From an uncultured Pirellula sp. (GTDB lineage Bacteria; Planctomycetota; Planctomycetia; Pirellulales; Pirellulaceae): 64,000 nt of DNA. Of this stretch, positions 1-64,000 are shown piece by piece. The stretch is from NCBI GenBank assembly GCA_903858115.1, contig CAIOHR010000380.1:186001-250000 (forward strand), read 5' to 3'. How positions within the stretch are numbered: position 1 is the first letter of the stretch; each line of letters starts with the position of its first letter. The translations under genes were made by a program, and so were the position numbers. The notes under the pieces were generated by a model. That model saw only the letters and a program-made list of their open reading frames with translations. It was not told the DNA's origin and searched no databases.

Positions 1-163
1 AGCATCAGGCCAATCATATCCAAGTGGCCTATGCAAACGACGCGAAAAGTGCTGACGAGTGCATGCTGACAAAAGCCAGCTTCGCGCGATCGCTTGGAAT
101 CCACGTCAACATCTGCGGCACCAGAAACCGAACGACACCTTGGAAGTAAGCAGAAAAAACGGG

Positions 164-231
164 TCTCTCGCCAAGGCGCCAAGACGCGAGTATGAACTTT
201 TCTTCTTTGCGCCTTAGCGTCTTTGCGAGCA
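164..231. repeat. Inverted repeat of the 'GCGCAAAGACGC' family, copy 1
   Basis: The left arm (164-190, core tctcgccaaggcgccaagac) and the right arm (201-231, core ctttgcgccttagcgtcttt) are imperfect reverse complements separated by about 10 bases, so the element can form a long hairpin. A second pair with the same words lies at 698-855 and a third at 12854-12920. The first two bracket a GxxExxY gene, which suggests a REP-like or miniature mobile element rather than a terminator. Confidence 0.7.
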
Positions 232-268
232 AAAGATTTTGCGGGTACTTTTTGAAGAGGGTAATACG

Positions 269-877
269 ATGAGCGAAAATGAGATTGCAAAACTGATCGT
301 GGATGCTGCATATCATGTTCACGTTAAGCTAGGTCCCGGACTGCTTGAGTCCGTTTACGAAACGGTACTAGCGTACGAACTCAAGAAACGTGGCCTAATC
401 GTTGCTCGGCAGCAGCCGATTCCGATTGTTTACGACAATATTCAATTTGACGAAGGGTTTCGTGCCGACTTGCTCGTCAACGAGATCGTCATTATTGAGC
501 TAAAGTCTGTTGAGGTGATTCATCCAGTCCACAAAAAACAGCTTTTAACCTACCTCCGACTAGCCGATCGACGTCTTGGGCTTCTGATCAATTTCGGCGA
601 AGCGCTCATCAAGGATGGTATCACCCGTATTGCAAACAAGATGCCGGACGGTACTTCCCGACCTCGAACGTTCTTCCCTAGTTTGGAAAAGAGGTTTTCT
701 CGCCAAGGCGCAAAGACGCAAAGTTTACCGCCGACAGGGCATAACAAAACTTTGTGGATTGATCGATGGGCTGATCGGATCGGAAGCTACCAGACGTTCG
801 TAGAAAGATCGCAATTGATTTCTTGTCTTCTTTGCGCCTTCGCGACTTTGCGAGCGATAAATCTACGAATGATCTAG
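269..877 (+). CDS. GxxExxY family protein (PD-(D/E)XK-like fold) with an abnormal C-terminal tail
   Basis: The ATG at 269 follows a GAAGAGGG ribosome site and is preferred over the ATG at 239, which would add ten residues unlike the family. The family signature is visible early (GPGLLESVYE, matching GxxExxY), followed by RADLLVNE and IELKSVE, which fit a D...ExK nuclease-type core, then QLLTYL. Family members are usually about 125-135 residues. Here the recognisable part ends near residue 130 (RIANKMPDG) and a further 70 or so residues are translated from the inverted repeat at 698-855 before a stop at 875-877. The tail (for example SRQGAKTQ, then LLCAFATLRA) is therefore repeat-derived and probably not functional. 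The molecular role of the family is not established to my knowledge; a nuclease or mobility-related role is an inference. No partner gene is adjacent in the same operon. Confidence 0.75.
   Translation: MSENEIAKLIVDAAYHVHVKLGPGLLESVYETVLAYELKKRGLIVARQQPIPIVYDNIQFDEGFRADLLVNEIVIIELKSVEVIHPVHKKQLLTYLRLADRRLGLLINFGEALIKDGITRIANKMPDGTSRPRTFFPSLEKRFSRQGAKTQSLPPTGHNKTLWIDRWADRIGSYQTFVERSQLISCLLCAFATLRAINLRMI
698..855. repeat. Inverted repeat of the 'GCGCAAAGACGC' family, copy 2
   Basis: The left arm at 698-723 (tctcgccaaggcgcaaagac core) and the right arm at 825-855 (ctttgcgccttcgcgacttt core) are imperfect reverse complements and match the arms at 164-231. About 100 bases separate the arms, more than in copy 1. 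The arms lie inside the open 3' end of the GxxExxY frame, so one arm is translated as part of its tail. Confidence 0.65.
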
Positions 878-883
878 CTACAA

Positions 884-2134
884 TTAAGCAGCTCCCACCA
901 TTTCGCTTTCTCGCTTGAGTTCTTCAATCAGAGGCCAGAGTTCGTCGACTCGGTCATTGAAGAGATTTCCGATCAGGATGTCCGTAATCAGATCCTTCTT
1001 GTCCGGGTAACGTCGAACGAGTCTCCCGAAGTTGAGTCCATCATAAAATGCCATGACTAGATTACGCATCCGTCCCATAGCTTTGTTGTATTCTGGTTCC
1101 CAACTTCGCAACATCGCTTCGGATGTGTCATTCGCGTTTAATGCATTCGCCACAGATTGGGACACCACATCAGCGGAGGTAAGTGCCAACAAAACGCCCG
1201 AAGAATAGAGTGGGTCGAGGAATCCGTATGCATCTCCCACGAGCACCCAGCCGTCCCCGCCACCTTGGGTGGCCTTGTAAGAGTATTCTTTTTGGATATG
1301 AAAGTCTTCGCATCGAGTCGCCCCTTCCAATCGCGGTTGAACGCCAGGGCAACGAGCGACCTCTTCAAAGTAGATTGACTCCGGATCCTTAGATTCTCGA
1401 TTCTTGAAGAGATAATCAAAGTTCGCAACCACTCCGACGCTTACCATGTCATCGTGAAGCGGGATGTACCAGAACCAGCCCTTCTTCCCTTCGGTTTGCA
1501 TAACAATGGTTCCGCCCTCATCCAAACCAGGTTCTCGTTTCGCACCTTTCCAATAAGTCCAAACAGCTGCCTTTTTAAGGTCTTTATCCCAAACACGCAG
1601 GCCGAATCGATCGATGATCATCGAGGATTGTCCGCTGGCATCGACTACCACTCTGGCTCGCACTTCCTTTTCTTCTTCCCCTTCGCATTTCACTTTGACG
1701 CCGACGACTCGAGTGCCTTCGCTGAGAATATCCAGAACTCTAGCACCCTCGTGCACTTCAACTCCTACTTCCCGTGCGTTCTGCAAAAGCATGGTATCGA
1801 ACTCGCCGCGGAGAACTTGCCACGTTTGCGATCGCTCGTGTGAATCGTATTGTCCAAATCGAAATGGCTCGGACAGTTTGCCTTGCTCGCTGATGAACTG
1901 AACGCCGTACTTCTTCGTGAAGTGGCTGGCTTTCATCTTTTCCAACATTCCAAGTTTCTCGATCACCGGATAGCAGTAGGGAATCAACGATTCACCGACG
2001 TGAAAGCGTGGAAAATGATCGCGCTCGAAGAGGGCAACGCGGAAACCTTGCTTCGCGAGAAGTGTCGCAGCCGATGCACCTGAAGGGCCTCCGCCAATAA
2101 CGATCACATCGTAATGATGATTAGTTTGGATCAT
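884..2134 (-). CDS. FAD-dependent halogenase-like oxidoreductase (geranylgeranyl reductase/tryptophan halogenase superfamily)
   Basis: A 416-residue soluble flavoprotein. The N-terminal dinucleotide fold carries GGGPSG at residues 14-19, followed by ERDHFPRFHVGESL (37-50), typical of the halogenase/geranylgeranyl reductase group. Two motifs point to the halogenase branch: WFWYIP at 220-225 matches WxWxIP, and FLDPLYSSG at 305-313 matches Fx.Px.Sx.G. A lysine pair at 74-75 before YGVQF is where the halogenating lysine is expected, but I cannot confirm the alignment. DASG at 165-168 is also conserved in the superfamily. The substrate is unknown; a small phenolic or carrier-bound substrate would be a guess. 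It lies 75 bases downstream of a MarR regulator on the same strand, so regulated co-expression is likely. The alternative is a non-halogenating FAD reductase; no separate flavin reductase is encoded nearby. Confidence 0.8.
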   Translation of the reverse strand: MIQTNHHYDVIVIGGGPSGASAATLLAKQGFRVALFERDHFPRFHVGESLIPYCYPVIEKLGMLEKMKASHFTKKYGVQFISEQGKLSEPFRFGQYDSHERSQTWQVLRGEFDTMLLQNAREVGVEVHEGARVLDILSEGTRVVGVKVKCEGEEEKEVRARVVVDASGQSSMIIDRFGLRVWDKDLKKAAVWTYWKGAKREPGLDEGGTIVMQTEGKKGWFWYIPLHDDMVSVGVVANFDYLFKNRESKDPESIYFEEVARCPGVQPRLEGATRCEDFHIQKEYSYKATQGGGDGWVLVGDAYGFLDPLYSSGVLLALTSADVVSQSVANALNANDTSEAMLRSWEPEYNKAMGRMRNLVMAFYDGLNFGRLVRRYPDKKDLITDILIGNLFNDRVDELWPLIEELKRESEMVGAA

Positions 2135-2209
2135 CTTTTTGTTCCGTTGTGTCTATCTAGTTCGTTGAATTGAATGGAAAATTGATCAGTGGGCAATCGT
2201 GAGGCACCT

Positions 2210-2683
2210 CTACCACGAAGTACCATCCGGTTCGTGAGGGCTTCTAATTTTTGCTAGCAAGTCGCAGAATAATCTCAAGTCTTTCGCTGCCACATGCCCC
2301 AGTTGCTCCTCGTGCATTTCCGCCAGCGGCTCTTCCATCTCCTCCAGTTTCTTCCGGCCAGCAGCAGTGATTTCGATCAGTACGGACCTGCGATCATCAG
2401 GGCTACGGACTCTGTCGATCCAACCAGCGGTCTCCAGTTTGTCGAGCATTCTCGTGATGTCGGGGGCCCGCGAGACTAGCTTCGAGGCGATAGCTAGAGT
2501 CGGCATTGACTCGCTCGATGCACTTAAAATCCGTAGAACGTTGTACTGTTGCGCCGTCAGACCATGCGAATGAAAGAGCTTCTCTTCTAGGGTGCGGAGG
2601 CGGTCATAAGTTCGCCAAAGCGACAGATATGCCTCTTGTTGAAGCGAGTCAAATTTTCGTTTTGTTGCTAAACTGTCCACCAT
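2210..2683 (-). CDS. MarR family transcriptional regulator
   Basis: A 157-residue winged-helix regulator. The order of elements fits MarR: an N-terminal dimerisation helix with LWRTYDRLRTLEEKLF, then HGLTAQQYNVLRIL, a recognition region with KLVSRAPDITRMLDKLE and the wing WIDRVRSPDDRRSVLIEIT, then a C-terminal helix (LRLFCDLLAKIR). The segment DRRSVLIEIT is the usual wing hairpin. It is the promoter-proximal gene of a two-gene unit with the halogenase-like flavoprotein. A palindromic site 28 bases upstream of its start is a good candidate for its own operator, so autorepression relieved by a small (possibly phenolic) ligand is plausible. The ligand is not predictable from sequence. Confidence 0.92.
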   Translation of the reverse strand: MVDSLATKRKFDSLQQEAYLSLWRTYDRLRTLEEKLFHSHGLTAQQYNVLRILSASSESMPTLAIASKLVSRAPDITRMLDKLETAGWIDRVRSPDDRRSVLIEITAAGRKKLEEMEEPLAEMHEEQLGHVAAKDLRLFCDLLAKIRSPHEPDGTSW

Positions 2684-2710
2684 CGCATCTCCTTCCGATT
2701 AATATAGCCG

Positions 2711-2756
2711 TCTGAACATCTATTGTCCAGACAGGCAAACCGGGAATTTCTGGACA
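2711..2756. promoter_or_regulatory. Putative MarR operator (three related half-sites)
   Basis: Two facing half-sites, TCTGAACA (2711-2718) and TGTCCAGA (2724-2731), form a near-perfect palindrome with a 5-base spacer. A third half-site TCTGGACA (2749-2756) is an exact reverse complement of the second. They lie just upstream of the MarR start at 2683 and between it and the rightward gene at 2891. Size and spacing fit a MarR dimer site; assignment is by position. Confidence 0.55.
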
Positions 2757-2890
2757 GATTGCTGGTTTCCAGGGTGTTCAAGAAATTGTGGGGCAGAAGT
2801 GGATCGGGTACACTTCCACCCCTTGCGAGTCGGCATCCCTGAAAGCCTGGGTCGATTCATCGTTCAGAAACTCCATATTTCTATGAATTC

Positions 2891-4453
2891 ATGGGCCAAT
2901 TGCGTTTTCGAGTTTTCAATGCGCAGGCTTATGACACCAATATTTGGCAAACAGCATTCGTCTCCGGGCTGGAAGGGATTCCCTGGGCGAGTCGAAATCG
3001 GCTCGATGGCGATACCCTGACGATCGATCGTACGGTTACCGAATCTGGCAAGCTGTCTGTTGTTTGGCCTACGGAAGAGTATGGCCCGCTCCTTCTTTCG
3101 ACGGCTTCGCTGCGTTGCCAAAACGAGCCCTATGTTTTGCCGTTGGAGTTAGCTCGCGGAACGATCCATCGCATCCGAGGTCGAGCGCTCGATTGGCAAC
3201 GGATCGGATTGCGTGTGCCTGACTATTTTCACACCACGATGGACAAGGGTCTGAGCGTCTTTGTCGATGCAGTGTTGGCCATCAACGATTTGAAGCGGTG
3301 CTCCGAACTTGCACAGCAAGCGATCGATCTTGTTGTTTCCGCTTCTAAGCCGCTTGGACGAGCGTTCGTATCGCAATCTTTGCAGGCTCGTCATCAGTCA
3401 GAGAAGCAACTTACAACTCTACTCGGAGTGAAGCTTACACCCTCAGCAACGTGGAATCTGGATGCGTCTTCATTGCTACCTGCGATCAATACACTGAATC
3501 TTTCCATGGAGATGGGGCAAATCGAGGGAGATTCGCGGGGAGATCATTTGAAAGTGATCGAGAATCAATTGGAATGGGCGAGAGACAACTCTTTGCGAGT
3601 ATACGGCGGTCCGCTGCTTAATCTTCAACCACATGCGATCCCGCGCTGGCTTTATCTCTTCAACGACTTTGAATCCCTGTACGAGGCTTCTTGTAAACAT
3701 GCGACACAAGTTGTCGAGCGGTTTCGTGGGCAAGTGCATCTTTGGACAGCGGCTTGCGGACTGAATACACCGAATACTCTTGGATTGAGTGATGAGCAAG
3801 TTCTCCATTTGGCGGTTGGCGTGATTCAAGCAGTTCGTCGAGCCGATCCGAAAACTCCGGTGATTGTTACCATCGATTCTCCTTGGGCAGAATACTTGGG
3901 ACAGAAAGGGGACGGTATCAGTCCACTTCATTTCGCTGACGCATTGGTGCGAGCAGATTTGGGATTATCCGGTTTGGGCTTGGAGTTGAATCTTAATTAT
4001 TGGCCACATGGTTCGTTGCCACGCGACTTGATAGACCTGTCCGATCTCATTGACCACTGGAACATCCTTGGACTGCCGTTGCTGATTCAGCTCAGTACAC
4101 CAAGTTCTGCAGCGCATGATCCCAAATGCACTTCGAAAGCGTCCGTGGTTTCCAACTGGAGTTACCCAGTACCGGAAGATTGGGCTGTGCATGCGACACA
4201 AGATTCTGGGGCGATCGACCCCGAAAGTGTATTCGAGTCAAGCAACGGAAACAGCAAGGTTCGCCTTCCAATCAATGGATTGGAGGCTGTACAAATGCTT
4301 CTAGCAAAGACGAATGTTCACGGAATCATCTGGAACCAATTTGAAGACCGCGAAGAGCACGTCTATCAAAATGCAGGTCTTATCGCTGGTGGCGGCCGCA
4401 AACGTTCCTTGCTAGACGGCTTAACAAGAATTCGTCAATTGCATGTTCAATAG
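2891..4453 (+). CDS. Glycoside hydrolase family 10-like protein, planctomycete type
   Basis: A 520-residue protein with no signal peptide. The first 130 or so residues look like a beta-rich domain; the C-terminal 300 residues read as a TIM barrel of the GH10-like planctomycete group, with PRWLYLFNDFESLYE, HLWTAACGLNT, TPVIVTIDSPWAEYLG, FADALVRADLGLSGLGLELN, YWPHGSLPRDLI and GIIWNQFED as landmarks. In true GH10 xylanases the strand-4 motif is WDVxNE and strand 7 carries TELD. Here the corresponding stretches appear to be LWTAACGLN and LLIQLSTP, so neither catalytic Glu is at the expected place. It may act on another sugar by other residues or bind without hydrolysing. It is divergent from the MarR gene and followed by the secreted PVC dehydrogenase on the same strand, 178 bases away. 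Confidence 0.65.
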   Translation: MGQLRFRVFNAQAYDTNIWQTAFVSGLEGIPWASRNRLDGDTLTIDRTVTESGKLSVVWPTEEYGPLLLSTASLRCQNEPYVLPLELARGTIHRIRGRALDWQRIGLRVPDYFHTTMDKGLSVFVDAVLAINDLKRCSELAQQAIDLVVSASKPLGRAFVSQSLQARHQSEKQLTTLLGVKLTPSATWNLDASSLLPAINTLNLSMEMGQIEGDSRGDHLKVIENQLEWARDNSLRVYGGPLLNLQPHAIPRWLYLFNDFESLYEASCKHATQVVERFRGQVHLWTAACGLNTPNTLGLSDEQVLHLAVGVIQAVRRADPKTPVIVTIDSPWAEYLGQKGDGISPLHFADALVRADLGLSGLGLELNLNYWPHGSLPRDLIDLSDLIDHWNILGLPLLIQLSTPSSAAHDPKCTSKASVVSNWSYPVPEDWAVHATQDSGAIDPESVFESSNGNSKVRLPINGLEAVQMLLAKTNVHGIIWNQFEDREEHVYQNAGLIAGGGRKRSLLDGLTRIRQLHVQ

Positions 4454-4454
4454 C

Positions 4455-4480
4455 TTCCGGTTCTTCGTTGCAAACCGGGA
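4455..4480 (+). terminator. Weak hairpin after the GH10-like gene
   Basis: The arms TTCCGGTT (4455-4462) and AACCGGGA (4473-4480) pair with one mismatch around a 10-base loop, immediately after the stop at 4453. There is no T-run, so intrinsic termination is uncertain. Confidence 0.3.
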
Positions 4481-4631
4481 GCCAACGTACGCCTGCTGAT
4501 TGCTCTATGGGTAGATGTGAGTAAGATAGAGTCCCTCGCTAGAGCTGACGAATTCGTTATGATCCAGCTCTCCTATCCCGCCTCTATTTTCCTGAATTGG
4601 CCCACCCATTCACCTCGACATCGAGATAAAA

Positions 4632-7133
4632 ATGCGTCGTTCCTTTGACTATCTTTCGTTCTTCGGATTGCTTGTTGTTTCACTACTAGATGTGAAAGGG
4701 CGCGCTGACATTGGAGCGACTCCCCCCTCTGCGTTTCGAGTTCCTGCAGGCTTTCAAGTCGAATTGGTTTACGAAGTGCCACTTGAGGAACAAGGGTCCT
4801 GGGTATGTTTGACGATCGATCCGAAAGGCAGGATCCTAGCATCCGATCAATATGGCAAGATCTATCGAGTGCAACCCGCTCCCGTTGGTGCGGATCCAAA
4901 AGAAACGAAAGTCGAGGCTATCGACATTTCGGTTGGAATGGCACAAGGGCTTCTGCATACGAAAGATGGCTTGTACGTAGATGTCAATGCAAAGGAAGGT
5001 GGTGGGCTCTACCGATTCCAAGACCTCGATGGGGATGACAAATTTGAAATGTCGGAGCATTTGATTCCACTGAGTGGTGGAGCGGAGCATGGACCGCATG
5101 CGATCATTCCTGGCCCCGATGGCAGGCTGTACTTGTGTGCTGGCAACCAAACTTCACTACCTGCGATGCTCGATGCCTCTCGAGTTCCACGACACTGGTC
5201 GGAAGATCATATGCTAGGCCGCATGCCTGATGCGCGAGGTTTTATGGCGAATGTTCTGGCGCCCGGAGGTTTCGTTCTCAGCCTCAAACCGGATGGCAGC
5301 GATGTCGAGATAGTCTCGACGGGGTTTCGCAATGAATATGACATCGCCTTTAATCCACTCGGAGATTTGTTCACTTATGATGCGGACATGGAATGGGATG
5401 TCGGAACACCTTGGTATCGTCCGACACGTGTAAATCATGTCATCAGCGGCTCTGAGTTCGGATGGCGAAACGGTACAGGAAAATGGCCCGAATACTTTGC
5501 AGACAGTTTCGGCGCGGTTGCCAATATCGGTTACGGCTCGCCAACCGGTATCACATTTGGTACAGGTGCAAAGTTTCCTGCGAAGTACCAAAATGCTCTT
5601 TTGATCAGCGATTGGAGTTATGGCGTAGTTTATGCCGTTTCCATGAAGCCGAGCGGAGCATCGTATGAATCGACCGTTGAACCATTCGTGAGCGCCTCCC
5701 CGATGCCGGTCACTGACCTTGTTGTCGATCCCAAAGAGGGTTGCATTTACTTAGCGATCGGCGGCCGCAAGGTGCAATCGGCTTTGTATCGCATTCGTTA
5801 CGTCGGAAATGAAAGCACTTCCCCCGCAACTTATCCAGATTCGGCAGAAGCAGCTCAAATGCGTGCGGCTCGTCGAGAGCTTGAAAAAATGCATCGCGGT
5901 GAATTGAATTTGAATACTGCGATACGTGCAGTGGGAAGTTCCGATCGAGCACTCCGAACTGCGGCTCGAATCGCGTTAGAACATCATGATGCAAAGCTAT
6001 GGCGTGAGCAATTGCCAAAGGCCCAAAACGCCCAAGCGACGATCACTTTGGCTGTTGCACTTTGCAGAAAAGGAACGGCAGAAGATCAATCGATGATCCA
6101 AGAGACGCTGCTAGCGCTCGATTGGAACAAACTCAATCAAGTTGAAAAGCTGGAATTGTTGCGAGCCTACCAGTTGAGTTTCCTTCGGCTGGGTGAAGGA
6201 AACGCAGATCTACGAAAGAAGATCATTGCCCAATTGGATTCGAGCTTCCCTACTTCGAACGAAGATGGGTTAGTCGACCGGGAGTTGGCCAGACTATTGA
6301 TCTATCTTGAGGCACCTGGCATCGTTGACCGTTGCGTTGCCCGCATGAAATCCACCGGCGCTGCAGACGAACAGATTCATTATGCTTTCTGTTTGCGAGA
6401 AGCGAAAAGCGGCTGGACCGACTCGACCAGAAAGAGCTATTTCCAATGGTTCTATGACGTAGCGACAGCCCGAGGTGGCGCTTCCTTCGGTGGGTTCATC
6501 GAGAACATTCGGCAAGTGGCGATCAAGGGCTTAACGGACGAAGAAAAAGGGGCATTGGGTGAACTAGTCGGTGCACCTCCTGCAGCCAAGGACCCGTTGG
6601 CCGATCTTGCTCCTCGAAAAATGGTAAAGCAATGGACGGTCGACGAGCTTGATACTGCAGCGAACGCAAAGAAATCAGACTTCAATTTCGAACGAGGAAA
6701 ACAAATGTTCGCCGTTGCTCAATGTTACAAGTGCCATCGTTTCGGTGGACAAGGTGGAATCCAGGGGCCGGACCTTACCGCTGCGTCCGGTCGATTCGGT
6801 ACGCGCGATATGCTCGTCGCCATCGTTGATCCAGCCAAAGAGATCAGCGATCAATATGAAGCAACCCAGTTTCGACTCGAAGATGACACAGTCATCGTGG
6901 GGCGAGTTGCCAATTTGAATGGTGATGTCCTCATGGTTTCCACCAACATGTTGGATCCAGGAAACTTCACAAACGTCAAACGGGGCGATATTGCCGAGAT
7001 GCGTGCCAGCAAAGTTTCGATGATGCCTACGGGTCTGTTAGACACCCTATCATCCGATGAAGTCATCGACTTATTCGCCTACCTGAAGTCCGGTGGCAAT
7101 CCAAAGCATGAAATCTATGGTGGCAAGAAGTAA
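4632..7133 (+). CDS. PVC-type secreted dehydrogenase with propeller and cytochrome c CxxCH domain
   Basis: An 833-residue exported protein: an N-terminal signal segment (DYLSFFGLLVVSLLDVKG) is followed by FRVPAGFQVELVYEVP, the usual start of the PVC 'membrane-bound dehydrogenase' propeller. Blades are recognisable to about residue 390 (GGAEHGPHAIIPGPDGRLYL, FRNEYDIAFNPLGDLFTYD, SEFGWRNGTG, YGSPTGITFGTGAKFP). A helical HEAT-like stretch covers roughly 400-650. The C-terminal cytochrome c domain has CYKCH at 698-702, GPDLTAASGRF and MPTGLLDTLSSDEVIDLFAYL, whose Met may be the sixth ligand. The family is thought to oxidise sugars or sugar alcohols outside the cytoplasm and pass electrons to c-type haem; the substrate cannot be read here. 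It converges on the DUF1501 gene across a repeat element. Confidence 0.88.
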   Translation: MRRSFDYLSFFGLLVVSLLDVKGRADIGATPPSAFRVPAGFQVELVYEVPLEEQGSWVCLTIDPKGRILASDQYGKIYRVQPAPVGADPKETKVEAIDISVGMAQGLLHTKDGLYVDVNAKEGGGLYRFQDLDGDDKFEMSEHLIPLSGGAEHGPHAIIPGPDGRLYLCAGNQTSLPAMLDASRVPRHWSEDHMLGRMPDARGFMANVLAPGGFVLSLKPDGSDVEIVSTGFRNEYDIAFNPLGDLFTYDADMEWDVGTPWYRPTRVNHVISGSEFGWRNGTGKWPEYFADSFGAVANIGYGSPTGITFGTGAKFPAKYQNALLISDWSYGVVYAVSMKPSGASYESTVEPFVSASPMPVTDLVVDPKEGCIYLAIGGRKVQSALYRIRYVGNESTSPATYPDSAEAAQMRAARRELEKMHRGELNLNTAIRAVGSSDRALRTAARIALEHHDAKLWREQLPKAQNAQATITLAVALCRKGTAEDQSMIQETLLALDWNKLNQVEKLELLRAYQLSFLRLGEGNADLRKKIIAQLDSSFPTSNEDGLVDRELARLLIYLEAPGIVDRCVARMKSTGAADEQIHYAFCLREAKSGWTDSTRKSYFQWFYDVATARGGASFGGFIENIRQVAIKGLTDEEKGALGELVGAPPAAKDPLADLAPRKMVKQWTVDELDTAANAKKSDFNFERGKQMFAVAQCYKCHRFGGQGGIQGPDLTAASGRFGTRDMLVAIVDPAKEISDQYEATQFRLEDDTVIVGRVANLNGDVLMVSTNMLDPGNFTNVKRGDIAEMRASKVSMMPTGLLDTLSSDEVIDLFAYLKSGGNPKHEIYGGKK

Positions 7134-7192
7134 GCAGCGATATGAAACCTCTCCTGAGCGGCTCACCCAATACAACCGACAAAAGTCAAAGC

Positions 7193-7275
7193 AGTAGGCA
7201 CATTCCATGTGCCGTCCACCTAGAATCCCAGTAAATGCCAAGGAGCGGACGGCACGACGAAGCGTGCCTGCTACT
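7193..7275. repeat. Dispersed palindromic repeat ('GTAGGCAC...GTGCCGTCC' type) between convergent genes
   Basis: The left arm (7193-7217, agtaggcac then gtgccgtcc) and the right arm (7247-7275, ggacggcac then gtgcctgctact) are reverse complements with small internal differences, followed by a T-run at 7275-7280. It sits between two convergent genes and could terminate the upstream one. The left arm recurs almost unchanged at 19013-19040, so it belongs to a dispersed family. Confidence 0.7.
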
Positions 7276-7292
7276 TTTTTCGGTTGTGTCCA

Positions 7293-8723
7293 TCAGGCGA
7301 TAATATCATGTACCACTCTTCCATGGACGTCGGTCAAACGGAAGTCGCGACCTGAGTAACGGTACGTCAGTTTCTCATGGTCGATTCCCATCAAATGCAA
7401 GATCGTGGCATGCAGATCGTGCACGTGGACTTTGTTTTCAACGGCAGCAAAACCGAACTCATCCGTTGCCCCGTAAGTCATTCCACCACGCACTCCGCCA
7501 CCTGCTAGCCAAACACTGAAGCCGTGATTGTTGTGATCACGCCCTTTGGCTCCTTCGGAAACGGGAGTGCGCCCGAACTCACCACCCCAAAGAATCAACG
7601 TGTCTTCGAACAACCCGCGTGCCTTCAGGTCGTCGATCAGTGCCGCGATGGGTTGATCCACGGCTTTCGCTTTGTCCGCGTGGCTGGCGATGTTGTCATG
7701 ATCATCCCACGGTTGGCCGTCCCCGTAGAACACTTGAACCATTCGAACGCCCCGTTCGACTAATCGTCGAGCGGCCAGGCAACCGTCTGCAAATTGCCCC
7801 TTACCATACGCGTCCCGAGTCGCTTGAGTTTCGCGATTCAAGTCGAAAACATCTTGCGCTTCAGTCTGCATCCGAAATGCCATTTCCATGGACTGGATTC
7901 TCGATTCCAGTGGATTGTCACGTCCACCGCGTTCCGCGAGATGCAACTCGTTCATCGCCTTGAGTAGATCGAGTTGCTCGCGTTGAGCTTCCGAAGTGAT
8001 GGCTGAGTTGTTGATGTCGCGGATGACCGTTCGAGGGTCCATTTTTGAATTGTTGATCTGGGCACCTTGATAGATCCCAGGCAAGAATCGGTTGCCCCAT
8101 AATGCTGGACCCACCACTGGCTTTCCAGGACATAGAACAACAAAACCTGGAAGGTTTTCATTTTCCGTCCCCAATCCATAAAGTAGCCACGAGCCCATCG
8201 AAGGACGTGTTGGCTGGGTTTCTCCGCTAGTCATCATCAACAATGACGGTTCATGATTGGGAATGTTCGTATGCATCGATCGGATCACACACAGATCATC
8301 AGCACGCCGACTGAGATGGGGAAAGAGCTCACTGATTTCTATTCCCGATTGGCCATGCTTATCGAAACGAAACGGCGACTTCATCAGTCCGCCTGTTTTT
8401 CGTTCCGTTTTCAAGTCGGCCGCTGGAGGACGTTGACCGTCGTATTTGGTCAACATCGGTTTCGGATCAAATGTATCGACTTGGCTTGGCCCACCGTTCA
8501 TGAACAGGTGAATGATTCTCTTTGCCCTCGGAGCAAACATCGGTGGCTTTGCAGAAAGCGGATTCGAGGATACTGCACCCGGTCCAGGACGCGCAAAAAC
8601 TGAATTGTTGGCAACCAGGCCTGCTAATCCCAAGGCCCCCAGGCCAGTGCCGAATCGATGCAACATCTCGCGGCGTGAAACAAACGTCAGGTCGAGATCT
8701 TTCTTGATTTCGTGATACTGCAT
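7293..8723 (-). CDS. DUF1501 protein (Tat-exported, sulfatase-like fold)
   Basis: The start is placed at 8723 (MQYHEIKKDL) because it lies 4 bases after the stop of the upstream partner gene and gives a proper Tat leader (SRREMLHRFGTGLGALGLAG); an earlier ATG at 8834 would overlap that gene by over 100 bases. The 476-residue product has DUF1501 landmarks: RIIHLFMNGGPSQVDTFDPK, HEPSLLMMTSGE, a GERGVRMVQVF-like segment (LVERGVRMVQVFYG), GGEFGRTPV, HNNHGFSVWLAGGGVRGG and the C-terminal LHATILHLMGIDHEKLTYRY. The family resembles alkaline-phosphatase/sulfatase folds and is exported folded. It is paired with the DUF1549/DUF1553 gene in one transcript, the standard planctomycete arrangement. Function is inferred as extracytoplasmic catabolism of complex, possibly sulfated, glycans. 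Confidence 0.9.
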   Translation of the reverse strand: MQYHEIKKDLDLTFVSRREMLHRFGTGLGALGLAGLVANNSVFARPGPGAVSSNPLSAKPPMFAPRAKRIIHLFMNGGPSQVDTFDPKPMLTKYDGQRPPAADLKTERKTGGLMKSPFRFDKHGQSGIEISELFPHLSRRADDLCVIRSMHTNIPNHEPSLLMMTSGETQPTRPSMGSWLLYGLGTENENLPGFVVLCPGKPVVGPALWGNRFLPGIYQGAQINNSKMDPRTVIRDINNSAITSEAQREQLDLLKAMNELHLAERGGRDNPLESRIQSMEMAFRMQTEAQDVFDLNRETQATRDAYGKGQFADGCLAARRLVERGVRMVQVFYGDGQPWDDHDNIASHADKAKAVDQPIAALIDDLKARGLFEDTLILWGGEFGRTPVSEGAKGRDHNNHGFSVWLAGGGVRGGMTYGATDEFGFAAVENKVHVHDLHATILHLMGIDHEKLTYRYSGRDFRLTDVHGRVVHDIIA

Positions 8724-8727
8724 TGCA

Positions 8728-11700
8728 TTAATCCAAGTACATAAATTCATTGCTGCCCAGAAGGACCTGGGCATAACGCTCCCAACGGTCCATCGTGTTT
8801 TTATCTTTCTCGGTATCGTGACTCGCGCCAGCAAGATACTGATTGGCCAATTTCAGTTCAACGTCACCAACAGGACGGCTGAAAGCCAAAGTGAACGCAT
8901 AACGAACTCTTGCATCGATGTCGTCGCCTGCTTCCGCCTTCAATCGTATGGCAAAGGCCTTGGCCTGCTCGATCATGAACGGACTGTTTAACACGAAGAG
9001 TTGCTGCTGTGGAACGGTCGTTTCCGCTCTTGTTGAGGCGGTGATATTGGCATCTGGGAAATCGAACAAACGAAGCATATTGTTCAATTCATGGCGACTG
9101 ATAAAGGCGTAGACCGTACGTCGCGAATTCTTCGGATCGGCCAGGTTGGTCGAGGCACCTTCCATGTGTGGATCGAGTTTACCGGAAACGGAAAGCAATG
9201 CATCTCGCCATGCCTCTACCTCCAATCGCCTTCGATTCATACGCCATAGATATAGATTGTCGGCATCGATATTCAAGTTGTCTTCATTACGCTGCGTACT
9301 CAACTGATAGGTTGCAGAGAGCATGATTTCTCGATGCATCGTTTTGATCGACCAACCACTCTCTAAAAACCGATACGTTAGATAATCGAGCAGTTCAGGA
9401 TGCGTCGGTTTTTCGCCCAATGCACCAAAGTTATCAGGAGTGCCTACGATGCCCGTCCCGAAGTGATGTTGCCAAATACGGTTGACCATCACTCTGGCGG
9501 TAAGTGGGTTATCTTTCGAGGCAATCGCTTCGGCCAATTGGCGCCGCCCGCTCCCGTCAGAATAGGCCTTTGGTTCCTCTTCGGAAAGGATCCGGAGGAA
9601 ACGACGCGGAGCAACATCCCCTTGGTTCGCCGGATTCCCACGAATGAAAATCTTCATGTCGGCTGGCTTGGATTCCGCTATCACGTGAGCCGTCGGGTAC
9701 ATTGCAGGAGTTGTCTTCTTCAATTCTTGGAGGGACTCACGCTTCTTAGACAATTGCTCCGCATGTTCGGCGGAAAGATGCTTTTCCAGTTGCGCTTCGT
9801 CAACGACGAACAGCCCCTTTTCACCGAACAGACGCGCTAGTAAGTCAGGTTGAGTTGAAGCGATATCGCGAGGCGTTTCCGTGTAGACACTGAATTGAAT
9901 CTTGGCATTCTTACCACAATCACCTTCTTGATCGGTGCCGCTGTTGTCCAGCCCTCCGATGGCTCGGAAACGACGGGCACCTTGAGGAAGATCGTAAACG
10001 ATCATCGAAGTCGCGTGCGTGCCGAGGCCGAATCGATAGGCCGTTCCTCCGATGCGAATTTGTTGACCATTTACACTTTGGTTAACATGTACTTCCCCGA
10101 AACTCGTCTTGGTTTCTCGCCACTTTATCTCCGTTAGCTTTAGTTCAGAACCACCATCCATGACCAATACTGGCTCAGCCCAATCCGCGTGATCGCAACT
10201 GATCCCGTTATCACCATCGGACACCACCAGAAACAACTGCTTCGCACCGGTGATATCAACATCAATAGAGACAGCTGGCTCGCTTTTGGTCACTGGAACG
10301 CTCCGGAAAATCGAGTTTCCCTGATCGATGAACTGAGATAGTTCCTGTTTTTCATCCGCAGTCAGTTGTGCATCTCGCTGACGAAGGAGGAGTGAAGCGT
10401 AACGCTGAAACTTGTTCGAAGCAGTAATCAACGAGTCGGGAACGGCGAACGGTTCCGAATCGCTCGGTTTCACCTCCCCTTGCGAAGCCCCATGGACTGC
10501 GTCGTACCATGCCGACAATGCGGTAATGCTTCGCGTTTCGTCTTTACTGAGAAACTCACCCCAACGCTTGAGTGTCTTTGAATTGAGCTCCGCCTCTTCC
10601 GCGACTTTCCCTAGCTTTGCCAATTCCTTTTGACGCTGGGTCTTCCAAACCGCGATCATGTAAGCTGCGATTCTGTCAACTTCGGCTTCACGAGCGCGTG
10701 GCCCTTCGGACTCGATGATTTGGGCGATTTCTTTCTCTAGTTCCTTGATCTGCTTCTGATATTTTTGATACGCATCGACTTCCGGTTGCGGAACCAAAGG
10801 TGCGGTGTGAAGTCTTGTGCTTTGAAAGATGCCGGCAAGCGAATAGTAGTCTTGTTGAGGAATCGGATCGAATTTGTGATCGTGGCAACGAGCACACGAT
10901 ACGGTCAACCCGAGGAAGCCGCGTGTGAGCGTGTCAATACGATCGTCCAACTCATCTGCGGCCGCTTTGGCCGCATCTGAATTCTTGTAGTATTGAGCAC
11001 CGAGACCAAAATAACCGAGTGCTGGAAGTTGTTCAAAACGCTCTTCTTCATTCGACGCAATTAGGTCTCCGGCAATTTGACGTTTGACAAACAGATCGTA
11101 GGGCATGTCGGAATTCATCGCTGAGATTACCCAGTCGCGATACCGAAATCCATTAGTGTTCGGAGTCACGCTGAACGTATGCGCTTGATCTTCCGAGTAT
11201 CGAGCTACGTCCAGCCAATAACGTCCCCACCTTTCGCCATAGGCCGGAGAACGCAACAATCGCTCCACCACTTTTTCGAAGGCTGTAGGTTCGGTGTCGG
11301 CGAGAAACGATTCGACTTCCGCTGGTGTCGGAGGAAGCCCCGTCAAGTCGAAGGTTGCTCGTCGGATCAACGCCCGCTTCTCCGCTGCTGCCACCGGACG
11401 TAACCCGCGCTTCTCTAACTCCGCAAGAATGAAATGATCGATTGGATTGATCGGCCAATCGGATCGAGTGACTTTGGGGATGGTGGGGTCTTTGGGAGGA
11501 GCGAAGGACCAAAAACTACGAAACTTATCGATATCTATCGAATGCTTTTCAACCGGCGATTCATCGATTCGTGGGTCAGTCGCTCCGGAATCAATCCATT
11601 GCGCGAAATCCGCAATTACCGAGTCCGGCAACTTACCTTTCGGCGGCATCTCGGTAGATTCATAACGGATCGCTTGCATCAATAAGCTTGTTTTGCTGTC

Positions 11701-11985
11701 ACCAAGGGTGATGGCTTGACCAGAGTCGCCGCCCATCCGAAGCCCTTTGGAGGAATCGACAAACAATCCACCTTTGAGACCTTTGGACCTTGACGAATGG
11801 CATTCGTAGCAATGTTCGACCAGTACCGGGCGGATTCGATTTTCGAAGAACTCTATTCGTTTGGCAGTCTCTTCGTCTGCATTCGTTGCTAACGAAAAAC
11901 CGAATGCAAAAAGCAATGAGATCAACAATAGGGCGCTTCGTGCACCAAGGCTAAAGCGACTGAGGTTGCTCAGTTTGAAATCCAT
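8728..11985 (-). CDS. PSCyt1-DUF1549-NPCBM-like-DUF1553 protein (planctomycete cytochrome/PSD1 family)
   Basis: A 1085-residue exported protein; the hydrophobic leader is at about residues 17-35. The haem site CYECH lies at 59-63 (PSCyt1), followed by a DUF1549 region with NPIDHFILAELEKRGL, RATFDLTGLPPTPAEVE, YGERWGRYWLDVARYSE and GLTVSCARCHDHKFDPI, which holds a second CxxCH. Between DUF1549 and DUF1553 is an insert of about 120 residues with TEIKWRETKTSFGEV, YRFGLGTHATSMIVYDL and FRAIGGLDNSG, the pattern of an NPCBM/F5-8-type carbohydrate-binding domain. The DUF1553 part follows (LARVMVNRIWQHHFG-like LTARVMVNRIWQHHFG, SGWSIKTMHREIMLS, QQLFVLNSPFMIEQAKAFA). The two haem motifs suggest electron transfer coupled to sugar processing; this is inference. 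It is the first gene of a pair with the DUF1501 gene 4 bases downstream. Confidence 0.9.
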   Translation of the reverse strand: MDFKLSNLSRFSLGARSALLLISLLFAFGFSLATNADEETAKRIEFFENRIRPVLVEHCYECHSSRSKGLKGGLFVDSSKGLRMGGDSGQAITLGDSKTSLLMQAIRYESTEMPPKGKLPDSVIADFAQWIDSGATDPRIDESPVEKHSIDIDKFRSFWSFAPPKDPTIPKVTRSDWPINPIDHFILAELEKRGLRPVAAAEKRALIRRATFDLTGLPPTPAEVESFLADTEPTAFEKVVERLLRSPAYGERWGRYWLDVARYSEDQAHTFSVTPNTNGFRYRDWVISAMNSDMPYDLFVKRQIAGDLIASNEEERFEQLPALGYFGLGAQYYKNSDAAKAAADELDDRIDTLTRGFLGLTVSCARCHDHKFDPIPQQDYYSLAGIFQSTRLHTAPLVPQPEVDAYQKYQKQIKELEKEIAQIIESEGPRAREAEVDRIAAYMIAVWKTQRQKELAKLGKVAEEAELNSKTLKRWGEFLSKDETRSITALSAWYDAVHGASQGEVKPSDSEPFAVPDSLITASNKFQRYASLLLRQRDAQLTADEKQELSQFIDQGNSIFRSVPVTKSEPAVSIDVDITGAKQLFLVVSDGDNGISCDHADWAEPVLVMDGGSELKLTEIKWRETKTSFGEVHVNQSVNGQQIRIGGTAYRFGLGTHATSMIVYDLPQGARRFRAIGGLDNSGTDQEGDCGKNAKIQFSVYTETPRDIASTQPDLLARLFGEKGLFVVDEAQLEKHLSAEHAEQLSKKRESLQELKKTTPAMYPTAHVIAESKPADMKIFIRGNPANQGDVAPRRFLRILSEEEPKAYSDGSGRRQLAEAIASKDNPLTARVMVNRIWQHHFGTGIVGTPDNFGALGEKPTHPELLDYLTYRFLESGWSIKTMHREIMLSATYQLSTQRNEDNLNIDADNLYLWRMNRRRLEVEAWRDALLSVSGKLDPHMEGASTNLADPKNSRRTVYAFISRHELNNMLRLFDFPDANITASTRAETTVPQQQLFVLNSPFMIEQAKAFAIRLKAEAGDDIDARVRYAFTLAFSRPVGDVELKLANQYLAGASHDTEKDKNTMDRWERYAQVLLGSNEFMYLD

Positions 11986-12213
11986 ACCGGGTCCGCGATG
12001 GAGAAATGTAGGTGGGGAGACGGAACGGCCAGAAGCGCCTCAGGGCGAAACCGAGAATCGTTCCAGAACCAACTGTCTGTTGCGACAAATGTGGAGGACT
12101 TCTATGATAACGCCTATTGCAAGCGGCGTGGGATTATTTTCTCCAATTCCGTGTTCGTAGTAACGAAACAACACCGCCCGCTGTTTGCGGAGGAGGTTTT
12201 CTAACGGTTCACG

Positions 12214-12393
12214 ATGATCGATGACGTGCGAGTTCAATACGCAGATGTCGCGCGAGGTAAGTTTTCCAATGATTCTACGTCGGTCAGGTCGATCGCATCG
12301 GCATTCGGATACACTGAGGACGAACTGAACCAACTGCCGCCTGAAGCAAACATGGGGCTGTTCACTAACCTACCAAAATCCAGGGAAAATACG
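12214..12393 (+). pseudogene. Fragment of arsenite methyltransferase (ArsM) N-terminus, in frame with arsD
   Basis: Sixty codons open directly into the arsD start. They read as the beginning of an ArsM-type methyltransferase: VRVQYADVARGKF, then FGYTEDELNQLPPEANMGL, which resembles the family pattern (L)GYS.E(D/E)L...PEGANMGLGCGNP. The family's cysteine cluster is absent and the methyltransferase domain that should follow (VLDLGSG) is missing; the expected GCGNP is replaced by FTNLP. This looks like a deletion remnant of an arsM gene. Whether translation begins here and gives an ArsM-ArsD fusion, or at the internal ATG at 12394, is unclear; the latter is more likely. Confidence 0.6.
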
Positions 12394-12765
12394 ATGAAAA
12401 CGGTCCAAGTTTACGATAAACCTATGTGTTGCTCTACCGGCGTCTGTGGTCCGGAAGTTGATCCCGTATTGCCACAGTTCGCAGCGGATCTCGACTGGCT
12501 CAAGAGCCAAGGCCACAACGTTGAGCGATTCAATTTGGCTCAACAACCGCAAGCATTCATTGAGAACAAGTCGATTCATCAAGTGTTGAGCACAGAGGGA
12601 ACCGATTCGTTGCCAGTGGTCATTGTGAATGGTGAGATCGTTAGTCGCAAAGTTTATCCCAACCGCGATATGCTTATCGCCCTAGTCCATGGTGTAGCCG
12701 CGAAGCAATTGCTGCCGGTCGCTAATGCCAACGGCGGATGCTGTGGAAACAGCGGCTGCTGCTAG
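12394..12765 (+). CDS. arsD: Arsenite metallochaperone ArsD
   Basis: A 123-residue protein. The N-terminus has the ArsD metal-binding cysteines C12, C13 and C18 (MCCSTGVCGPEVDP), used to carry As(III) or Sb(III) to the ArsA ATPase. The thioredoxin-like core continues with FAADLDWLKSQGHNVERFNL, LPVVIVNGEIVSRKVYPN, and ends with two vicinal cysteine pairs (GGCCGNSGCC), also typical. The start at 12394 is chosen because family members begin MK.VQVYD; the longer frame from 12214 is an arsM remnant. arsA follows 300 bases downstream, interrupted by a repeat element. No ArsR, ArsB or Acr3 gene is in the window, so the efflux half of the pathway must be elsewhere or lost. Confidence 0.92.
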   Translation: MKTVQVYDKPMCCSTGVCGPEVDPVLPQFAADLDWLKSQGHNVERFNLAQQPQAFIENKSIHQVLSTEGTDSLPVVIVNGEIVSRKVYPNRDMLIALVHGVAAKQLLPVANANGGCCGNSGCC

Positions 12766-12853
12766 AATAGAATCATTTTCGCGACCGATCTAATGCATTT
12801 CCGCCTATCAAGCTCGATCCAGCTTCGAACATCGTCCTAGCTTATCGACGGAA

Positions 12854-12920
12854 GACCTTTGCGTCTTAGCTTCTTGGAGAGATCCTTTTTTTCACGCAAA
12901 GTCGCGAAGGCGCAACGAAG
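12854..12920. repeat. Inverted repeat of the 'GCGCAAAGACGC' family, solitary copy 3
   Basis: The left arm (12854-12875, cctttgcgtcttagcttctt) and the right arm (12891-12920, cacgcaaagtcgcgaaggcg) pair imperfectly. The words match the repeats flanking the GxxExxY gene at 0-0.9 kb. It lies between arsD and arsA with no GxxExxY gene, in line with a solo element inserted in or near an operon. Confidence 0.6.
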
Positions 12921-13064
12921 ATTCGTTCATGTTCGGAGCCGCATGGGCACTGTCCGGCGTTCGTTATTCGATCCGCCTGCGACTAAAACTCCTGCGTCTC
13001 AAGTCGGATACCAGATCAAACGCGGCCTGCTGGGCACGCGACTAAACAATTAGGAAAACAAACT

Positions 13065-14867
13065 ATGAAATTCTTGGACCATCCGACTCGAAACCTGTTC
13101 TTCACAGGTAAAGGCGGCGTCGGCAAAACTTCGGTTGCATGTGCGACCGCAGTTCGTCTGGCTGATGCAGGTAAGAAAGTCTTGCTTGTCTCTACGGATC
13201 CTGCATCGAATCTCGATGAAGTACTGGACGTCGCTCTGGGAAACCATCCCACCGCGATTCCCGCGATAGCCACTCTGTTCGCTATGAATCTCGATCCTCA
13301 GAAGTCAGCGGCGGAGTATCGTGAACGCATGGTGGGCCCGTATCGCGGACTGCTACCCGATGCCGCAGTGAAGAGTATGGAAGAACAATTTTCTGGATCA
13401 TGCACGCTTGAAATCGCAGCCTTCGACGAGTTCTCTCGCTTGCTTGGTGATCCCAAGGCCACCGCTGAGTTCGATCATGTGATCTTCGATACAGCACCCA
13501 CCGGCCACACCTTGAGATTGCTTACCCTGCCCTCCGCATGGGATGGATTCATGGAAGAGAACACAACAGGCACGAGCTGCCTCGGACCATTGGCTGGTTT
13601 GCATGATCAGCAAAAACTGTATCAAGAATCCGTGAAAGCACTCGGCGATCCCACCGTTACGACATTGGTATTGGTCGCTCGTGCGGAGGCAAGTGCACTA
13701 CGCGAAGCCGCGCGGACAAGCGGTGAGTTAGCTGAACTTGGGGTTCGCAATCAACATCTTGTTGTTAACGGTGTGTTTCATGCCATCGATGTCAGTGATC
13801 CCTATGCCGTCGCACTTGAGCAACGAGGATCGGTCGCCCTAGCTTCGATGCCAGAAGGATTGAAAGCTTTTCCACAGACGATGGTTCCGCTCAGTCCCGA
13901 TGGGATCCTAGGTATCGAATCGCTGCGGTGCCTCGGGGACTCTGATCGTTTAAATACATGGAAAACGCCCCGCGTTCCGACAACGCGACCCGATGGACAC
14001 ACGGCTGAACAACTGCAGTTACCGATGCTATCCGAACTGATCGATGATTTGGTTGCACCGGGGCATGGCGTGATTCTTGCCATGGGCAAAGGTGGGGTTG
14101 GCAAGACCACTGTTGCTGCGGCGATGGCAGTTGCCATCGCCCAGCGTGGCTACGAAGTGCACCTATCCACCACCGACCCTGCAGCCCATATCGCTGCAGC
14201 GATGAACGATGAAAATCTGCCAACATTGTCGGTGAGCCGCATTGATCCGGAAGTGGAAACGGCCAAGTACGCTGCGGAAGTTCTACGAAAGGCAGGCAAG
14301 AACCTTGATCAAAAAGGAAAAGCTCTGTTAGAAGAGGATCTGCGATCGCCATGCACAGAAGAGATTGCTGTATTCCGAGCATTTGCGGATGCAGTGGCAG
14401 CAGGCACCAACAAGTTTGTCGTACTCGACACGGCTCCGACGGGTCACACCGTTTTGTTGCTTGATTCAGCGCTAGCCTACCACCGAGAAGTGACTCGACA
14501 GTCGAGCGAAATGCCGGAAGCCGTTGAGAATCTACTTCCTCGTTTGCGCGATCCCGACTTCACGCGAGTGCTGATCGTCACACTTCCAGAGGCGACTCCA
14601 GTCCATGAAGCGGCATCGCTTCAGCGAGACTTGCGACGTGCCGAAATCGAACCGTACGCATGGATCATCAACCAGGTACTAAGCGCACTGCCGCTTACCG
14701 ACCCGCTGATGAAACAACGTCAATTGCACGAACAAAAATACTTGCGCGAAGTCAAAGAAGTGCATGCCAGTCGAGTTGCAATCATCCCCTGGCAGATCGT
14801 ACCTCCGATCGGACTTCAAGCGTTAAGCCGATTGACGCAATCAGAATCAACCTCAGCGAAAGCATAA
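13065..14867 (+). CDS. arsA: Arsenite efflux ATPase ArsA
   Basis: A 600-residue two-lobed ATPase. Each half has a P-loop (GKGGVGKTS at 15-23, GKGGVGKTT at 341-349) and the signature DTAPTGHT. The three metalloid-site cysteines are present: C113 in SCTLEIAAF, C172 in TSCLGPL and C430 in SPCTEEIAVF; the first two coincide in numbering with E. coli plasmid R773 ArsA. ArsA receives As(III) from ArsD and energises an ArsB or Acr3 permease, neither of which is encoded here. The start at 13065 has an upstream AGGAAA ribosome site. The gap to arsD (300 bases) holds a repeat element, so the two genes may have been a tighter operon. After the stop, a second DUF1501 gene converges. Confidence 0.95.
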   Translation: MKFLDHPTRNLFFTGKGGVGKTSVACATAVRLADAGKKVLLVSTDPASNLDEVLDVALGNHPTAIPAIATLFAMNLDPQKSAAEYRERMVGPYRGLLPDAAVKSMEEQFSGSCTLEIAAFDEFSRLLGDPKATAEFDHVIFDTAPTGHTLRLLTLPSAWDGFMEENTTGTSCLGPLAGLHDQQKLYQESVKALGDPTVTTLVLVARAEASALREAARTSGELAELGVRNQHLVVNGVFHAIDVSDPYAVALEQRGSVALASMPEGLKAFPQTMVPLSPDGILGIESLRCLGDSDRLNTWKTPRVPTTRPDGHTAEQLQLPMLSELIDDLVAPGHGVILAMGKGGVGKTTVAAAMAVAIAQRGYEVHLSTTDPAAHIAAAMNDENLPTLSVSRIDPEVETAKYAAEVLRKAGKNLDQKGKALLEEDLRSPCTEEIAVFRAFADAVAAGTNKFVVLDTAPTGHTVLLLDSALAYHREVTRQSSEMPEAVENLLPRLRDPDFTRVLIVTLPEATPVHEAASLQRDLRRAEIEPYAWIINQVLSALPLTDPLMKQRQLHEQKYLREVKEVHASRVAIIPWQIVPPIGLQALSRLTQSESTSAKA

Positions 14868-14943
14868 TCGAAATGTATTCCAATCGTGCCACGCATGGTC
14901 GGGATGGGTCGCGACAACAATGCCCGTGCCATTCAGTCCTAAA

Positions 14944-16440
14944 CTATGCGTTAAACAAGCTAACTACAGGAACACCGTTACCGTCTTGGGTTGGATAGAA
15001 CGGACGACCTTCGATTTCAAACATCGTTTTCGGGCTGATGCCCATCGCGCGTAGGATCGTTGCGTGCAAATCCATCACGGAGATGGGATCTTCGATAGCA
15101 ACAAACGGTCTCTCCACAGCCGAAGCTCCGTAAAGTCGGCCGCGTTGGATTCCGCCACCAAACATCAGAACGCATGATGCACCCGTAAAGTGGCGATGCT
15201 GACCATAGTGCTTCATCGCTTTGATTTCGTCCACCGGTTCGGTGGTTTGATCGTTGGCAGTCGAACCTGGCTTGCCTTCCATAATCATGTCTCGACTGAA
15301 TTCGCTCGCCAAAACGACAAGCGTACGGTCTAGTAACTTACTCTTCTCCAAATCGCGAATGAGCTGGGCAATCGGTTGATCGATCTCTTTCTTCATTCGA
15401 ACCAACGTTTCGTGACCGTTGGCGTGGGTATCCCAGTTAAGGAAAGGAACATACTCGGTCGTCACCTCGACAAACCGAGCCCCCGATTCCACCAGACGCC
15501 GTGCCAATAAACAGCCTTGTCCAAATTGACCGACGTTGTATCGATCGTAACTCTCTTTGGGTTCCAAATTGATATCGAATGCGGCTCGATCGGGTGAGTT
15601 CATCAGCCGGTGCGCATTCTCCATCGATCGCAATAGAGACTGTTGCTGGAAATCGCTCATCGCATCGCGTTGAGGATGTTGATCAATCAATTTTTTATAC
15701 AGCGCGTAGCGGTTCTGAAAACGTGTGCTCTCCATTCCTTTCGGAGGTCGAACCGATTGCGCCGCCTCTGCTGGATACGGCAGAACCATCGGACCATACT
15801 CGCTTCCAAAGAAGCCCGCAGTGGTAAATGCCTTTAATTCCTCGGACTCACCGACTCCCTCCAAACGCTGCCCTACAGTGATAAAGGGAGGAATCACGGG
15901 ATTGAGCGGTCCCAACACTTTGGCCATCCAAGCCCCCAAGTGAGGGCAAGCGACAGTTTGCGGCGGAACATAGCCCGTATGCCAATGGTATTGGTGACGT
16001 GAATGAAGGATGCTGCCGAGATCTGGCAACACATGCGATCGGATCAATGTTCCGCGATCCATGATCTGCGCCACATTCTCCAAACCGGCCGTAATCTTGA
16101 TGGGGTCGACGACGGTATCGATGGCCGGAAATGTGCTCTCGATTTTCTTGACGGGAGTTCCGATTTCGAACGGAACATAGCGTTTCGGATCGAACGTATC
16201 TGGAGCGGCCATACCACCCCCCATCCAAAGCAATATGCAAGAATCGGCAGTTGGCTTCGGATGATCAACACCTTGCGCCGAAGTCTGCGCCTGAATCCAC
16301 TTGGGTTCGTTCACCATCAAGGCGGCAGTTGCGGCAGCCGAAAGGGATTGCAAAAATCGTCGCCGTACTTCGCGGCGAGGCATTTCTGGATCGGCAAGGA
16401 AATCAGGCAGAGGAAAGGAACTCATGGTGTTTTCACTCAC
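14944..16440 (-). CDS. DUF1501 protein (Tat-exported), second copy
   Basis: A 498-residue protein. Translation can begin at the GTG at 16440, which shares its first base with the TAG stop of the upstream gene, or at the ATG at 16425; both give a Tat leader with RRRFLQSLSAAATAALM. Landmarks of DUF1501 are SCILLWMGGGMAAPDTFDPK, IRSHVLPDLGSILHSRHQYH, LARRLVESGARFVEVTTEY, VVLASEFSRDM, CVLMFGGGIQRGRLYG and MDLHATILRAMGI. It differs clearly from the copy at 7293-8723, so it is not a recent duplicate. It is translationally coupled to the DUF1549/DUF1553 gene in front of it and converges with arsA. Confidence 0.9.
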   Translation of the reverse strand: MSENTMSSFPLPDFLADPEMPRREVRRRFLQSLSAAATAALMVNEPKWIQAQTSAQGVDHPKPTADSCILLWMGGGMAAPDTFDPKRYVPFEIGTPVKKIESTFPAIDTVVDPIKITAGLENVAQIMDRGTLIRSHVLPDLGSILHSRHQYHWHTGYVPPQTVACPHLGAWMAKVLGPLNPVIPPFITVGQRLEGVGESEELKAFTTAGFFGSEYGPMVLPYPAEAAQSVRPPKGMESTRFQNRYALYKKLIDQHPQRDAMSDFQQQSLLRSMENAHRLMNSPDRAAFDINLEPKESYDRYNVGQFGQGCLLARRLVESGARFVEVTTEYVPFLNWDTHANGHETLVRMKKEIDQPIAQLIRDLEKSKLLDRTLVVLASEFSRDMIMEGKPGSTANDQTTEPVDEIKAMKHYGQHRHFTGASCVLMFGGGIQRGRLYGASAVERPFVAIEDPISVMDLHATILRAMGISPKTMFEIEGRPFYPTQDGNGVPVVSLFNA

Positions 16441-18872
16441 TAACGAACGATTTGAAATTCAGGAAGCATAACGATCGTCCACAAGAAATCTTGGATCCGA
16501 TCTGCGGTCGGCTTGCTATCGCCTAGCATCTCGATTGCAGTAGACTTTTCGTCTGCAGTCGGTTTTCTCGATAATGCTTTTTCGAAAATGGACTCCACTA
16601 AATCGGCTGAGGGCATTCCTTTGTCCTCATAAACCTCAGCGCCACGCGACAAGTATTTGTCTAGGGCGGGCGCGTTGCACAAATCTAACGCTTCTAGCGT
16701 GCTCCAGGCTGTCGGGCGACTGGTGACAATTTGGTCGCGATTCGGACGACCAAGCGTGCGTTGTAACGCATCGCTCTTTCGAAGTGCGGCTCTCACCATC
16801 CAGTTTTGTGATTGCACCCCTAATCCCAATTGAGAGTGGAGTTCCTTGGCAATTCTATTCCATATCTCAGGTTTACTCGCGAGTGCGGCTGTCTCCCAAG
16901 TCACTTCCCCTTTGAATTCGCCATTCTTTCCTGGCAATTGTTGGGACGATTGCCAATTCGAATCCGTGTGAAAGAAATTCTCGATGCCTTTTTCGTCGAT
17001 CCAGCGAGCTTCTAAAAAAACTCCCGCGGGGTTAGGGCCATCTCCACCATTTTTGCACGATAGAACAAACTCGTTGGAGCCTGTCTTCAAATACTTCACG
17101 ATCGAAGTCGCGCGCACAGATTCCCAGTTGTCGCTGGAAAGTACTTTCTTCTTGTTGATAAACAATTCAAAGGAATTGTCGCATGTGGCCACGACGACAG
17201 CTTGCTCGGGTACTTTGGATAGATCGAGACTTTGCTTAAAGGAGGCTTTGTCTTTGGCGGAGGCATGCTCCGAATCCGCACTTCTCCATATCCACTTTCC
17301 TCGAAGCTCGCTTGTTTGAGACAATTGTTCCGAAGTCATTTCACCTCGAAGGACTGGAGCATCAAAATCGTTCGGCGCCGCATCGCACAATTGCCATACG
17401 CAATCTACGAACTGCTCTGCCGTCATACGTTTCCCGCGTGGTCCCCGATAGACATAGTCCGATTGATTTTGAGCATCGGGTAAAACCTCTACTTGTGACT
17501 GATATGCCTGCGACGAACAAATCAATTCGATGGTATGTTTGATATCGAATCCATGATCCGCAAAGTCGACAGCCAGCCAATCCAAGAGATTTTCATTCCA
17601 TGGTCGAGACTGCATGGAGTCGACAGGCTCTACAATTCCGCGTCCCATCAATCGATGCCAAAGTCTATTTACGATCGTTCGCGAGAATCGTCCATTCTGT
17701 GGGTGAGTCATCAAACCAGCCAACTGGCGAAGCCGCTCGGGTTGTGCCAGTTCAGGATCGATCGTGCCCAACTCTGGAAACAACCACGCCGGCTTGGCTT
17801 GCTTGCCCGTCGGCTTATCACAACGGTGAACATCTAATGGCGTTTTGGAAAAGATTGCTGCCAGTCCATAAGCATCGTCCAGTTTCCAACGATCGATGAA
17901 GCTGTCGTGACATGAAGCGCACTTGAGATTAATGCCAAGGAATGACTGTCCCACCGATTGCGAGAACTGGATCTCAACCGTTTGTCCAGCACTGACGGTC
18001 CCACGCCATCGAATCCCTTCCGAGAAGCCGGCGGAATCGGCGGTCGGCGAAATCAACTCGCGCGCCATTTGATCGTATGGCTTATTGTCGATAAGCGATT
18101 TGTAGAGCCATTGGCTGATCTGTTTGCGACCGCCCGTGATGAATCCTGTCCCGCCATAGTCATTGCGAAGCAGGTCGTTCCAAAAGGTAAGCCAATGTTC
18201 AGCGTAGTTGCGTTTGTCGGCCAGAAGTGTGCGGATCAGTTTCTGCCGTTTGTCGGTACTACTGTCTTTGAGAAAGTTCGCGAGCCATTCTTGTTCGGGT
18301 AATATTCCAACCACATCCAGCGATAACCGACGCGCAAATTGTGCGTCGTCTTTCAAGAATGGTGTTTGTTGTGCAGTTCCGTTGAACGTTCCTTGCAATA
18401 GTCGATCGATCGGATGCTCGAATCCGGGTGTGGCTTTCGGAAGATCCGGGCGGCGCGGCAACAGAGGTGGTTCGTAAGTCTCTTTTGAAAGGGTGAGCCC
18501 TGGCTCCCAAACGGCCCCTTCGTCGATCCAGCTAGCAATCTTCTTGATTTGTGCTCCTGTGAGAGGCTCACCTTCAGGAGGCATTCGTTTGTCAGGATCA
18601 GTCGTCGTTAGGACTTCGTAAAGGAGGCTCGTTTTCGATTTACCGACAACCACGGCGGGACCGCTACCCGCACCCTTGAGCAACGTCTCACGTGAGTTGA
18701 GCGAAAACCCGCCTTCCTTCTCATCCCCTCCATGGCATTTGCTGCACTGCGACTTGAAGATAGGAAAAACGTCGTGGGCAAAGTCCACTTGAGCCGTAGC
18801 ATTTTGGCACGCTGCTGCGACAAGAAATGCCACAGCGAAATGAGTTTTTTGTAGCAATGGTATGCGAATCAT
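16440..18872 (-). CDS. PSCyt1-DUF1549-DUF1553 protein with a late beta-sandwich insert
   Basis: An 810-residue exported protein (leader with FAVAFLVAAACQNATA). The haem motif CSKCH is at 43-47, followed by KEGGFSLNSRETLLKG and a DUF1549 region with FARRLSLDVVGILPEQEWL, HWLTFWNDLLRNDYGG and LKCASCHDSFIDRWKL, which holds a second CxxCH. The DUF1553 part starts with RTIVNRLWHRLMGRGIVEP and includes FDIKHTIELICSSQAYQSQ. About 130 residues are inserted after MTAEQFVDCVWQLCDA: GKWIWRSADSEHAS, TCDNSFELFINKKKVL and NEFVLSCKNGGDGPNPAGVF, a pattern like the sugar-binding beta-sandwich of GH2 and rhamnosidase N-termini. It is the promoter-proximal member of a coupled pair with the DUF1501 gene. Confidence 0.88.
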   Translation of the reverse strand: MIRIPLLQKTHFAVAFLVAAACQNATAQVDFAHDVFPIFKSQCSKCHGGDEKEGGFSLNSRETLLKGAGSGPAVVVGKSKTSLLYEVLTTTDPDKRMPPEGEPLTGAQIKKIASWIDEGAVWEPGLTLSKETYEPPLLPRRPDLPKATPGFEHPIDRLLQGTFNGTAQQTPFLKDDAQFARRLSLDVVGILPEQEWLANFLKDSSTDKRQKLIRTLLADKRNYAEHWLTFWNDLLRNDYGGTGFITGGRKQISQWLYKSLIDNKPYDQMARELISPTADSAGFSEGIRWRGTVSAGQTVEIQFSQSVGQSFLGINLKCASCHDSFIDRWKLDDAYGLAAIFSKTPLDVHRCDKPTGKQAKPAWLFPELGTIDPELAQPERLRQLAGLMTHPQNGRFSRTIVNRLWHRLMGRGIVEPVDSMQSRPWNENLLDWLAVDFADHGFDIKHTIELICSSQAYQSQVEVLPDAQNQSDYVYRGPRGKRMTAEQFVDCVWQLCDAAPNDFDAPVLRGEMTSEQLSQTSELRGKWIWRSADSEHASAKDKASFKQSLDLSKVPEQAVVVATCDNSFELFINKKKVLSSDNWESVRATSIVKYLKTGSNEFVLSCKNGGDGPNPAGVFLEARWIDEKGIENFFHTDSNWQSSQQLPGKNGEFKGEVTWETAALASKPEIWNRIAKELHSQLGLGVQSQNWMVRAALRKSDALQRTLGRPNRDQIVTSRPTAWSTLEALDLCNAPALDKYLSRGAEVYEDKGMPSADLVESIFEKALSRKPTADEKSTAIEMLGDSKPTADRIQDFLWTIVMLPEFQIVR

Positions 18873-19012
18873 AACGGTGGGAGGAACCTCGAAAGAGTTC
18901 GAATCGGTGGGATAGAGCCGTATGAAAGTCTCACTGTGTTATTCTACTCGAAAGCAAGACTCTCGTCGCGTAGTATTTTTCCGGTATACGAATAGCAGAA
19001 AGAAATCAAAGT

Positions 19013-19068
19013 AGTAGGCACATTCCATGTGCCGTCCACCAACTGGCCATGTGCCGTCCACCAACTGG
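19013..19068. repeat. Second copy of the 'GTAGGCAC...GTGCCGTCC' repeat with a 22-bp tandem duplication
   Basis: Bases 19013-19040 match 7193-7220 exactly, and the preceding bases are also near-identical. Within it a 22-base unit beginning ccatgtgccgtccaccaact is perfectly duplicated (19025-19046 and 19047-19068). It lies between the DUF1549/DUF1553 gene's promoter side and the 3' end of the M28 peptidase gene. The inverted right arm seen in the first copy is absent. Confidence 0.7.
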
Positions 19069-19076
19069 TTCGAACA

Positions 19077-20492
19077 TCATTTCGCGGTTTTCTTTGGCGT
19101 TACCTCGCCGGATGCTAACGGGAGAGACCCGACGAACAAATTGCGAATGACCTGTGTCATGTGTGGAATCTCCAAACGGTCCCACTCGTCATCTGGTTTG
19201 TGGTAGTCCGCGTGAAGCGACCCAGCCGAAAAGCTATGAGCAATCACTCCGCTTTGCGCGAAAGACCAATTGTCACTCGAACGATATAGCATCGCACTGA
19301 ACTTGGGATGCTCAAAGATATCCCCGCCCCATGCATGTGCCGCTTCGTGCATCTGTTTCCCTAAATCGGATTCGTTCCAGCCCGTGACCCAAATCTTGCC
19401 ACGGGCTCCATCTTCGGGGCGGCCGATCATCTCGATATTGATGTTGGCGCAGATTCTCTCAAGAGGCCAGGTGGGACGCGCAACGAACTCCTTCGAGCCC
19501 AACAGTCCTGACTCTTCACCCCAAAATGTCATAAACACGATGGAGCGTTTCGGCGCAGGTGCGTTAGCAAAAGCATCCGCGAGGGTAAGAACCGCAGTGA
19601 CTCCTGATGCATCATCATCCGCACCGTTGTAGATGTTGTCGCCGGCATGAGTCATCGTTCCTAAATGATCGAGGTGCGCTGTGAACAGCACACACTCTTT
19701 CGACAATTCAGGATCGGTTCCAGGGATTACGCCGATCACATTCCGCATCGGCTGCTCCACGCGAATGGCGGGCGGGATGTCCATGGACACTGAAGTCGAT
19801 AGCTCCGTGTCAGCAGACACAAGCACGACCGGAATATTCAACGGCGATCGAGAATCGAGAAAGGGTTTACTGGCCATTTGGTCCGCGAGAGTTGCCCATT
19901 CCGAATCCGATGATGTCTTCAGCAAAAGAGCTTTCGCGCCCAACGCTTCCAGTCGCTGAACGACGCGTGTCAATTGCGACATCGCTCGCGATCCTTTCGC
20001 GGTCGTATCGAACGAACCGCAGACAACTCCGGAGACTTTCTCTACCTCATCCAATTTGGCGAGATCGACGATTGCCACCTCGCCGTTGTATTCAAAACGC
20101 TCCGGAGCACTCGCAAGCAATCCAAATGTTGACAACGATTTACCATTGGCGTCTTTCACAGTAACTTTGTTTGGCAGTTTCTTCTGCACTCGATTGGTCG
20201 TGTGATAGTACGATTCCTCGTCACCCGCAGGCTTTAGACCTGCCGCACGAAAACGGGACGCGACATAAGCGGCCGCGATGTTAAACTCGCTCGATCCGGT
20301 ACCTCGCCCACCGAGCTCATCGCTAGCCAAGAAGGATATGGTACCCGTGACACTCGCTTCGTTGATTTGTTCGATAGCGTTTTTGGTTTCTGGTGGCCCA
20401 AAAGCAACTTGCGTTTCTTGGCTCCAACAGGGAGCAACCAAAGCACTTACGAGGATGGCTTGCAGAGCAAAACGCAGTTGGGATTGAGTCAT
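19077..20492 (-). CDS. Secreted M28 family zinc aminopeptidase
   Basis: A 471-residue protein with a signal peptide (FALQAILVSALVAPCWSQE). A middle region of about 130 residues is a protease-associated-like lid. The catalytic domain carries the co-catalytic zinc ligands: FTAHLDHLG (His), NGADDDASG (Asp), FWGEESGLLGS (Glu-Glu), NIEMIGRPEDG (Asp region) and LHADYHKPDDEWDRL (C-terminal His). The order and spacing match M28 aminopeptidases that release N-terminal residues from peptides outside the cytoplasm. It stands alone; the divergent neighbour is the ECF sigma factor at 20664. No regulatory site is evident in the 170-base divergent region. Confidence 0.9.
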   Translation of the reverse strand: MTQSQLRFALQAILVSALVAPCWSQETQVAFGPPETKNAIEQINEASVTGTISFLASDELGGRGTGSSEFNIAAAYVASRFRAAGLKPAGDEESYYHTTNRVQKKLPNKVTVKDANGKSLSTFGLLASAPERFEYNGEVAIVDLAKLDEVEKVSGVVCGSFDTTAKGSRAMSQLTRVVQRLEALGAKALLLKTSSDSEWATLADQMASKPFLDSRSPLNIPVVLVSADTELSTSVSMDIPPAIRVEQPMRNVIGVIPGTDPELSKECVLFTAHLDHLGTMTHAGDNIYNGADDDASGVTAVLTLADAFANAPAPKRSIVFMTFWGEESGLLGSKEFVARPTWPLERICANINIEMIGRPEDGARGKIWVTGWNESDLGKQMHEAAHAWGGDIFEHPKFSAMLYRSSDNWSFAQSGVIAHSFSAGSLHADYHKPDDEWDRLEIPHMTQVIRNLFVGSLPLASGEVTPKKTAK

Positions 20493-20663
20493 TGGGAAAT
20501 TCCAGATGGATGTCGATAACGTTTCATTTGGGGTATTTCTAGCAGGGTTGTTCTATCGCAGGAACCGTACGTTTGGCGAGGAGGATCAAGTTTTTCGAAT
20601 TTTTTGCGCCTGGTTCGACCTCTCTCTTGCACTATAGAGGTAGAGATCGAGCAAAATAGAATC

Positions 20664-22427
20664 ATGAGCCGAACCAATACGCACCCACAAACGCTACACG
20701 TTGTCACACCACCGACTAGCCTTGGCGCGATTAGCCTTGGCGAGTCGGAGTTCTGGGACATGGCACCCGATGATGAACTCATTTGCATTTTCATGCGATC
20801 GAACTCCAACGTCGCTTTAGAGACGCTCATTCGGCGACACGGCCCAGTGGTCGCTCGCATGCTAGGGCGGCTCCTTAGCCATCCACAAGATCGCGAAGAT
20901 GCTTTTCAAGCCACCTTCCTGATCTTTGTGAAATCCATTCATCGCATTCGGAAAAAGAATTCGGTATGTAGCTTTTTGATGGGTGTAGCTTTTCGAACGG
21001 GAAAGAGATTGAGGAGCCAGCGTATAGCAAACTCGAGAAAGATCGAGGCCGAGAGCAATCTCGATCTCCTCCCACATCCTAGCGACGATCGTCCGTTCGA
21101 ATTGCTCGCACAACGTCTGCAATGCGAAGCTCTCGACGAAGAACTGGAGTCTCTTCCCGAAAACGTTCGCGCACCGATCATCGAACACTACTATTCTGGT
21201 TTGACCGTGCCACAGATTGCAGAATCGATGCAACTCACGGTTGCTGCTGTCGAAGGACGGATCAAACGGGGTAAACGTCTACTTCGAAGCCGCCTCGCGA
21301 TGCGGGGTGTAAGTATGACGGCCGTATTGAGCGCAGCGACTCAGTTTCCAAACGCGGTCTCAGCCGCGACGATCGAAAGCTGGAGTCAGAATCTGCTGAG
21401 TCTACCTCGCAGCGAAACGAATCCCATCGAAGCAAATCCGGTGTCTGGCACCGCATCTACGATCCACTCTTCTGTTCTGAATCTCATCCAAGGAGAAATA
21501 CACATGCAACTCACGACACGTTCTTCATGGCTTCTATGGACTGGAGCTATATGCGCCCTCTCGGCCGTCGGGCTTGGCATGTTGCCGTGGCAAAGCGATG
21601 GAGGGACGGTAGGGGAGAGTATGCTTATCGCGGCATCCGAAGGTCAAAGCATTCCCGAAGAAATTTTATTGCAAGCAACGCCGAACGCGAAAGTTGCTCC
21701 AACGATTTCCTCTCAACCGGGTGCGCAACCAAACGGGCAACCGCCCGTGCAACTGCAACCGACAAAAGCCCCAGCAGAAAAGCCCGCTCCACCGGTTATA
21801 TGGCAGCGTCCTGAGAATGCGGCACCTTGGCTGAAGAGTCCAGAGGATCTTCGAAACGACCAGATTCGAGCGAAACTAAAAGACCAAATAAAAGTAGATT
21901 TCAATGGTGTGGGGTTGTCGGCCGTTATATCTCGATTCGCCACCGCTTTGGATATGCCCATTATCATGGACGAAAAGGCATTGGAAGAGGAGTTAATCAG
22001 TCTTGATGAGCAGATCACTCTAAGCTTGTCGAAAGAAATCTCGTTCCGAAGCGCACTCAAGCTTGTCCTCGAACCACTGAACCTAACCTGGGTGATCGAA
22101 GATGAGGTCATGAGAATCACGTCGAAATCGAACTCCGCCAATGTGCTTCGAACGTATGATTTGAGCCAAATACTACCTGACAATAGTACCGTACTAGAGC
22201 TAGTGTCTATTATTGAACGAACCGTTGCACCAGGCTCCTGGGATGCTGCTGAAGGAACCAGCACGATAGCAGTCTTTGGGTCGCTCCTGGTCGTCAATTG
22301 CCCGGAAGATACCCATGAAGTTGTCGAGAAGACGCTTTACCTCCTGGGAAATCAAGCCCCGCAAAACATTAAGCCATCGCCGGTAATCAAACAACAACCA
22401 ACCGTTGGTATGGGTGGCATGTTTTGA
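20664..22427 (+). CDS. ECF-type RNA polymerase sigma factor with transmembrane anchor and C-terminal STN/secretin-like domain
   Basis: The start at 20664 (MSRTNTHPQT) avoids twenty unlikely residues of the longer frame and gives 587 residues. Residues 30-120 form sigma region 2 (ALETLIRRHGPVVARMLGRL, DREDAFQATFLIFVKS). Residues 150-215 form region 4 (EELESLPENVRAPIIEHYY, LTVPQIAESMQLTVAAVEGR). A hydrophobic span at about 287-307 (SSWLLWTGAICALSAVGLGM) follows, then a Pro/Gln-rich linker and an STN-like fold (IKVDFNGVGLSAVISRFATA, ISFRSALKLVLEPLNLTWVI) with a second repeat-like region (VLELVSIIERTVAPGSWD). Such C-terminally extended ECF factors exist in planctomycetes. The layout suggests a sigma factor held at the membrane and released or modulated by a signal sensed outside. 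No separate anti-sigma gene is adjacent. Confidence 0.85.
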   Translation: MSRTNTHPQTLHVVTPPTSLGAISLGESEFWDMAPDDELICIFMRSNSNVALETLIRRHGPVVARMLGRLLSHPQDREDAFQATFLIFVKSIHRIRKKNSVCSFLMGVAFRTGKRLRSQRIANSRKIEAESNLDLLPHPSDDRPFELLAQRLQCEALDEELESLPENVRAPIIEHYYSGLTVPQIAESMQLTVAAVEGRIKRGKRLLRSRLAMRGVSMTAVLSAATQFPNAVSAATIESWSQNLLSLPRSETNPIEANPVSGTASTIHSSVLNLIQGEIHMQLTTRSSWLLWTGAICALSAVGLGMLPWQSDGGTVGESMLIAASEGQSIPEEILLQATPNAKVAPTISSQPGAQPNGQPPVQLQPTKAPAEKPAPPVIWQRPENAAPWLKSPEDLRNDQIRAKLKDQIKVDFNGVGLSAVISRFATALDMPIIMDEKALEEELISLDEQITLSLSKEISFRSALKLVLEPLNLTWVIEDEVMRITSKSNSANVLRTYDLSQILPDNSTVLELVSIIERTVAPGSWDAAEGTSTIAVFGSLLVVNCPEDTHEVVEKTLYLLGNQAPQNIKPSPVIKQQPTVGMGGMF

Positions 22428-22470
22428 TTAATCGATTCAATTCGGAACATTGACACATCCAAGCAACACA

Positions 22471-25287
22471 TCATTCTCGAACGATACGGGCGATGTCCCT
22501 AAGAACGCTTGGCAACATTAAAGCGCCCGAGTAATGGTCCGCTTCAAGCTCGATATGGTGGCTATTTAGATTGGCCGCATCGGCAAACAGTTTGGAGTTC
22601 CGTGGCGGGACGACATCGTCGTATTTGCCAGAGTACAACCAAACTCGATTGGGATTGATGCGATGGGCAAAGTTCATGGGCTCGACAATCTGCAAGCTGG
22701 CTCGGATCGCAGCTTCGTCGAGTCCTCTGGATTCCATTTGCTTTCTGAACCCTTGTGCATCCTTCTTTCCGTCCGTAATGACACTCACCAGATCTCCCCC
22801 TGCCAAGAGAATAACCACTCGGTGAAAGCGATCCTCCAATCCGGCGGTCGTCGCAGCTACGAATCCGCCTAGGCTGGTCCCCTGCAAACAGATTCGAGAG
22901 GTATCGATGCCCGGCAAAACAGAGATCGCATCGTAAGCACGCCTTACATCGGCGATCGACTGCCGCAGTGACAATGCTGGATCCATTTCTTGCGAGGCGT
23001 CCGAGCGACGTACTCCATAGTGCGGCAAATGGATCAAAAATGCGTGAATCCCTTGATTCGCGATTCCAGTTGCGATCATTTTGCCAACGGTCATCGCTCG
23101 TCCCGATTCATGGACCACCAACACGGCAGGTCTCTTTCCCGAACTGTCGCTGTTCCCTTTCGCGTTGTACCAATCCAATGCAACCAAGTCATTGGAGACG
23201 ATATTGCTCTTTACGGGCGAAGGAAAGCGAACATAGTTCCGTCCATCTTTGGATTCCATGTTTACATCAAAGGAACTCGCTTTCCAAAGCAACCTCTCTA
23301 AAGCGACCTTTGTTTGCTCATCTTCTGTTCCGAGGATGCCAGCAAAGGAATCCTTGGAAGTCCATGTTTGGCCCACCAAGTTACCATTTGAAGCGTCGGA
23401 CGACTTCTTTCGGTCTCCTTGGGTCACGGTCTTCGAGGATTCCGATTGCAGTTGGCGAATCTGGTTCAAGTATTCCTTCAAATCGATTTTTGCATACGGA
23501 CGGTCCGCAGCAGGCTTTTGGTGGTCCGCATTCGCGACATACAAAACACCATCCTCGGGCACAAACAATACATTGTGTAGATTCGACGTCATCGCCACGG
23601 GACGACACATCAACTGTTGCCCAACGGTCGCGTCAATCATGCCATGCGAGTCTCGAATTCGCTGCTTCAACGCATCGAGCCGAGTCCCTGCGGACAAAAC
23701 GACCGCATCGCGAATACCTTCACCGAGAAGAGGATGAGCCTCCCCCGGTGCAACGAATTGTATTTCTTCTGGAGTTGCGGATACTCCGACAGCGCTTCGA
23801 TCTTTCCCATCGGCGAATACATAGTAGTACTCGCATGTCCGCGGGCTATCGGCCCAAAGTTTTTTGACTTGATCTAGGGTAGTGCATTCCTCCAGAGCGC
23901 GACGCATCAATGTCGCCATGGGAACGCCATCCCATTTCCCTTCTCCTTTACCACCCATTTCGCCAAGTGAAATCTGGGCCCCATTCATACCGCTGACACT
24001 TCCGATGAATCCACCGTATCCGACGTTGGCAAAGGATTGATAGCCGGTTGGGGAAACAATGAACGTCGTTGCAGCATCTTGAAGTCCGATCGCTGTCATG
24101 TAATCCAGCACGCGACCGTGGTAAAGCTTTCCATCTTTCGTTGCAGATCCGAACACGGCGAATCCTGAACAATGGAACAACTCGGGAAAGACATTGACGA
24201 CATGCATCAATGCAGGTTCGACTCCCATCGAGATGGCGAGCGCTCGGGTTTCCGATTTGTGCCGTTCCGGAATATGCGGCGCCAATCGTTCGTATGCTTT
24301 TTCCAGGTCCTGTCGAAACCAACGACCATTTTGAATGGTTTGAACGGCCCCAAACGCATAAACGACCGAATCGATACATCGTTGAGCTTCCTCGCCCAGG
24401 AGCTTGCCATGCGCTTCGCCAATCTCATCCGGTGTTCCCCACAACAACGCTAACCGTTGCCCCTCTCGCCATACTAGTTTTCCGTGCTCGACGGATTTTT
24501 CTTTCATTTTAGGTGAAGTCAATTTCGGAGATGGAGCCAAAACTTCCAGTGCGCGACGAACTCCCCGAGCCAAACTGCGTTCTAACTCGGCGCGATCGAT
24601 CGATACGACTTCGAAATCTTTCCATCGCTGGGCAATCTGCTTGCCTGTTGCAATCGAAGCAGACGAATCTGCAGAACTATGCATTTGTAGAACACCATCC
24701 ACATCACCCGTGCGGATCTTCACTTCTTGAGCTTCGAGCGCAATCGTTGTTCCATCTGGTAGCTTCCAAGCTGCATTGCCCAGGTCCGTGGCTTGTTGAA
24801 GCTTGGTCAAAAATATTACGGCGCCTGCAACATCGGAAGCATCGTTGTTCTTCAGAATTCCCTTGGCGAGATGGACCATGCTGCCATCACTAACGAGACG
24901 CTGAAACAGATCCGTCGGCTGCAAATGGTCCAATGCATCGACAGCCCCATTACCCAAGAAGAGACGTTTGTGTTTGGGTAGGACGAATGCCGTGTGCGTC
25001 TGGTTACGAGCGATAGTGACTTCGTAATCCGCATGCACCAGTTCTAATTGAAACGTTTGCTGGTCCTGTCGAATCAATCGAAACTTCACCGATTGCTTCT
25101 TACCATCGATGAGAAGATTGAAATCGCCACTCCATTGAAGCGACTCTGATTTCAAATTCCAGGCATCCAGCCACGGTTGCAACTGATTGCCCAACCGCTC
25201 GGCCGGTTCTAACTCCGTTCCGTTGGATGGCTTTGCAGCTACGAGAAGTGCCAGAAACAAAAAAGACAAGTACTTCAACGACGACAT
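22471..25287 (-). CDS. Secreted fusion: N-terminal lipid-binding-like domain, C45-type Ntn acyltransferase/hydrolase, alpha/beta-hydrolase
   Basis: A 938-residue protein with a signal peptide (SFLFLALLVAAKPSNGTE). Residues 25-250 form a beta-rich domain of unassigned type. Residues 265-600 resemble the C45 family (acyl-CoA:6-aminopenicillanate acyltransferase-like): WGTPDEIGEAHGKLLGEE, then VFPELFHCSGFAVFGSA with the presumed autoproteolytic nucleophile C373, and KLYHGRVLDYM. Residues 650-938 form an alpha/beta-hydrolase with PAVLVVHESGR, GTSLGGF (S805), KYDDVVPP (D890/D891) and ADHYSG (H918) as the triad. An N-terminal part before C373 would be released if C45-style self-cleavage occurs. Substrates are unknown; amide or ester cleavage of an acylated compound is the simplest reading. 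The architecture is unusual and the fusion is uninterrupted. Confidence 0.75.
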   Translation of the reverse strand: MSSLKYLSFLFLALLVAAKPSNGTELEPAERLGNQLQPWLDAWNLKSESLQWSGDFNLLIDGKKQSVKFRLIRQDQQTFQLELVHADYEVTIARNQTHTAFVLPKHKRLFLGNGAVDALDHLQPTDLFQRLVSDGSMVHLAKGILKNNDASDVAGAVIFLTKLQQATDLGNAAWKLPDGTTIALEAQEVKIRTGDVDGVLQMHSSADSSASIATGKQIAQRWKDFEVVSIDRAELERSLARGVRRALEVLAPSPKLTSPKMKEKSVEHGKLVWREGQRLALLWGTPDEIGEAHGKLLGEEAQRCIDSVVYAFGAVQTIQNGRWFRQDLEKAYERLAPHIPERHKSETRALAISMGVEPALMHVVNVFPELFHCSGFAVFGSATKDGKLYHGRVLDYMTAIGLQDAATTFIVSPTGYQSFANVGYGGFIGSVSGMNGAQISLGEMGGKGEGKWDGVPMATLMRRALEECTTLDQVKKLWADSPRTCEYYYVFADGKDRSAVGVSATPEEIQFVAPGEAHPLLGEGIRDAVVLSAGTRLDALKQRIRDSHGMIDATVGQQLMCRPVAMTSNLHNVLFVPEDGVLYVANADHQKPAADRPYAKIDLKEYLNQIRQLQSESSKTVTQGDRKKSSDASNGNLVGQTWTSKDSFAGILGTEDEQTKVALERLLWKASSFDVNMESKDGRNYVRFPSPVKSNIVSNDLVALDWYNAKGNSDSSGKRPAVLVVHESGRAMTVGKMIATGIANQGIHAFLIHLPHYGVRRSDASQEMDPALSLRQSIADVRRAYDAISVLPGIDTSRICLQGTSLGGFVAATTAGLEDRFHRVVILLAGGDLVSVITDGKKDAQGFRKQMESRGLDEAAIRASLQIVEPMNFAHRINPNRVWLYSGKYDDVVPPRNSKLFADAANLNSHHIELEADHYSGALMLPSVLRDIARIVRE

Positions 25288-25452
25288 TGTACACCTAGAA
25301 TTTCGATGGAGCGGAAAGCTTATTGTATGCCTTTTCCCGACTCGGTAGCAACAGTGGCCTCGGGATATTCCTTGAGGAGAGAGTCGGCTGTATCTTTTTA
25401 AGTTCTCTATTTCTTTCTATTGCCAGCTTTCTTGTTGCTCTTCGTCGACAAG

Positions 25453-25689
25453 TTAAAAAAGGATCGCCGATAGATCGCCTTCCATTGCTCCATTAGATTT
25501 TGCTGTCCGCGAAAACGTCTTTTGAGAATCCAGAAAGGGCTTCATCAGCCGGCGAGCTTCTTGAGCGGTTCGAGTGGGCCCCACAAAACTTTCGCTGAAG
25601 CCTTTTTTCAACTGCCATTTCCACGAGCCATTGGCGTATCTTGCGGTTGGCCTAGGTTGAATTTTCGAAACAAAAGAAGCTGTGTTCTT
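25453..25689 (-). other. 78-codon open frame with coding-like composition but no clear start
   Basis: On the minus strand, starting 10 bases past the argH stop, a frame without ATG until late reads ...RYANGSWKWQLKKGFSES then FVGPTRTAQEARRLMKPFLD and ends with TAA at 25453-25455. The charged/aromatic pattern looks like real protein, but I do not recognise it. It may be a degraded small gene, a frame needing a non-ATG start, or chance. The rest of the 25288-25698 gap shows nothing else I can assign. Confidence 0.25.
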
Positions 25690-25698
25690 TTACTACCA

Positions 25699-27078
25699 TC
25701 AATATTTCAAAACCGATTTCCAATAGGCGACCTGGGATGCGACTTGATTCGGATTGCTCGAACCAAAGGACTGATACGCGTTGATCGCGCCGTCGACACT
25801 CAGCACCTCTCGAATCGTTGCATCAAGAGTTGGATCGACCGACTGGAGATCAGCATCGGAGAGATCAATCAATCGAACTCGTTTCTCCTTGGCAAGTGCG
25901 ACGAGTGCCCCGACGCGATGATGGGCTGTCCGTTGCGGAAGCCCCCGAAGCATGCACGCTTCCATCAATGCAGTCGCGTCCAAGAACCCTTGGTCCAGCC
26001 GAGATCGGATCGACGCAACATCCAACTCCGACTCTGCCACAATAGGAATCGCAATCTCCAGCATCGCAGTCACCGTGTCAAACGCATCGAACAACGGCGG
26101 TTTGTCTTCCTGCAAGTCACGGTTGTACGCTAAAGGCAATCCCTTGATGAGGACCAATAACGTTTGTAAAGCACCGATGACGCGAGCCGATTTACCTCGA
26201 GTGAGTTCCAGTGTGTCTGGATTCACTTTTTGCGGCATGATCGAACTGCCTGTACAAAATTTTTGCGGAAGACGGATGAAACTGAATTCGGTGGTCGACC
26301 AAAGAATCCACTCTTCGGCCCAACCGCTCAAATGTTCGGCGATCATCGTCAAAACAAAAGCGGACTCAACGGCAAAATCTCGATCGCTGCTGATGTCGAT
26401 ACTGTTGCGAGCCACATCCTCAAAGCCGAGCTCCTTTGCCGTAAAGTGTCGATCGATAGGCATGCTCGTTCCAGCAACGGCAGCACCACCTAGCGGTGAG
26501 ACGTTGGTACGTTTTCGACAATCGACAACGCGCGTACGATCGCGTTCTAACTTTTCAATGTAAGCCAGCCAGTAATGTGGGGCCAACACAGGTTGCGCGC
26601 GTTGCAAGTGCGTATAAGCTGGAATCGCAACGGTCGCATCGCGCTCGCATCGCGATAGAAACGCTTTTTGCAATTCAACAAGCAACTCAGCGACGCGGTC
26701 GAGTTGGTCCCGTACCCAAAGCCGGAGATCGGTCGCTATTTGATCGTTTCTAGACCGGGCTGTATGCAGTTTTCTTCCCGCGTCACCGATCCTATCGATG
26801 AGCGTTTGCTCGATATGCATGTGAATATCTTCGAGCTCGATTTTGAATGGCATTTCACCGCGATCCAACATTTCACCAATGGAAAGCAGTTCACGCTCGA
26901 TCGATGCAAACTCATCTTTCGTGAGCAGTTTCTGCTTTTCTAACATACGGGCATGCGCGATGGAGCCGCGAATGTCGTGGCGATAGAGTCGGTGGTCGAA
27001 ACTGATGCTCTGGCTAAAACGCGCCAGTCGATCATCCATTCCAGCGGCGAATACGCCACTTCGTGATAATGAGGTCAA
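25699..27078 (-). CDS. argH: Argininosuccinate lyase
   Basis: The enzyme splits argininosuccinate to arginine and fumarate, the last step of arginine synthesis, as a cytoplasmic homotetramer. The catalytic-loop signature GSSIMPQKVNPD is present, with HTARSRNDQIATDLRLW, HLQRAQPVLAPHYWLAY and the C-terminal LPQRTAHHRVG. I place the start at the TTG at 27078 (reading MTSLSRSGVFAAGMD), which has AGGA 7 bases upstream and gives the usual length of about 459 residues. The ATG at 27159 would add 27 atypical residues and overlap the divergent permease gene. No other arginine genes are adjacent, so it is a lone biosynthetic gene. Confidence 0.95.
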   Translation of the reverse strand: MTSLSRSGVFAAGMDDRLARFSQSISFDHRLYRHDIRGSIAHARMLEKQKLLTKDEFASIERELLSIGEMLDRGEMPFKIELEDIHMHIEQTLIDRIGDAGRKLHTARSRNDQIATDLRLWVRDQLDRVAELLVELQKAFLSRCERDATVAIPAYTHLQRAQPVLAPHYWLAYIEKLERDRTRVVDCRKRTNVSPLGGAAVAGTSMPIDRHFTAKELGFEDVARNSIDISSDRDFAVESAFVLTMIAEHLSGWAEEWILWSTTEFSFIRLPQKFCTGSSIMPQKVNPDTLELTRGKSARVIGALQTLLVLIKGLPLAYNRDLQEDKPPLFDAFDTVTAMLEIAIPIVAESELDVASIRSRLDQGFLDATALMEACMLRGLPQRTAHHRVGALVALAKEKRVRLIDLSDADLQSVDPTLDATIREVLSVDGAINAYQSFGSSNPNQVASQVAYWKSVLKY

Positions 27079-27171
27079 GGTGGAATCCTGTGTTGTTGAT
27101 CGCGGACTGAATCCGTTATGATTTGTTTCAATTCCACCTTTCAACCGCTCTTTCTGCAAGGCGAACTTTCG

Positions 27172-28395
27172 TTGCTCGGGCTAGTTTTTCGGCGTACACC
27201 TGTTTCTTGGCTTAATCTTTTCTCGCAGCCAACCCGTGCGGCAGTGAGTGTGGGAGGTGTCAGTTTTGCCCTTTTGTTGATCTTTATGCAGTTGGGGTTT
27301 CGAGGGGCCGTCGGAAATACAGCGACCATTGTCTACGCCAAACTTTCTGGTGACATTGTCATGCGATCGCCGGACTACGTGCACTTGTATGAGCCGCGGA
27401 CCATCGATCGAGCGTGGATGCAGATCATCGCTTCTCATCCTCAAGTGGAGGGGGTCGATCCATTCTTTATCATGTTGCAACGATGGCAAAACCCGATCCG
27501 TTCCAAATCCTGTGAAAATGCGCCCCCCGATGGCTCGTTTCGAACGGTAGGCATGATGGCGATGGAATTGGATCGCCCCGTGATCCGCATCCCAGAAATG
27601 GAGACGCTTCTGGACAAGATAAAGGATCCAGATGCTATGCTTGTGGATTTAGCAACACGCGCTGAGTATGGTCCTCAGAATTGCAAGAAATTTTCCGAGG
27701 AGGATACTGGACAGTTCGCTGAACTCGGAGGGAAAGCGACACGAATTGCAGGTGTCTTTTCCGTCGGAACAGGACTGGCAACGAATGGTGCAGTTCTGTT
27801 GAGTGATGTTGGTTTTTCCAAGCGTACTTTGGTGGATACACGTCGACGTGCTTCGCTAGGACTCGTCCGGCTTATGCCAGGTGCAGATCCATTGCAGATT
27901 AAGGGAGAGCTTTTGAAATGGTTAAAAGACACCGACTCAAATGCCGATCAAGCTGTTCAATTGCTAACCATGAGTGAGCAAAAGGAATGGGAAAGGGCAC
28001 GTTGGCTCAATGAAACACCCATTGGCATGATCTTTACGATGGGTGTTCTCATTTCGTTCATCATCGGTGCTGCGATCGTCTATATGATTCTGGCTGTCGA
28101 TGTTGCTGCACGGCTCCCCGAGTTCGCAACTCTCAAGGCGATGGGATACTCGGAATGGTTTGTTGCTGGCATCGTTTTGCAACAAGCTTGGATCTTAGCA
28201 ATCGCCGGCTATGTTATCGCCGGTTCAACGGCACTCGCTCTTTATCGCATTACCGTCATGGCCTCAGGCATCCCTACCTTCATGACAGTCGAGCGAATGA
28301 TCTTTGTTGCGTTGCTTGCATTTGTCATGTGTACGATGTCTGGATTGCTGGCAATTCGCAATCTTTGGAAAGCGGATCCCGCCAGTTTGTTTTAG
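27172..28395 (+). CDS. FtsX/DevC-type ABC transporter permease
   Basis: An inner membrane permease of the DevC group, which normally works with a DevA ATPase and DevB adaptor to export lipids or glycolipids. The start is placed at the TTG at 27172 (MLGLVFRRTPVSWLNLF) because DevC proteins begin with a short FRRTPLAWLQL-type helix; the ATG at 27118 would overlap the argH end. A first TM helix (AAVSVGGVSFALLLIFMQLG) leads to a periplasmic domain of about 220 residues. The C-terminal FtsX domain has three TM helices (MGVLISFIIGAAIVYMILAV, VLQQAWILAIAGYVIAGSTA, MIFVALLAFVMCTMSGLLAI) around FATLKAMGYSEWFVAG, the conserved FtsX element. No DevA or DevB is adjacent; the next gene is a DUF1573 protein. 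Confidence 0.85.
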   Translation: MLGLVFRRTPVSWLNLFSQPTRAAVSVGGVSFALLLIFMQLGFRGAVGNTATIVYAKLSGDIVMRSPDYVHLYEPRTIDRAWMQIIASHPQVEGVDPFFIMLQRWQNPIRSKSCENAPPDGSFRTVGMMAMELDRPVIRIPEMETLLDKIKDPDAMLVDLATRAEYGPQNCKKFSEEDTGQFAELGGKATRIAGVFSVGTGLATNGAVLLSDVGFSKRTLVDTRRRASLGLVRLMPGADPLQIKGELLKWLKDTDSNADQAVQLLTMSEQKEWERARWLNETPIGMIFTMGVLISFIIGAAIVYMILAVDVAARLPEFATLKAMGYSEWFVAGIVLQQAWILAIAGYVIAGSTALALYRITVMASGIPTFMTVERMIFVALLAFVMCTMSGLLAIRNLWKADPASLF

Positions 28396-28517
28396 ACTTT
28401 GCATTCTGGGCTGTTTGGGCAATTTCTGTTGTTAAATTTTACCAAAGAGATCGAATTTGATATGCCATCCTGCCGATGACAGGCAAAGTTCGTTTCTCGT
28501 ATTGGAGCCACAGCTTG

Positions 28518-29531
28518 ATGATTATTCGAGTCCACTCATTCTTCATCGTGTTCTTGCTTGCATTCTTTGGTGCGTTGTCATGTTCGAGTGTATCTGCCGG
28601 CGACTGGGCAGAAAAGATGTTCAAGCAGAAGATGCATGACTTTGGCACCGTCAGTCGAAATGCGAAAACAGAGCATGCCTTTGTTATTGAGAATTGCTTT
28701 GAAGAAGATGTGCACATCGCTTCCGTGCGGAGCAGTTGCGGATGTACCAAACCCGTGATTTCCAAAAGCACGCTGAAGTCTTGGGAGAAAGGCGAGATCA
28801 TCGCCCAGTTCAATACCAAATCTTTTCTTGGACAGAAGAACGCGTCTATTACGGTAGTGATCGATCGTCCTTATTATGCAGAAGTCACCCTTTTGGTCAG
28901 TGGCAAGATACGTTCAGATATCGTGGTCGAGCCAGGAGAAGTCAATTTTGGAGATGTGGATGTAGGCATGAGCAAGGAGATCGATATTAAGATCTCGTAT
29001 GCGGGCCGACCTGACTGGGCTATTAAGGATGTGCGAGGTGACACCGACAACTTGGAGGTACGTCTATCCCCAGCGACAAAAAAAGGCCAGATGCTCAGTT
29101 ACGTGATGAATGTTCGACTCAAGGAAACGACACCGGTCGGGGAGCTGCAAGAAGAAATAACCGTCGTGACCAACGACCTCAAGGAGTCGACCTTTTCGCT
29201 GCCAGTGCAGGCTAGGCTCATCCCCCCAATTTCAATCACGCCAAAAGTCGTTTCCGTAGGGGATGTAAAGTTGGGGCAACAGGTGCAGCAGAAACTACTG
29301 ATTCGAGCCAAGAAGCCGTTCACTATCGTCGGTATCGATTGCGACGACCCTAGATTTGCCTTCACCATTCCGCAAGGTGATAAATCGATCCAAGTGATAC
29401 CGATGACATTTACTGGCGGATCGATCACAGAGGAAAACGCTCGAAGTATCAAGCAAGCGATTAGAGTTCGAACTTCCCTGGGGGATGATTCTTCTGTCGA
29501 AGCAACAATCAATGGACGTATGATCGACTAG
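28518..29531 (+). CDS. Secreted DUF1573 protein
   Basis: A 337-residue exported protein (start at 28518, leader MIIRVHSFFIVFLLAFFGAL, cut probably before GDWAEKMF). The first ASPM/Hydin-like DUF1573 domain begins MHDFGTVSRNAKTEHAFVI and holds the typical SSCGCTKP; two more beta-sandwich repeats follow (VEPGEVNFGDVDVGMSKEID, ITPKVVSVGDVKLGQQVQQK). Such proteins are abundant in planctomycetes and Bacteroidetes envelopes; their role is unknown, and structural or binding functions are assumed. An upstream ATG at 28476 would add 14 residues before the leader and is less likely. The gene follows the permease by 122 bases on the same strand, so they may share a transcript. Confidence 0.85.
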   Translation: MIIRVHSFFIVFLLAFFGALSCSSVSAGDWAEKMFKQKMHDFGTVSRNAKTEHAFVIENCFEEDVHIASVRSSCGCTKPVISKSTLKSWEKGEIIAQFNTKSFLGQKNASITVVIDRPYYAEVTLLVSGKIRSDIVVEPGEVNFGDVDVGMSKEIDIKISYAGRPDWAIKDVRGDTDNLEVRLSPATKKGQMLSYVMNVRLKETTPVGELQEEITVVTNDLKESTFSLPVQARLIPPISITPKVVSVGDVKLGQQVQQKLLIRAKKPFTIVGIDCDDPRFAFTIPQGDKSIQVIPMTFTGGSITEENARSIKQAIRVRTSLGDDSSVEATINGRMID

Positions 29532-29591
29532 TTCTCAAGACCGAGCCAGCAATTGAGACAGTCGGTGGTACCGATTTGGAGGGAACTGACT

Positions 29592-30308
29592 TTAAATCGC
29601 CAGAATTTGATTGTCGACGATTACCCAAGTTCGATCCGACTTGCTAGGACGGATAACTTGGGTTCCCGTGAATTCACCGATGGCTGGCAGGACTAGCTGC
29701 TGGTTGGAAAGCCAAAAGCATGGCAATTTCCCGACAGAATCCACCTGGGACGAAAACCGATACGCTGGATGTATGTGACCGCACAAAAGCAATTTCGTCT
29801 GCGGGCTGGGTGCTTGAGGAATATGCGAAATGGAAATTTCATCGACGACTGTTCCCGAATCGACGATTTCTATAGGCCAAAGATTGGAGAGCTTGCGAAT
29901 GCCTCGATCATGATTGCCTAATACCAAAGTAAATCGCAAGGTCGGATGAGCCGCAAAGAAACGATCTATCGATTCTCGTATGTCATCGGAAATCGAAGAA
30001 CGTGCATGGAACATATCACCGAGCAACACCAACCGTGTCGCTTGGCATTCGAAAACCATTTTCGCAATCGTCGTCAACGTGCTTTGCGTACTACCCCGAG
30101 GTACGGCAAGACCCGCGCTGCGAAACGTTGCTTCTTTTCCAAAGTGCGTATCGGCAATAAACAACGTTTGCTGATCCGGCCAGTGAATTCCGCGTTTCGA
30201 TAACAACCGAAGCTCCATTCCATCGATCGAGATCCCAAGCGAAGTTGGCATTGCAGAATCGCATGTGGATTCCATCGCAGAAGTTCTAGCCGAAGTTCTA
30301 ATTGTCAT
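29592..30308 (-). CDS. pdeM: Ligase-associated DNA damage response endonuclease PdeM (metallophosphoesterase)
   Basis: Last gene of the four-gene DNA repair operon. The product (up to 238 residues) is a binuclear metallophosphoesterase with ADTHFGKEATF (D53, H55), GDMFH (97-101), GNHDRG (131-136) and CGHIHPAYR (176-184). The characterised Pseudomonas putida relative (MPE) is a Mn-dependent endonuclease on single-stranded DNA. The first 20-30 residues are not typical; starts at 30275 or 30251 are also possible. It begins 6 bases after the helicase stop, so co-translation is expected. Confidence 0.88.
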   Translation of the reverse strand: MTIRTSARTSAMESTCDSAMPTSLGISIDGMELRLLSKRGIHWPDQQTLFIADTHFGKEATFRSAGLAVPRGSTQSTLTTIAKMVFECQATRLVLLGDMFHARSSISDDIRESIDRFFAAHPTLRFTLVLGNHDRGIRKLSNLWPIEIVDSGTVVDEISISHIPQAPSPQTKLLLCGHIHPAYRFSSQVDSVGKLPCFWLSNQQLVLPAIGEFTGTQVIRPSKSDRTWVIVDNQILAI

Positions 30309-30314
30309 AGTCCG

Positions 30315-32795
30315 TTACTTTGCCTTATCGGAGGCAGCCGTCTCCAACGCTTGTTGCATACGAGCCACTCGCTCCGCAAGCGTCTCACTACTCAATCTCT
30401 CCCTCAGTTTATCTACCATCAGGGAGAATGCCAATGGAGTCACTCGCGGCGGATGCATGAACTTCACGATACCATACTGCATGCGTTCCAGCGCTCTGCA
30501 CAATCGACTCCATTCTAATTGTTGCTCCAGTACTTCGCGACGACATTGTTCCAAAAGCAAATTCTCTGGATCATGCTCTCGAAAGGCATCGAAGAACAGA
30601 TTGCTACTCGCTTGAATATGACTCGTACTTTTGCGTTGCCCCGGAAGGCCGGATTGGATCAAGCCCGAGATGCGAGCTATCTGACGAAACTGCCGCTTCG
30701 CCATCTCGGTCGCATTCATGCTCTGTCGTATATCTTCTTCCAAACCATCTGTGGAAAACAGTCCTTCGGAAATCCCCTTTTCGATCGCAATAGGATGGGG
30801 CGATTGCAAAACAAAGCCGTGGTCGTTGCATGCCATACTCATGGTGGTTCTTTGTTGTCGCGTCAATCGATACGCCAACACCGAAGCCATTCCTTCATGC
30901 ACCAATCGTCCTTCGAAGGGGAACAAAAACACTTGATAATTCGATCGTTCGCGGATGATTTCGATCAGGAGCTCATCGATTCTTGGCAAGATGCTCCAAC
31001 GCTGCTGAACTTCGAACAAACTTTGCAGTGACTTCATCTCGGGGCCATGAAATACTCCGTCCGACGCTTCGTGAATTTTCTGACGCAACACGGCGCTGAG
31101 CTCGCTCGACAATGGCATACGCCCTCCCATCCAACGAGGGACGGCATCCGGCGTTCCCTTGGATCGCTTGACATAAGCCATGTTGTCTCGAATGATCACT
31201 AACTCAACAAGTTTCCCCGCGAACAAAAAACGATCGCCTGTCTTGAGCTTTGATACAAAGCTCTCCTCCACGGTCCCCAACGTACCGCCACTGATGTACT
31301 TCACCTTCATCGAGGCGTCAGAAACGATCGTGCCTATGTTCAACCTGTGTAGAGTTATCGTGCGTTTGACTGAAACTTGGTAACGACCATTCTCGAGTTG
31401 GACTCGATGAAATTCAGGATAGGCAGTGAGCGAGCTGCCGCCATGAACGATGAAATCCAAAACCCATTGCCATTCATCTGGATTGAGAGAGGCAAAGGCC
31501 TTGGTTGTCTTCACCTCTTCGAACAACTCGTTAGACGTAAAGCCGCCGCCGATTGCAATCGTTACAGCGTGTTGCACCAGCACATCCAAGGGCTTGTTGA
31601 GAACGGGTCGAGCTTCCATCTTCCCCTGTTGGATGGCATCCTTTGCAGCCGCGAGTTCGACCAACTCCAACGCGTTTGTCGGAACAAACACGAGCCGACT
31701 CTCTGCGCCAGGTTGATGCCCGCTTCGTCCTGCACGCTGGAGCAATCGTGCAGATCCTTTCGGACTACCAACTTGGAGTACCAAATCGACCGCCGAAAAA
31801 TCGACTCCCAAGTCAAGGCTGCTCGTACAAACGACTGCTCGTAGTTTGCCATCTCGCAGTCCGGTTTCTACCCAATCGCGCACACTTGTGTCGAGCGAAC
31901 CATGATGGACCGCGATCTGCCCTGCCCAATCCGGTCGATGTTGTAAAAGATGTTGATACCAAATCTCAGTCTGCGATCGGGTGTTAGCAAAGACGAGAGC
32001 ACTTTCGACTTGATCAATCAATGCTGATGTTTGCGGTACCATTCGCGTGCCGATATGCCCTGACCACGGGAAGCGCTCCATCTTCTGCGGAATCAAAGAC
32101 TCCAACCGCAATCGCTTCTTGCTCGTACCTCGGACTATTCTGCTAGGTTGAACAGGATGACAACCGACGAGCGCCTCGCCAGCTTCGGTGAGATTTCCGA
32201 TCGTGGCGGATAGCCCCCAAGTGCGAAGGGCTGGATTCAGTTTCCGAAGTCGCGCTAAAGCTAACTCGACTTGAACACCTCGTTTGCTACCGAGCAGTTC
32301 GTGCCACTCATCGACGATCACACCTTCAATGCCAGTCAACTGCGATTGCAAAGATGCATGCGTCAGGAGTAAACAGAGACTTTCGGGAGTTGTGATCAAT
32401 GCTGTTGGCAATCGCTTCAGTTGCTTGGCTTTGGTACTCGCACTGCTGTCGCCTGTTCGAGATTCCAACAACCACGGAAGCCCCATCGCTTCGAGAGGAG
32501 CTCGAAGCGCATTCTCAGTATCAGACGCGAGCGCTCGCAGGGGAGTGATCCAAAGAATGCGCAGCAGCGGTGGCTTTTTGGGATTCCACAGATTGCGATC
32601 TTTATTCTCTTTCAGCCAAGAAAGAATGGGTCCCAACCAAACCGCCAATGTCTTGCCAGTGCCTGTGGCTGAATGAATCAGTCCACTATAACCCTCGATG
32701 TACGCACTCCAAGCTTCGCGTTGAAAGGGGAACGGCTTTTGCCCCTGGTTCGCAAAGTAATCCAAAAGCGTTTGAAGAGGTGTTCGATTTTTCAC
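30315..32795 (-). CDS. Ligase-associated DNA damage response DEXH helicase (Lhr-type)
   Basis: An 826-residue SF2 helicase of the Lhr-Core type. Motif I is ATGTGKT (43-49), motif II is DEWH (162-165), motif III is GLSATIGN, and motif VI is QRAGRSGHQPG. Downstream come the Lhr winged-helix/C-terminal elements (GGSSLTAYPEFHRVQLENGR, WMGGRMPLSSELSAVLR, FPFEGRLVHEGMASVLAYR, LLLEQCRREVLEQQLEWSRL). The enzyme is expected to translocate 3' to 5' and unwind nucleic acid duplexes. It is transcribed after the ligase (24-base gap) and before PdeM (6-base gap). The domain order matches the family's usual 800-850 residues. Confidence 0.92.
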   Translation of the reverse strand: MKNRTPLQTLLDYFANQGQKPFPFQREAWSAYIEGYSGLIHSATGTGKTLAVWLGPILSWLKENKDRNLWNPKKPPLLRILWITPLRALASDTENALRAPLEAMGLPWLLESRTGDSSASTKAKQLKRLPTALITTPESLCLLLTHASLQSQLTGIEGVIVDEWHELLGSKRGVQVELALARLRKLNPALRTWGLSATIGNLTEAGEALVGCHPVQPSRIVRGTSKKRLRLESLIPQKMERFPWSGHIGTRMVPQTSALIDQVESALVFANTRSQTEIWYQHLLQHRPDWAGQIAVHHGSLDTSVRDWVETGLRDGKLRAVVCTSSLDLGVDFSAVDLVLQVGSPKGSARLLQRAGRSGHQPGAESRLVFVPTNALELVELAAAKDAIQQGKMEARPVLNKPLDVLVQHAVTIAIGGGFTSNELFEEVKTTKAFASLNPDEWQWVLDFIVHGGSSLTAYPEFHRVQLENGRYQVSVKRTITLHRLNIGTIVSDASMKVKYISGGTLGTVEESFVSKLKTGDRFLFAGKLVELVIIRDNMAYVKRSKGTPDAVPRWMGGRMPLSSELSAVLRQKIHEASDGVFHGPEMKSLQSLFEVQQRWSILPRIDELLIEIIRERSNYQVFLFPFEGRLVHEGMASVLAYRLTRQQRTTMSMACNDHGFVLQSPHPIAIEKGISEGLFSTDGLEEDIRQSMNATEMAKRQFRQIARISGLIQSGLPGQRKSTSHIQASSNLFFDAFREHDPENLLLEQCRREVLEQQLEWSRLCRALERMQYGIVKFMHPPRVTPLAFSLMVDKLRERLSSETLAERVARMQQALETAASDKAK

Positions 32796-32819
32796 GTTGG
32801 AAATTTGCTCGCCCGATTC

Positions 32820-34421
32820 CTACTCTTGACTGGGTAACCATTCCATTAAGTCGGCCAGCGTGTTCGCATCCTCAGGCTTTTTGTCATGTCGCCAACGAAC
32901 AATGCGAGGAAACCGAGTCGCGATTCCACTCTTATGCCGAGGGCTGCGTTGTAAACCTTCAAATGCGATCTCCATCACCAACGCGGGCGCAACGCTTCGA
33001 ACAGGGCCGAACGCTTCGCGTGTGTTTTGTCGAACAAATCGATCGACCTCTTTGATCTCCGCATCGTCGAGACCACTATAGGCCTTTGCAAAGGGGACGA
33101 GCGTCTCATCCTGCCAAAGTGCGAAGGTATAGTCGGTGTACAGGCCAGATCGTTTGCCGTGTCCTTTTTGTGCATAGATCAGAACGGCATCGATCGTGTA
33201 CGGCGAGACCTTCCATTTCCACCAGACGCCTCGCACTCGCCCCACTTCGTAGCTGGCATTTAATCGCTTCAGCATCAACCCTTCGGCATTCATCTCGCGA
33301 CTTCGATGACGAATCGTTGCCAACTCATCCCACGAAGCGGCTTGAAGTAACTCTGTTTTTTGTAGGTGGGGATGATCGATGGTTGCGAGTAACGATTCCA
33401 ATCGTTGTCGACGTTCGGAAAATGGGTGGCTCCGTAAGTCTTGGCCCGATTCTTGAAGAAGGTCGAACGCTTGAAAGACGACCGGCACTTCCTTTAATAA
33501 TCGATTGCTAACCGTCTTTCGTCCAATTCGTTTTTGCAGGTTCGCAAATGGAAGAACTTGATTGTCAGCGAACGAAGCCAAAATCTCTCCGTCCAACACC
33601 GTTCCGTTGGGCAATAACTGTGCGGCAGACTCGATCTCCGGCCAACGGTTCTCCATCAGATCTTCTCCTCGCGACCAGATGAAGACTTGATCGCAGCGTC
33701 GAATCACTTGACCGCGTATTCCATCCCATTTCCACTCTGCGGCAAAGTCGTTGACATCGCCAATCGGTTCTGGACCCAGTTCCGGATCGATCGGATGTGC
33801 GAGACAGAATGGGAATGGCTGACTGGCGATGGTGTCTTGGACCTCTTTCGAGATAAGACTCGCGAAGAAGCTGGCCGTGGGTTTCCATGTACCCATCAAT
33901 CGATGGGAAATAACATCCGATGGGACGCCAGCATGTTCAGCGAGTGCCCGTGTCACGATCGATTTGCTTACGCCGACTCGAAAGGCGCCAGTAATGAGCT
34001 TCAAGAGAACCAATCGCATGTGAGTAGGCGACTCTTTCCATATCGCAACGACGGCGGCGCGTTGGACCGATTCCTCCATACCTCGGAGTGGAACAAGTCG
34101 GAGCTCTACCCAATCCGCAAGTGACATATCGTCCGCCATCTCGCCGGGCGGCACGATCAACGTTAATGTCTCAGCCAAGTCACCGACCGAATGGTAAGAC
34201 TCGTCGAAAAGCCACGCTGGGATATTCGCTTCTTCCGCAGCCCAAACGCGCAGCAACTTTGTTGGAACGAGTTGTTTGAGTTTGTATCCGCAAAGGAAAA
34301 AGGTTGCCCAAGCGGCATCAGCGTGGCTCGACTCGCGAAAGTAATGAACCAATGCAGACAGTTTTTCGTTCGTCTTGGTAGTCCTGTCGATAGCGTCAAA
34401 GAGAGCGGCGAAGCGGATCAT
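32820..34421 (-). CDS. ATP-dependent DNA ligase of the ligase-associated DNA damage response cassette
   Basis: A 533-residue ligase with an N-terminal DNA-binding domain (AALFDAIDRTTKTNEKLSAL to about residue 200), a nucleotidyltransferase domain with the adenylated lysine in EWKWDGIRG (K231), FIWSRGEDLMENRWPE, GTVLDGEILA and EGLMLKR, then an OB domain with VWWKWKVSPYTIDAVLIYAQ and FAKAYSGLDDAEIKEVDRFV. It seals nicks using ATP and is distinct from the NAD-dependent LigA used in replication. Its ATG overlaps the exonuclease stop by 4 bases (34418-34421), so translation is coupled. Confidence 0.93.
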   Translation of the reverse strand: MIRFAALFDAIDRTTKTNEKLSALVHYFRESSHADAAWATFFLCGYKLKQLVPTKLLRVWAAEEANIPAWLFDESYHSVGDLAETLTLIVPPGEMADDMSLADWVELRLVPLRGMEESVQRAAVVAIWKESPTHMRLVLLKLITGAFRVGVSKSIVTRALAEHAGVPSDVISHRLMGTWKPTASFFASLISKEVQDTIASQPFPFCLAHPIDPELGPEPIGDVNDFAAEWKWDGIRGQVIRRCDQVFIWSRGEDLMENRWPEIESAAQLLPNGTVLDGEILASFADNQVLPFANLQKRIGRKTVSNRLLKEVPVVFQAFDLLQESGQDLRSHPFSERRQRLESLLATIDHPHLQKTELLQAASWDELATIRHRSREMNAEGLMLKRLNASYEVGRVRGVWWKWKVSPYTIDAVLIYAQKGHGKRSGLYTDYTFALWQDETLVPFAKAYSGLDDAEIKEVDRFVRQNTREAFGPVRSVAPALVMEIAFEGLQRSPRHKSGIATRFPRIVRWRHDKKPEDANTLADLMEWLPSQE

Positions 34422-35464
34422 GTTGTAGGAATCTCTCCTGTTGTTTGTTCGATATCCTCATCGGTGGCATCTTCATCTCCTTCATTTCTTCCACGCAAAT
34501 CGAGCACCTTGGCATCTCTTCCGTTCTCGATCAGATATCGAGCGACTGGCGCTGTGTATCCATGCGTCAACCAAACGGTCTCAGGGGTGCATGCTTCGAT
34601 GGCTTGTAACAGAGATGGCCAATCGACGTGATCGCTTAGGACAAATCCACGATCCACCGATCGTCGTCGACGCGTGCCGCGCACGGCCATCCAACCGCTT
34701 GCCATAGCCGTGCTGCATCGTCCAAACTTCTTCACCCATGGCGTTCCATGAACGCTAGGTACGGCCACCACGAGGCTACCGCGCCAGTCATATTTCTGCC
34801 TGATGGAGCCGACGTAGGTTGTTTCTGGGAGTGTTACTCCAGAGAGACGATACGCATCGTTTCCTTTCTCGACGGCACCGTGACAGTAGATCTTTCCAAT
34901 CGATGGATCGAGTCCAGCGAGCAACCGTTGACTTTTGCCGATGGCATAGCCGTATAACAAACAACACTTCCCTTCGTCGCGGCACTCACGCCACCATCGG
35001 TTGATAGAATCGAAAACGGCTTCTTGTGAAGGCCATCGATATATGGGCAATCCAAAGGTCGATTCGCTGATCATGCTATGGCAACGAATCGGCTCCCACG
35101 ATGCGCACGTGGGATCGCTGCCCAGTTTGTAGTCTCCTGTGATCAATACGACATGGCCTCCGTACTCGAGGCGTATTTGAGCGGAACCCAGGATGTGGCC
35201 TGCAGGGTGGAAGCTGATTCGAACGCCGTTCACTATCAGCGTTTCACCGTACGGAAAGAATCGAAACTCTGCATCGGGGCTCATCCGAAGCCGAAGTAAT
35301 CGTTCACACGATTGCGTCGCAAGGTATTTTTTGCAACCCCAGCGGGCGTGATCCGAATGTGCATGGGTGACGACGGCCCGCTTCACGGGCAAATGGGGAT
35401 CGATATGAAAATCTCCAGGCACACAATACAAACCGTGCGAGGTGGATTCGAGGATTCCCTTCAT
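34418..35464 (-). CDS. Ligase-associated DNA damage response exonuclease (metallo-beta-lactamase fold)
   Basis: The first gene of the repair operon. The start is set at 35464 (MKGILESTSHGLYCVPGDFH), where family members begin; a longer open frame to 35764 would add 100 residues of low-complexity, non-homologous sequence. The 348-residue product has the MBL/beta-CASP motif HAHSDH (34-39), FHPAGHILGSAQIRLE, ITGDYKLGSDPTC, ESTFGLPIYRWP and LSDHVDWPSLLQAIE, and ends with VWLTHGYTAPVARYL. It is expected to trim DNA ends before ligation. Upstream, the 320-base gap to the divergent Gfo/Idh gene should contain promoters for both. Confidence 0.88.
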   Translation of the reverse strand: MKGILESTSHGLYCVPGDFHIDPHLPVKRAVVTHAHSDHARWGCKKYLATQSCERLLRLRMSPDAEFRFFPYGETLIVNGVRISFHPAGHILGSAQIRLEYGGHVVLITGDYKLGSDPTCASWEPIRCHSMISESTFGLPIYRWPSQEAVFDSINRWWRECRDEGKCCLLYGYAIGKSQRLLAGLDPSIGKIYCHGAVEKGNDAYRLSGVTLPETTYVGSIRQKYDWRGSLVVAVPSVHGTPWVKKFGRCSTAMASGWMAVRGTRRRRSVDRGFVLSDHVDWPSLLQAIEACTPETVWLTHGYTAPVARYLIENGRDAKVLDLRGRNEGDEDATDEDIEQTTGEIPTT

Positions 35465-35785
35465 TTGTCTTGGCTGAATTCTTCGTTGGTGGAATTTAGG
35501 AATTCTTTTATGTAAATGGTTCGCATGCAATAGTGAAGAATTGTCTGGAGGAGATCGTCGCAGATGTCGAGGATTGTAGAGCGTCAGAAAGTGGGGGGCA
35601 GCGGGTTTTTGAAATAGGTTTGCTGCTCTGAAAGGGCGATCGTGTTTCATAAGCCGTGGAGCGGTGGTCGAGATGCAGTGATGGCAATTCTCTTGCTGCT
35701 TGATACGCGGGCTCGAAACGACTAAAGTAGTTTGCTTCAATCCCTCCCATTCCATCACTCCCAACTGTATTCGAAAGGCCGCGAT

Positions 35786-37339
35786 ATGTCTTCCTCTGCA
35801 AAGCCCTCGAGGACAAGTCGTATTTCAACAGACTCTTCCTCCGTAAATCGATCTTCGTCTGATTCATCGAAAGATGAAAACCATGTTTCGCGCAGGAGCT
35901 TTATTCAGGTCGGCTCTACCATGGCTGGCGCGACTGCTGCGGTTGCTTTGCAAAGTAAAAAAGCAATTGCATCGGCAAACGGAAAGATCCGAATTGGAAT
36001 TCTTGGTCCAGGGGGACGTGGATTCGGTGCTCATACCAAGACACTTTCCAAACTATGTGAAGAGGGACAACCGATCGAGATCGTAGCCGTCTGCGATGTG
36101 TACAGTGAGTATCGCGACCGAGCGGCCGACTATATCCAAAAGAATAACAAAAATACTCCTGCGAAGTACGAAGACTTCCGCGAGATGATCGCCAAGGAAA
36201 AACTAGATGCCGTGAGTATTGCGACTCCAGATCACTGGCACGCGAAACAAGCGATCGAGTCCATGAACGCAGGATTGGATGTTTACTGCGAAAAGCCGAT
36301 GACGAAAACAGTCGAAGAGGCTATTGAAGTACTGAAGGTTTGGCGAAAAACCGGACGAGTCATGCAGGTCGGGGTGCAATCGACCAGTTTGCCTCTCTGG
36401 ACAGATGTGAATCGCATGTTGCGAGAAGGCAAACTCGGTAAGGTACTTATGTTTCAAACCGAGTATTTTCGCAATTCGGACGTAGGACAATGGAGATACT
36501 ATAAACTGACACCCAATATGACACCTAAGACAATCAACTGGAAGAAATGGTTGGGTGTCGAAGATGGCTTGGCCGACAACCAGCCTTTCGATCGAGAGAT
36601 TTATGCACAATGGCGACGTTTCTGGCCGTTTGGTTCAGGCATGTATACGGACCTGTTTGTCCATCGAACGACCTCGATGCTCAAAGCGACTGGCCTTCGA
36701 TTTCCAGGCCGTGTTGTCGGTGCGGGCGGGATCTTTCTCGAGTACGATGGGCGCGATGTTCCTGATGTTGCTACCGTCGTCGCCGACTTTGATGAAGGAG
36801 TTCAAGGGTTAGTTACTGCGACAATGGCATGCCAAGAGTCACCCATTGCGCAAGTGATTCGCGGACATCATGGTTCGTTTGTCTTCGGCAACGGCGAAAA
36901 ATTTGATTCCTTTGAATTTGTACCGGAACGTCCGCAGGTTACCGGGAATAGCAAATTGAAAGCAGAGACCATCCCGATGGCAAAAGCACCTGACACCACC
37001 TACCAGCACTTTAAGAACTGGATCGAAGCAATGGTGGCGAAAGACCCGATGCTATGCAACAACTCGGTCGAGTTGGGTGCTGCCGCGATTACAACTGTCT
37101 TGTTGGGGGCCCGAAGCTATCGCGAAGGAAAGGTGTTCCATTTCGACAAGGACACTCTAGCCATAGGTGATGGAAATGCGTCTTGGGCGAAGAAATGGGA
37201 GGCAAAATCACGATCGCGCGAAAAGCCGAACCATATTCCAGGATGGGCCGGCGGCGATACCGGTAGTTTGATCAAAGATCCAGACTACATGAAACTTGCG
37301 GGACCGTGGCTAAACGAGACGGATCCCGGACTAAAGTAA
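35786..37339 (+). CDS. Tat-exported Gfo/Idh/MocA family oxidoreductase
   Basis: The ATG at 35786 has GAAAGG upstream and gives 517 residues. A Ser-rich N-terminus precedes a twin-arginine signal (SRRSFIQVGSTMAGATAAVA). The Rossmann domain begins IRIGILGPGGRGFG; the family's EKP motif is seen in YCEKPMTKTVEEA, and the C-terminal domain shows GSGMYTDLFVHRTTSMLKAT (the expected D/H metal or substrate-side residues) and a late TYQHFKNWIEAMVAKDP. These enzymes oxidise or reduce sugars and inositols with tightly bound NAD(P). Export with a Tat leader is common in planctomycetes. It is monocistronic between the divergent repair operon and a GT25 gene. Confidence 0.9.
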   Translation: MSSSAKPSRTSRISTDSSSVNRSSSDSSKDENHVSRRSFIQVGSTMAGATAAVALQSKKAIASANGKIRIGILGPGGRGFGAHTKTLSKLCEEGQPIEIVAVCDVYSEYRDRAADYIQKNNKNTPAKYEDFREMIAKEKLDAVSIATPDHWHAKQAIESMNAGLDVYCEKPMTKTVEEAIEVLKVWRKTGRVMQVGVQSTSLPLWTDVNRMLREGKLGKVLMFQTEYFRNSDVGQWRYYKLTPNMTPKTINWKKWLGVEDGLADNQPFDREIYAQWRRFWPFGSGMYTDLFVHRTTSMLKATGLRFPGRVVGAGGIFLEYDGRDVPDVATVVADFDEGVQGLVTATMACQESPIAQVIRGHHGSFVFGNGEKFDSFEFVPERPQVTGNSKLKAETIPMAKAPDTTYQHFKNWIEAMVAKDPMLCNNSVELGAAAITTVLLGARSYREGKVFHFDKDTLAIGDGNASWAKKWEAKSRSREKPNHIPGWAGGDTGSLIKDPDYMKLAGPWLNETDPGLK

Positions 37340-37533
37340 AGAAATACGCATCGGTGACACTTGGCGGCTCTTTCCGTGCTAGCTAAGCATATCGGCTGGA
37401 CGGCCTTCGCACGGGCTTGCCCAGCATTTAGAGCGTTACTGAACTGCTGTGGCGCAAACAATCTCCGGTTGCACAACATCTATTGCGTTCATCGACATGG
37501 AAACCGTAGTCTTTGGCGGGAGTGAAGAGACGG

Positions 37534-38397
37534 ATGTCCATTGACAGAAAAGAACTTCAGAGCGCTGGAGTCGCACGCTTCATGAGAGCAGAAAACCAAG
37601 TAGCAACTGCCTGCTACGTCCTGACCCTAGATTCGCCGGGTGGCAAACGATACGAAAGTGCCAAACAGCAGTTGGATCGTTTTTCCATCCAGGCAAATTT
37701 TGTTCAGGGAATTCGCTTTTCAGCAGGAGAAACATCTCCTTTGTATTCCCCGAGGTTGAATCTAATCCATATGAAGCGTCAAATGACTCCAGGCGAGATC
37801 TCCGTCTATCTAGGTCATCGCAAAATATGGCAACAAGCGATCAATGATGGTGAAAAGAGGGCCCTCGTTTTTGAAGATGATTTCTGCATACAAAACGATG
37901 CGCAGTTTCAACAGGCCGTTGCCGATGCAATCACAGTTTCCGAACATTGGGACATCGTCAAGTTCTTCGATTTTCGACCGAAACGCGCTATTCAGCATTG
38001 GCGAGTTAACAAAACCGATTTCGTGCTTCACAAGTACACGGGTTCAGGTTGCGTGGCGTATCTGATCAACATCGATAAAGCCAAAGTCCTCCTCACACAA
38101 GGCTCCATTTTTCGTCCGATTGACGAAGACTGGTCGCATCCTTGGGAGCACAATCTCCGAATCTTGTCGGTAACTCCCAATCCTGTTTCTGAGATTGCAC
38201 CCGTGCTGGGTGGCTCACTGCTCGAACGTGAACGTGAAAAAATGAAAGCGGGAAACCGCAATTTTGCGAGATCAATCTACGGCAACTTTTTGACGATCAA
38301 AAAGAATGCTCGTTCTTTGGCATGGAGACGCAAGGTTGCTAGCGATCTAATGCCGATGTTTCGGTCTGCACAATGCGGCGATTGCATTCGTCCATGA
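37534..38397 (+). CDS. Glycosyltransferase family 25 protein
   Basis: The product has about 287 residues. The ATG at 37534 lies behind GAAGAGA, better than the TTG at 37513. Landmarks fit GT25 (LPS-type galactosyl/glucosyl transferases and collagen galactosyltransferase relatives): CYVLTLDSPGGKRYESAKQQ, TPGEISVYLGHRKIWQQAIN, RALVFEDDFCI (the DxD-like EDD) and GSGCVAYLINIDKAKVLLTQ, then PIDEDWSHPWEH. A sugar is presumably added to an envelope polysaccharide or glycoprotein; donor and acceptor are unknown. There are no other glycan biosynthesis genes adjacent. Confidence 0.82.
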   Translation: MSIDRKELQSAGVARFMRAENQVATACYVLTLDSPGGKRYESAKQQLDRFSIQANFVQGIRFSAGETSPLYSPRLNLIHMKRQMTPGEISVYLGHRKIWQQAINDGEKRALVFEDDFCIQNDAQFQQAVADAITVSEHWDIVKFFDFRPKRAIQHWRVNKTDFVLHKYTGSGCVAYLINIDKAKVLLTQGSIFRPIDEDWSHPWEHNLRILSVTPNPVSEIAPVLGGSLLEREREKMKAGNRNFARSIYGNFLTIKKNARSLAWRRKVASDLMPMFRSAQCGDCIRP

Positions 38398-38507
38398 ATC
38401 AGTGCTGCCACTAGTTAGGTTCTCTCGTTTACAATAGGGAGCGTACCGGCACTTCGGCGTGCGTCCTCACGGATCGACTTCAATGAATACTCGTTTGGGA
38501 AAATATA

Positions 38508-39671
38508 ATGTCGCATTGTAAACAATTGGTACTTTCTTTTTCACTTGCATCCACACTTTTGATGACAATGGCGGCCGCGAAAATGAGCCATGCTCAACCG
38601 TTTTTCATCGGCGGCTACGGTGAAGGAATTTACGCAAGTACGCTAGAGAAAGATGGCGCCATGGCGGATCCTGTCTTGATCGCGAAACAACCCAATCCAT
38701 CCTTCTTTTGTTTTCATCCCAAGCTTGACGTACTATATGTCGTGACGGAAACCAACCGCAATGATGCGAAATCCCCAGCGACCGTTGTTGCCTATCGCTT
38801 GGAGCGAAGTGCGTACTTCACGAAGAAGACTCCCCCGCTGCTGATGCTCAATAGCCAAAAAATTGACGGAGATGTTCCTTGTCACGTCACTACCGATTCT
38901 GAAGGTAAATGCCTTATCATCGCCAACTATACCAGCGGATCGGTTGTCGTCTTTCCGATTGCCACGGACGGGTCGATACAGCCAGAGTCGTGCAATATTG
39001 TTCATAAGGTTGAAGCAGGAAAGAAACGTTCGAATGGTCACTGTAGCGTTGTGGCGCCTGGGGATCGGTGGGTGTTGGTAGCTGATCTTGGAAACGATCG
39101 CGTTTACGTCTACGAGTTGGATGCCAGCAAAGGGACACTTACACCAGGACCGACCCCTTGGTTAGAACTCCCCGCAGGCGCCGGACCTCGCCATCTTTCA
39201 TTTCATCCCAACAAGAAGTACGTTTATATTATCAATGAAACCAACATGACCATGACTGCCGCGACGTGGGACAGCAACAGTGGCAAGCTAGCCATAATCA
39301 ACCAAACCAGCACGTTACCTCCGAATACTACCGGCGGAAATCTCTCAACAGCAGAAGTTCTTGTTCATCCGAATGGTCGTTTTGTCTACGGCAGCAACCG
39401 AGGGCATGATACCATCGTCGCCATGGGGATCGATCCCAAGTCGGGTGCGATCAAGCGGCTCAACAATTACTCGACGTTGGGGAAAACGCCAAGGAACTTC
39501 CGTATCGATCCGTCTGGCTCAAAACTAATTGCTGAGAACCAGGGGAGTGATACGATCTACTCCTTTAATGTAGACAGTGAAACCGGTTCGTTAACATCGA
39601 CAGGCAAATCAATCACGGTCAAGGCTCCTGCGTGTATCCGTTTTCTCAACGAAGAGCCTTTGCGACAATAG
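38508..39671 (+). CDS. Secreted lactonase-family seven-bladed propeller (6-phosphogluconolactonase-like)
   Basis: A 387-residue protein with a signal peptide (SFSLASTLLMTMAAAKMSHA). The mature part matches the PF10282 lactonase pattern: FIGGYGEGIYASTLEKDG, HPKLDVLYVVTETN, PCHVTTDSEGKCLIIANYTS, GPRHLSFHPNKKYVYIINE, EVLVHPNGRFVYGSNRGHDT and PRNFRIDPSGSKLIAENQGS. Cytoplasmic members hydrolyse 6-phosphogluconolactone; the export signal here suggests an extracytoplasmic sugar lactone instead. It is next to a convergent sulfatase. Confidence 0.88.
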   Translation: MSHCKQLVLSFSLASTLLMTMAAAKMSHAQPFFIGGYGEGIYASTLEKDGAMADPVLIAKQPNPSFFCFHPKLDVLYVVTETNRNDAKSPATVVAYRLERSAYFTKKTPPLLMLNSQKIDGDVPCHVTTDSEGKCLIIANYTSGSVVVFPIATDGSIQPESCNIVHKVEAGKKRSNGHCSVVAPGDRWVLVADLGNDRVYVYELDASKGTLTPGPTPWLELPAGAGPRHLSFHPNKKYVYIINETNMTMTAATWDSNSGKLAIINQTSTLPPNTTGGNLSTAEVLVHPNGRFVYGSNRGHDTIVAMGIDPKSGAIKRLNNYSTLGKTPRNFRIDPSGSKLIAENQGSDTIYSFNVDSETGSLTSTGKSITVKAPACIRFLNEEPLRQ

Positions 39672-39683
39672 TTGAGCAGCGAA

Positions 39684-41090
39684 CTAGTTGTTCAATGGAC
39701 TTGACTCTGAATTCTGGCGTTTTCCTGCAGGTTTTTCAACAGCAGGAAGGCGCTGAGCTAGTTCTGTTTTGATTTTCGCAAAGGCTTCGTTCTTTGCAAG
39801 ATTGTTCCATTCGTATTCGTCGTTGGAGTGATCGTACAGTTCTTCGCTGCCATCGGCATAACGAATGTATCGCCATTGATCGACACGAACCGCGTGATTG
39901 CGCCATCCGTGAGTCGTCATGGCAGGCTCGCTCCATGCAGTTTTGGGATTCTTGAGGAGCGGTTCTAGGCTCTTGCCCTCGACATGCGAAGGGATTGGCA
40001 AATGTGCAAGGTCGCAAACAGTTCCGTAGATAGACATAAAGTCGACGGGCTGATCGCATTCGGTTCCTGCCTGGGTGACACCCGGTGCAACGACTAGCAG
40101 TGGAGCACGCGTGGGTTCTTCCCATAATGCAAATTTTCTCCAGTGTTGTTTTTCTCCAAAAGACCATCCATGATCTCCCCAGAGAACGATGATCGTGTTG
40201 TCTCGCTGTGGGCTCTTGTCAATCGCATCGAGTAATCGACCTATGTTCATGTCCGTGTAGGCGCACGTGGCCAAGTAGCTCTGAATTGCAGCCTTCCAGC
40301 GTCCTGATTTTAGGAATTCGGCGTGATCCTTATTGGGCCCGGCCATCTTGATTCCCGCCGGAGGTATGTCAGTTAGATCGTCTTCACGATGCGGCGGTAA
40401 CTGAATCTCTTCCAGCGGAAAAGCGTCGTAATACTTTTTGGGAACAGCAAATGGCAGGTGAGGCTTGTGAAGTCCGCAGGCGATGAAGAACGGTTGATCC
40501 CGTTTCTGATTCATCCGGTCGATACACCAATTTACCGTTTGCCAGTCCATGATGTCTTCGTCTTTCAAATCGACGGTTAACGGAGCGTGAAACCCGCCGT
40601 CCTTGTTGACTCCTTTTCCGCTCGCAGAAAGCCCCTTGCTGTTCATATACTCGGACCATTCGCTAGAAAAGTATTGATCGCCGTGAAAAATTTTTCCCGC
40701 GCCGCCTACGAAGTACCCAGCCTTCAAGAACTGTGCAGGAAGCTGTTCACCTTCAGTCAGATGTTTCTTCCATGGATCGCCGTTCAGATAACACCCGGTC
40801 GTCCACGGACGTTTGCCGCTAAGGAGTGCGGCGCGGGACGGCTCGCAAGCAGGTGCGGCGCAATAAGCACGTGAAAAGGTCATTCCCATCTTCGCTAGTC
40901 TATCGATATTGGGCGTTCTCGCTTGCGGATTTCTCTTCAAGTGGGTGACCCAATGATTCAAGTCATCGACCGCGATAAAGAGAACGTTCGGCGGCTTCGC
41001 TTTCGTATTAGATTTATCGCTGGCTGGCTGCGCATTTGCATGTGGGATCAGCAAACAAGACAATGTGCAGAAGAGGATGAGGTTACGCAT
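39684..41090 (-). CDS. Secreted sulfatase (iduronate-2-sulfatase-like)
   Basis: The start is set at 41090, giving a clean leader (MRNLILFCTLSCLLIPHANA) and 468 residues. The formylglycine site is C82 in ACEPSRAALLSGKRPWTTG (CxPSR). Metal and substrate residues fit type I sulfatases: NVLFIAVDDLNHWV near the N-terminus, ACGLHKPHLPFAVPKKYYDA, IIVLWGDHGWSFGEKQHWRK, and EPTRAPLLVVAPGV. The domain order and these motifs match the iduronate-2-sulfatase group used by planctomycetes on sulfated polysaccharides. An anaerobic or FGE-type maturase must be elsewhere. It converges with the lactonase-like gene, 12 bases apart. Confidence 0.92.
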   Translation of the reverse strand: MRNLILFCTLSCLLIPHANAQPASDKSNTKAKPPNVLFIAVDDLNHWVTHLKRNPQARTPNIDRLAKMGMTFSRAYCAAPACEPSRAALLSGKRPWTTGCYLNGDPWKKHLTEGEQLPAQFLKAGYFVGGAGKIFHGDQYFSSEWSEYMNSKGLSASGKGVNKDGGFHAPLTVDLKDEDIMDWQTVNWCIDRMNQKRDQPFFIACGLHKPHLPFAVPKKYYDAFPLEEIQLPPHREDDLTDIPPAGIKMAGPNKDHAEFLKSGRWKAAIQSYLATCAYTDMNIGRLLDAIDKSPQRDNTIIVLWGDHGWSFGEKQHWRKFALWEEPTRAPLLVVAPGVTQAGTECDQPVDFMSIYGTVCDLAHLPIPSHVEGKSLEPLLKNPKTAWSEPAMTTHGWRNHAVRVDQWRYIRYADGSEELYDHSNDEYEWNNLAKNEAFAKIKTELAQRLPAVEKPAGKRQNSESSPLNN

Positions 41091-41218
41091 TACGGATAGT
41101 CCTGCTGAGAGAGAATGGGAGACTGCATATTCTGGCTTCCCTTCTAGCACGACGCAAGGAGATGGATTATCTTTGGTGCAGTTCATTGTTTTTCTAGTGG
41201 AGGATGGTTTTTCGAATA

Positions 41219-41695
41219 ATGGCCAAATCGATCAAGGGAATAACACGTATCGAGTACGAAGGCGTCACGACTCGTGGTTGGATGGTGCGATTGACGAGAG
41301 CCGGTGAGCGTCAGCAGGAGTTTTTCAATGATGCTTCTTACGGCGGTAAAGCAAAGGCATTGGCTGCGGCAAAAATTCGCTATGCCGAGTGGGTAGACGC
41401 GGCTCCCCCCATTCAGACATCCAAGAATATCAAATCCTCGCGAAACGCGAGCGGGAAAGTTGGTGTTCACACCGTTCGTAACGTGGACTCGCGCTGGAAG
41501 AATGCCGAGTCCTTTGGCTATTGTGCGATGTGGACCGATGAGAACGGCAAGCGAAAGAAGGTCAGTTTCGCTTGGAACACCTATGGAAAGAAAAAGGCGT
41601 GGGAGCTAGCCTGTTTGGCACGTGACTTGGAGACAACCGATAGAGAATCACTAATCGAGCAAGTGGAAAAGTCTCGCAAGAAAAAGAAGTCCTAG
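41219..41695 (+). CDS. Small protein with two AP2/ERF-like DNA-binding domains
   Basis: A 158-residue basic protein (start at 41219, MAKSIKGITRIEYEG). The first half reads ITRIEYEGVTTRGWMVRLTR then FFNDASYGGKAKALAAAKIR, the second VGVHTVRNVDSRWKN, FGYCAMWTDENGKRKKVSFA and YGKKKAWELACLARD. Both have the AP2 layout of a three-stranded sheet (aromatic Trp/Tyr strand, basic strand, F strand) followed by an amphipathic helix beginning at GG/GKKKA. The tail is KSRKKKKS. Bacterial AP2 domains usually accompany HNH or integrase domains; here there is no nuclease part, so a stand-alone DNA-binding protein is inferred. It precedes the pseudouridine synthase by 9 bases. Confidence 0.6.
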   Translation: MAKSIKGITRIEYEGVTTRGWMVRLTRAGERQQEFFNDASYGGKAKALAAAKIRYAEWVDAAPPIQTSKNIKSSRNASGKVGVHTVRNVDSRWKNAESFGYCAMWTDENGKRKKVSFAWNTYGKKKAWELACLARDLETTDRESLIEQVEKSRKKKKS

Positions 41696-41704
41696 AACGC
41701 ACGG

Positions 41705-42505
41705 ATGATGCCAGGTCGTTTCTTGGAAACAGATGACTATATCGAGGAGTCTCTTTCGAATCCGTTGAAGATTCTGTTTCAGGACGAGCACCTGATCGCA
41801 GTCTTCAAGCCCGCGGGCCTTTTAGTACATCGGAGTACATCGACACTACCTCACGAATCGATTTTGCTTCAAGCGTTGCGAGATCAAATTGGTGGTTTTG
41901 TCTTCCCGGTGCATCGACTCGATCGACCAACGGCCGGGATCGTTTTGTTCGGATTGAACAGTTTCTCGGCCGCGAAAATGGTACAAATGTTTACGGATCG
42001 TTTCGTCGACAAATACTACCAAGCGTTGGTGTGCGGATTCACCCCCGATCGTTTTGTGGTAGATCGACCGCTAGAGGAAAGGTTTAACTTCGCAGCGGAT
42101 CAGGCTAGCGAAGTCGATAACCCCACGCAGGATGCGAAGACCGAATTCAGCGTCATAGAACAATATGAGTTTCCATGGGAGACAAACGAAGTCTCTGCGT
42201 GCCAATACTCGTTGTTGGAGATCAAACCGCTAACGGGTCGGTCTCACCAAATCAGACGACATTTGCATCATGCATCTTGCCCGATCGTCGGTGATCACAG
42301 GCACGGGAATGACGAGCAAAATCGTTGGATATTCCAAAAGACCGGTGTCTATCGAATGCTCTTGACGGCGGTGCGATTGGATTTTCGACATCCCTACACC
42401 GGTGAATTGCTCACGATTGCTACAGGGCGAGGTTCGGAGTTCGATCGTGTCGTTACTTATATGCGGCAATTCGGTAGCAAGAAACGGAAGCTCGGCGATC
42501 GGTAA
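41705..42505 (+). CDS. RluA-family pseudouridine synthase, TruC-like
   Basis: A 266-residue protein. The catalytic motif is HRLDRPTAG (H70, catalytic D73), preceded by LIAVFKPAGLLVHRS and followed by FTDRFVDKYYQALVCGF and LLEIKPLTGRSHQIRRHLHH. The size and the short N-terminus without an S4 domain fit TruC (pseudouridine 65 in tRNA) better than RluC/D. It may be co-transcribed with the AP2-like gene 9 bases upstream, although the two have no obvious common job. Confidence 0.88.
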   Translation: MMPGRFLETDDYIEESLSNPLKILFQDEHLIAVFKPAGLLVHRSTSTLPHESILLQALRDQIGGFVFPVHRLDRPTAGIVLFGLNSFSAAKMVQMFTDRFVDKYYQALVCGFTPDRFVVDRPLEERFNFAADQASEVDNPTQDAKTEFSVIEQYEFPWETNEVSACQYSLLEIKPLTGRSHQIRRHLHHASCPIVGDHRHGNDEQNRWIFQKTGVYRMLLTAVRLDFRHPYTGELLTIATGRGSEFDRVVTYMRQFGSKKRKLGDR

Positions 42506-42753
42506 ACCATCGGCATTGTTGCTATCAGACCGCGAATTGCCCCGAAACCCAGTATTTTCGGTTTTTATCTGCTTGGCTGTCCAAGGATCGGGAATCTTTG
42601 TCGAAACAATGCCACTGACGATCCGAATCATTGGTTTTGGCTTGCGAGCCGTCATCCTCTGGGCATACCATGTAGACCGTGACGGTGCATTCTTGCCGTT
42701 CGACTACCGTGATCCTATTACGACTCCTCTGAACTCTACTTTCAAAGCACTCT

Positions 42754-43728
42754 ATGGCAACCGCCATTTACGTTAACCAGCTTTCCAAAGTCTACACCGA
42801 AGGCCTTGTATTTCGGCGTAAACATAAAGCGCTTCGCGAGGTCAATCTGGAAGTCAAAAGCGGGGAAGTTTTCGGGCTCCTGGGTCCGAACGGTGCCGGA
42901 AAAACAACGCTCATCAAGATTCTGTTGGGGATCCTGCATCCCAACCAAGGGAAAGCATCTGTCCTCGACATGGAGGCCGGCAGCAAAGCCGCGCGCCGAA
43001 GGATCGGATATCTTCCAGAGAATCTGATCTTCCCACGGCACCATACAGGACGAAGTGCGCTCTATTTTTATGGTCGATTGAGTGAACTTTCAGATTCTCA
43101 AATTGCCGCCAAGGAGCACGAGCTTTTCGAGCTAGTGGATTTGACCGGGCGCCAACATGAACCGGTGCGTCGCTATTCGAAAGGCATGCGACAGCGATTG
43201 GGTTTAGCCCAAGCACTCCTGCACGATCCCGATCTATTGATTCTTGATGAGCCAACCGATGGTTTGGATCCTATGGGAAGGTCTCAGATTCGAGATCTCT
43301 TGTCTCGACTCAAGGAACGTGGCAAAACGGTATTTTTAAACAGTCACATTCTGCAAGAGGTAGAGCTGATTTGTGATCGAGTCGCGGTCATGGCTTTAGG
43401 TGAGTTGCGAGGGATGGGAACCATCGAGCAGCTCATTCAGCAGAACCCCATGGCGCAACGTGGCACCGTTCATGTCGACGTCCCTTCCTCGACGAAAAAC
43501 GTGGAAACCATTCTCGCGGAGTTTCAAATCCAAGCGATCAAGCCGATTGTCAACAACGAGGTGCTAACACGGATTGAGATTGCGGCTCCGCATCAAGCCG
43601 ATGTGGACAAAATCGTCGATATTCTTCGGCAAAATCAAATCGGCATCGTTCGCTTGGAACGATATCGTCCGAGTCTTGAACAAGTCTTCATGAGTATTGT
43701 TGGTTCAGCACCACCGCATCTTCGATGA
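42754..43728 (+). CDS. ABC transporter ATP-binding protein
   Basis: A 324-residue ATPase. Walker A is GPNGAGKTT (44-52), the signature is YSKGMRQRLG (141-150), Walker B is LLILDEP (161-167), and the switch His is in FLNSHILQEVE. About 100 residues follow the core, as in CcmA/NatA-type subunits. It is 54 bases before a large ABC-2-type permease and is its partner. The cargo is unknown. Confidence 0.92.
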   Translation: MATAIYVNQLSKVYTEGLVFRRKHKALREVNLEVKSGEVFGLLGPNGAGKTTLIKILLGILHPNQGKASVLDMEAGSKAARRRIGYLPENLIFPRHHTGRSALYFYGRLSELSDSQIAAKEHELFELVDLTGRQHEPVRRYSKGMRQRLGLAQALLHDPDLLILDEPTDGLDPMGRSQIRDLLSRLKERGKTVFLNSHILQEVELICDRVAVMALGELRGMGTIEQLIQQNPMAQRGTVHVDVPSSTKNVETILAEFQIQAIKPIVNNEVLTRIEIAAPHQADVDKIVDILRQNQIGIVRLERYRPSLEQVFMSIVGSAPPHLR

Positions 43729-43782
43729 GCTGCTGACAAGAATACCCTTTGAACTACCACCAAACACAAAAACAAATCCTTC

Positions 43783-46092
43783 ATGAGACCTTACTTCGCC
43801 GTTTTATACGATAGCTTCCTCGAATCCGTAAAGTCGAAAGTCCTTTGGATTCTTATGGGGGCGTGGACGATTGTTTTAGCTGGTCTATTTCCTTTATCGT
43901 TGACATCGGGGGAAAGTTACAAGATTGCTCGTCGTAATTTTGCAGGAGAAAGCAGCGCTAAATCTATCATGGACAAGTTAGCGTTAGCATCCTCAGGTAA
44001 GGGGAGTCGATCGCACCAAGCAGTGTACAACAATTTGTCGACGAACTTTCAATCGCTGTTAAAGCAAAGGCAAGACAATAATCGCAAGATATCGATTGGG
44101 CTACTCATCGATGCTTTGAACCAAGTGCTAGCAGCTAAAGATCTTTATGACAAAGAAGCTTGGCCCACGGCAGAACGCAGAAAAGAGATCAAAGAACTTC
44201 TAGATAAGACGGAGCGGAGCGATGTTGAAACAGAAAAACTGAATCGAAAACTACTTGATCTCGCGTTCCCAAACGTACTGACATCGACGGATGGACAAGC
44301 AACGTGGTTTACCTATTTGGGAATTAAGTTGGGGCAGCCTCTTCCGTTGTCACTGGATTCGATGCGTCCGTTTATAGAAAAAGGTTTTTTTCCATTAGTG
44401 ATGCGTGTCGGGTTGGGCATCATTGCGATGCTTATCGCTATTGTCATTACAAGCTCGATGATCCCAGACATGTTTCAGGCGGGCTCATTGCATCTTTTAC
44501 TCAGTAAACCTATTTCTAGAAGCCTGCTGTTCCTAACGAAATTTGCGGGTGGTTGCATTTTTGTAGGTATCAACATTGTCTACCTATTGTCGGGCCTTTA
44601 CCTATACGCTGGCGTCCAGCTCCAAATTTGGAACGAGGGGATTCTATGGTGCATACCTCTGTTTGTATTTATGTTTATGGTCTATTACGCAGTATCCTCG
44701 CTCGCAGGGCTCATTTGGAAAAATCCAATCATTTGTGTCGTTGTGACTGCTGTCTTCTGGGGGGTGTGTTTTACGATTGGATTGATTCAGTTCTTCTTCA
44801 ATATTTCACTCAACCTCCAGCAGCAAACGCAGAAGATTTACGCGATCAACGACACAATTCTTACCGTGAATCAACAGGGGAACATCTACTACTGGAACCC
44901 TAGCGACCGAAGTATGCAGATTGCCTATGGAAATGGGGATGGACTCCAAGTACTTGGACCGGTTTGGATTGAGAAGCAGAAAGCTGTCTACTTTGGGAAA
45001 TCGATGAAAACACCCTTCGGGATGGGTAGAAAACAAGATGTTCGGCTCGATTTTGCGAGAACTCCGGACTTGGCAGATCCAACGGATACCACGTTTACGT
45101 CGAAACCGTGGGAAGACAGCAGGCTAGATAGTGGTCCAGAGATGCCAGCGGGACCGCGGCAAATGATTCGTTGGAAGGACACCCTTGCTGTATTCAATGA
45201 AGACGGCCTCTTCGAATTCGACGCAGATTCCACTAACGATGATAGGCAGTTTGCTGGTGTCAGTTCGGTCTTGAAGTCGTTTGGGTTGAATAACGACAAA
45301 GCACTTACCGGTTTCAATCCGATCCTCAAATCGGAGTTCCCCAAGCCATCAGACCTTAGTATCTCTCCAACTTTTCAAACGATCGTGGCCTTCCGAAAAG
45401 GGGAGTTGGTTGGTTGGAAACCGATGGAAGAGTCCATGTCAGAATCCGGCAGTCTACCGCTCGGATTCGACAAAGATATGGTAGCCGTCGTGGGTTGCAA
45501 TGATCGTATTGCCATTGTCTGTCCCAACGGTAAGCCGCCTATGATTGTGGATATCGGTGAAATGAAGATCATCAGAACGATGGATGAGATCGGTCCCAAA
45601 TCGGTGAAGCAAGTGATAGCCGATAAAAATGACAATTTAGTAGTGCTCGATCGAGATGGCAGCGTTTGGGTAACGAAAAATGGAGAACCAGCAACCAAGC
45701 CATCTTTAAGCGGGCAGGGAAGTGCGTTAGCACTGCATTTTACGAACGATAACGATTTGTGGGTTGCGCATACGATCAAGAACGCGGACTGCTGGAATTT
45801 AAGCGAGCAGAAAGTGACGAAGTCCATTCGTCCGAAGCTGAGTGTGCTGGAGATAGTGTATCGCTACCTTGTGAACCCATTTTACTTGGTAAACCCTAAG
45901 CCGGCTGCAGTTAACGAAACAATCGAATATATGCTTCAAAAACCCGGCAACAAGTCGATTGCTTTGGATCGAGCTGATCTCGAAAATCCGAAGGAAGAAC
46001 TGGACCCATGGCAGCCAATTTGGAGCAATACGGCTTTTGTGATCGTCATGCTCGCGGTCTGCTGTTGGTACCTCTATCGACAAGATTTGTAA
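43783..46092 (+). CDS. ABC-2 type permease with a large propeller-like extracytoplasmic or cytoplasmic insert
   Basis: A 769-residue membrane protein. TM1 is at about residues 20-40 (SKVLWILMGAWTIVLAGLFP), followed by a helical soluble stretch, then five or so TM segments between 205 and 345 (VGLGIIAMLIAIVITSSMIP, IFVGINIVYLLSGLYLYAGV, CVVVTAVFWGVCFTIGLIQF). Residues 350-690 carry repeated short beta-like units (TILTVNQQGNIYYWNPSD, LAVFNEDGLFEFDADS, IAIVCPNGKPPMIVDIG, LVVLDRDGSVWVTKNG) resembling propeller blades. A final TM (FVIVMLAVCCWYLYRQDL) ends the chain. ABC-2 permeases normally have no such domain, so it may sense or bind a ligand. It forms one transporter with the ATPase gene upstream. 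Confidence 0.75.
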   Translation: MRPYFAVLYDSFLESVKSKVLWILMGAWTIVLAGLFPLSLTSGESYKIARRNFAGESSAKSIMDKLALASSGKGSRSHQAVYNNLSTNFQSLLKQRQDNNRKISIGLLIDALNQVLAAKDLYDKEAWPTAERRKEIKELLDKTERSDVETEKLNRKLLDLAFPNVLTSTDGQATWFTYLGIKLGQPLPLSLDSMRPFIEKGFFPLVMRVGLGIIAMLIAIVITSSMIPDMFQAGSLHLLLSKPISRSLLFLTKFAGGCIFVGINIVYLLSGLYLYAGVQLQIWNEGILWCIPLFVFMFMVYYAVSSLAGLIWKNPIICVVVTAVFWGVCFTIGLIQFFFNISLNLQQQTQKIYAINDTILTVNQQGNIYYWNPSDRSMQIAYGNGDGLQVLGPVWIEKQKAVYFGKSMKTPFGMGRKQDVRLDFARTPDLADPTDTTFTSKPWEDSRLDSGPEMPAGPRQMIRWKDTLAVFNEDGLFEFDADSTNDDRQFAGVSSVLKSFGLNNDKALTGFNPILKSEFPKPSDLSISPTFQTIVAFRKGELVGWKPMEESMSESGSLPLGFDKDMVAVVGCNDRIAIVCPNGKPPMIVDIGEMKIIRTMDEIGPKSVKQVIADKNDNLVVLDRDGSVWVTKNGEPATKPSLSGQGSALALHFTNDNDLWVAHTIKNADCWNLSEQKVTKSIRPKLSVLEIVYRYLVNPFYLVNPKPAAVNETIEYMLQKPGNKSIALDRADLENPKEELDPWQPIWSNTAFVIVMLAVCCWYLYRQDL

Positions 46093-46446
46093 CAACAAAT
46101 TGCACCCCCAAAGTGAATGGAAGAGTTTTCCGAGTCGCCCCCATCGGTCCCGGTTCGCTCCGCCGGTACTGTTGAAAGATTCAATGGCGATATCGAATGT
46201 TCAACGTGGTAGAGTACACGGGCTTCGCGCAGATAGCGTTAAGCTTCTTTGCCATCGAGGTCCTCGAACATTACGTCATTGATGGACGCTTCATGATCGA
46301 TCCACTGTGGGCTTCTCTTGCAGTTGCCGGTGGAACACAGTATTGAATATTGCGATCGCTGAAGCGTTACACCGAGATCCTTGACGTACAAGGCAGATAA
46401 AGAGCCAGTGTTTTCAGGATGAACCGCGTTGAAATTTTGCCATCGG
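46093..46446. other. Intergenic gap without recognisable gene
   Basis: About 350 bases between the ABC permease stop and the PAP2-like lipoprotein. No coding frame with convincing composition, no palindrome stronger than chance and no repeat family member was found. The promoter of the downstream gene is presumably in the last 100 bases. Confidence 0.5.
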
Positions 46447-47445
46447 ATGCACAACTTGAAGTCAACTGCAATTGCCTGCATTCTAGTCTGCTTCTTCTTT
46501 CTCGGATGTGCTCAAACAAAGTCTTTAAAGATCGGGGCTCCCACGACTAGCGAGAAAGAAAGCTATAAGGTTGTTTCGGTCTCACAGTCGTTGAATTTTG
46601 CACCATCGACCAGCATGGGAAAACGCGACTTAAATGCGACGGAAAGTGAACCCGAGCATGAATGGCTTTCCACGGAACATCGATTCGAACTTGGTGATCA
46701 GCTTGAGTCGATCGATGGTCCCAGGCCGCCAGATTCCTTGGGTGAGAAACTTCTCCGTGATCAAATGAGTTTTTACTCAAAAGAGTCGGGTGCTAATTTA
46801 CTGATGGCGTTTGGCGTGGGAGCATTGTTGGCAAACTCGGAAATGGACGGGAAGATCCAGAAGCATTTTCAAGTATCCGTGCGTGGAGGAAGGAGTGACG
46901 AATGGTTTGAGTTTTTGCGCGCGAACAAAGAGATCGGTAATGGAGTCTATACATTGCCAATCTTCGGCTCTTTGTGGTTAGCAAACACGTACATCGATGG
47001 CCCGGAAAGCTTTGAAACGGCTGGCGTCTGGGGAGAACGTTCGTTGCGAGCATTCTTGGTAGGAGCAGGTCCAGTTGTGATAGGACAGCGTTTGACGGGT
47101 GGATCACGGCCTGGTGAAACGGGGAATGGGTCCGATTGGTTTCCTTTTCGCGACAACAACGGCGTGAGCGGGCATGCCTTTATGTCTTCACTCCCGTTCA
47201 TCACCGCTGCCAAGATGACGGATGACCCTGTTCGCAAAACGCTGTTTTATGGAGGATCTTTGATCGGCCCCTTATCGAGAGTGAATGACAACGCTCACTA
47301 TCCATCGCAAATCGGACTTGGGTGGGCAATGGCATTCGTTGCCGCAAGTGCGGTACAGCACACTGACACAGGGAAACGAGGCTGGAGTATTGTACCCAAT
47401 TCATCACTAAACTCCTCTGGACTAGCTTTTCAATATCGTTGGTAG
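46447..47445 (+). CDS. PAP2-superfamily phosphatase-like lipoprotein
   Basis: A 332-residue protein (start 46447, MHNLKSTAIACILVCFFFLG followed by Cys, a loose lipobox ending in LGC). The C-terminal half has PAP2 landmarks: RLTGGSRPGE for the first motif, VSGHAFMSSLPFI for the PSGH motif, and SRVNDNAHYPSQIGLGW for SRxxxxxHxxxD. The last position is Gln instead of Asp, and the first motif is weak, so catalysis may be altered. Lipid phosphate or glycan-lipid phosphatases of this fold work at the membrane. It lies 270 bases before the Dab cluster on the same strand, in an ordinary intergenic gap. Confidence 0.72.
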   Translation: MHNLKSTAIACILVCFFFLGCAQTKSLKIGAPTTSEKESYKVVSVSQSLNFAPSTSMGKRDLNATESEPEHEWLSTEHRFELGDQLESIDGPRPPDSLGEKLLRDQMSFYSKESGANLLMAFGVGALLANSEMDGKIQKHFQVSVRGGRSDEWFEFLRANKEIGNGVYTLPIFGSLWLANTYIDGPESFETAGVWGERSLRAFLVGAGPVVIGQRLTGGSRPGETGNGSDWFPFRDNNGVSGHAFMSSLPFITAAKMTDDPVRKTLFYGGSLIGPLSRVNDNAHYPSQIGLGWAMAFVAASAVQHTDTGKRGWSIVPNSSLNSSGLAFQYRW

Positions 47446-47715
47446 TTCCGAATAGTCAGACTCGCTTGCCGACAAACAATGGATTCAGTAGTGCAACGGG
47501 CTAGCTCTTGAGACTGCAGGGGCGAAGTTGACTCATGTCGGTATTTTAGGCAGGCAATCAATCACCGTGTATCAAGACGCGGGGCGGATGTCGAAGCTTG
47601 CTTTTTTGTAATCTTTCTGGCCTGTAAGTAATAGTAAGGTTGTGCAATACTGAAAGTGGAATACCGCCCAAACCTTGAGAAAAGACTAGAAAAGCTGTCT
47701 GAGATGATGTCCTGA

Positions 47716-50700
47716 ATGATTGACACCCCATTGAACGCAACTGCGCCTGGAGACTCTGCGAGCCAGGATTTTTCGTCCATTCGCCACGCGATAGAACATG
47801 CAAAACACTATTTGCCGAGTCAGGGGCCGATTGCAGTTTTCATCCACCATAACACACTTCATGCTTTCGAAAGTCTGCCTTTTGACGAAGCCGTAATCGA
47901 CGGATTGCGGACTTATGGATCCCAGCCATACTGGCAAGAATCACGTTATCGCGACGAGATGTCTCGCGACAGGATTCAGCTCCAAGATTTACAAATAGTA
48001 TTGAAACGTGACCTCGGCGAGTCTGGCCTGCGGGAGATTGCGATTGGAACAACACGTTTCGATTTGCGCTACAACATGCTTCGTTACTCGCTTTCGGCTG
48101 GTAGCAATTCTGAGATTCGTTGGCTCATGGCGCAGAGCGATGCATTGGAGCAGTTCCAACCAGGCGTCGAACCGCAAGCGAGAAATGCGATTCTCGAAGC
48201 GACAAGGCACTGGATCATGCGTGATTTGCGATTGCATCTTGGCGATAGTTCGGCTGCCATCCCACCTGCCATTCGTTCTGTCTTTGATGAATTCCCTATT
48301 CGATCGATTGAATCTTGGAGCGATTCCACTTGGCAGCGTGTAACTCTCCAACTGCTATGGCGCATCTGTCAAAATGGAGTTCGAGGAACTCGAAAAATTG
48401 GGCATACTTTTCCTTCGATGTCGCGGCATCGTGATATTCTTTTGCGCCTTTGCAATTTTGATTGTGATGCTCAAGTTCATGAATTGCTGATTCGCTTTAC
48501 CTCCGCATTCCTGGATCAAGGGTTTGCTGGTTGGTCTATTCCTCAACGCGACGAGGGTTTCTACAAGTGTTTCTTATCCCTGTTTGGTGAGCCTTCCCCC
48601 TGGGCGGAGAACTGGCTACGCCCGATGCAAAAGCTCATCGCGGAGGAATGCAAACTGGTCCATTCACCGATGGAGTCGATTGCGAATTCGTTGAACAAGC
48701 TCGGTGTACCTGAAGAAAAACGAGATGATTTCATCAAGAAGACTCTTCTTGCACTACCAGGATGGACCGGCATGGTTCAACAGATGGCTTCCAATGCGAG
48801 CTGGACATTGCATCCCGCTCCGCATGACTCGTTAGAGGAATTCCTAGCAGTTCGACTGCTGCTCGATCGACTTTCCGCGACCCATTGCATACGAGAGTAC
48901 TTGCCTGAATTGGAGAAGTTAGCTGGCTTGTTCGAAATCGACGTTGTCGAACACGATGATCTTCGAGACCAATCGGTGCAACAGATTGCTTTTCATGTTT
49001 TTCAGCTGGCCCAGCGATTGCATTGGTCTCCGAGTGTTCTTCATGCTTGGACTGCAAGCGAGTGGCAAACAATCGTCGAGGAGATCGGGTTATTTGACGA
49101 TCTAGAACGGAGGAGAGTTCTTCATTTAGCCTATGAACATCGTTATCGGACGCAGATTTTGGATGCGGTCTCAGAACACTCGAAGCTACCGTTAAATATC
49201 CCCGCGAACGTTTCTTTCCAAGTCATAACATGTATTGATGATCGAGAAGAATCCTTCCGTCGTCATTTGGAAGAATTAGACCCCAATGTGGAAACGTTTG
49301 GTGCGGCGGGGTTCTTTTCGGTTCCGATGTATTTTCGCGGTGCTGCGGATGCGCATTTTATCCCGCTATGCCCGGTGATCATGGTTCCGAAAAACTATGT
49401 GGAAGAGGTCGGGCCTCTTTCTGCCAAACAAGCCGAAGATCGCCGAGCGCAAACGCGTCTCTTGATTGGGAAAGCATCCAAGTCGTTTCATCGAAGTAGC
49501 CGCAGTCTATTCAGCGGCGTATTGACCTCGATTTTTGGTTCGCTCAATGCATTCCCGTTGGTCGCACGAGTGTTGTTTCCGAGACTCACCGCTCAAATTC
49601 GATCAACGTTAGGAACGTTGGTTCGGCCTACCATTGCGACGCAATTGCGATTGGAGCGAGGAAGCGATTCTGTGGTAACAGAAAAGGGGGCGGAAGGATT
49701 TACGCTTGTCGAGATGGCCAACATGATTGAACGATTAACAGGCGATCTCGGCATCCAACAACGATTTGCTCCGCTGATCATTGTTTTTGGACACGGTTCT
49801 TCGAGCCTCAATAATCCTCACGAGTCCGCCTACAATTGTGGCGCTTGCGGCGGAGGGCAAGGTGGTCCGAATGCTAGGGCTGTGGCTCAAATGGCCAACG
49901 ATCCCCGCGTCAGAGCAATCCTCCGAGAACGAGGAGTCGTGATTCCAGATACGACGCTTTTCGTCGGAGGATTCCACAATACATGCGACGATTCAACTTC
50001 TTACTTTGATATAGATCGAATCCCGCCGAATCACGCTGAAAAGTTTGTGGCAGCGAGCGAGATCGTTGACAAGGCACGCAAGAGGAATGCCCATGAACGC
50101 TCGCGCCGCTTCTATTCGTTGGATATGAGATGTAGCGACGAGGAAGCTATCCGGCACGTGGAGCGACGTTCCGAAGATTTAGCTCAGGTTCGACCGGAGT
50201 ACAATCATGCAACGAACGCAGCGTGTTTCGTTGGACGTAGAGGACGCACGCGTGGTCTGTTCATGGATCGGAGATGTTTTCTTACGTCTTACGACCCAAC
50301 GACCGACGACGAAGTTACGACCATCCTAAATCGCATCATGCAAGCAGTAATACCGGTATGCGGAGGTATTTCCTTAGAGTATTACTTTTCGACGGTAGAT
50401 AATGTTGGCTACGGTTGTGGAACAAAGCTACCGCACAATATCACATCATTGATTGGCGTCATGGAGGGTGCCGCCAGCGATCTGCGAACTGGTTTGAGCC
50501 AACAGATGGTGGAGATTCATGAACCAGTCAGAATCCTCTTTATCGTCGAAGCCAAGCCTGAATCCATTGTGTCCATCATGGATCGAAATCCGCTGATCAG
50601 CACTTATATTCGAAATCATTGGGTACAAATCGCTACGCTGGATCCTCACTCCACCCGGATTCATCTGTTTCAGGGGGATCAGTTTGAACTCTATGAACCG

Positions 50701-50835
50701 GGCCCGCATGTTTTACCTACAGTTCAGGCTTCGCTCGATTGGTATCGCGGTTGGCGACAACCGCTAGGTTTTTCCAAGGTGGAGCCTCAGGCTGCTTTAT
50801 CGAGACCTAAGTCAGTGATGGAGGTTGGTTCTTGA
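47716..50835 (+). CDS. dabA: DabA-type inorganic carbon transporter subunit (DUF2309)
   Basis: A 1039-residue DUF2309 protein, the beta-carbonic-anhydrase-like subunit of the DAB pump that captures CO2 as bicarbonate in the cytoplasm. The zinc site is complete: C506 and D508 in TCIDDREESF, H693 in FGHGSSSLNNPHES and C708 in YNCGACGG; the H-to-C spacing (15) and C-to-D spacing (2) equal those of Halothiobacillus DabA. Other landmarks are PSQGPIAVFIHHNTLHAFE, AAGFFSVPMYFRG, NARAVAQMANDPRVRAILR and FMDRRCFLTSYDPT. It has no signal peptide. Its TGA overlaps the TTG start of the next gene, so translation is coupled to DabB. Heterotrophs also use DAB pumps to supply bicarbonate for carboxylations; no Rubisco or carboxysome genes are in view. 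Confidence 0.93.
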   Translation: MIDTPLNATAPGDSASQDFSSIRHAIEHAKHYLPSQGPIAVFIHHNTLHAFESLPFDEAVIDGLRTYGSQPYWQESRYRDEMSRDRIQLQDLQIVLKRDLGESGLREIAIGTTRFDLRYNMLRYSLSAGSNSEIRWLMAQSDALEQFQPGVEPQARNAILEATRHWIMRDLRLHLGDSSAAIPPAIRSVFDEFPIRSIESWSDSTWQRVTLQLLWRICQNGVRGTRKIGHTFPSMSRHRDILLRLCNFDCDAQVHELLIRFTSAFLDQGFAGWSIPQRDEGFYKCFLSLFGEPSPWAENWLRPMQKLIAEECKLVHSPMESIANSLNKLGVPEEKRDDFIKKTLLALPGWTGMVQQMASNASWTLHPAPHDSLEEFLAVRLLLDRLSATHCIREYLPELEKLAGLFEIDVVEHDDLRDQSVQQIAFHVFQLAQRLHWSPSVLHAWTASEWQTIVEEIGLFDDLERRRVLHLAYEHRYRTQILDAVSEHSKLPLNIPANVSFQVITCIDDREESFRRHLEELDPNVETFGAAGFFSVPMYFRGAADAHFIPLCPVIMVPKNYVEEVGPLSAKQAEDRRAQTRLLIGKASKSFHRSSRSLFSGVLTSIFGSLNAFPLVARVLFPRLTAQIRSTLGTLVRPTIATQLRLERGSDSVVTEKGAEGFTLVEMANMIERLTGDLGIQQRFAPLIIVFGHGSSSLNNPHESAYNCGACGGGQGGPNARAVAQMANDPRVRAILRERGVVIPDTTLFVGGFHNTCDDSTSYFDIDRIPPNHAEKFVAASEIVDKARKRNAHERSRRFYSLDMRCSDEEAIRHVERRSEDLAQVRPEYNHATNAACFVGRRGRTRGLFMDRRCFLTSYDPTTDDEVTTILNRIMQAVIPVCGGISLEYYFSTVDNVGYGCGTKLPHNITSLIGVMEGAASDLRTGLSQQMVEIHEPVRILFIVEAKPESIVSIMDRNPLISTYIRNHWVQIATLDPHSTRIHLFQGDQFELYEPGPHVLPTVQASLDWYRGWRQPLGFSKVEPQAALSRPKSVMEVGS

Positions 50836-52220
50836 ACGTTGCATTATGGACTCAAATCTTTGGTGTTGTCGCCGTTTTATGTCCAGCCATACTGCTTTTG
50901 CTTTTTGGGTTTCGACTGCTTATCAATAGACCAATGAGCGAGTTAGTTGTCGGTCGTTGTTTGAAAGTAGCGGTCGGAATGAGTTTGGTCAGTTCTTTGG
51001 TTGTTTTAGTGATCATGCTGGCGACCGGTTCGCGCCGAGAGTTCATCGACTTTGGCGATATGGTCGCAATCCATGATGTCCATTTCCACTTTCATATGAA
51101 GTTTGTTTTTGATCGGCTAAGTGTGCCGATGGTCATTCTTTCCTTCGTCCTGTGCGGAACCGTGGGCTCGTTTGGGTTGAGCTATCTTCACCGTGATGCT
51201 GGCTTTCAACGTTTCTTCGCCTGCTTTGCAATGTTCTTGACAGGCATGACCTTTGCGTCCCTTGCCGGAACGATAGAAACGTTGTTTCTTGGCTGGGAGC
51301 TCGTTGGACTCTCCTCTGCCCTTTTGGTTGCATACTTCCATGAACGTTCCGCGCCGGTTGCTAACGGATTGCGAGTTTGGTCAGTGTATCGACTTGCGGA
51401 TGCAGCCTTTTTGGCTGCTGCGATTGCACTGCATCATCAGACGGGCGGAGGAGATTTCGGTGTTTTGATGGGAGATGAACCCTGGCCAGCAGGCACCGCT
51501 TCTCTAAGCAGCGGTACATCACTGCTTGTTGGTACATTTCTTTTGATTGCGGCCGCCGGGAAATCTGGATTGGTGCCATTTTCCGGATGGCTTCCACGTG
51601 CCATGGAAGGCCCTACACCGTCGAGTGCCATCTTTTACGGGGCGCTGTCTGTGCACCTTGGTGCTTTCCTTTTGCTTCGAGTTAGCCCAATCCTCAATCA
51701 GTCGACATTGCTTTGTGCCATGGTCGTCACTCTAGGATTTGTATCCGCCGTGTTTGCGGCTTTAGCAGGACGTGTACAAACGGATATCAAGAGCGCGCTC
51801 GCATTCGCTTCCCTTACCCAAGTGAGCATCATCGTCGTTGAAATTGGATTGGGCCTTCAATATTTGGCTCTCGTCCACTTGATCGGTCATGCTTGTATGC
51901 GTTCCTTACAATTGCTTCGCGCCCCAACGCTGCTTCGAGATTACAAAACGATGGAGAATGCGATCGGGGAATCGCTTGATCATGAATTGCCTAAGATCTT
52001 TGCTTGGCTGGGTGTTTCTACGCAACGAAGACTTTACCGAGGGGCGATGGAGCGAGGATACATGGACTCCATCTTGGATGAAATCATAGTGAATCCTCTC
52101 TGTCGATTGTTCTCGACCTTCAATCGCTGGGAGCAATCATGGACCCGTTGGTTGAACGGATCGAAGAAGCAGTCTTTGTCTACGCCATTGCCGCTGGGAT
52201 CAAAATTGAACGATGAATGA
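50832..52220 (+). CDS. dabB: DabB-type NuoL-like membrane subunit
   Basis: A 462-residue polytopic protein of the proton-pumping antiporter-like family (NuoL/MrpA-type). The TTG start at 50832 overlaps the dabA stop. The key pump residues of the first half are visible: Glu in ETLFLGWELVGLSSALLV and Lys in AAAGKSGLVPFSGWLP, then GPTPSSAIFYGALSVH. In the second half DIKSALAFASLTQVSI and HLIGHACMRSLQLL follow, where the usual Lys of the HAFFKALLF motif is Arg. In characterised DAB systems this subunit couples proton flow to DabA. It overlaps the next Nuo-like gene by 8 bases. Confidence 0.88.
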   Translation: MNVALWTQIFGVVAVLCPAILLLLFGFRLLINRPMSELVVGRCLKVAVGMSLVSSLVVLVIMLATGSRREFIDFGDMVAIHDVHFHFHMKFVFDRLSVPMVILSFVLCGTVGSFGLSYLHRDAGFQRFFACFAMFLTGMTFASLAGTIETLFLGWELVGLSSALLVAYFHERSAPVANGLRVWSVYRLADAAFLAAAIALHHQTGGGDFGVLMGDEPWPAGTASLSSGTSLLVGTFLLIAAAGKSGLVPFSGWLPRAMEGPTPSSAIFYGALSVHLGAFLLLRVSPILNQSTLLCAMVVTLGFVSAVFAALAGRVQTDIKSALAFASLTQVSIIVVEIGLGLQYLALVHLIGHACMRSLQLLRAPTLLRDYKTMENAIGESLDHELPKIFAWLGVSTQRRLYRGAMERGYMDSILDEIIVNPLCRLFSTFNRWEQSWTRWLNGSKKQSLSTPLPLGSKLNDE

Positions 52221-53625
52221 ATTGCATTTGCCATGGCTTGAGCTTTGCATACTCTTCCCTGCGTTGGCTGCATTATGGGTAGGGCGCATTCGCGATGAAT
52301 CTCAATCACGTTCCGCGGGACTCGCGGCGGCAGGCATAACCCTGTTTCTGGCGATTGCAGGTTGGATCGATTTTGAATCCCTTTTCTCGTTTGAAGCTCA
52401 CGACCATTGGGATGTTGTCAAGTATCTGATCGGACGAGATGAATTTGTCATCGATAAACTCAACGCTCCACTTTTGCCGCTGACGGCGTTGCTTTACTTT
52501 TTGACGATGCTCGCGACACCAAGAGTCAAACTCGGCAAGTTTTCGTTTGGACTGGCATTATTCTCGCTTTCATCGACGCTCGCGGTGCTGAGTTGCAAGG
52601 AAACCTGGATGCTCTTAGCGTTGATCGGGGTCAATGCAATTCCTATGTACATTGATTTGCGGAGTCGTCAGAAACCGACGCGTGTCTTTGTCTTTCACAT
52701 CGGTTTATCGATGCTTTTGATGATCGCTGGAGCGGCAATCTATCAATCGTCGACGACGGACGCGGGAAGAGGTACTGGTATCGTGATGTTGGTCGCTGCT
52801 GTATTGATTCGAAGCGGTTGCTCTCCATTGCATTGCTGGATCGCGGACTTATTTGAACAAGCGGCTTTCGGGAATGCGCTTCTGTTTATAACTCCTCTCG
52901 TCGGCGCTTATGCAACGATGAGATTGGTATTACCAATCGCGCCGGATTGGGCTTTGCGAAGTATTGCAGTTCTCTCATTGGCAACGGCTCTTTACGCGTC
53001 ATGCATGACGTTAGTTCAAGTCGATTCTCGACGGTTTTTTTGCTTTCTCTTCCTTAGTCACTCAGCGTTAGTACTCGTTGGATTGGAGACAACAACACCG
53101 ATCGGACTCACAGGAGCTTTGTGCGTCTGGTTTTCGGTTGCTCTGTCCCTAACAGGCCTTGGGCTTACCCTACGATGCGTTGAAGCAAGAACGGGGCCGC
53201 TTGCATTGGATCGGTATCATGGAATGTATTCTCACATGCCCCATTTGGCAGGTTTTTTTCTTTTGACAGGTTTGTCAGCGATCGGATTTCCCTGCACAAT
53301 CGGTTTCACGGGTACGGAGTTACTCGTCGAAGCTGCCCTAGACTTCTCACCGTGGGTAGGAGGAGTTGTTGTTCTATCCACTGCGCTGAATAGCATTGCC
53401 ATTCTCCGCGCTTACTTTCGCATTTTCACAGGAACCACTCATCACTCAACCATCCCGCTTGGGACGATCCCCTCGGAACGTATTGCCATTATGACATTCT
53501 CGATACTGTTGATCGGGGCAGGTTTGTGGCCTCAGCCGGGTGTTCACTCGCGATTTGATGCCGCTATCGAATTGCTAGGCCATCGTGATGTCACGAAACA
53601 GCCAGCAGTAGAGTCAGCTAACTGA
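52213..53625 (+). CDS. Second Nuo-like membrane subunit of the Dab cluster
   Basis: A 470-residue polytopic protein related to NuoM/NuoL antiporter-like subunits. Segments such as FLFLSHSALVLVGLET, LAGFFLLTGLSAIGFPCTIG and FTGTELLVEAAL match the C-terminal half of NuoM-type proteins. At the place of the pump Glu (WEL.LVPMY in NuoM) it has IGVNAIPMY, so the Glu appears to be Gly. Where NuoM has a conserved Lys before the PxHxW motif it reads LIRSGCSPLHCWIADLFEQA, with Arg. It may be a structural or regulatory partner of DabB rather than a pump. It is co-translated with dabB (ATG overlaps the stop). The described minimal DAB has one DabB only. Confidence 0.72.
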   Translation: MNELHLPWLELCILFPALAALWVGRIRDESQSRSAGLAAAGITLFLAIAGWIDFESLFSFEAHDHWDVVKYLIGRDEFVIDKLNAPLLPLTALLYFLTMLATPRVKLGKFSFGLALFSLSSTLAVLSCKETWMLLALIGVNAIPMYIDLRSRQKPTRVFVFHIGLSMLLMIAGAAIYQSSTTDAGRGTGIVMLVAAVLIRSGCSPLHCWIADLFEQAAFGNALLFITPLVGAYATMRLVLPIAPDWALRSIAVLSLATALYASCMTLVQVDSRRFFCFLFLSHSALVLVGLETTTPIGLTGALCVWFSVALSLTGLGLTLRCVEARTGPLALDRYHGMYSHMPHLAGFFLLTGLSAIGFPCTIGFTGTELLVEAALDFSPWVGGVVVLSTALNSIAILRAYFRIFTGTTHHSTIPLGTIPSERIAIMTFSILLIGAGLWPQPGVHSRFDAAIELLGHRDVTKQPAVESAN

Positions 53626-53722
53626 TTTGTAATGCGAACACATTCGCGAAAAGTCGATAATGCTTTTATACTCGGATGCCGAATCAAATGTCTAACTGTG
53701 TCTTTCTTTGCGAGTGCTACTC

Positions 53723-55729
53723 ATGTCAACCGAATCAAGCGCCACTGCGGGAACCATTAACCAATTGCCACCAGTCGGTAATTTTGCTGGTTTCTTGAAT
53801 TATTTTCGATACGATGCGCTTAGCGGTTTCCTTGTATTTCTAATCGCATTACCTCTTTGCTTAGGAATCTCGTCCGCTTCCGAGTTTCCAATAGTGGCTG
53901 GTGTTTTGACAGCCATTGTTGGCGCGATCCTTACGCCACTCATCTCCAATAGCGAACTAACCATCAAAGGACCGGCGGCAGGATTGATTGTAATCTCCTT
54001 GGGAGCAATTCAAGAAATGCGAACCATCTATGGTAATGAGGCAGGATACGCAGCCGTGTTGGCCATCGGTGTTGTCGCGGGGGTAATTCAAATCGCATTC
54101 GGTCTGTTAAGAAGTGGGATCATCGGTGAGTTCTTTCCCTCGGCTGTTGTGCACGGTATGTTGGCTGCGATCGGAGTCATAATCATTGGAAAGCAAACAC
54201 ACACTTTGCTCGGCGTGCAACCAGAAAGTCACGAGCCACTAGGATTGCTGGCGGAAATCCCTAAGTCGATTTGGAACATGGATCCTTACGTGGCGTTCAT
54301 CGGGGGACTCAGCCTAGCACTTTTATTCGGTATGACTTTCTTCAAAAACAAAACCATCAAGAAGATTCCAGTACCCATGCTGGTCATGTTGATGGCTATC
54401 CCTCTGGGGATGTATTTTGAATTAGGAAAACCACACAAGTATACTTTCGGAGGTGTCGAGCACTTTATCTCGGAGAAGGCGCTCGTAAATATCCCGTCAA
54501 ATTTGCTTGCAGCGATTACGTTTCCGAATTTTGCATCCTTGCAAACGTTTGCGGCATGGAAGTGGATCTTCATGTATGCGTTGATCGGTTCACTTGAGTC
54601 GATTCTAAGTGCTAAGGCGGTCGATATGCTCGATCCATACCGCCGAAAATCGAATCTCAATCGCGATTTACTTGCAGTCGGCATTGGCAATACCGTGAGT
54701 TCGGCAATCGGCGGTCTTCCCATGATCTCGGAGATTGTTCGTAGCAAGGCGAATATCGATAACGGTGCCAAGACCCGGTTTGCTAATTTCTGGCATGGAT
54801 TATTCTTGCTAGTAAGCGTCTCGTTTTTGGCAAATTTCATTCACCTAATTCCCATGACTGCCCTGGCAGCCATGTTGATCTTTACCGGTTTTCGATTGGC
54901 ATCTCCGAACGAGTTTCTCAAAGTATATAAAACGGGCCGCGAGCAACTCTTCATTTTCGTGTTCACTATGCTTATGGTGCTGGCAACTGACTTGCTGATT
55001 GGCATCATGCTCGGCATCATCGCAAAGTTGGTGATTCATACGGCGAACGGAGTTCCACTGTCATCGCTATTCAAGCCTTTTCTGGATGTTCAGACGCTGG
55101 AGGACGGTAGTTGCGTCGTATTCGCAAGTAAGTCTGCTGTTTTTTCGAATTGGATCCCGTTTCGTCGACAAATAGAACACCTTGGTTTTGTACAAAGGTC
55201 GAACGTTACCGTTGATTTGTCCGGAACAAAATTCGTGGATCATACCGTCATGGAAAAGCTCCACGAACTACAAGAGGATTTTACGCACGAAGGCCTGAAG
55301 TTGGATATCATTGGTCTAGATAGTCATCGGCAAATGAGTTCTTCCAGCTTGGCGGCAAGAAAACAACTCGGTGTTCCGTTGATGCATCGTTTAACGTTTA
55401 CGCTCCCAGTCAATCAGGAATCTGCAATCACTTCCCTTTTGAGCCAGGTAGAACTTGCAGATTCGGTGAAGAGTAATTGGTTATCCGCTCTTCCAAACTC
55501 ACTTCACGCCAATCTGTTTAGGATAGAAATCTTGATTTCTCGCAACAAAAGCCAACGCTTAATTGAAGCTGTACGACGTGAGATGCCGCACTTGATTGGC
55601 ATGACGATGCTAATTGAGACTGTTGGTGTTTTACAGTGTGGAGCGGAATCGTGGCATTCCAGTATGGTGGACTCGGGAACTGCGATTAGCAATGTTCGTG
55701 ACGATTTTGTTAAAAGCAGCATCAAATAG
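53723..55729 (+). CDS. SulP/SLC26 family anion transporter with STAS domain and extended tail
   Basis: A 668-residue transporter; the ATG at 53723 (MSTESSATAG) is preferred to a TTG 15 bases earlier. The membrane domain begins DALSGFLVFLIALPLCLGIS and SNSELTIKGPAAGLIVISLG, typical of SulP, and contains SAIGGLPMISEIVRSKANID. The STAS domain is at about 445-555 (NVTVDLSGTKFVDHTVMEKL, with His where a Ser/Thr often occurs). About 110 residues follow, including LFRIEILISRNKSQRLIEAV and GMTMLIETVG, which resemble the first half of a ferredoxin-like/PII-type fold; this is tentative. Bacterial SulP members next to carbonic-anhydrase-like genes commonly move bicarbonate. The gap from the Dab genes is 97 bases. 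Confidence 0.85.
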   Translation: MSTESSATAGTINQLPPVGNFAGFLNYFRYDALSGFLVFLIALPLCLGISSASEFPIVAGVLTAIVGAILTPLISNSELTIKGPAAGLIVISLGAIQEMRTIYGNEAGYAAVLAIGVVAGVIQIAFGLLRSGIIGEFFPSAVVHGMLAAIGVIIIGKQTHTLLGVQPESHEPLGLLAEIPKSIWNMDPYVAFIGGLSLALLFGMTFFKNKTIKKIPVPMLVMLMAIPLGMYFELGKPHKYTFGGVEHFISEKALVNIPSNLLAAITFPNFASLQTFAAWKWIFMYALIGSLESILSAKAVDMLDPYRRKSNLNRDLLAVGIGNTVSSAIGGLPMISEIVRSKANIDNGAKTRFANFWHGLFLLVSVSFLANFIHLIPMTALAAMLIFTGFRLASPNEFLKVYKTGREQLFIFVFTMLMVLATDLLIGIMLGIIAKLVIHTANGVPLSSLFKPFLDVQTLEDGSCVVFASKSAVFSNWIPFRRQIEHLGFVQRSNVTVDLSGTKFVDHTVMEKLHELQEDFTHEGLKLDIIGLDSHRQMSSSSLAARKQLGVPLMHRLTFTLPVNQESAITSLLSQVELADSVKSNWLSALPNSLHANLFRIEILISRNKSQRLIEAVRREMPHLIGMTMLIETVGVLQCGAESWHSSMVDSGTAISNVRDDFVKSSIK

Positions 55730-55743
55730 GAAAGAGGCAACGA

Positions 55744-56415
55744 TTGAAAGTCTTGGTTGTCGAAGACGACGCGGTTCTGGGAAAAGCACTTCTGACCGGT
55801 TTAACTGAATCTGGCCATGCATGCACATGGTCTCAAAACGGGCTCGATGCTGTTCGGCTCGGTAGCGAACAAGTGTTCGATGTGGCGGTTCTCGATCTCA
55901 TGCTTCCTGATTTGCCCGGATTGGAAGTACTCAAGGGGTTACGAAGTTATCTCCCCAGTCTGCCGATCCTGATACTGAGCGCGATGGGGACTGTAGATGA
56001 GAGAGTGCATGGCTTGAACTCTGGCGCTGACGACTATTTGGTCAAGCCGTTTGCGTTTGCGGAATTGATTGCAAGGCTATCTGTACTTGAACGTCGCAAA
56101 GGGCCGACGGTCGAGACTTGTTTGCGCGCGGGCTCTCTGTTCATCGAGTTGACTAGCCGTCGGGTAACTCGCAACGAGGTCGAAATAGACCTAACTCCGA
56201 CCGAATACAAACTGCTGGAATTCTTGATGCGCAATGCGAATCAAGTTGTCACTCGGCGTATGTTGTGTGAACATCTTTGGGAATCAAACTGGGAAGGGGT
56301 GACCAACGTGATCGAAGTTCATATCAATCGCTTAAGAAACAAAATCAAAAAAGGATTCGATACGGATCTGATCCATACCATTCGAGGCAGTGGATATGAG
56401 CTTCGCGCGGATTAA
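55744..56415 (+). CDS. OmpR/PhoB family response regulator
   Basis: A 223-residue two-domain regulator with a TTG start behind AGGAAAGAGG. The receiver has VVEDDAVLG (acidic pair), D51 in VLDLMLPDLPG as the phosphoacceptor, and a late Lys in DDYLVKPFAFAEL. The winged-helix output domain holds EIDLTPTEYKLLEFLMRNAN, VTRRMLCEHLWESNWEGVTN and HINRLRNKIKKGFD. It begins 14 bases after the SulP gene, which suggests that the regulator belongs to the inorganic-carbon unit. The kinase gene overlaps its 3' end by 26 bases. Confidence 0.93.
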   Translation: MKVLVVEDDAVLGKALLTGLTESGHACTWSQNGLDAVRLGSEQVFDVAVLDLMLPDLPGLEVLKGLRSYLPSLPILILSAMGTVDERVHGLNSGADDYLVKPFAFAELIARLSVLERRKGPTVETCLRAGSLFIELTSRRVTRNEVEIDLTPTEYKLLEFLMRNANQVVTRRMLCEHLWESNWEGVTNVIEVHINRLRNKIKKGFDTDLIHTIRGSGYELRAD

Positions 56416-57889
56416 ATCGACCTTTCGATCGTTGCGATTTCGATTAATGCTTCTCAACGCTATCGTCGTGCTTCTCGCATCGATGGGCACCCTTATCGGG
56501 CTTCGAGCAGGTATTCGATTCGCATTGGTACATGAACTGGATCAGATTCTCGAAGAAGATCTCGATGAGATCGAATTGGATTTGGCCGCGGCTGGCGACC
56601 CCAGTTCGGCTGCATTGTTTTCTCAATTGGACAGAAAAGCTCGCGGCCACATTCAGCATCGCTGGTTCGTACTCATCCTTGCAGCGAGCCCCAATGAACC
56701 GAACCCGAGCGCTGACGCAAAACCGCGTGTTGATTCAGAACGGAGTTTGTCGTCCATCGATGACAATCGTGTTTGGCTGAGTGTGAATGTTCCTGCGGAG
56801 ATTCGTTTGCCAGACGTTTTCGCCAACGAGCCAATCACCCTGGGAGGCTATCGCGTTCTCGACCGGGTCGGTCAGTCTCCCCTGTCTTCATCCGTCGGTA
56901 TTCGAGTTGGCGCATCCATGAGCCTTATCGAGCGAGACCTAACCCTGATCGATCGGATCATCGGTATAGCATTTGGACTAGGGTTGGTCATCGCGCCCCT
57001 TGGAGGATATTGGCTGGCAGGGCGTGTGACTCGTCCGTTGAGTACGATCATCAGTACGGCAGAGCGACTTCGCCCTGAGAAATTGAATGAACGATTGTCG
57101 TTACGCGGAACGGGCGATGAGCTGGATACTCTTTCGCATACGCTCAACATGTTGTTGGATAGAATCGCCAATTTCTTGGAAAAGAGGAAGGACTTTCTCG
57201 CGAACGCAGCACATGAACTTCGTACTCCCCTTGCTGCCCTGCGGAGCACTGCAGAAGTAGCTTTGCGATCGCCAAGGACATCTCTCGAGTATCAAGAGTT
57301 GATAGGGACCATCGTCGAAGAGTGTCAGTCGCTAGAAGTGTTAGTGAATCAATTGCTTCTTCTAGCTGAAACGGAATCCGAAACGGAAACAATATTGCTT
57401 TCTGGCGAATCGATCGATCTCGGCGAATTGATCAAAAAATCCTACGAGATGTTTATCGGTGTAGCAGAAAGTCGATCGATCGATCTTCGATTGCAAATTG
57501 TTCAAGTCCTCAGGGTCAAAGGCAATCGACATCACTTACGACAAGTGGTAAACAACCTGATCGACAATGCATTGAAATTTACACCCGAGGGAGGCAACGT
57601 TTCATTAACCATCGACAAAGCCGCTGGCGAGTCAAAAGCGATCTTTACAGTGCAAGATGCCGGAGTCGGTATCGCGGCGGAGGAAAAACCTCAGTTGTTC
57701 GATCGATTCTATCGCGGCGAACGCTCTAGGCGTAGAGATTCATTAACGCGAGGCACAGGGCTGGGGCTGAGCATTTGCCGTGCTATCGTGGATGGGCATG
57801 GCGGATCGATAACGGTCACCAGTCAAGTGGGCCAAGGGAGCAGCTTTCAAGTGTGGCTACCACTTTTCGACGAGCGAGTTAATGCATAA
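56390..57889 (+). CDS. Membrane sensor histidine kinase
   Basis: A 499-residue kinase that overlaps the response regulator. An alternative ATG is at 56396. TM1 is at 18-40 (LMLLNAIVVLLASMGTLIGL), TM2 at about 190-210 (IIGIAFGLGLVIAPLGGYWL), enclosing a sensor domain of about 150 residues rich in charged residues and with VWLSVNVPAEIRL. HAMP follows, then HisKA with the phosphorylated H275 in AHELRTPLAALR, and the ATPase lobe: NLIDNALKFTPEGG (N box), QDAGVGIAAEE (G1), RGTGLGLSICRAIVDGHGG (G2). The ligand is unknown; a bicarbonate/CO2 or anion cue is an inference from the gene order. Confidence 0.93.
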   Translation: MDMSFARIKSTFRSLRFRLMLLNAIVVLLASMGTLIGLRAGIRFALVHELDQILEEDLDEIELDLAAAGDPSSAALFSQLDRKARGHIQHRWFVLILAASPNEPNPSADAKPRVDSERSLSSIDDNRVWLSVNVPAEIRLPDVFANEPITLGGYRVLDRVGQSPLSSSVGIRVGASMSLIERDLTLIDRIIGIAFGLGLVIAPLGGYWLAGRVTRPLSTIISTAERLRPEKLNERLSLRGTGDELDTLSHTLNMLLDRIANFLEKRKDFLANAAHELRTPLAALRSTAEVALRSPRTSLEYQELIGTIVEECQSLEVLVNQLLLLAETESETETILLSGESIDLGELIKKSYEMFIGVAESRSIDLRLQIVQVLRVKGNRHHLRQVVNNLIDNALKFTPEGGNVSLTIDKAAGESKAIFTVQDAGVGIAAEEKPQLFDRFYRGERSRRRDSLTRGTGLGLSICRAIVDGHGGSITVTSQVGQGSSFQVWLPLFDERVNA

Positions 57890-58024
57890 GAAGGTCGCTT
57901 ATCTTTTCCTTCCCAATTCGCTCATGCTAGCTAAGTGTTTTTCTGCGGAAACGCGCCTCGAGTACCGATCAAGCTATTGGACCATGGAAATGCAGGTTGT
58001 GGAATGAAATCAGGATCGAGTATC

Positions 58025-59509
58025 ATGCGAACGCAAAGCTTCCTTATTGCAGCCTGCTTGATTTCAGTATTCTCCTCAATGGCAGCTGCGCAGGAAGGAT
58101 ACATTCAGGACCCCGCGGGGTTAGGCATGAATGAATCAAAACCTCAACCCATCTACACGATCGCGGTCCCATACGACGAACCGAATGACATCCAAGAACT
58201 AACCCTTCGCCTGCAAACGTTAGAGGACAAAGAGCGTCAAACGGCAGAGGAACTGAAGAAACTCCAAGACGCAAAAAAAACTAGCGCTGAAAAGCCGAAG
58301 CTTCCCAGTGTTGCCATCAACGGCGTATTCCAGGCGGATGCGGTGTCCTTCAATCAAGGTGAAACAAGCAAAGAAGCGTACGGGCGAATCGATGGTGGAG
58401 CCGACTTTCGACGGGCTAGACTAAGTGCAAAAGGTGCCGTCTCTGATCGGATGGATTACTTCATGCAGATGGATTTTGGTTTTTTCGGACGTCCGACATT
58501 CACCGATGTATGGGCCGACTTTAAGGACGTAGGAAGTCTCGGTACGGTTCGCGTAGGCCAATGGAAACAACCGTTCGGCTTGGAGACTGTCAGCAGTTTT
58601 CGCTATACGACGTTCATGGAACGCTCATCGCTTTTCCAAGCGTTCACTCCATTTCGCCATATTGGAGTTGGTTTCTACAATCATAACGACAATCTCGACT
58701 GGACTTGGGCAGCATCTTATTTTCGAACCGGACAAGATCAATTCGGCGGATCGCTGAGCACCGACGGTGGCAACGGTGGGGCTGGGCGATTGACACATTT
58801 GCTTTGGCACAATGGCCCGAAGGGCGAAGACTACTTGCACGTGGGTGCAGGATACTTTCTGAACTCCCCACCCAACGATCGTATTCGATTCCGAAGTATT
58901 CCTGAAATTTTTGTCGGTGAGTTTGTGGTTCCAACAGGAGTCCCACTTGGGACGAGCGGACAACCCGTACCCGATGTCGCCAATGGTACGCCGTTCTTTG
59001 TGGATACCGGTACGCTTGCCGGAACAAACTTGACACAAACGATTGGTTTGGAGTCGCTATGGGTACGGGGCCCTCTATCGTGGCAGAGTGAAGCGATGGG
59101 GTGCTTTGTGGATACGAGTCAAAATGGAAACGCGTTTCTCAATGGCGCATACTCACAAGTCGGATGGTTTCTAACTGGCGAACATCGCCCGTACGATCGA
59201 AAATCTGGAGCAATCGATCGTGTAATACCGTTCCACAGTGTTTCCAAGTGCGGAGGTGGTTGGGGAGCTTGGGAGATTGCTGGACGTTGGTCCTATCTGG
59301 ATGTTACCGACGGACAGATCATTGGCGGTTTGATGCAGAATATGACTGTGGGTCTCAATTGGTATGTGAACCCGAACTGCAAATGCGTTTTCAATTACAT
59401 TCACTCGTGGGCCGATTCGCGACCTATTCGCAATGGAGTTATCCAATCGAATGACTTCATCAGTTCGCAAACGGATGCATTCGGATTGCGCTGCCAGCTA
59501 GACTTTTAG
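58025..59509 (+). CDS. O/P-type outer membrane porin
   Basis: A 494-residue exported beta-barrel protein with leader RTQSFLIAACLISVFSSMAA; ATGs at 58004 and 57935 are possible but less good. After the leader is a short coiled coil (ELTLRLQTLEDKERQTAEEL), as in planctomycete and Bacteroidetes OprP-like porins, then the barrel with ADFRRARLSAKGAVSDRMDY and MDFGFFGRPTFTDVWADFKD. The chain ends in aromatic Phe (LRCQLDF), as outer membrane proteins do. OprP/OprO porins are anion selective, which fits a bicarbonate or phosphate import role. It follows the kinase by about 135 bases and ends at a palindromic repeat. Confidence 0.82.
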   Translation: MRTQSFLIAACLISVFSSMAAAQEGYIQDPAGLGMNESKPQPIYTIAVPYDEPNDIQELTLRLQTLEDKERQTAEELKKLQDAKKTSAEKPKLPSVAINGVFQADAVSFNQGETSKEAYGRIDGGADFRRARLSAKGAVSDRMDYFMQMDFGFFGRPTFTDVWADFKDVGSLGTVRVGQWKQPFGLETVSSFRYTTFMERSSLFQAFTPFRHIGVGFYNHNDNLDWTWAASYFRTGQDQFGGSLSTDGGNGGAGRLTHLLWHNGPKGEDYLHVGAGYFLNSPPNDRIRFRSIPEIFVGEFVVPTGVPLGTSGQPVPDVANGTPFFVDTGTLAGTNLTQTIGLESLWVRGPLSWQSEAMGCFVDTSQNGNAFLNGAYSQVGWFLTGEHRPYDRKSGAIDRVIPFHSVSKCGGGWGAWEIAGRWSYLDVTDGQIIGGLMQNMTVGLNWYVNPNCKCVFNYIHSWADSRPIRNGVIQSNDFISSQTDAFGLRCQLDF

Positions 59510-59532
59510 CACAGTGCGCATAAATGCTCAGA

Positions 59533-59634
59533 GTAGAGCAGTTGTCCTCAACTGCTTGACGCCAGGGAATCGGCCTCAATCGAGGGCAGAGTTGACTGGC
59601 ACTGCTGAAACGGTTGGGGACAACCGTTCTACAA
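59533..59634. repeat. Double-hairpin repeat of the 'GGTTGTCCCCAACC' type
   Basis: Two palindromes face each other: GCAGTTGTCCTCAACTGC (about 59537-59554, stem GCAGTTG) and AACGGTTGGGGACAACCGTT (about 59608-59627). The outer arms are also imperfect reverse complements (GTAGAGCAGTTGTCC against GTAGAACGGTTGTCC). A further small hairpin ATCGGCTTTGCCGAT follows at 59641-59655. It lies between the convergent porin and the DUF4256 remnant and may act as a bidirectional terminator. Confidence 0.65.
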
Positions 59635-59692
59635 TGAGGTATCGGCTTTGCCGATGTCGCAATTGATATTCAGGACAGCTTTCCTTAAACGC

Positions 59693-60010
59693 TTATCGTT
59701 CCGCGAAACCCTCGAGCCCCTCACGGTCGTAGCAGGCCCCTTTTCGCCCCTTGGGAGTTTGCAAAGAACAGTCATAGAATGCGAAGTGGTTAGCCGCCTT
59801 GTCGTGGCCAACGACATCTGGTTCGCCTCCGGTTTGTACCATTTCATGGATAGACCATAACTTCGCGGGATCGCGTTGCAACCGCGTTTCTACATCTTCC
59901 CATACAACGCCTTCGTGGCGATTCATGTTCTCTTCAAACCGGGCTTTTAGCGTGGAAAGCAAAGAAACGCTCTGTTGCGTGGTTAACTTAGTCTTCGATT
60001 TGGTGCTCAT
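59693..60010 (-). pseudogene. Truncated DUF4256 protein
   Basis: The first 95 or so residues match DUF4256 (TLKARFEENMNRHEGVVWED, LWSIHEMVQTGGEPDVVG, AFYDCSLQTPKGRKGACYDR), a family of about 180-190 residues with no known function. The frame stops after EGLEGFAER and the expected second half (the GI.LLTEEQYR... part) is missing in all three minus-strand frames before the repeat at 59533-59634. It is therefore probably a remnant, perhaps cut by repeat insertion. It has an ATG at 60010 and could still yield a short peptide. Confidence 0.65.
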
Positions 60011-60060
60011 CAGGCCGTCTTGCTTTCACAAGAGTTCCGCGGGAGATTGCTCGTGTCAAT

Positions 60061-61551
60061 CTAGCGAGTTACAATTTCCTTCAACCGCGAAGCAGCTTCT
60101 ATCCAAGCATCCGAATTCCTGGGTTCATAAATCTGAATGTCGGGCATCGATCGCATCCAACTACGAACCTCGACGATGGAATTGAATCGTCCCATGGCGA
60201 CGCATTGTGCTGCGACATTGCCAAGTGCCGTGGCTTCGACGGGGCCTGCGACGACGCGGCGATTGCACGCGTCCGACGTCATTTGACAAAGCAGTTTGTT
60301 CTGGACCCCGCCACCAACGATGTGGATCGTCTCAATCGAATATCCAATCAAGGATTCCAGCCCATGCAAGCACTCGCGATATCGCAACGCCAAACTCTCC
60401 AACGTCGCGCGCGCCAACCCTGCATCGTCCGGGATGGACTGTTGTGTCTTTCGTAGATACTCTTCGACAGCGGACAACATATCATCTGGAGCGATGAACA
60501 TGGCGTGCTCGAGATCAATGAACGATTGAAGCGGTTTAGCCTGCGATGCTATCCGCGTGAGCTCGTCCCAGGAATACTCTTTTCCACGTCTCTTCCACGA
60601 TGCACGAAGCTGTTGAAATGGCCACAAGCCGGCAATGTTCTTCAACAGTCGAACGCTACCGTCAGCGCCACCTTCATTCGTGAAGTTAAGTTCCAAACAA
60701 CGATCACTAAGAACGGGTGCAGCGAGTTCGACGCCCATCAAGGACCATGTCCCACTGCTGATGTAGCACCAATTCGGTTTCGCTTCAGCGAATCCCGACG
60801 CGGGGACTGCGATCACCGCCGAGCCCGTGTCGTGCGTTGCGGGGACAATCACTTCGCAACCGTCGTGCAAACCGGTTCTTTGTCGCAGTTTTGCTTTGAC
60901 ACTTCCAAGCTTCGTTCCTGGCTGGATCGGATCTAGAAACATTTTGCTCGGAATATGGAGAGCGTCCAAGATTTTGGTGGACCATTTCTTCGTCGTTGGA
61001 TCAAGACACTGCGTAGTGCTCGCGTTGGTGTATTCGTTTGTTTTTTCGCCTGTGAGTTGCCAATTCAAGAAATCAGGCACCATCAAAAACTGTTCTGCCA
61101 TATCCAACATCGGCGAACCTTCGAGACGCATGCTCCAGAGTTGATAGAGCGTATTGATCTCCATGAATTGAATGCCACTGTTCCGAAAGATATCTGTCTT
61201 CGAGATCTTGTCGAACGCCTTGAGCATCGTACCGTTGGTTCGAGCATCCCTATAGCAGAAACCGGGACCGAGCAAATCATCTTGTTTATCCAACAGCACG
61301 TAATCGACGCCCCATGTATCCACTCCGACACTTCGGATGCGAGTTCCGAATTGCTGGGCAGCCAGACTTAGCCCCCGTTCTATCTGTTGCCATAGACCGA
61401 GCAAATCCCAATGGAGTCTCTTCCCAACATGGACAGGGGAATTCTCAAAGCGATGAACATCAACCAATTGAATCCTATCGCTCAAAATCTCAGCCGCGAT
61501 CACTCGACCACTCGAAGCACCTAAGTCAACGGCCAATACGATGTCAGACAT
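60061..61551 (-). CDS. rhaB: Rhamnulokinase
   Basis: A 496-residue FGGY-family kinase: VLAVDLGASSGRVIAAEI (phosphate 1), RSVGVDTWGVDYVLLD with the catalytic-region Asp, FCYRDARTNGTMLKAFDKIS, ATHDTGSAVIAVPA (phosphate 2), CYISSGTWSLMGVELAAPVL and HIVGGGVQNKLLCQMTSDAC (adenosine motif). The DTWGVDYVLLD and SSGTWSL segments are characteristic of rhamnulokinase rather than glycerol or xylulose kinase. It phosphorylates L-rhamnulose in rhamnose catabolism, consistent with the polysaccharide-degrading neighbourhood. RhaA and RhaD are not adjacent. Confidence 0.93.
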   Translation of the reverse strand: MSDIVLAVDLGASSGRVIAAEILSDRIQLVDVHRFENSPVHVGKRLHWDLLGLWQQIERGLSLAAQQFGTRIRSVGVDTWGVDYVLLDKQDDLLGPGFCYRDARTNGTMLKAFDKISKTDIFRNSGIQFMEINTLYQLWSMRLEGSPMLDMAEQFLMVPDFLNWQLTGEKTNEYTNASTTQCLDPTTKKWSTKILDALHIPSKMFLDPIQPGTKLGSVKAKLRQRTGLHDGCEVIVPATHDTGSAVIAVPASGFAEAKPNWCYISSGTWSLMGVELAAPVLSDRCLELNFTNEGGADGSVRLLKNIAGLWPFQQLRASWKRRGKEYSWDELTRIASQAKPLQSFIDLEHAMFIAPDDMLSAVEEYLRKTQQSIPDDAGLARATLESLALRYRECLHGLESLIGYSIETIHIVGGGVQNKLLCQMTSDACNRRVVAGPVEATALGNVAAQCVAMGRFNSIVEVRSWMRSMPDIQIYEPRNSDAWIEAASRLKEIVTR

Positions 61552-61890
61552 AATTCTTTACGGAGTAGGTATGGATACGAGGATGTTCGGAAATCTAGGA
61601 TGCCCTCATTCCGGGAGGGGCGGCCAAAAGGAGACTGTTTCTTAGTGAGCCGTCGGGCCTAAATCAGCGGTCTTAAAAGGCTGGGGAGGGGGAACCCAAT
61701 TCAGCAATTGCCACTAGCAATCTACCCTCCCCTTGCTTTGCTCGACCCTCCCTGAGGGAGGGTGGCTTCGCAGGAGGGTCTCAATCGCGTACCAGCTCAA
61801 AGCCGAAGAACGCCTACCCCGCCAAATCACGTCGACGTGTTTGTAGCATATTTTTCATCATGCGAGTAGCACGAAGAATACTTGCATGTC
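61552..61890. repeat. Intergenic region with GC-rich palindrome (ACCCTCCCT/AGGGAGGGT)
   Basis: About 340 bases between rhaB and the divergent last gene. A perfect 9-base palindrome with one central base (ACCCTCCCTGAGGGAGGGT) lies at 61745-61763, with further related words nearby (ggggaggggg at 61685-61694, ccctcccctt at 61723, ggagggtc at 61772). This looks like another dispersed palindromic repeat rather than a coding element. No gene or RNA was recognised. Confidence 0.5.
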
Positions 61891-61959
61891 ATGATTGTAG
61901 CTTCCTCCCTGATCGTGACCTACCGACCTTTCGAATCTTCTGCAATTAGCAACTCGAAT

Positions 61960-64000
61960 ATGCATTCTTTGAACAAGCTCCGCATGCTTTTTTTCCCAGC
62001 CCTTTTCCTCTGCTCCAATCTTGCAACAGCAGACGAACGGATGGGGGACTGGCAACACATGAAGGCTATCCGGCCCGAGGGCTACATCTGTTTATTCTCG
62101 AAGGGCCCTATCGAGCTGGACGGAAAACTCGAGGATGCCGCTTGGCAATCAGCCCCGTGGACCAATGACTTTGTCGATATCGAAGGTGATGCAAAACCGA
62201 AACCACGCCAACGCACTCGCGCGAAGATGCTGTGGGACGCACAAAATCTATACATCGCTGCCGAATTGACGGAAACGCATCTCCAAGGGACGCTGACGGA
62301 GCATGATGCTGTCATCTTCCAAGACAATGATTTCGAGGTGTTTATCGATCCCGATGGTGACAATCATCAGTATGTTGAGTTCGAAATGAACGCCCTTAAT
62401 ACCACCTGGGATCTGTTGCTGAATCGTCCCTACAAAGATGGTGGGAAAGCGGACAATGGCTGGGAGTTTGATGGCCTCAAATCCGCAGTCCATCTCGACG
62501 GAACATTGAACGATCCATCGGACCAAGACAAAGGGTGGACACTCGAAATCGCGATTCCTTGGACAGCATTCAGAAAATCGCCCGTGAACGCTTATCCTCC
62601 CAAGCAAGGGGATCGATGGCGAATCGACTTCTCCCGAGTGGAATGGCAGTTCGATGTCGTGGATGGCAAGTACCTAAAGAAACCCAAAACCAAAGAAGAC
62701 AACTGGGTTTGGTCACCGCAAGGGATCATCGATATGCATCGCCCCGAACGTTGGGGATTCGTGCAATTCGAGAAGGCAGAAACCTCTCCTGCGAACTATG
62801 TCGAGGATGCCAGCTTAGTAGCTCGCGACACCTTGATGGAAGTTTATCATCGTCAAAAGAGCTTCCATGGTCAGAATAAAAAATGGGCAGTGACTCCCGA
62901 GGAGCTAGGCATTTCCGCAGAGAGACTTCCGACAATCAAGCATGTTCGCATCGATGCCAATGAGACAGGCTACAATGCTTCGTATTCGGTCGAACCTGTA
63001 GGCAAGAATTCAACGCCTGTCTGGAACGTTAGCCAAGACTCGCGACTATGGCCGACGTGGAGAACGCTAAGCGACTTGGAGGATTTTAGTCCTAAAGTGG
63101 AGTTGGCCCTTTCCAAATCCGGTGAGAATCGTCAGCAACTGGAGCTTGCTCTGGAGCAATGTCCGGTTGAACAATTCGAGTCCATGCAGTTCCTCGTTGC
63201 GAATATGCCGGACCGAGACCTGACGAGCTTGAACGCGAATTTCTTGCTCGAGAATACGCAACTCGCTTGGGAAGCATGGAAGACTTCCCCGTGGAAAGAT
63301 CAAATCACGAAAGAGATCTATCTTAACGAGATCTTGCCTTACGCGAACATCAACGAAAGTCGCGATGACTGGCGTCGAGACTTCCGAGAACGATTCTTGC
63401 CATTGATTGCCGAGGCAAAAACGATTTCGCAAGCGGCCGCGATGATCAACCAAAAGTTGTTCGCGTTAGTCAACGTCCGCTACTCCACCAAGCGAGCGAA
63501 AGCGGATCAAAGCCCGCTCGAATCGATGCGTTCAGGGCTTGCTTCGTGCACTGGTCTATCCATCCTCATGATCGATGCTTGCCGTGCATGCGGCATTCCT
63601 GCTCGTTTTGTTGGTATTCCATTGTGGCCGGACAAGAGCGGTAATCACTCGTGGGTGGAAGTCTGGGACAATGGATGGCACTTTACAGGGGCTTGTGAAG
63701 CGAATGGTGACGATTTGGATAAGGCTTGGTTTACCGATCGAGCCTCGACTGCGATTCGAGACAATCCGCTCCACTCGATCTATGCCGTTAGCTTTCAGAA
63801 AACGCCACTGGCATTCCCGCTCGTTTGGAATCGATCTATCGACTACATCCGAGCAGTCAACGTTACCGATCGTTACACCCAATTGAAAATAACGCGACCG
63901 GAGGGGACGACCAAAACCATGTTCCGTGTTTTGGACTCCAAGACCAAAGAACGTGTGACGGCAAAACTGAGTATTGCGGATTCGTCAGGCAAAGTTGTTT
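61960..64000 (+). CDS. Secreted protein with CBM9-like and transglutaminase-like domains (3' end cut by window)
   Basis: An open frame from the ATG at 61960 to the window end (680 codons, no stop); an in-frame ATG at 61891 is the alternative. The leader is RMLFFPALFLCSNLATADER. Residues 40-270 resemble a family 9 carbohydrate-binding/DOMON-like domain: GPIELDGKLEDAAWQSAPWT, RAKMLWDAQNLYIAAELTET, DNDFEVFIDPDGDNHQYVEF and WTLEIAIPWTAFR. After a helical linker, residues about 520-620 are transglutaminase-like: SGLASCTGLSILMIDACRAC (Cys nucleophile), SGNHSWVEVWDNGWHFTG (His) and a following acidic stretch. The combination suggests a secreted enzyme acting on cell-wall or polysaccharide-linked peptides; substrate unknown. 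It is divergent from rhaB. Confidence 0.7.
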   Translation, partial: MHSLNKLRMLFFPALFLCSNLATADERMGDWQHMKAIRPEGYICLFSKGPIELDGKLEDAAWQSAPWTNDFVDIEGDAKPKPRQRTRAKMLWDAQNLYIAAELTETHLQGTLTEHDAVIFQDNDFEVFIDPDGDNHQYVEFEMNALNTTWDLLLNRPYKDGGKADNGWEFDGLKSAVHLDGTLNDPSDQDKGWTLEIAIPWTAFRKSPVNAYPPKQGDRWRIDFSRVEWQFDVVDGKYLKKPKTKEDNWVWSPQGIIDMHRPERWGFVQFEKAETSPANYVEDASLVARDTLMEVYHRQKSFHGQNKKWAVTPEELGISAERLPTIKHVRIDANETGYNASYSVEPVGKNSTPVWNVSQDSRLWPTWRTLSDLEDFSPKVELALSKSGENRQQLELALEQCPVEQFESMQFLVANMPDRDLTSLNANFLLENTQLAWEAWKTSPWKDQITKEIYLNEILPYANINESRDDWRRDFRERFLPLIAEAKTISQAAAMINQKLFALVNVRYSTKRAKADQSPLESMRSGLASCTGLSILMIDACRACGIPARFVGIPLWPDKSGNHSWVEVWDNGWHFTGACEANGDDLDKAWFTDRASTAIRDNPLHSIYAVSFQKTPLAFPLVWNRSIDYIRAVNVTDRYTQLKITRPEGTTKTMFRVLDSKTKERVTAKLSIADSSGKVV

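Follow-up and report, generated by a model that had tools for sequence, protein, structure and literature searches.

We analysed a window of 64,000 nucleotides from the genome of an uncultured Pirellula sp., in which seven genes follow one another on the forward strand, all where the original prediction had placed them (ORF calls, Pfam). The first, dabA (47716-50835), encodes a class II DabA of 1039 aa (PF10070, E 1.9e-227). It is followed by B1 (50832-52220), which starts with TTG and encodes a NuoL/DabB-like protein of 462 aa (Proton_antipo_M 1.1e-37, Proton_antipo_N 5.7e-8), and by B2 (52213-53625), encoding a putative NuoM-like protein of 470 aa (Proton_antipo_M 1.2e-22). The overlap of dabA by Nuo-type genes that had been reported is indeed there, with 4 bp shared by dabA and B1 and 8 bp by B1 and B2. 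After a gap of 82 bp comes the gene of a SulP-family anion transporter (53708-55729; 673 aa, Sulfate_transp PF00916 8.7e-56) and, 14 bp further, those of an OmpR-type response regulator (55744-56415; Pfam and NCBIfam models) and a sensor histidine kinase (56390-57889; HAMP, HisKA and HATPase). The last two overlap by 26 bp if the GTG start of the kinase is right; this start codon is uncertain and further in-frame starts are present. A porin O/P, presumably of the outer membrane (57935-59509; PF07396 7.1e-48), lies 45 bp beyond; it is followed, on the opposite strand, by a rhamnulokinase-like gene (60061-61551). Start codons in relatives are those of the ORF calls, and some ORF lengths are overestimated. 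Upstream of dabA, a stretch conserved in alignment with two other loci, L071 and L062 (47592-47651, forward strand), is a candidate promoter or regulator region; the scan gave no sigma-70-like promoter match in it, and no direct repeats were found upstream of dabA. The sigma-70 scan returned 7 promoters against a shuffle mean of 13.2, and the terminator scan 19 against 16.5 (sd 4.0).

DabA scores 757.7 bits against PF10070, over the curated cut-off of 25, and its zinc site is complete (C506/D508/R510/H693/C708), with C, H and C ligands and an Asp-Arg dyad. The four residues already named for this site (C506, D508, H693, C708) are invariant in a 25-sequence alignment, as is R510, the aligned counterpart of Arg355 in the solved enzyme; all 187 aligned DabA rows, those of the window and H. 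neapolitanus among them, have the full C/D/R/H/C set. In the solved H. neapolitanus DAB2 pump (DabA2-DabB2, PDB 9rd0), which shares this PF10070 enzyme and a NuoL-like subunit with TM1-11 path residues, Glu444 of the DabA finger is described as completing the proton path, next to a single 551-aa DabB that extends through TM12-15 and lacks the NuoL TM5 Glu (PMC13144422). In contrast, the window has the arrangement A-B1-B2, and its DabA finger (about residues 587-635, aligned with H. neapolitanus DabA2) has no equivalent of Glu444, the column holding Ser. It also carries an extra stretch at about residues 160-228 that is typical of three-subunit DabA.

B1, the NuoL-like DabB-type gene adjoining dabA, matches both the DabB2 chain 9rd0_B (E 4.5e-22) and NuoL chains. 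It bears E156 at the position of the NuoL TM5 Glu, together with R187, D190, K244, Y269, K320, A326, H349, H353 and R357. Among B frames of 381-999 aa scoring above 200 bits, to which the tallies of DabB2 columns apply, the TM5 Glu is found in 114/114 B1 vs 0/22 canonical DabB. At DabB2 columns 151, 260 and 347, B1 proteins have Glu (114/114), Tyr (114/114) and Arg (113/114, with one gap), and canonical DabB a nonacidic residue, His and Lys in 22/22; the window has E156, Y269 and R357, unlike DAB2-type DabB with its H260 and K347. By hydropathy, the hydrophobic segments of the window B1 end at residue 356, leaving it short and devoid of the TM12-15 found in DabB2. In DAB2, activity is lost with E444A/Q and impaired with H260A and with K347A, and the growth yield falls by half with I151E (PMC13144422), so that class II departs from DAB2 at functional sites.

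B2 scores 130.5 bits against TIGR01972 (cut-off 263.8) and is predicted to have a NuoM-like fold, its AlphaFold2 model, a single chain like all structure predictions here, having a pLDDT of 89.4 and a Foldseek match to 8e9g_M (TM 0.86). Its E369 follows the GFPxTiGF break of TM12. An acid (E/D) occupies this column in 109 of the 110 proteins covering it, and its counterpart in the genome's own NuoL is the Asp in an SKD motif that we take for the Lys399-Asp400 pair. No alignment was obtained for the half in which NuoM has its TM5 Glu. On plasmids, B2 matched 27 records, all below 60% identity and none covering 80% of the query. The changed proton-path residues in DabA, B1 and B2, about which the original prediction said nothing, are the more unusual feature of the locus.

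All DAB sequences compared are from Planctomycetota except those of H. neapolitanus DAB2 and of nine plasmid loci (read among 123 matched records, 40 of them listed). The 80 named loci, which include Singulisphaera acidiphila and Lacipirellula limnantheis, are the best 80 of at least 565 confirmed matches, so the sample is biased to the long type; of the 188 loci L031-L218, 182 have a DabA of at least 700 aa, and these merge to 167 at 97% identity. In this biased sample, long DabA, B1 and B2 occur together at 109 of the 167 distinct DabA loci, and gene ends give the order A-B1-B2 at every one of them. The conserved unit is the first three genes, a long DabA with NuoL-like B1 and NuoM-like B2. 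The finger acid is absent from 109/109 three-subunit loci, and the finger Glu is present at 19/20 canonical loci. In a DabA tree (quick search without bootstrap, 80 chosen rows), three-subunit DabA forms a separate branch, class II being divided from class I with 100% SH-aLRT when the finger columns are left out. At loci with a single long B (about 625-808 aa), the finger Glu is absent in 16/16, and all 20 long B proteins carry an acid at the B2 E369 column, near the C-terminus; 11 of the 17 single-B genomes tested have the hydrazine synthase alpha domain, an anammox marker. The locus classes were assigned by script: of the 17 A-long-B loci, L191 is an artefact of ORF calling at the end of a contig and groups in the tree with DabA of three-subunit loci, and of the seven contig-cut loci, L218 resembles the long-B kind.

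There is no settled account of how DABs link the proton gradient to CO2 hydration, and the DAB2 structure points to an enzyme-subunit Glu as the residue that completes the channel (PMC13144422). We favour the reading, with a probability of about 60%, that dabA, B1 and B2 together specify a vectorial carbonic anhydrase of the DAB family, class II, which sits in the membrane and is driven by the PMF. DabA would hydrate CO2 at its zinc site on the cytoplasmic side and the proton path would follow the plan of the NuoL-NuoM pair in complex I, in that B1 (TM1-11, TM5 Glu restored) would form the cytoplasmic half-channel and B2 would provide the acid at the TM12 break (E369), which canonical DAB takes from finger Glu444, with HCO3- released to the cytoplasm. 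We infer that the three products form a complex, and the three-subunit DAB, with the DAB2 residue pattern reversed, can be read as another way of wiring CO2 hydration to the PMF. The likeness extends to Mrp antiporter subunits, though B1 and B2 are encoded with DabA and B1 has no helices after TM11. Several observations stand against this assignment. The DabA model, a single chain, gave no Foldseek match in the PDB at E 0.001 or below, and its finger has a pLDDT below 50. The B2 acid lies one residue past the NuoM Glu in the alignment, and the NuoM TM7 Lys position is R200 in B2. Column 316 is mixed in B1 (Ala 103, Ser 10, Gly 1), the ion-pair Arg is retained in only 6/20 long B, and the C-termini of long B give weak matches to the B2 profile, or none in the group of about 665 aa. 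Three loci with long-type DabA (L112, L131, L146) show no B1/B2 within about 10 kb on each side. Two changes on the tree suffice for the loss of the finger Glu, so its association with the three-subunit layout amounts to a single deep event and one exception rather than to many independent events; the exception is L151 and L152, where the finger stretch has no Glu (FVGP) and no B2 was seen.

An extra PF00361 gene in a DAB is already known: H. neapolitanus DAB1 is reported to have such an interstitial gene and to rescue CA-free E. coli (PMC7714395), and the original prediction, which held that DAB pumps use DabA plus one DabB, was to that extent incomplete. The locus might therefore be a planctomycete form of DAB1 (DabA1, extra PF00361 gene, DabB1), with B2 as an accessory and protons passing through the DabA finger. 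The 1037-aa DabA beside the carboxysome genes of Nitrobacter hamburgensis (L229) is indeed long as well, but that operon, which has the DAB1 layout, is ordered B-X-A and has canonical residues, keeping the finger Glu (VTVEAVG) and columns H, S and K in B, and its X has 253 aa and no B2-profile match at E 10 or below. The window has neither the finger Glu nor a small X subunit, and the tree places L153 and L156, planctomycete loci whose canonical B is long, with class I. We consider a DAB1-like pump improbable on this evidence, H. neapolitanus DAB1 being known to us by description only. It is also unlikely, if less so, that the proteins act as a bicarbonate transporter coupled to cations or protons, or as a pump that can run both ways, and not as a CO2 hydrase working in one direction. 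There, the restored TM5 Glu and the ion pairs (E/R/D/K of NuoL in 114/114 B1) would make B1/B2 a true antiporter pair, SulP neighbours would fit, and use of a sodium gradient has been argued for MpsAB in work that PMC13144422 cites. However, the catalytic zinc site is fully kept and B2 differs from NuoM at channel positions. MpsAB of Staphylococcus aureus, likened here by description only, is a DAB homologue in a heterotroph, and those descriptions, so far as accessible, mention no second MpsA.

The four downstream genes recur less regularly. SulP (at least 300 bits, within 4.5 kb) accompanies 36 of the 75 three-subunit loci with enough flank, mostly downstream on the strand of the core but in other positions too; the response regulator (at least 240 bits) is found at 14/75, mostly upstream and divergent, and the porin at 6/75. 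With SulP at about half of the loci, the regulator at about a fifth and the porin at few, we rejected the idea of a module in which all seven genes are conserved: in the gene-order comparison set beforehand as a check, the A-B1-B2 core holds and the porin fails. The two-component regulator and the porin are lineage extras, and SulP is a frequent neighbour. The regulator scores best with copper/silver and heavy-metal models and the kinase with a heavy-metal sensor, all below cut-offs; the sequence of the DAB core and SulP supports a locus of inorganic-carbon type, but the signal need not be CO2. SulP itself reaches 110.4 bits against NCBIfam BicA (cut-off 880) and also falls below the DauA and sulP cut-offs. 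It is possible, though we lean the other way, that what SulP imports is sulfate or an organic anion, and that it, the metal-type two-component system and the porin are chance neighbours of the DAB core; these scores and the many loci devoid of SulP would agree with this, but in the same phylum SulP adjoins 0/17 canonical and 1/12 A-long-B loci. In the favoured reading, SulP, the two-component pair and the porin are additions in this lineage to a class II DAB, so that external anions, HCO3- perhaps among them, are probably handled here too.

A further suggestion from the residue patterns is more tentative: a second vectorial CA class, so far in Planctomycetota, may have replaced the DabA finger as proton gate by a complex-I-like antiporter pair (B1 TM5 Glu facing the B2 TM12 acid), with proton coupling (stoichiometry or reversibility) unlike that of DAB2; in anammox-marker genomes, the second acid would lie in cis in one long B. 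The literature searched, with few subscription papers in it, gave no account of a DAB lacking the finger Glu or having a NuoM-like B2. Three-subunit DABs, a natural class with no finger Glu but with both the complex I gate residue lost in DAB2 and the B2 acid, offer residue swaps with which to test the channel idea. If true, class II wiring would give the PF10070 genes of many planctomycetes and anammox-marker genomes a specific mechanism, and would advise caution in carrying DAB2 results over to these genes.

The rest of the genome bears on three other readings, which we rejected. There is no RuBisCO large-subunit match, which speaks against a DAB within a RuBisCO-based CCM, and two beta-CA-type matches (one partial) and one alpha-CA match argue that the DAB is not the only carbonic anhydrase of the cell. 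Nor are B1 and B2 misplaced complex I genes, as a separate Nuo-type set is encoded elsewhere in this genome, on contig C7, where NuoL-type and NuoM-type frames lie together with a further antiporter-type frame that we take for NuoN.

The planctomycete assembly containing the window comprises 7.9 Mb in 445 contigs. An ORF and Pfam check placed all seven genes of the original prediction (dabA, B1, B2, a SulP transporter, a response regulator, a histidine kinase and an O/P porin) at 47716-59509 on the forward strand, with overlaps or short gaps. DabA covers the PF10070 model over its full length, carries the zinc-site residues that had been read in it (C506, D508, H693 and C708) as well as R510, and has its best named match, among the matches listed, in Pirellula sp. 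CoA8_C32 (locus L071, 91% identity). Profile and sequence comparison identified B1 as NuoL/DabB-like and B2 as NuoM-like. Because a separate Nuo-type set sits on contig C7 of the same genome, where frames exceeded the cut-offs of the NuoL and NuoM models together with a third frame that we take to be NuoN, B1 and B2 are extra genes. A stretch upstream of dabA is conserved across three genomes; a PAP2-superfamily gene (46429-47445) lies 270 bp upstream on the same strand.

PF10070 was found in 36 of 60 relatives and in 61 of 392 genomes of a phylum-wide sample. Surroundings were read for 188 loci, and after near-duplicates were merged, 167 DabA loci were classed by script. In this set, which includes the best 80 of 565 matches and is thereby biased to long DabA, 109 loci show the three-subunit order A-B1-B2, 20 the canonical order B-A and 17 a DabA followed by one long B (16 without L191, an ORF artefact); 14 are unclear and 7 contig-cut, one of these (L218) probably of the long-B kind. 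The phylum sample taken by itself gave 26 three-subunit, 17 A-long-B (with L191), 14 canonical, 5 unclear and 1 contig-cut locus, six others having been merged away or being too short. Some genomes combine a canonical with a three-subunit system: 7/53 of those classed in this sample and 5/34 of the relatives' genomes read. For three unclear loci with a long DabA (L112, L131 and L146, two of them from a single assembly, RYN_441), no B1 or B2 was recognised within ~10 kb on either side, in sequence free of masked bases, and their partners, if any, must be located elsewhere.

The proposal that the seven genes form one regulated module was right in its observation and partly right in its interpretation: the A-B1-B2 core is conserved and SulP is a frequent partner, whereas regulation and porin are lineage-specific. 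Among loci with at least 3 kb on both sides, SulP (at least 300 bits, within 4.5 kb) accompanies 36/75 three-subunit, 0/17 canonical and 1/12 A-long-B loci. The response regulator (240 bits), kinase (280 bits) and porin (150 bits) neighbour 14/75, 12/75 and 6/75 three-subunit loci, respectively, and none of the 17 canonical or 12 A-long-B loci. Among loci read, the exact seven-gene order was found just in L063/L071, taken as one genome; another locus (L062) has all seven genes with the porin upstream. Metal-type systems are the nearest models of the window regulator pair, and both the SulP substrate and the regulation of the locus are putative.

More interesting than the seven-gene module is that the DAB proton path appears, from sequence, to have a second residue wiring. 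In the parts consulted of the DAB2 structure paper, dated 2026 (PMC13144422), DabB2 TM4-11 are similar to the NuoL channel, TM12-14 are displaced and the DabA2 finger occupies the vacated place, with Glu444 in the role of NuoL Lys399/Asp400, while the position of the NuoL TM5 Glu is Ile151. The same parts report that Glu444 substitutions abolish activity, that H260A and K347A impair it and that I151E halves the growth yield (PMC13144422). Canonical planctomycete DABs agree with DAB2 at these sites: the finger Glu aligned in 19/20 loci, and all 22 distinct DabB have a nonacidic 151, H260, S316 and K347. Three-subunit DABs depart from DAB2 at the same sites, the finger stretch being without acid in 109/109 loci, and the 114 distinct B1 having Glu at 151 (114), Tyr at 260 (114) and Arg at 347 (113, one gap); at column 316, Ala (103) prevails over Ser (10) and Gly (1). 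By hydropathy, window B1 lacks hydrophobic segments beyond residue 356. In B2, the column of E369 holds Glu in 102 proteins, Asp in 7 and Gly in 1 (L181, a locus with an interrupted DabA), 8 proteins being without coverage. In profile alignment with the NuoL and NuoM of the same genome, E369 falls on the NuoL SKD-motif Asp and one residue past the NuoM Glu. The helix of the B2 model (pLDDT 89.4; top Foldseek match the NuoM chain 8e9g_M, TM 0.86) is interrupted at residues 357-362, shortly before E369. Between adjacent antiporter subunits of complex I, the TM5 Glu of one lies opposite TM12 of the other. The TM5 Glu ion pair is described near the subunit interface in the structure paper, as far as consulted (PMC13144422). 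The B1 TM5 Glu and the B2 TM12 acid would together provide what a complex-I-like facing antiporter pair requires; complex formation, coupling and direction of the three-subunit DAB are predicted from the genes.

Comparison beyond the phylum covered nine DAB loci on plasmids of Alpha-, Beta- and Gammaproteobacteria, Actinomycetota and Haloarchaea; the finger Glu and H260/S316/K347 were present in 9/9. The nearest known DAB with an extra PF00361 gene is DAB1, for which the consulted parts of two papers mention an unnamed interstitial PF00361 gene (PMC7714395) and a third, small transmembrane protein (PMC13144422). One plasmid locus, on Nitrobacter hamburgensis plasmid 1 beside carboxysome genes, follows the DAB1 layout, with B, X and A of 565, 253 and 1037 aa, respectively. 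This operon retains the finger Glu and the planctomycete variant is therefore not of the Nitrobacter type, a separation from DAB1 that is drawn on this one DAB1-layout operon. The Nitrobacter B-X-A operon, with a P-II gene, stands in two tandem copies upstream of the carboxysome genes.

In a DabA tree of 80 rows, built by a quick method without bootstrap and with the finger columns omitted, a single branch (100% SH-aLRT) splits 25 class I rows (DAB2-type, including H. neapolitanus) from 55 class II rows (without finger Glu). Only two changes of the finger Glu are needed, and the link between finger loss and B1/B2 therefore comes down to one deep event, retained since; the second change is the exception, two sisters within class I (L151 and L152) with FVGP replacing Glu. 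At two loci (L153 and L156), the neighbour of a finger-Glu DabA is a DabB of 848-883 aa that carries an antiporter-like C-terminal extension, perhaps a DAB1-like B-X fusion.

The 16 merged A-long-B loci encode a DabA and then a single B of ~625-808 aa, with the finger Glu in none (0/16); in three of them, an Asp follows a few residues later. Twenty long B proteins from 17 loci (one of which, L216, has a split DabA) all keep Glu, Tyr and Arg in the respective columns and all carry an acid in the E369 column close to the C-terminus, but only 6/20 retain the ion-pair Arg. Their C-terminal end matches the B2 profile well in six proteins (L195-L198, L200 and L214) and weakly or not at all in the others. 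An anammox marker, the alpha domain of hydrazine synthase, was found in 11/17 long-B genomes tested. Three loci (L196-L198, in genomes G108, G253 and G181) hold two adjoining, divergent class II DabA-long-B pairs that differ in finger residue (H and I) and in B length (653 and 665 aa); two of these three genomes (G181 and G253) have the hydrazine synthase domain.

Since a profile search of the window genome found no RuBisCO large-subunit match, and one alpha-CA match is present together with two beta-CA-type matches, of which one is partial and the other falls in a 773-aa reading frame, the DAB would by inference supply bicarbonate in a heterotroph rather than serve a carboxysome CCM. The beta-CA domain in the 773-aa open frame lies at C342:31377-31862, and frames of similar length match in many relatives; this frame perhaps encodes a SulP-carbonic anhydrase fusion.
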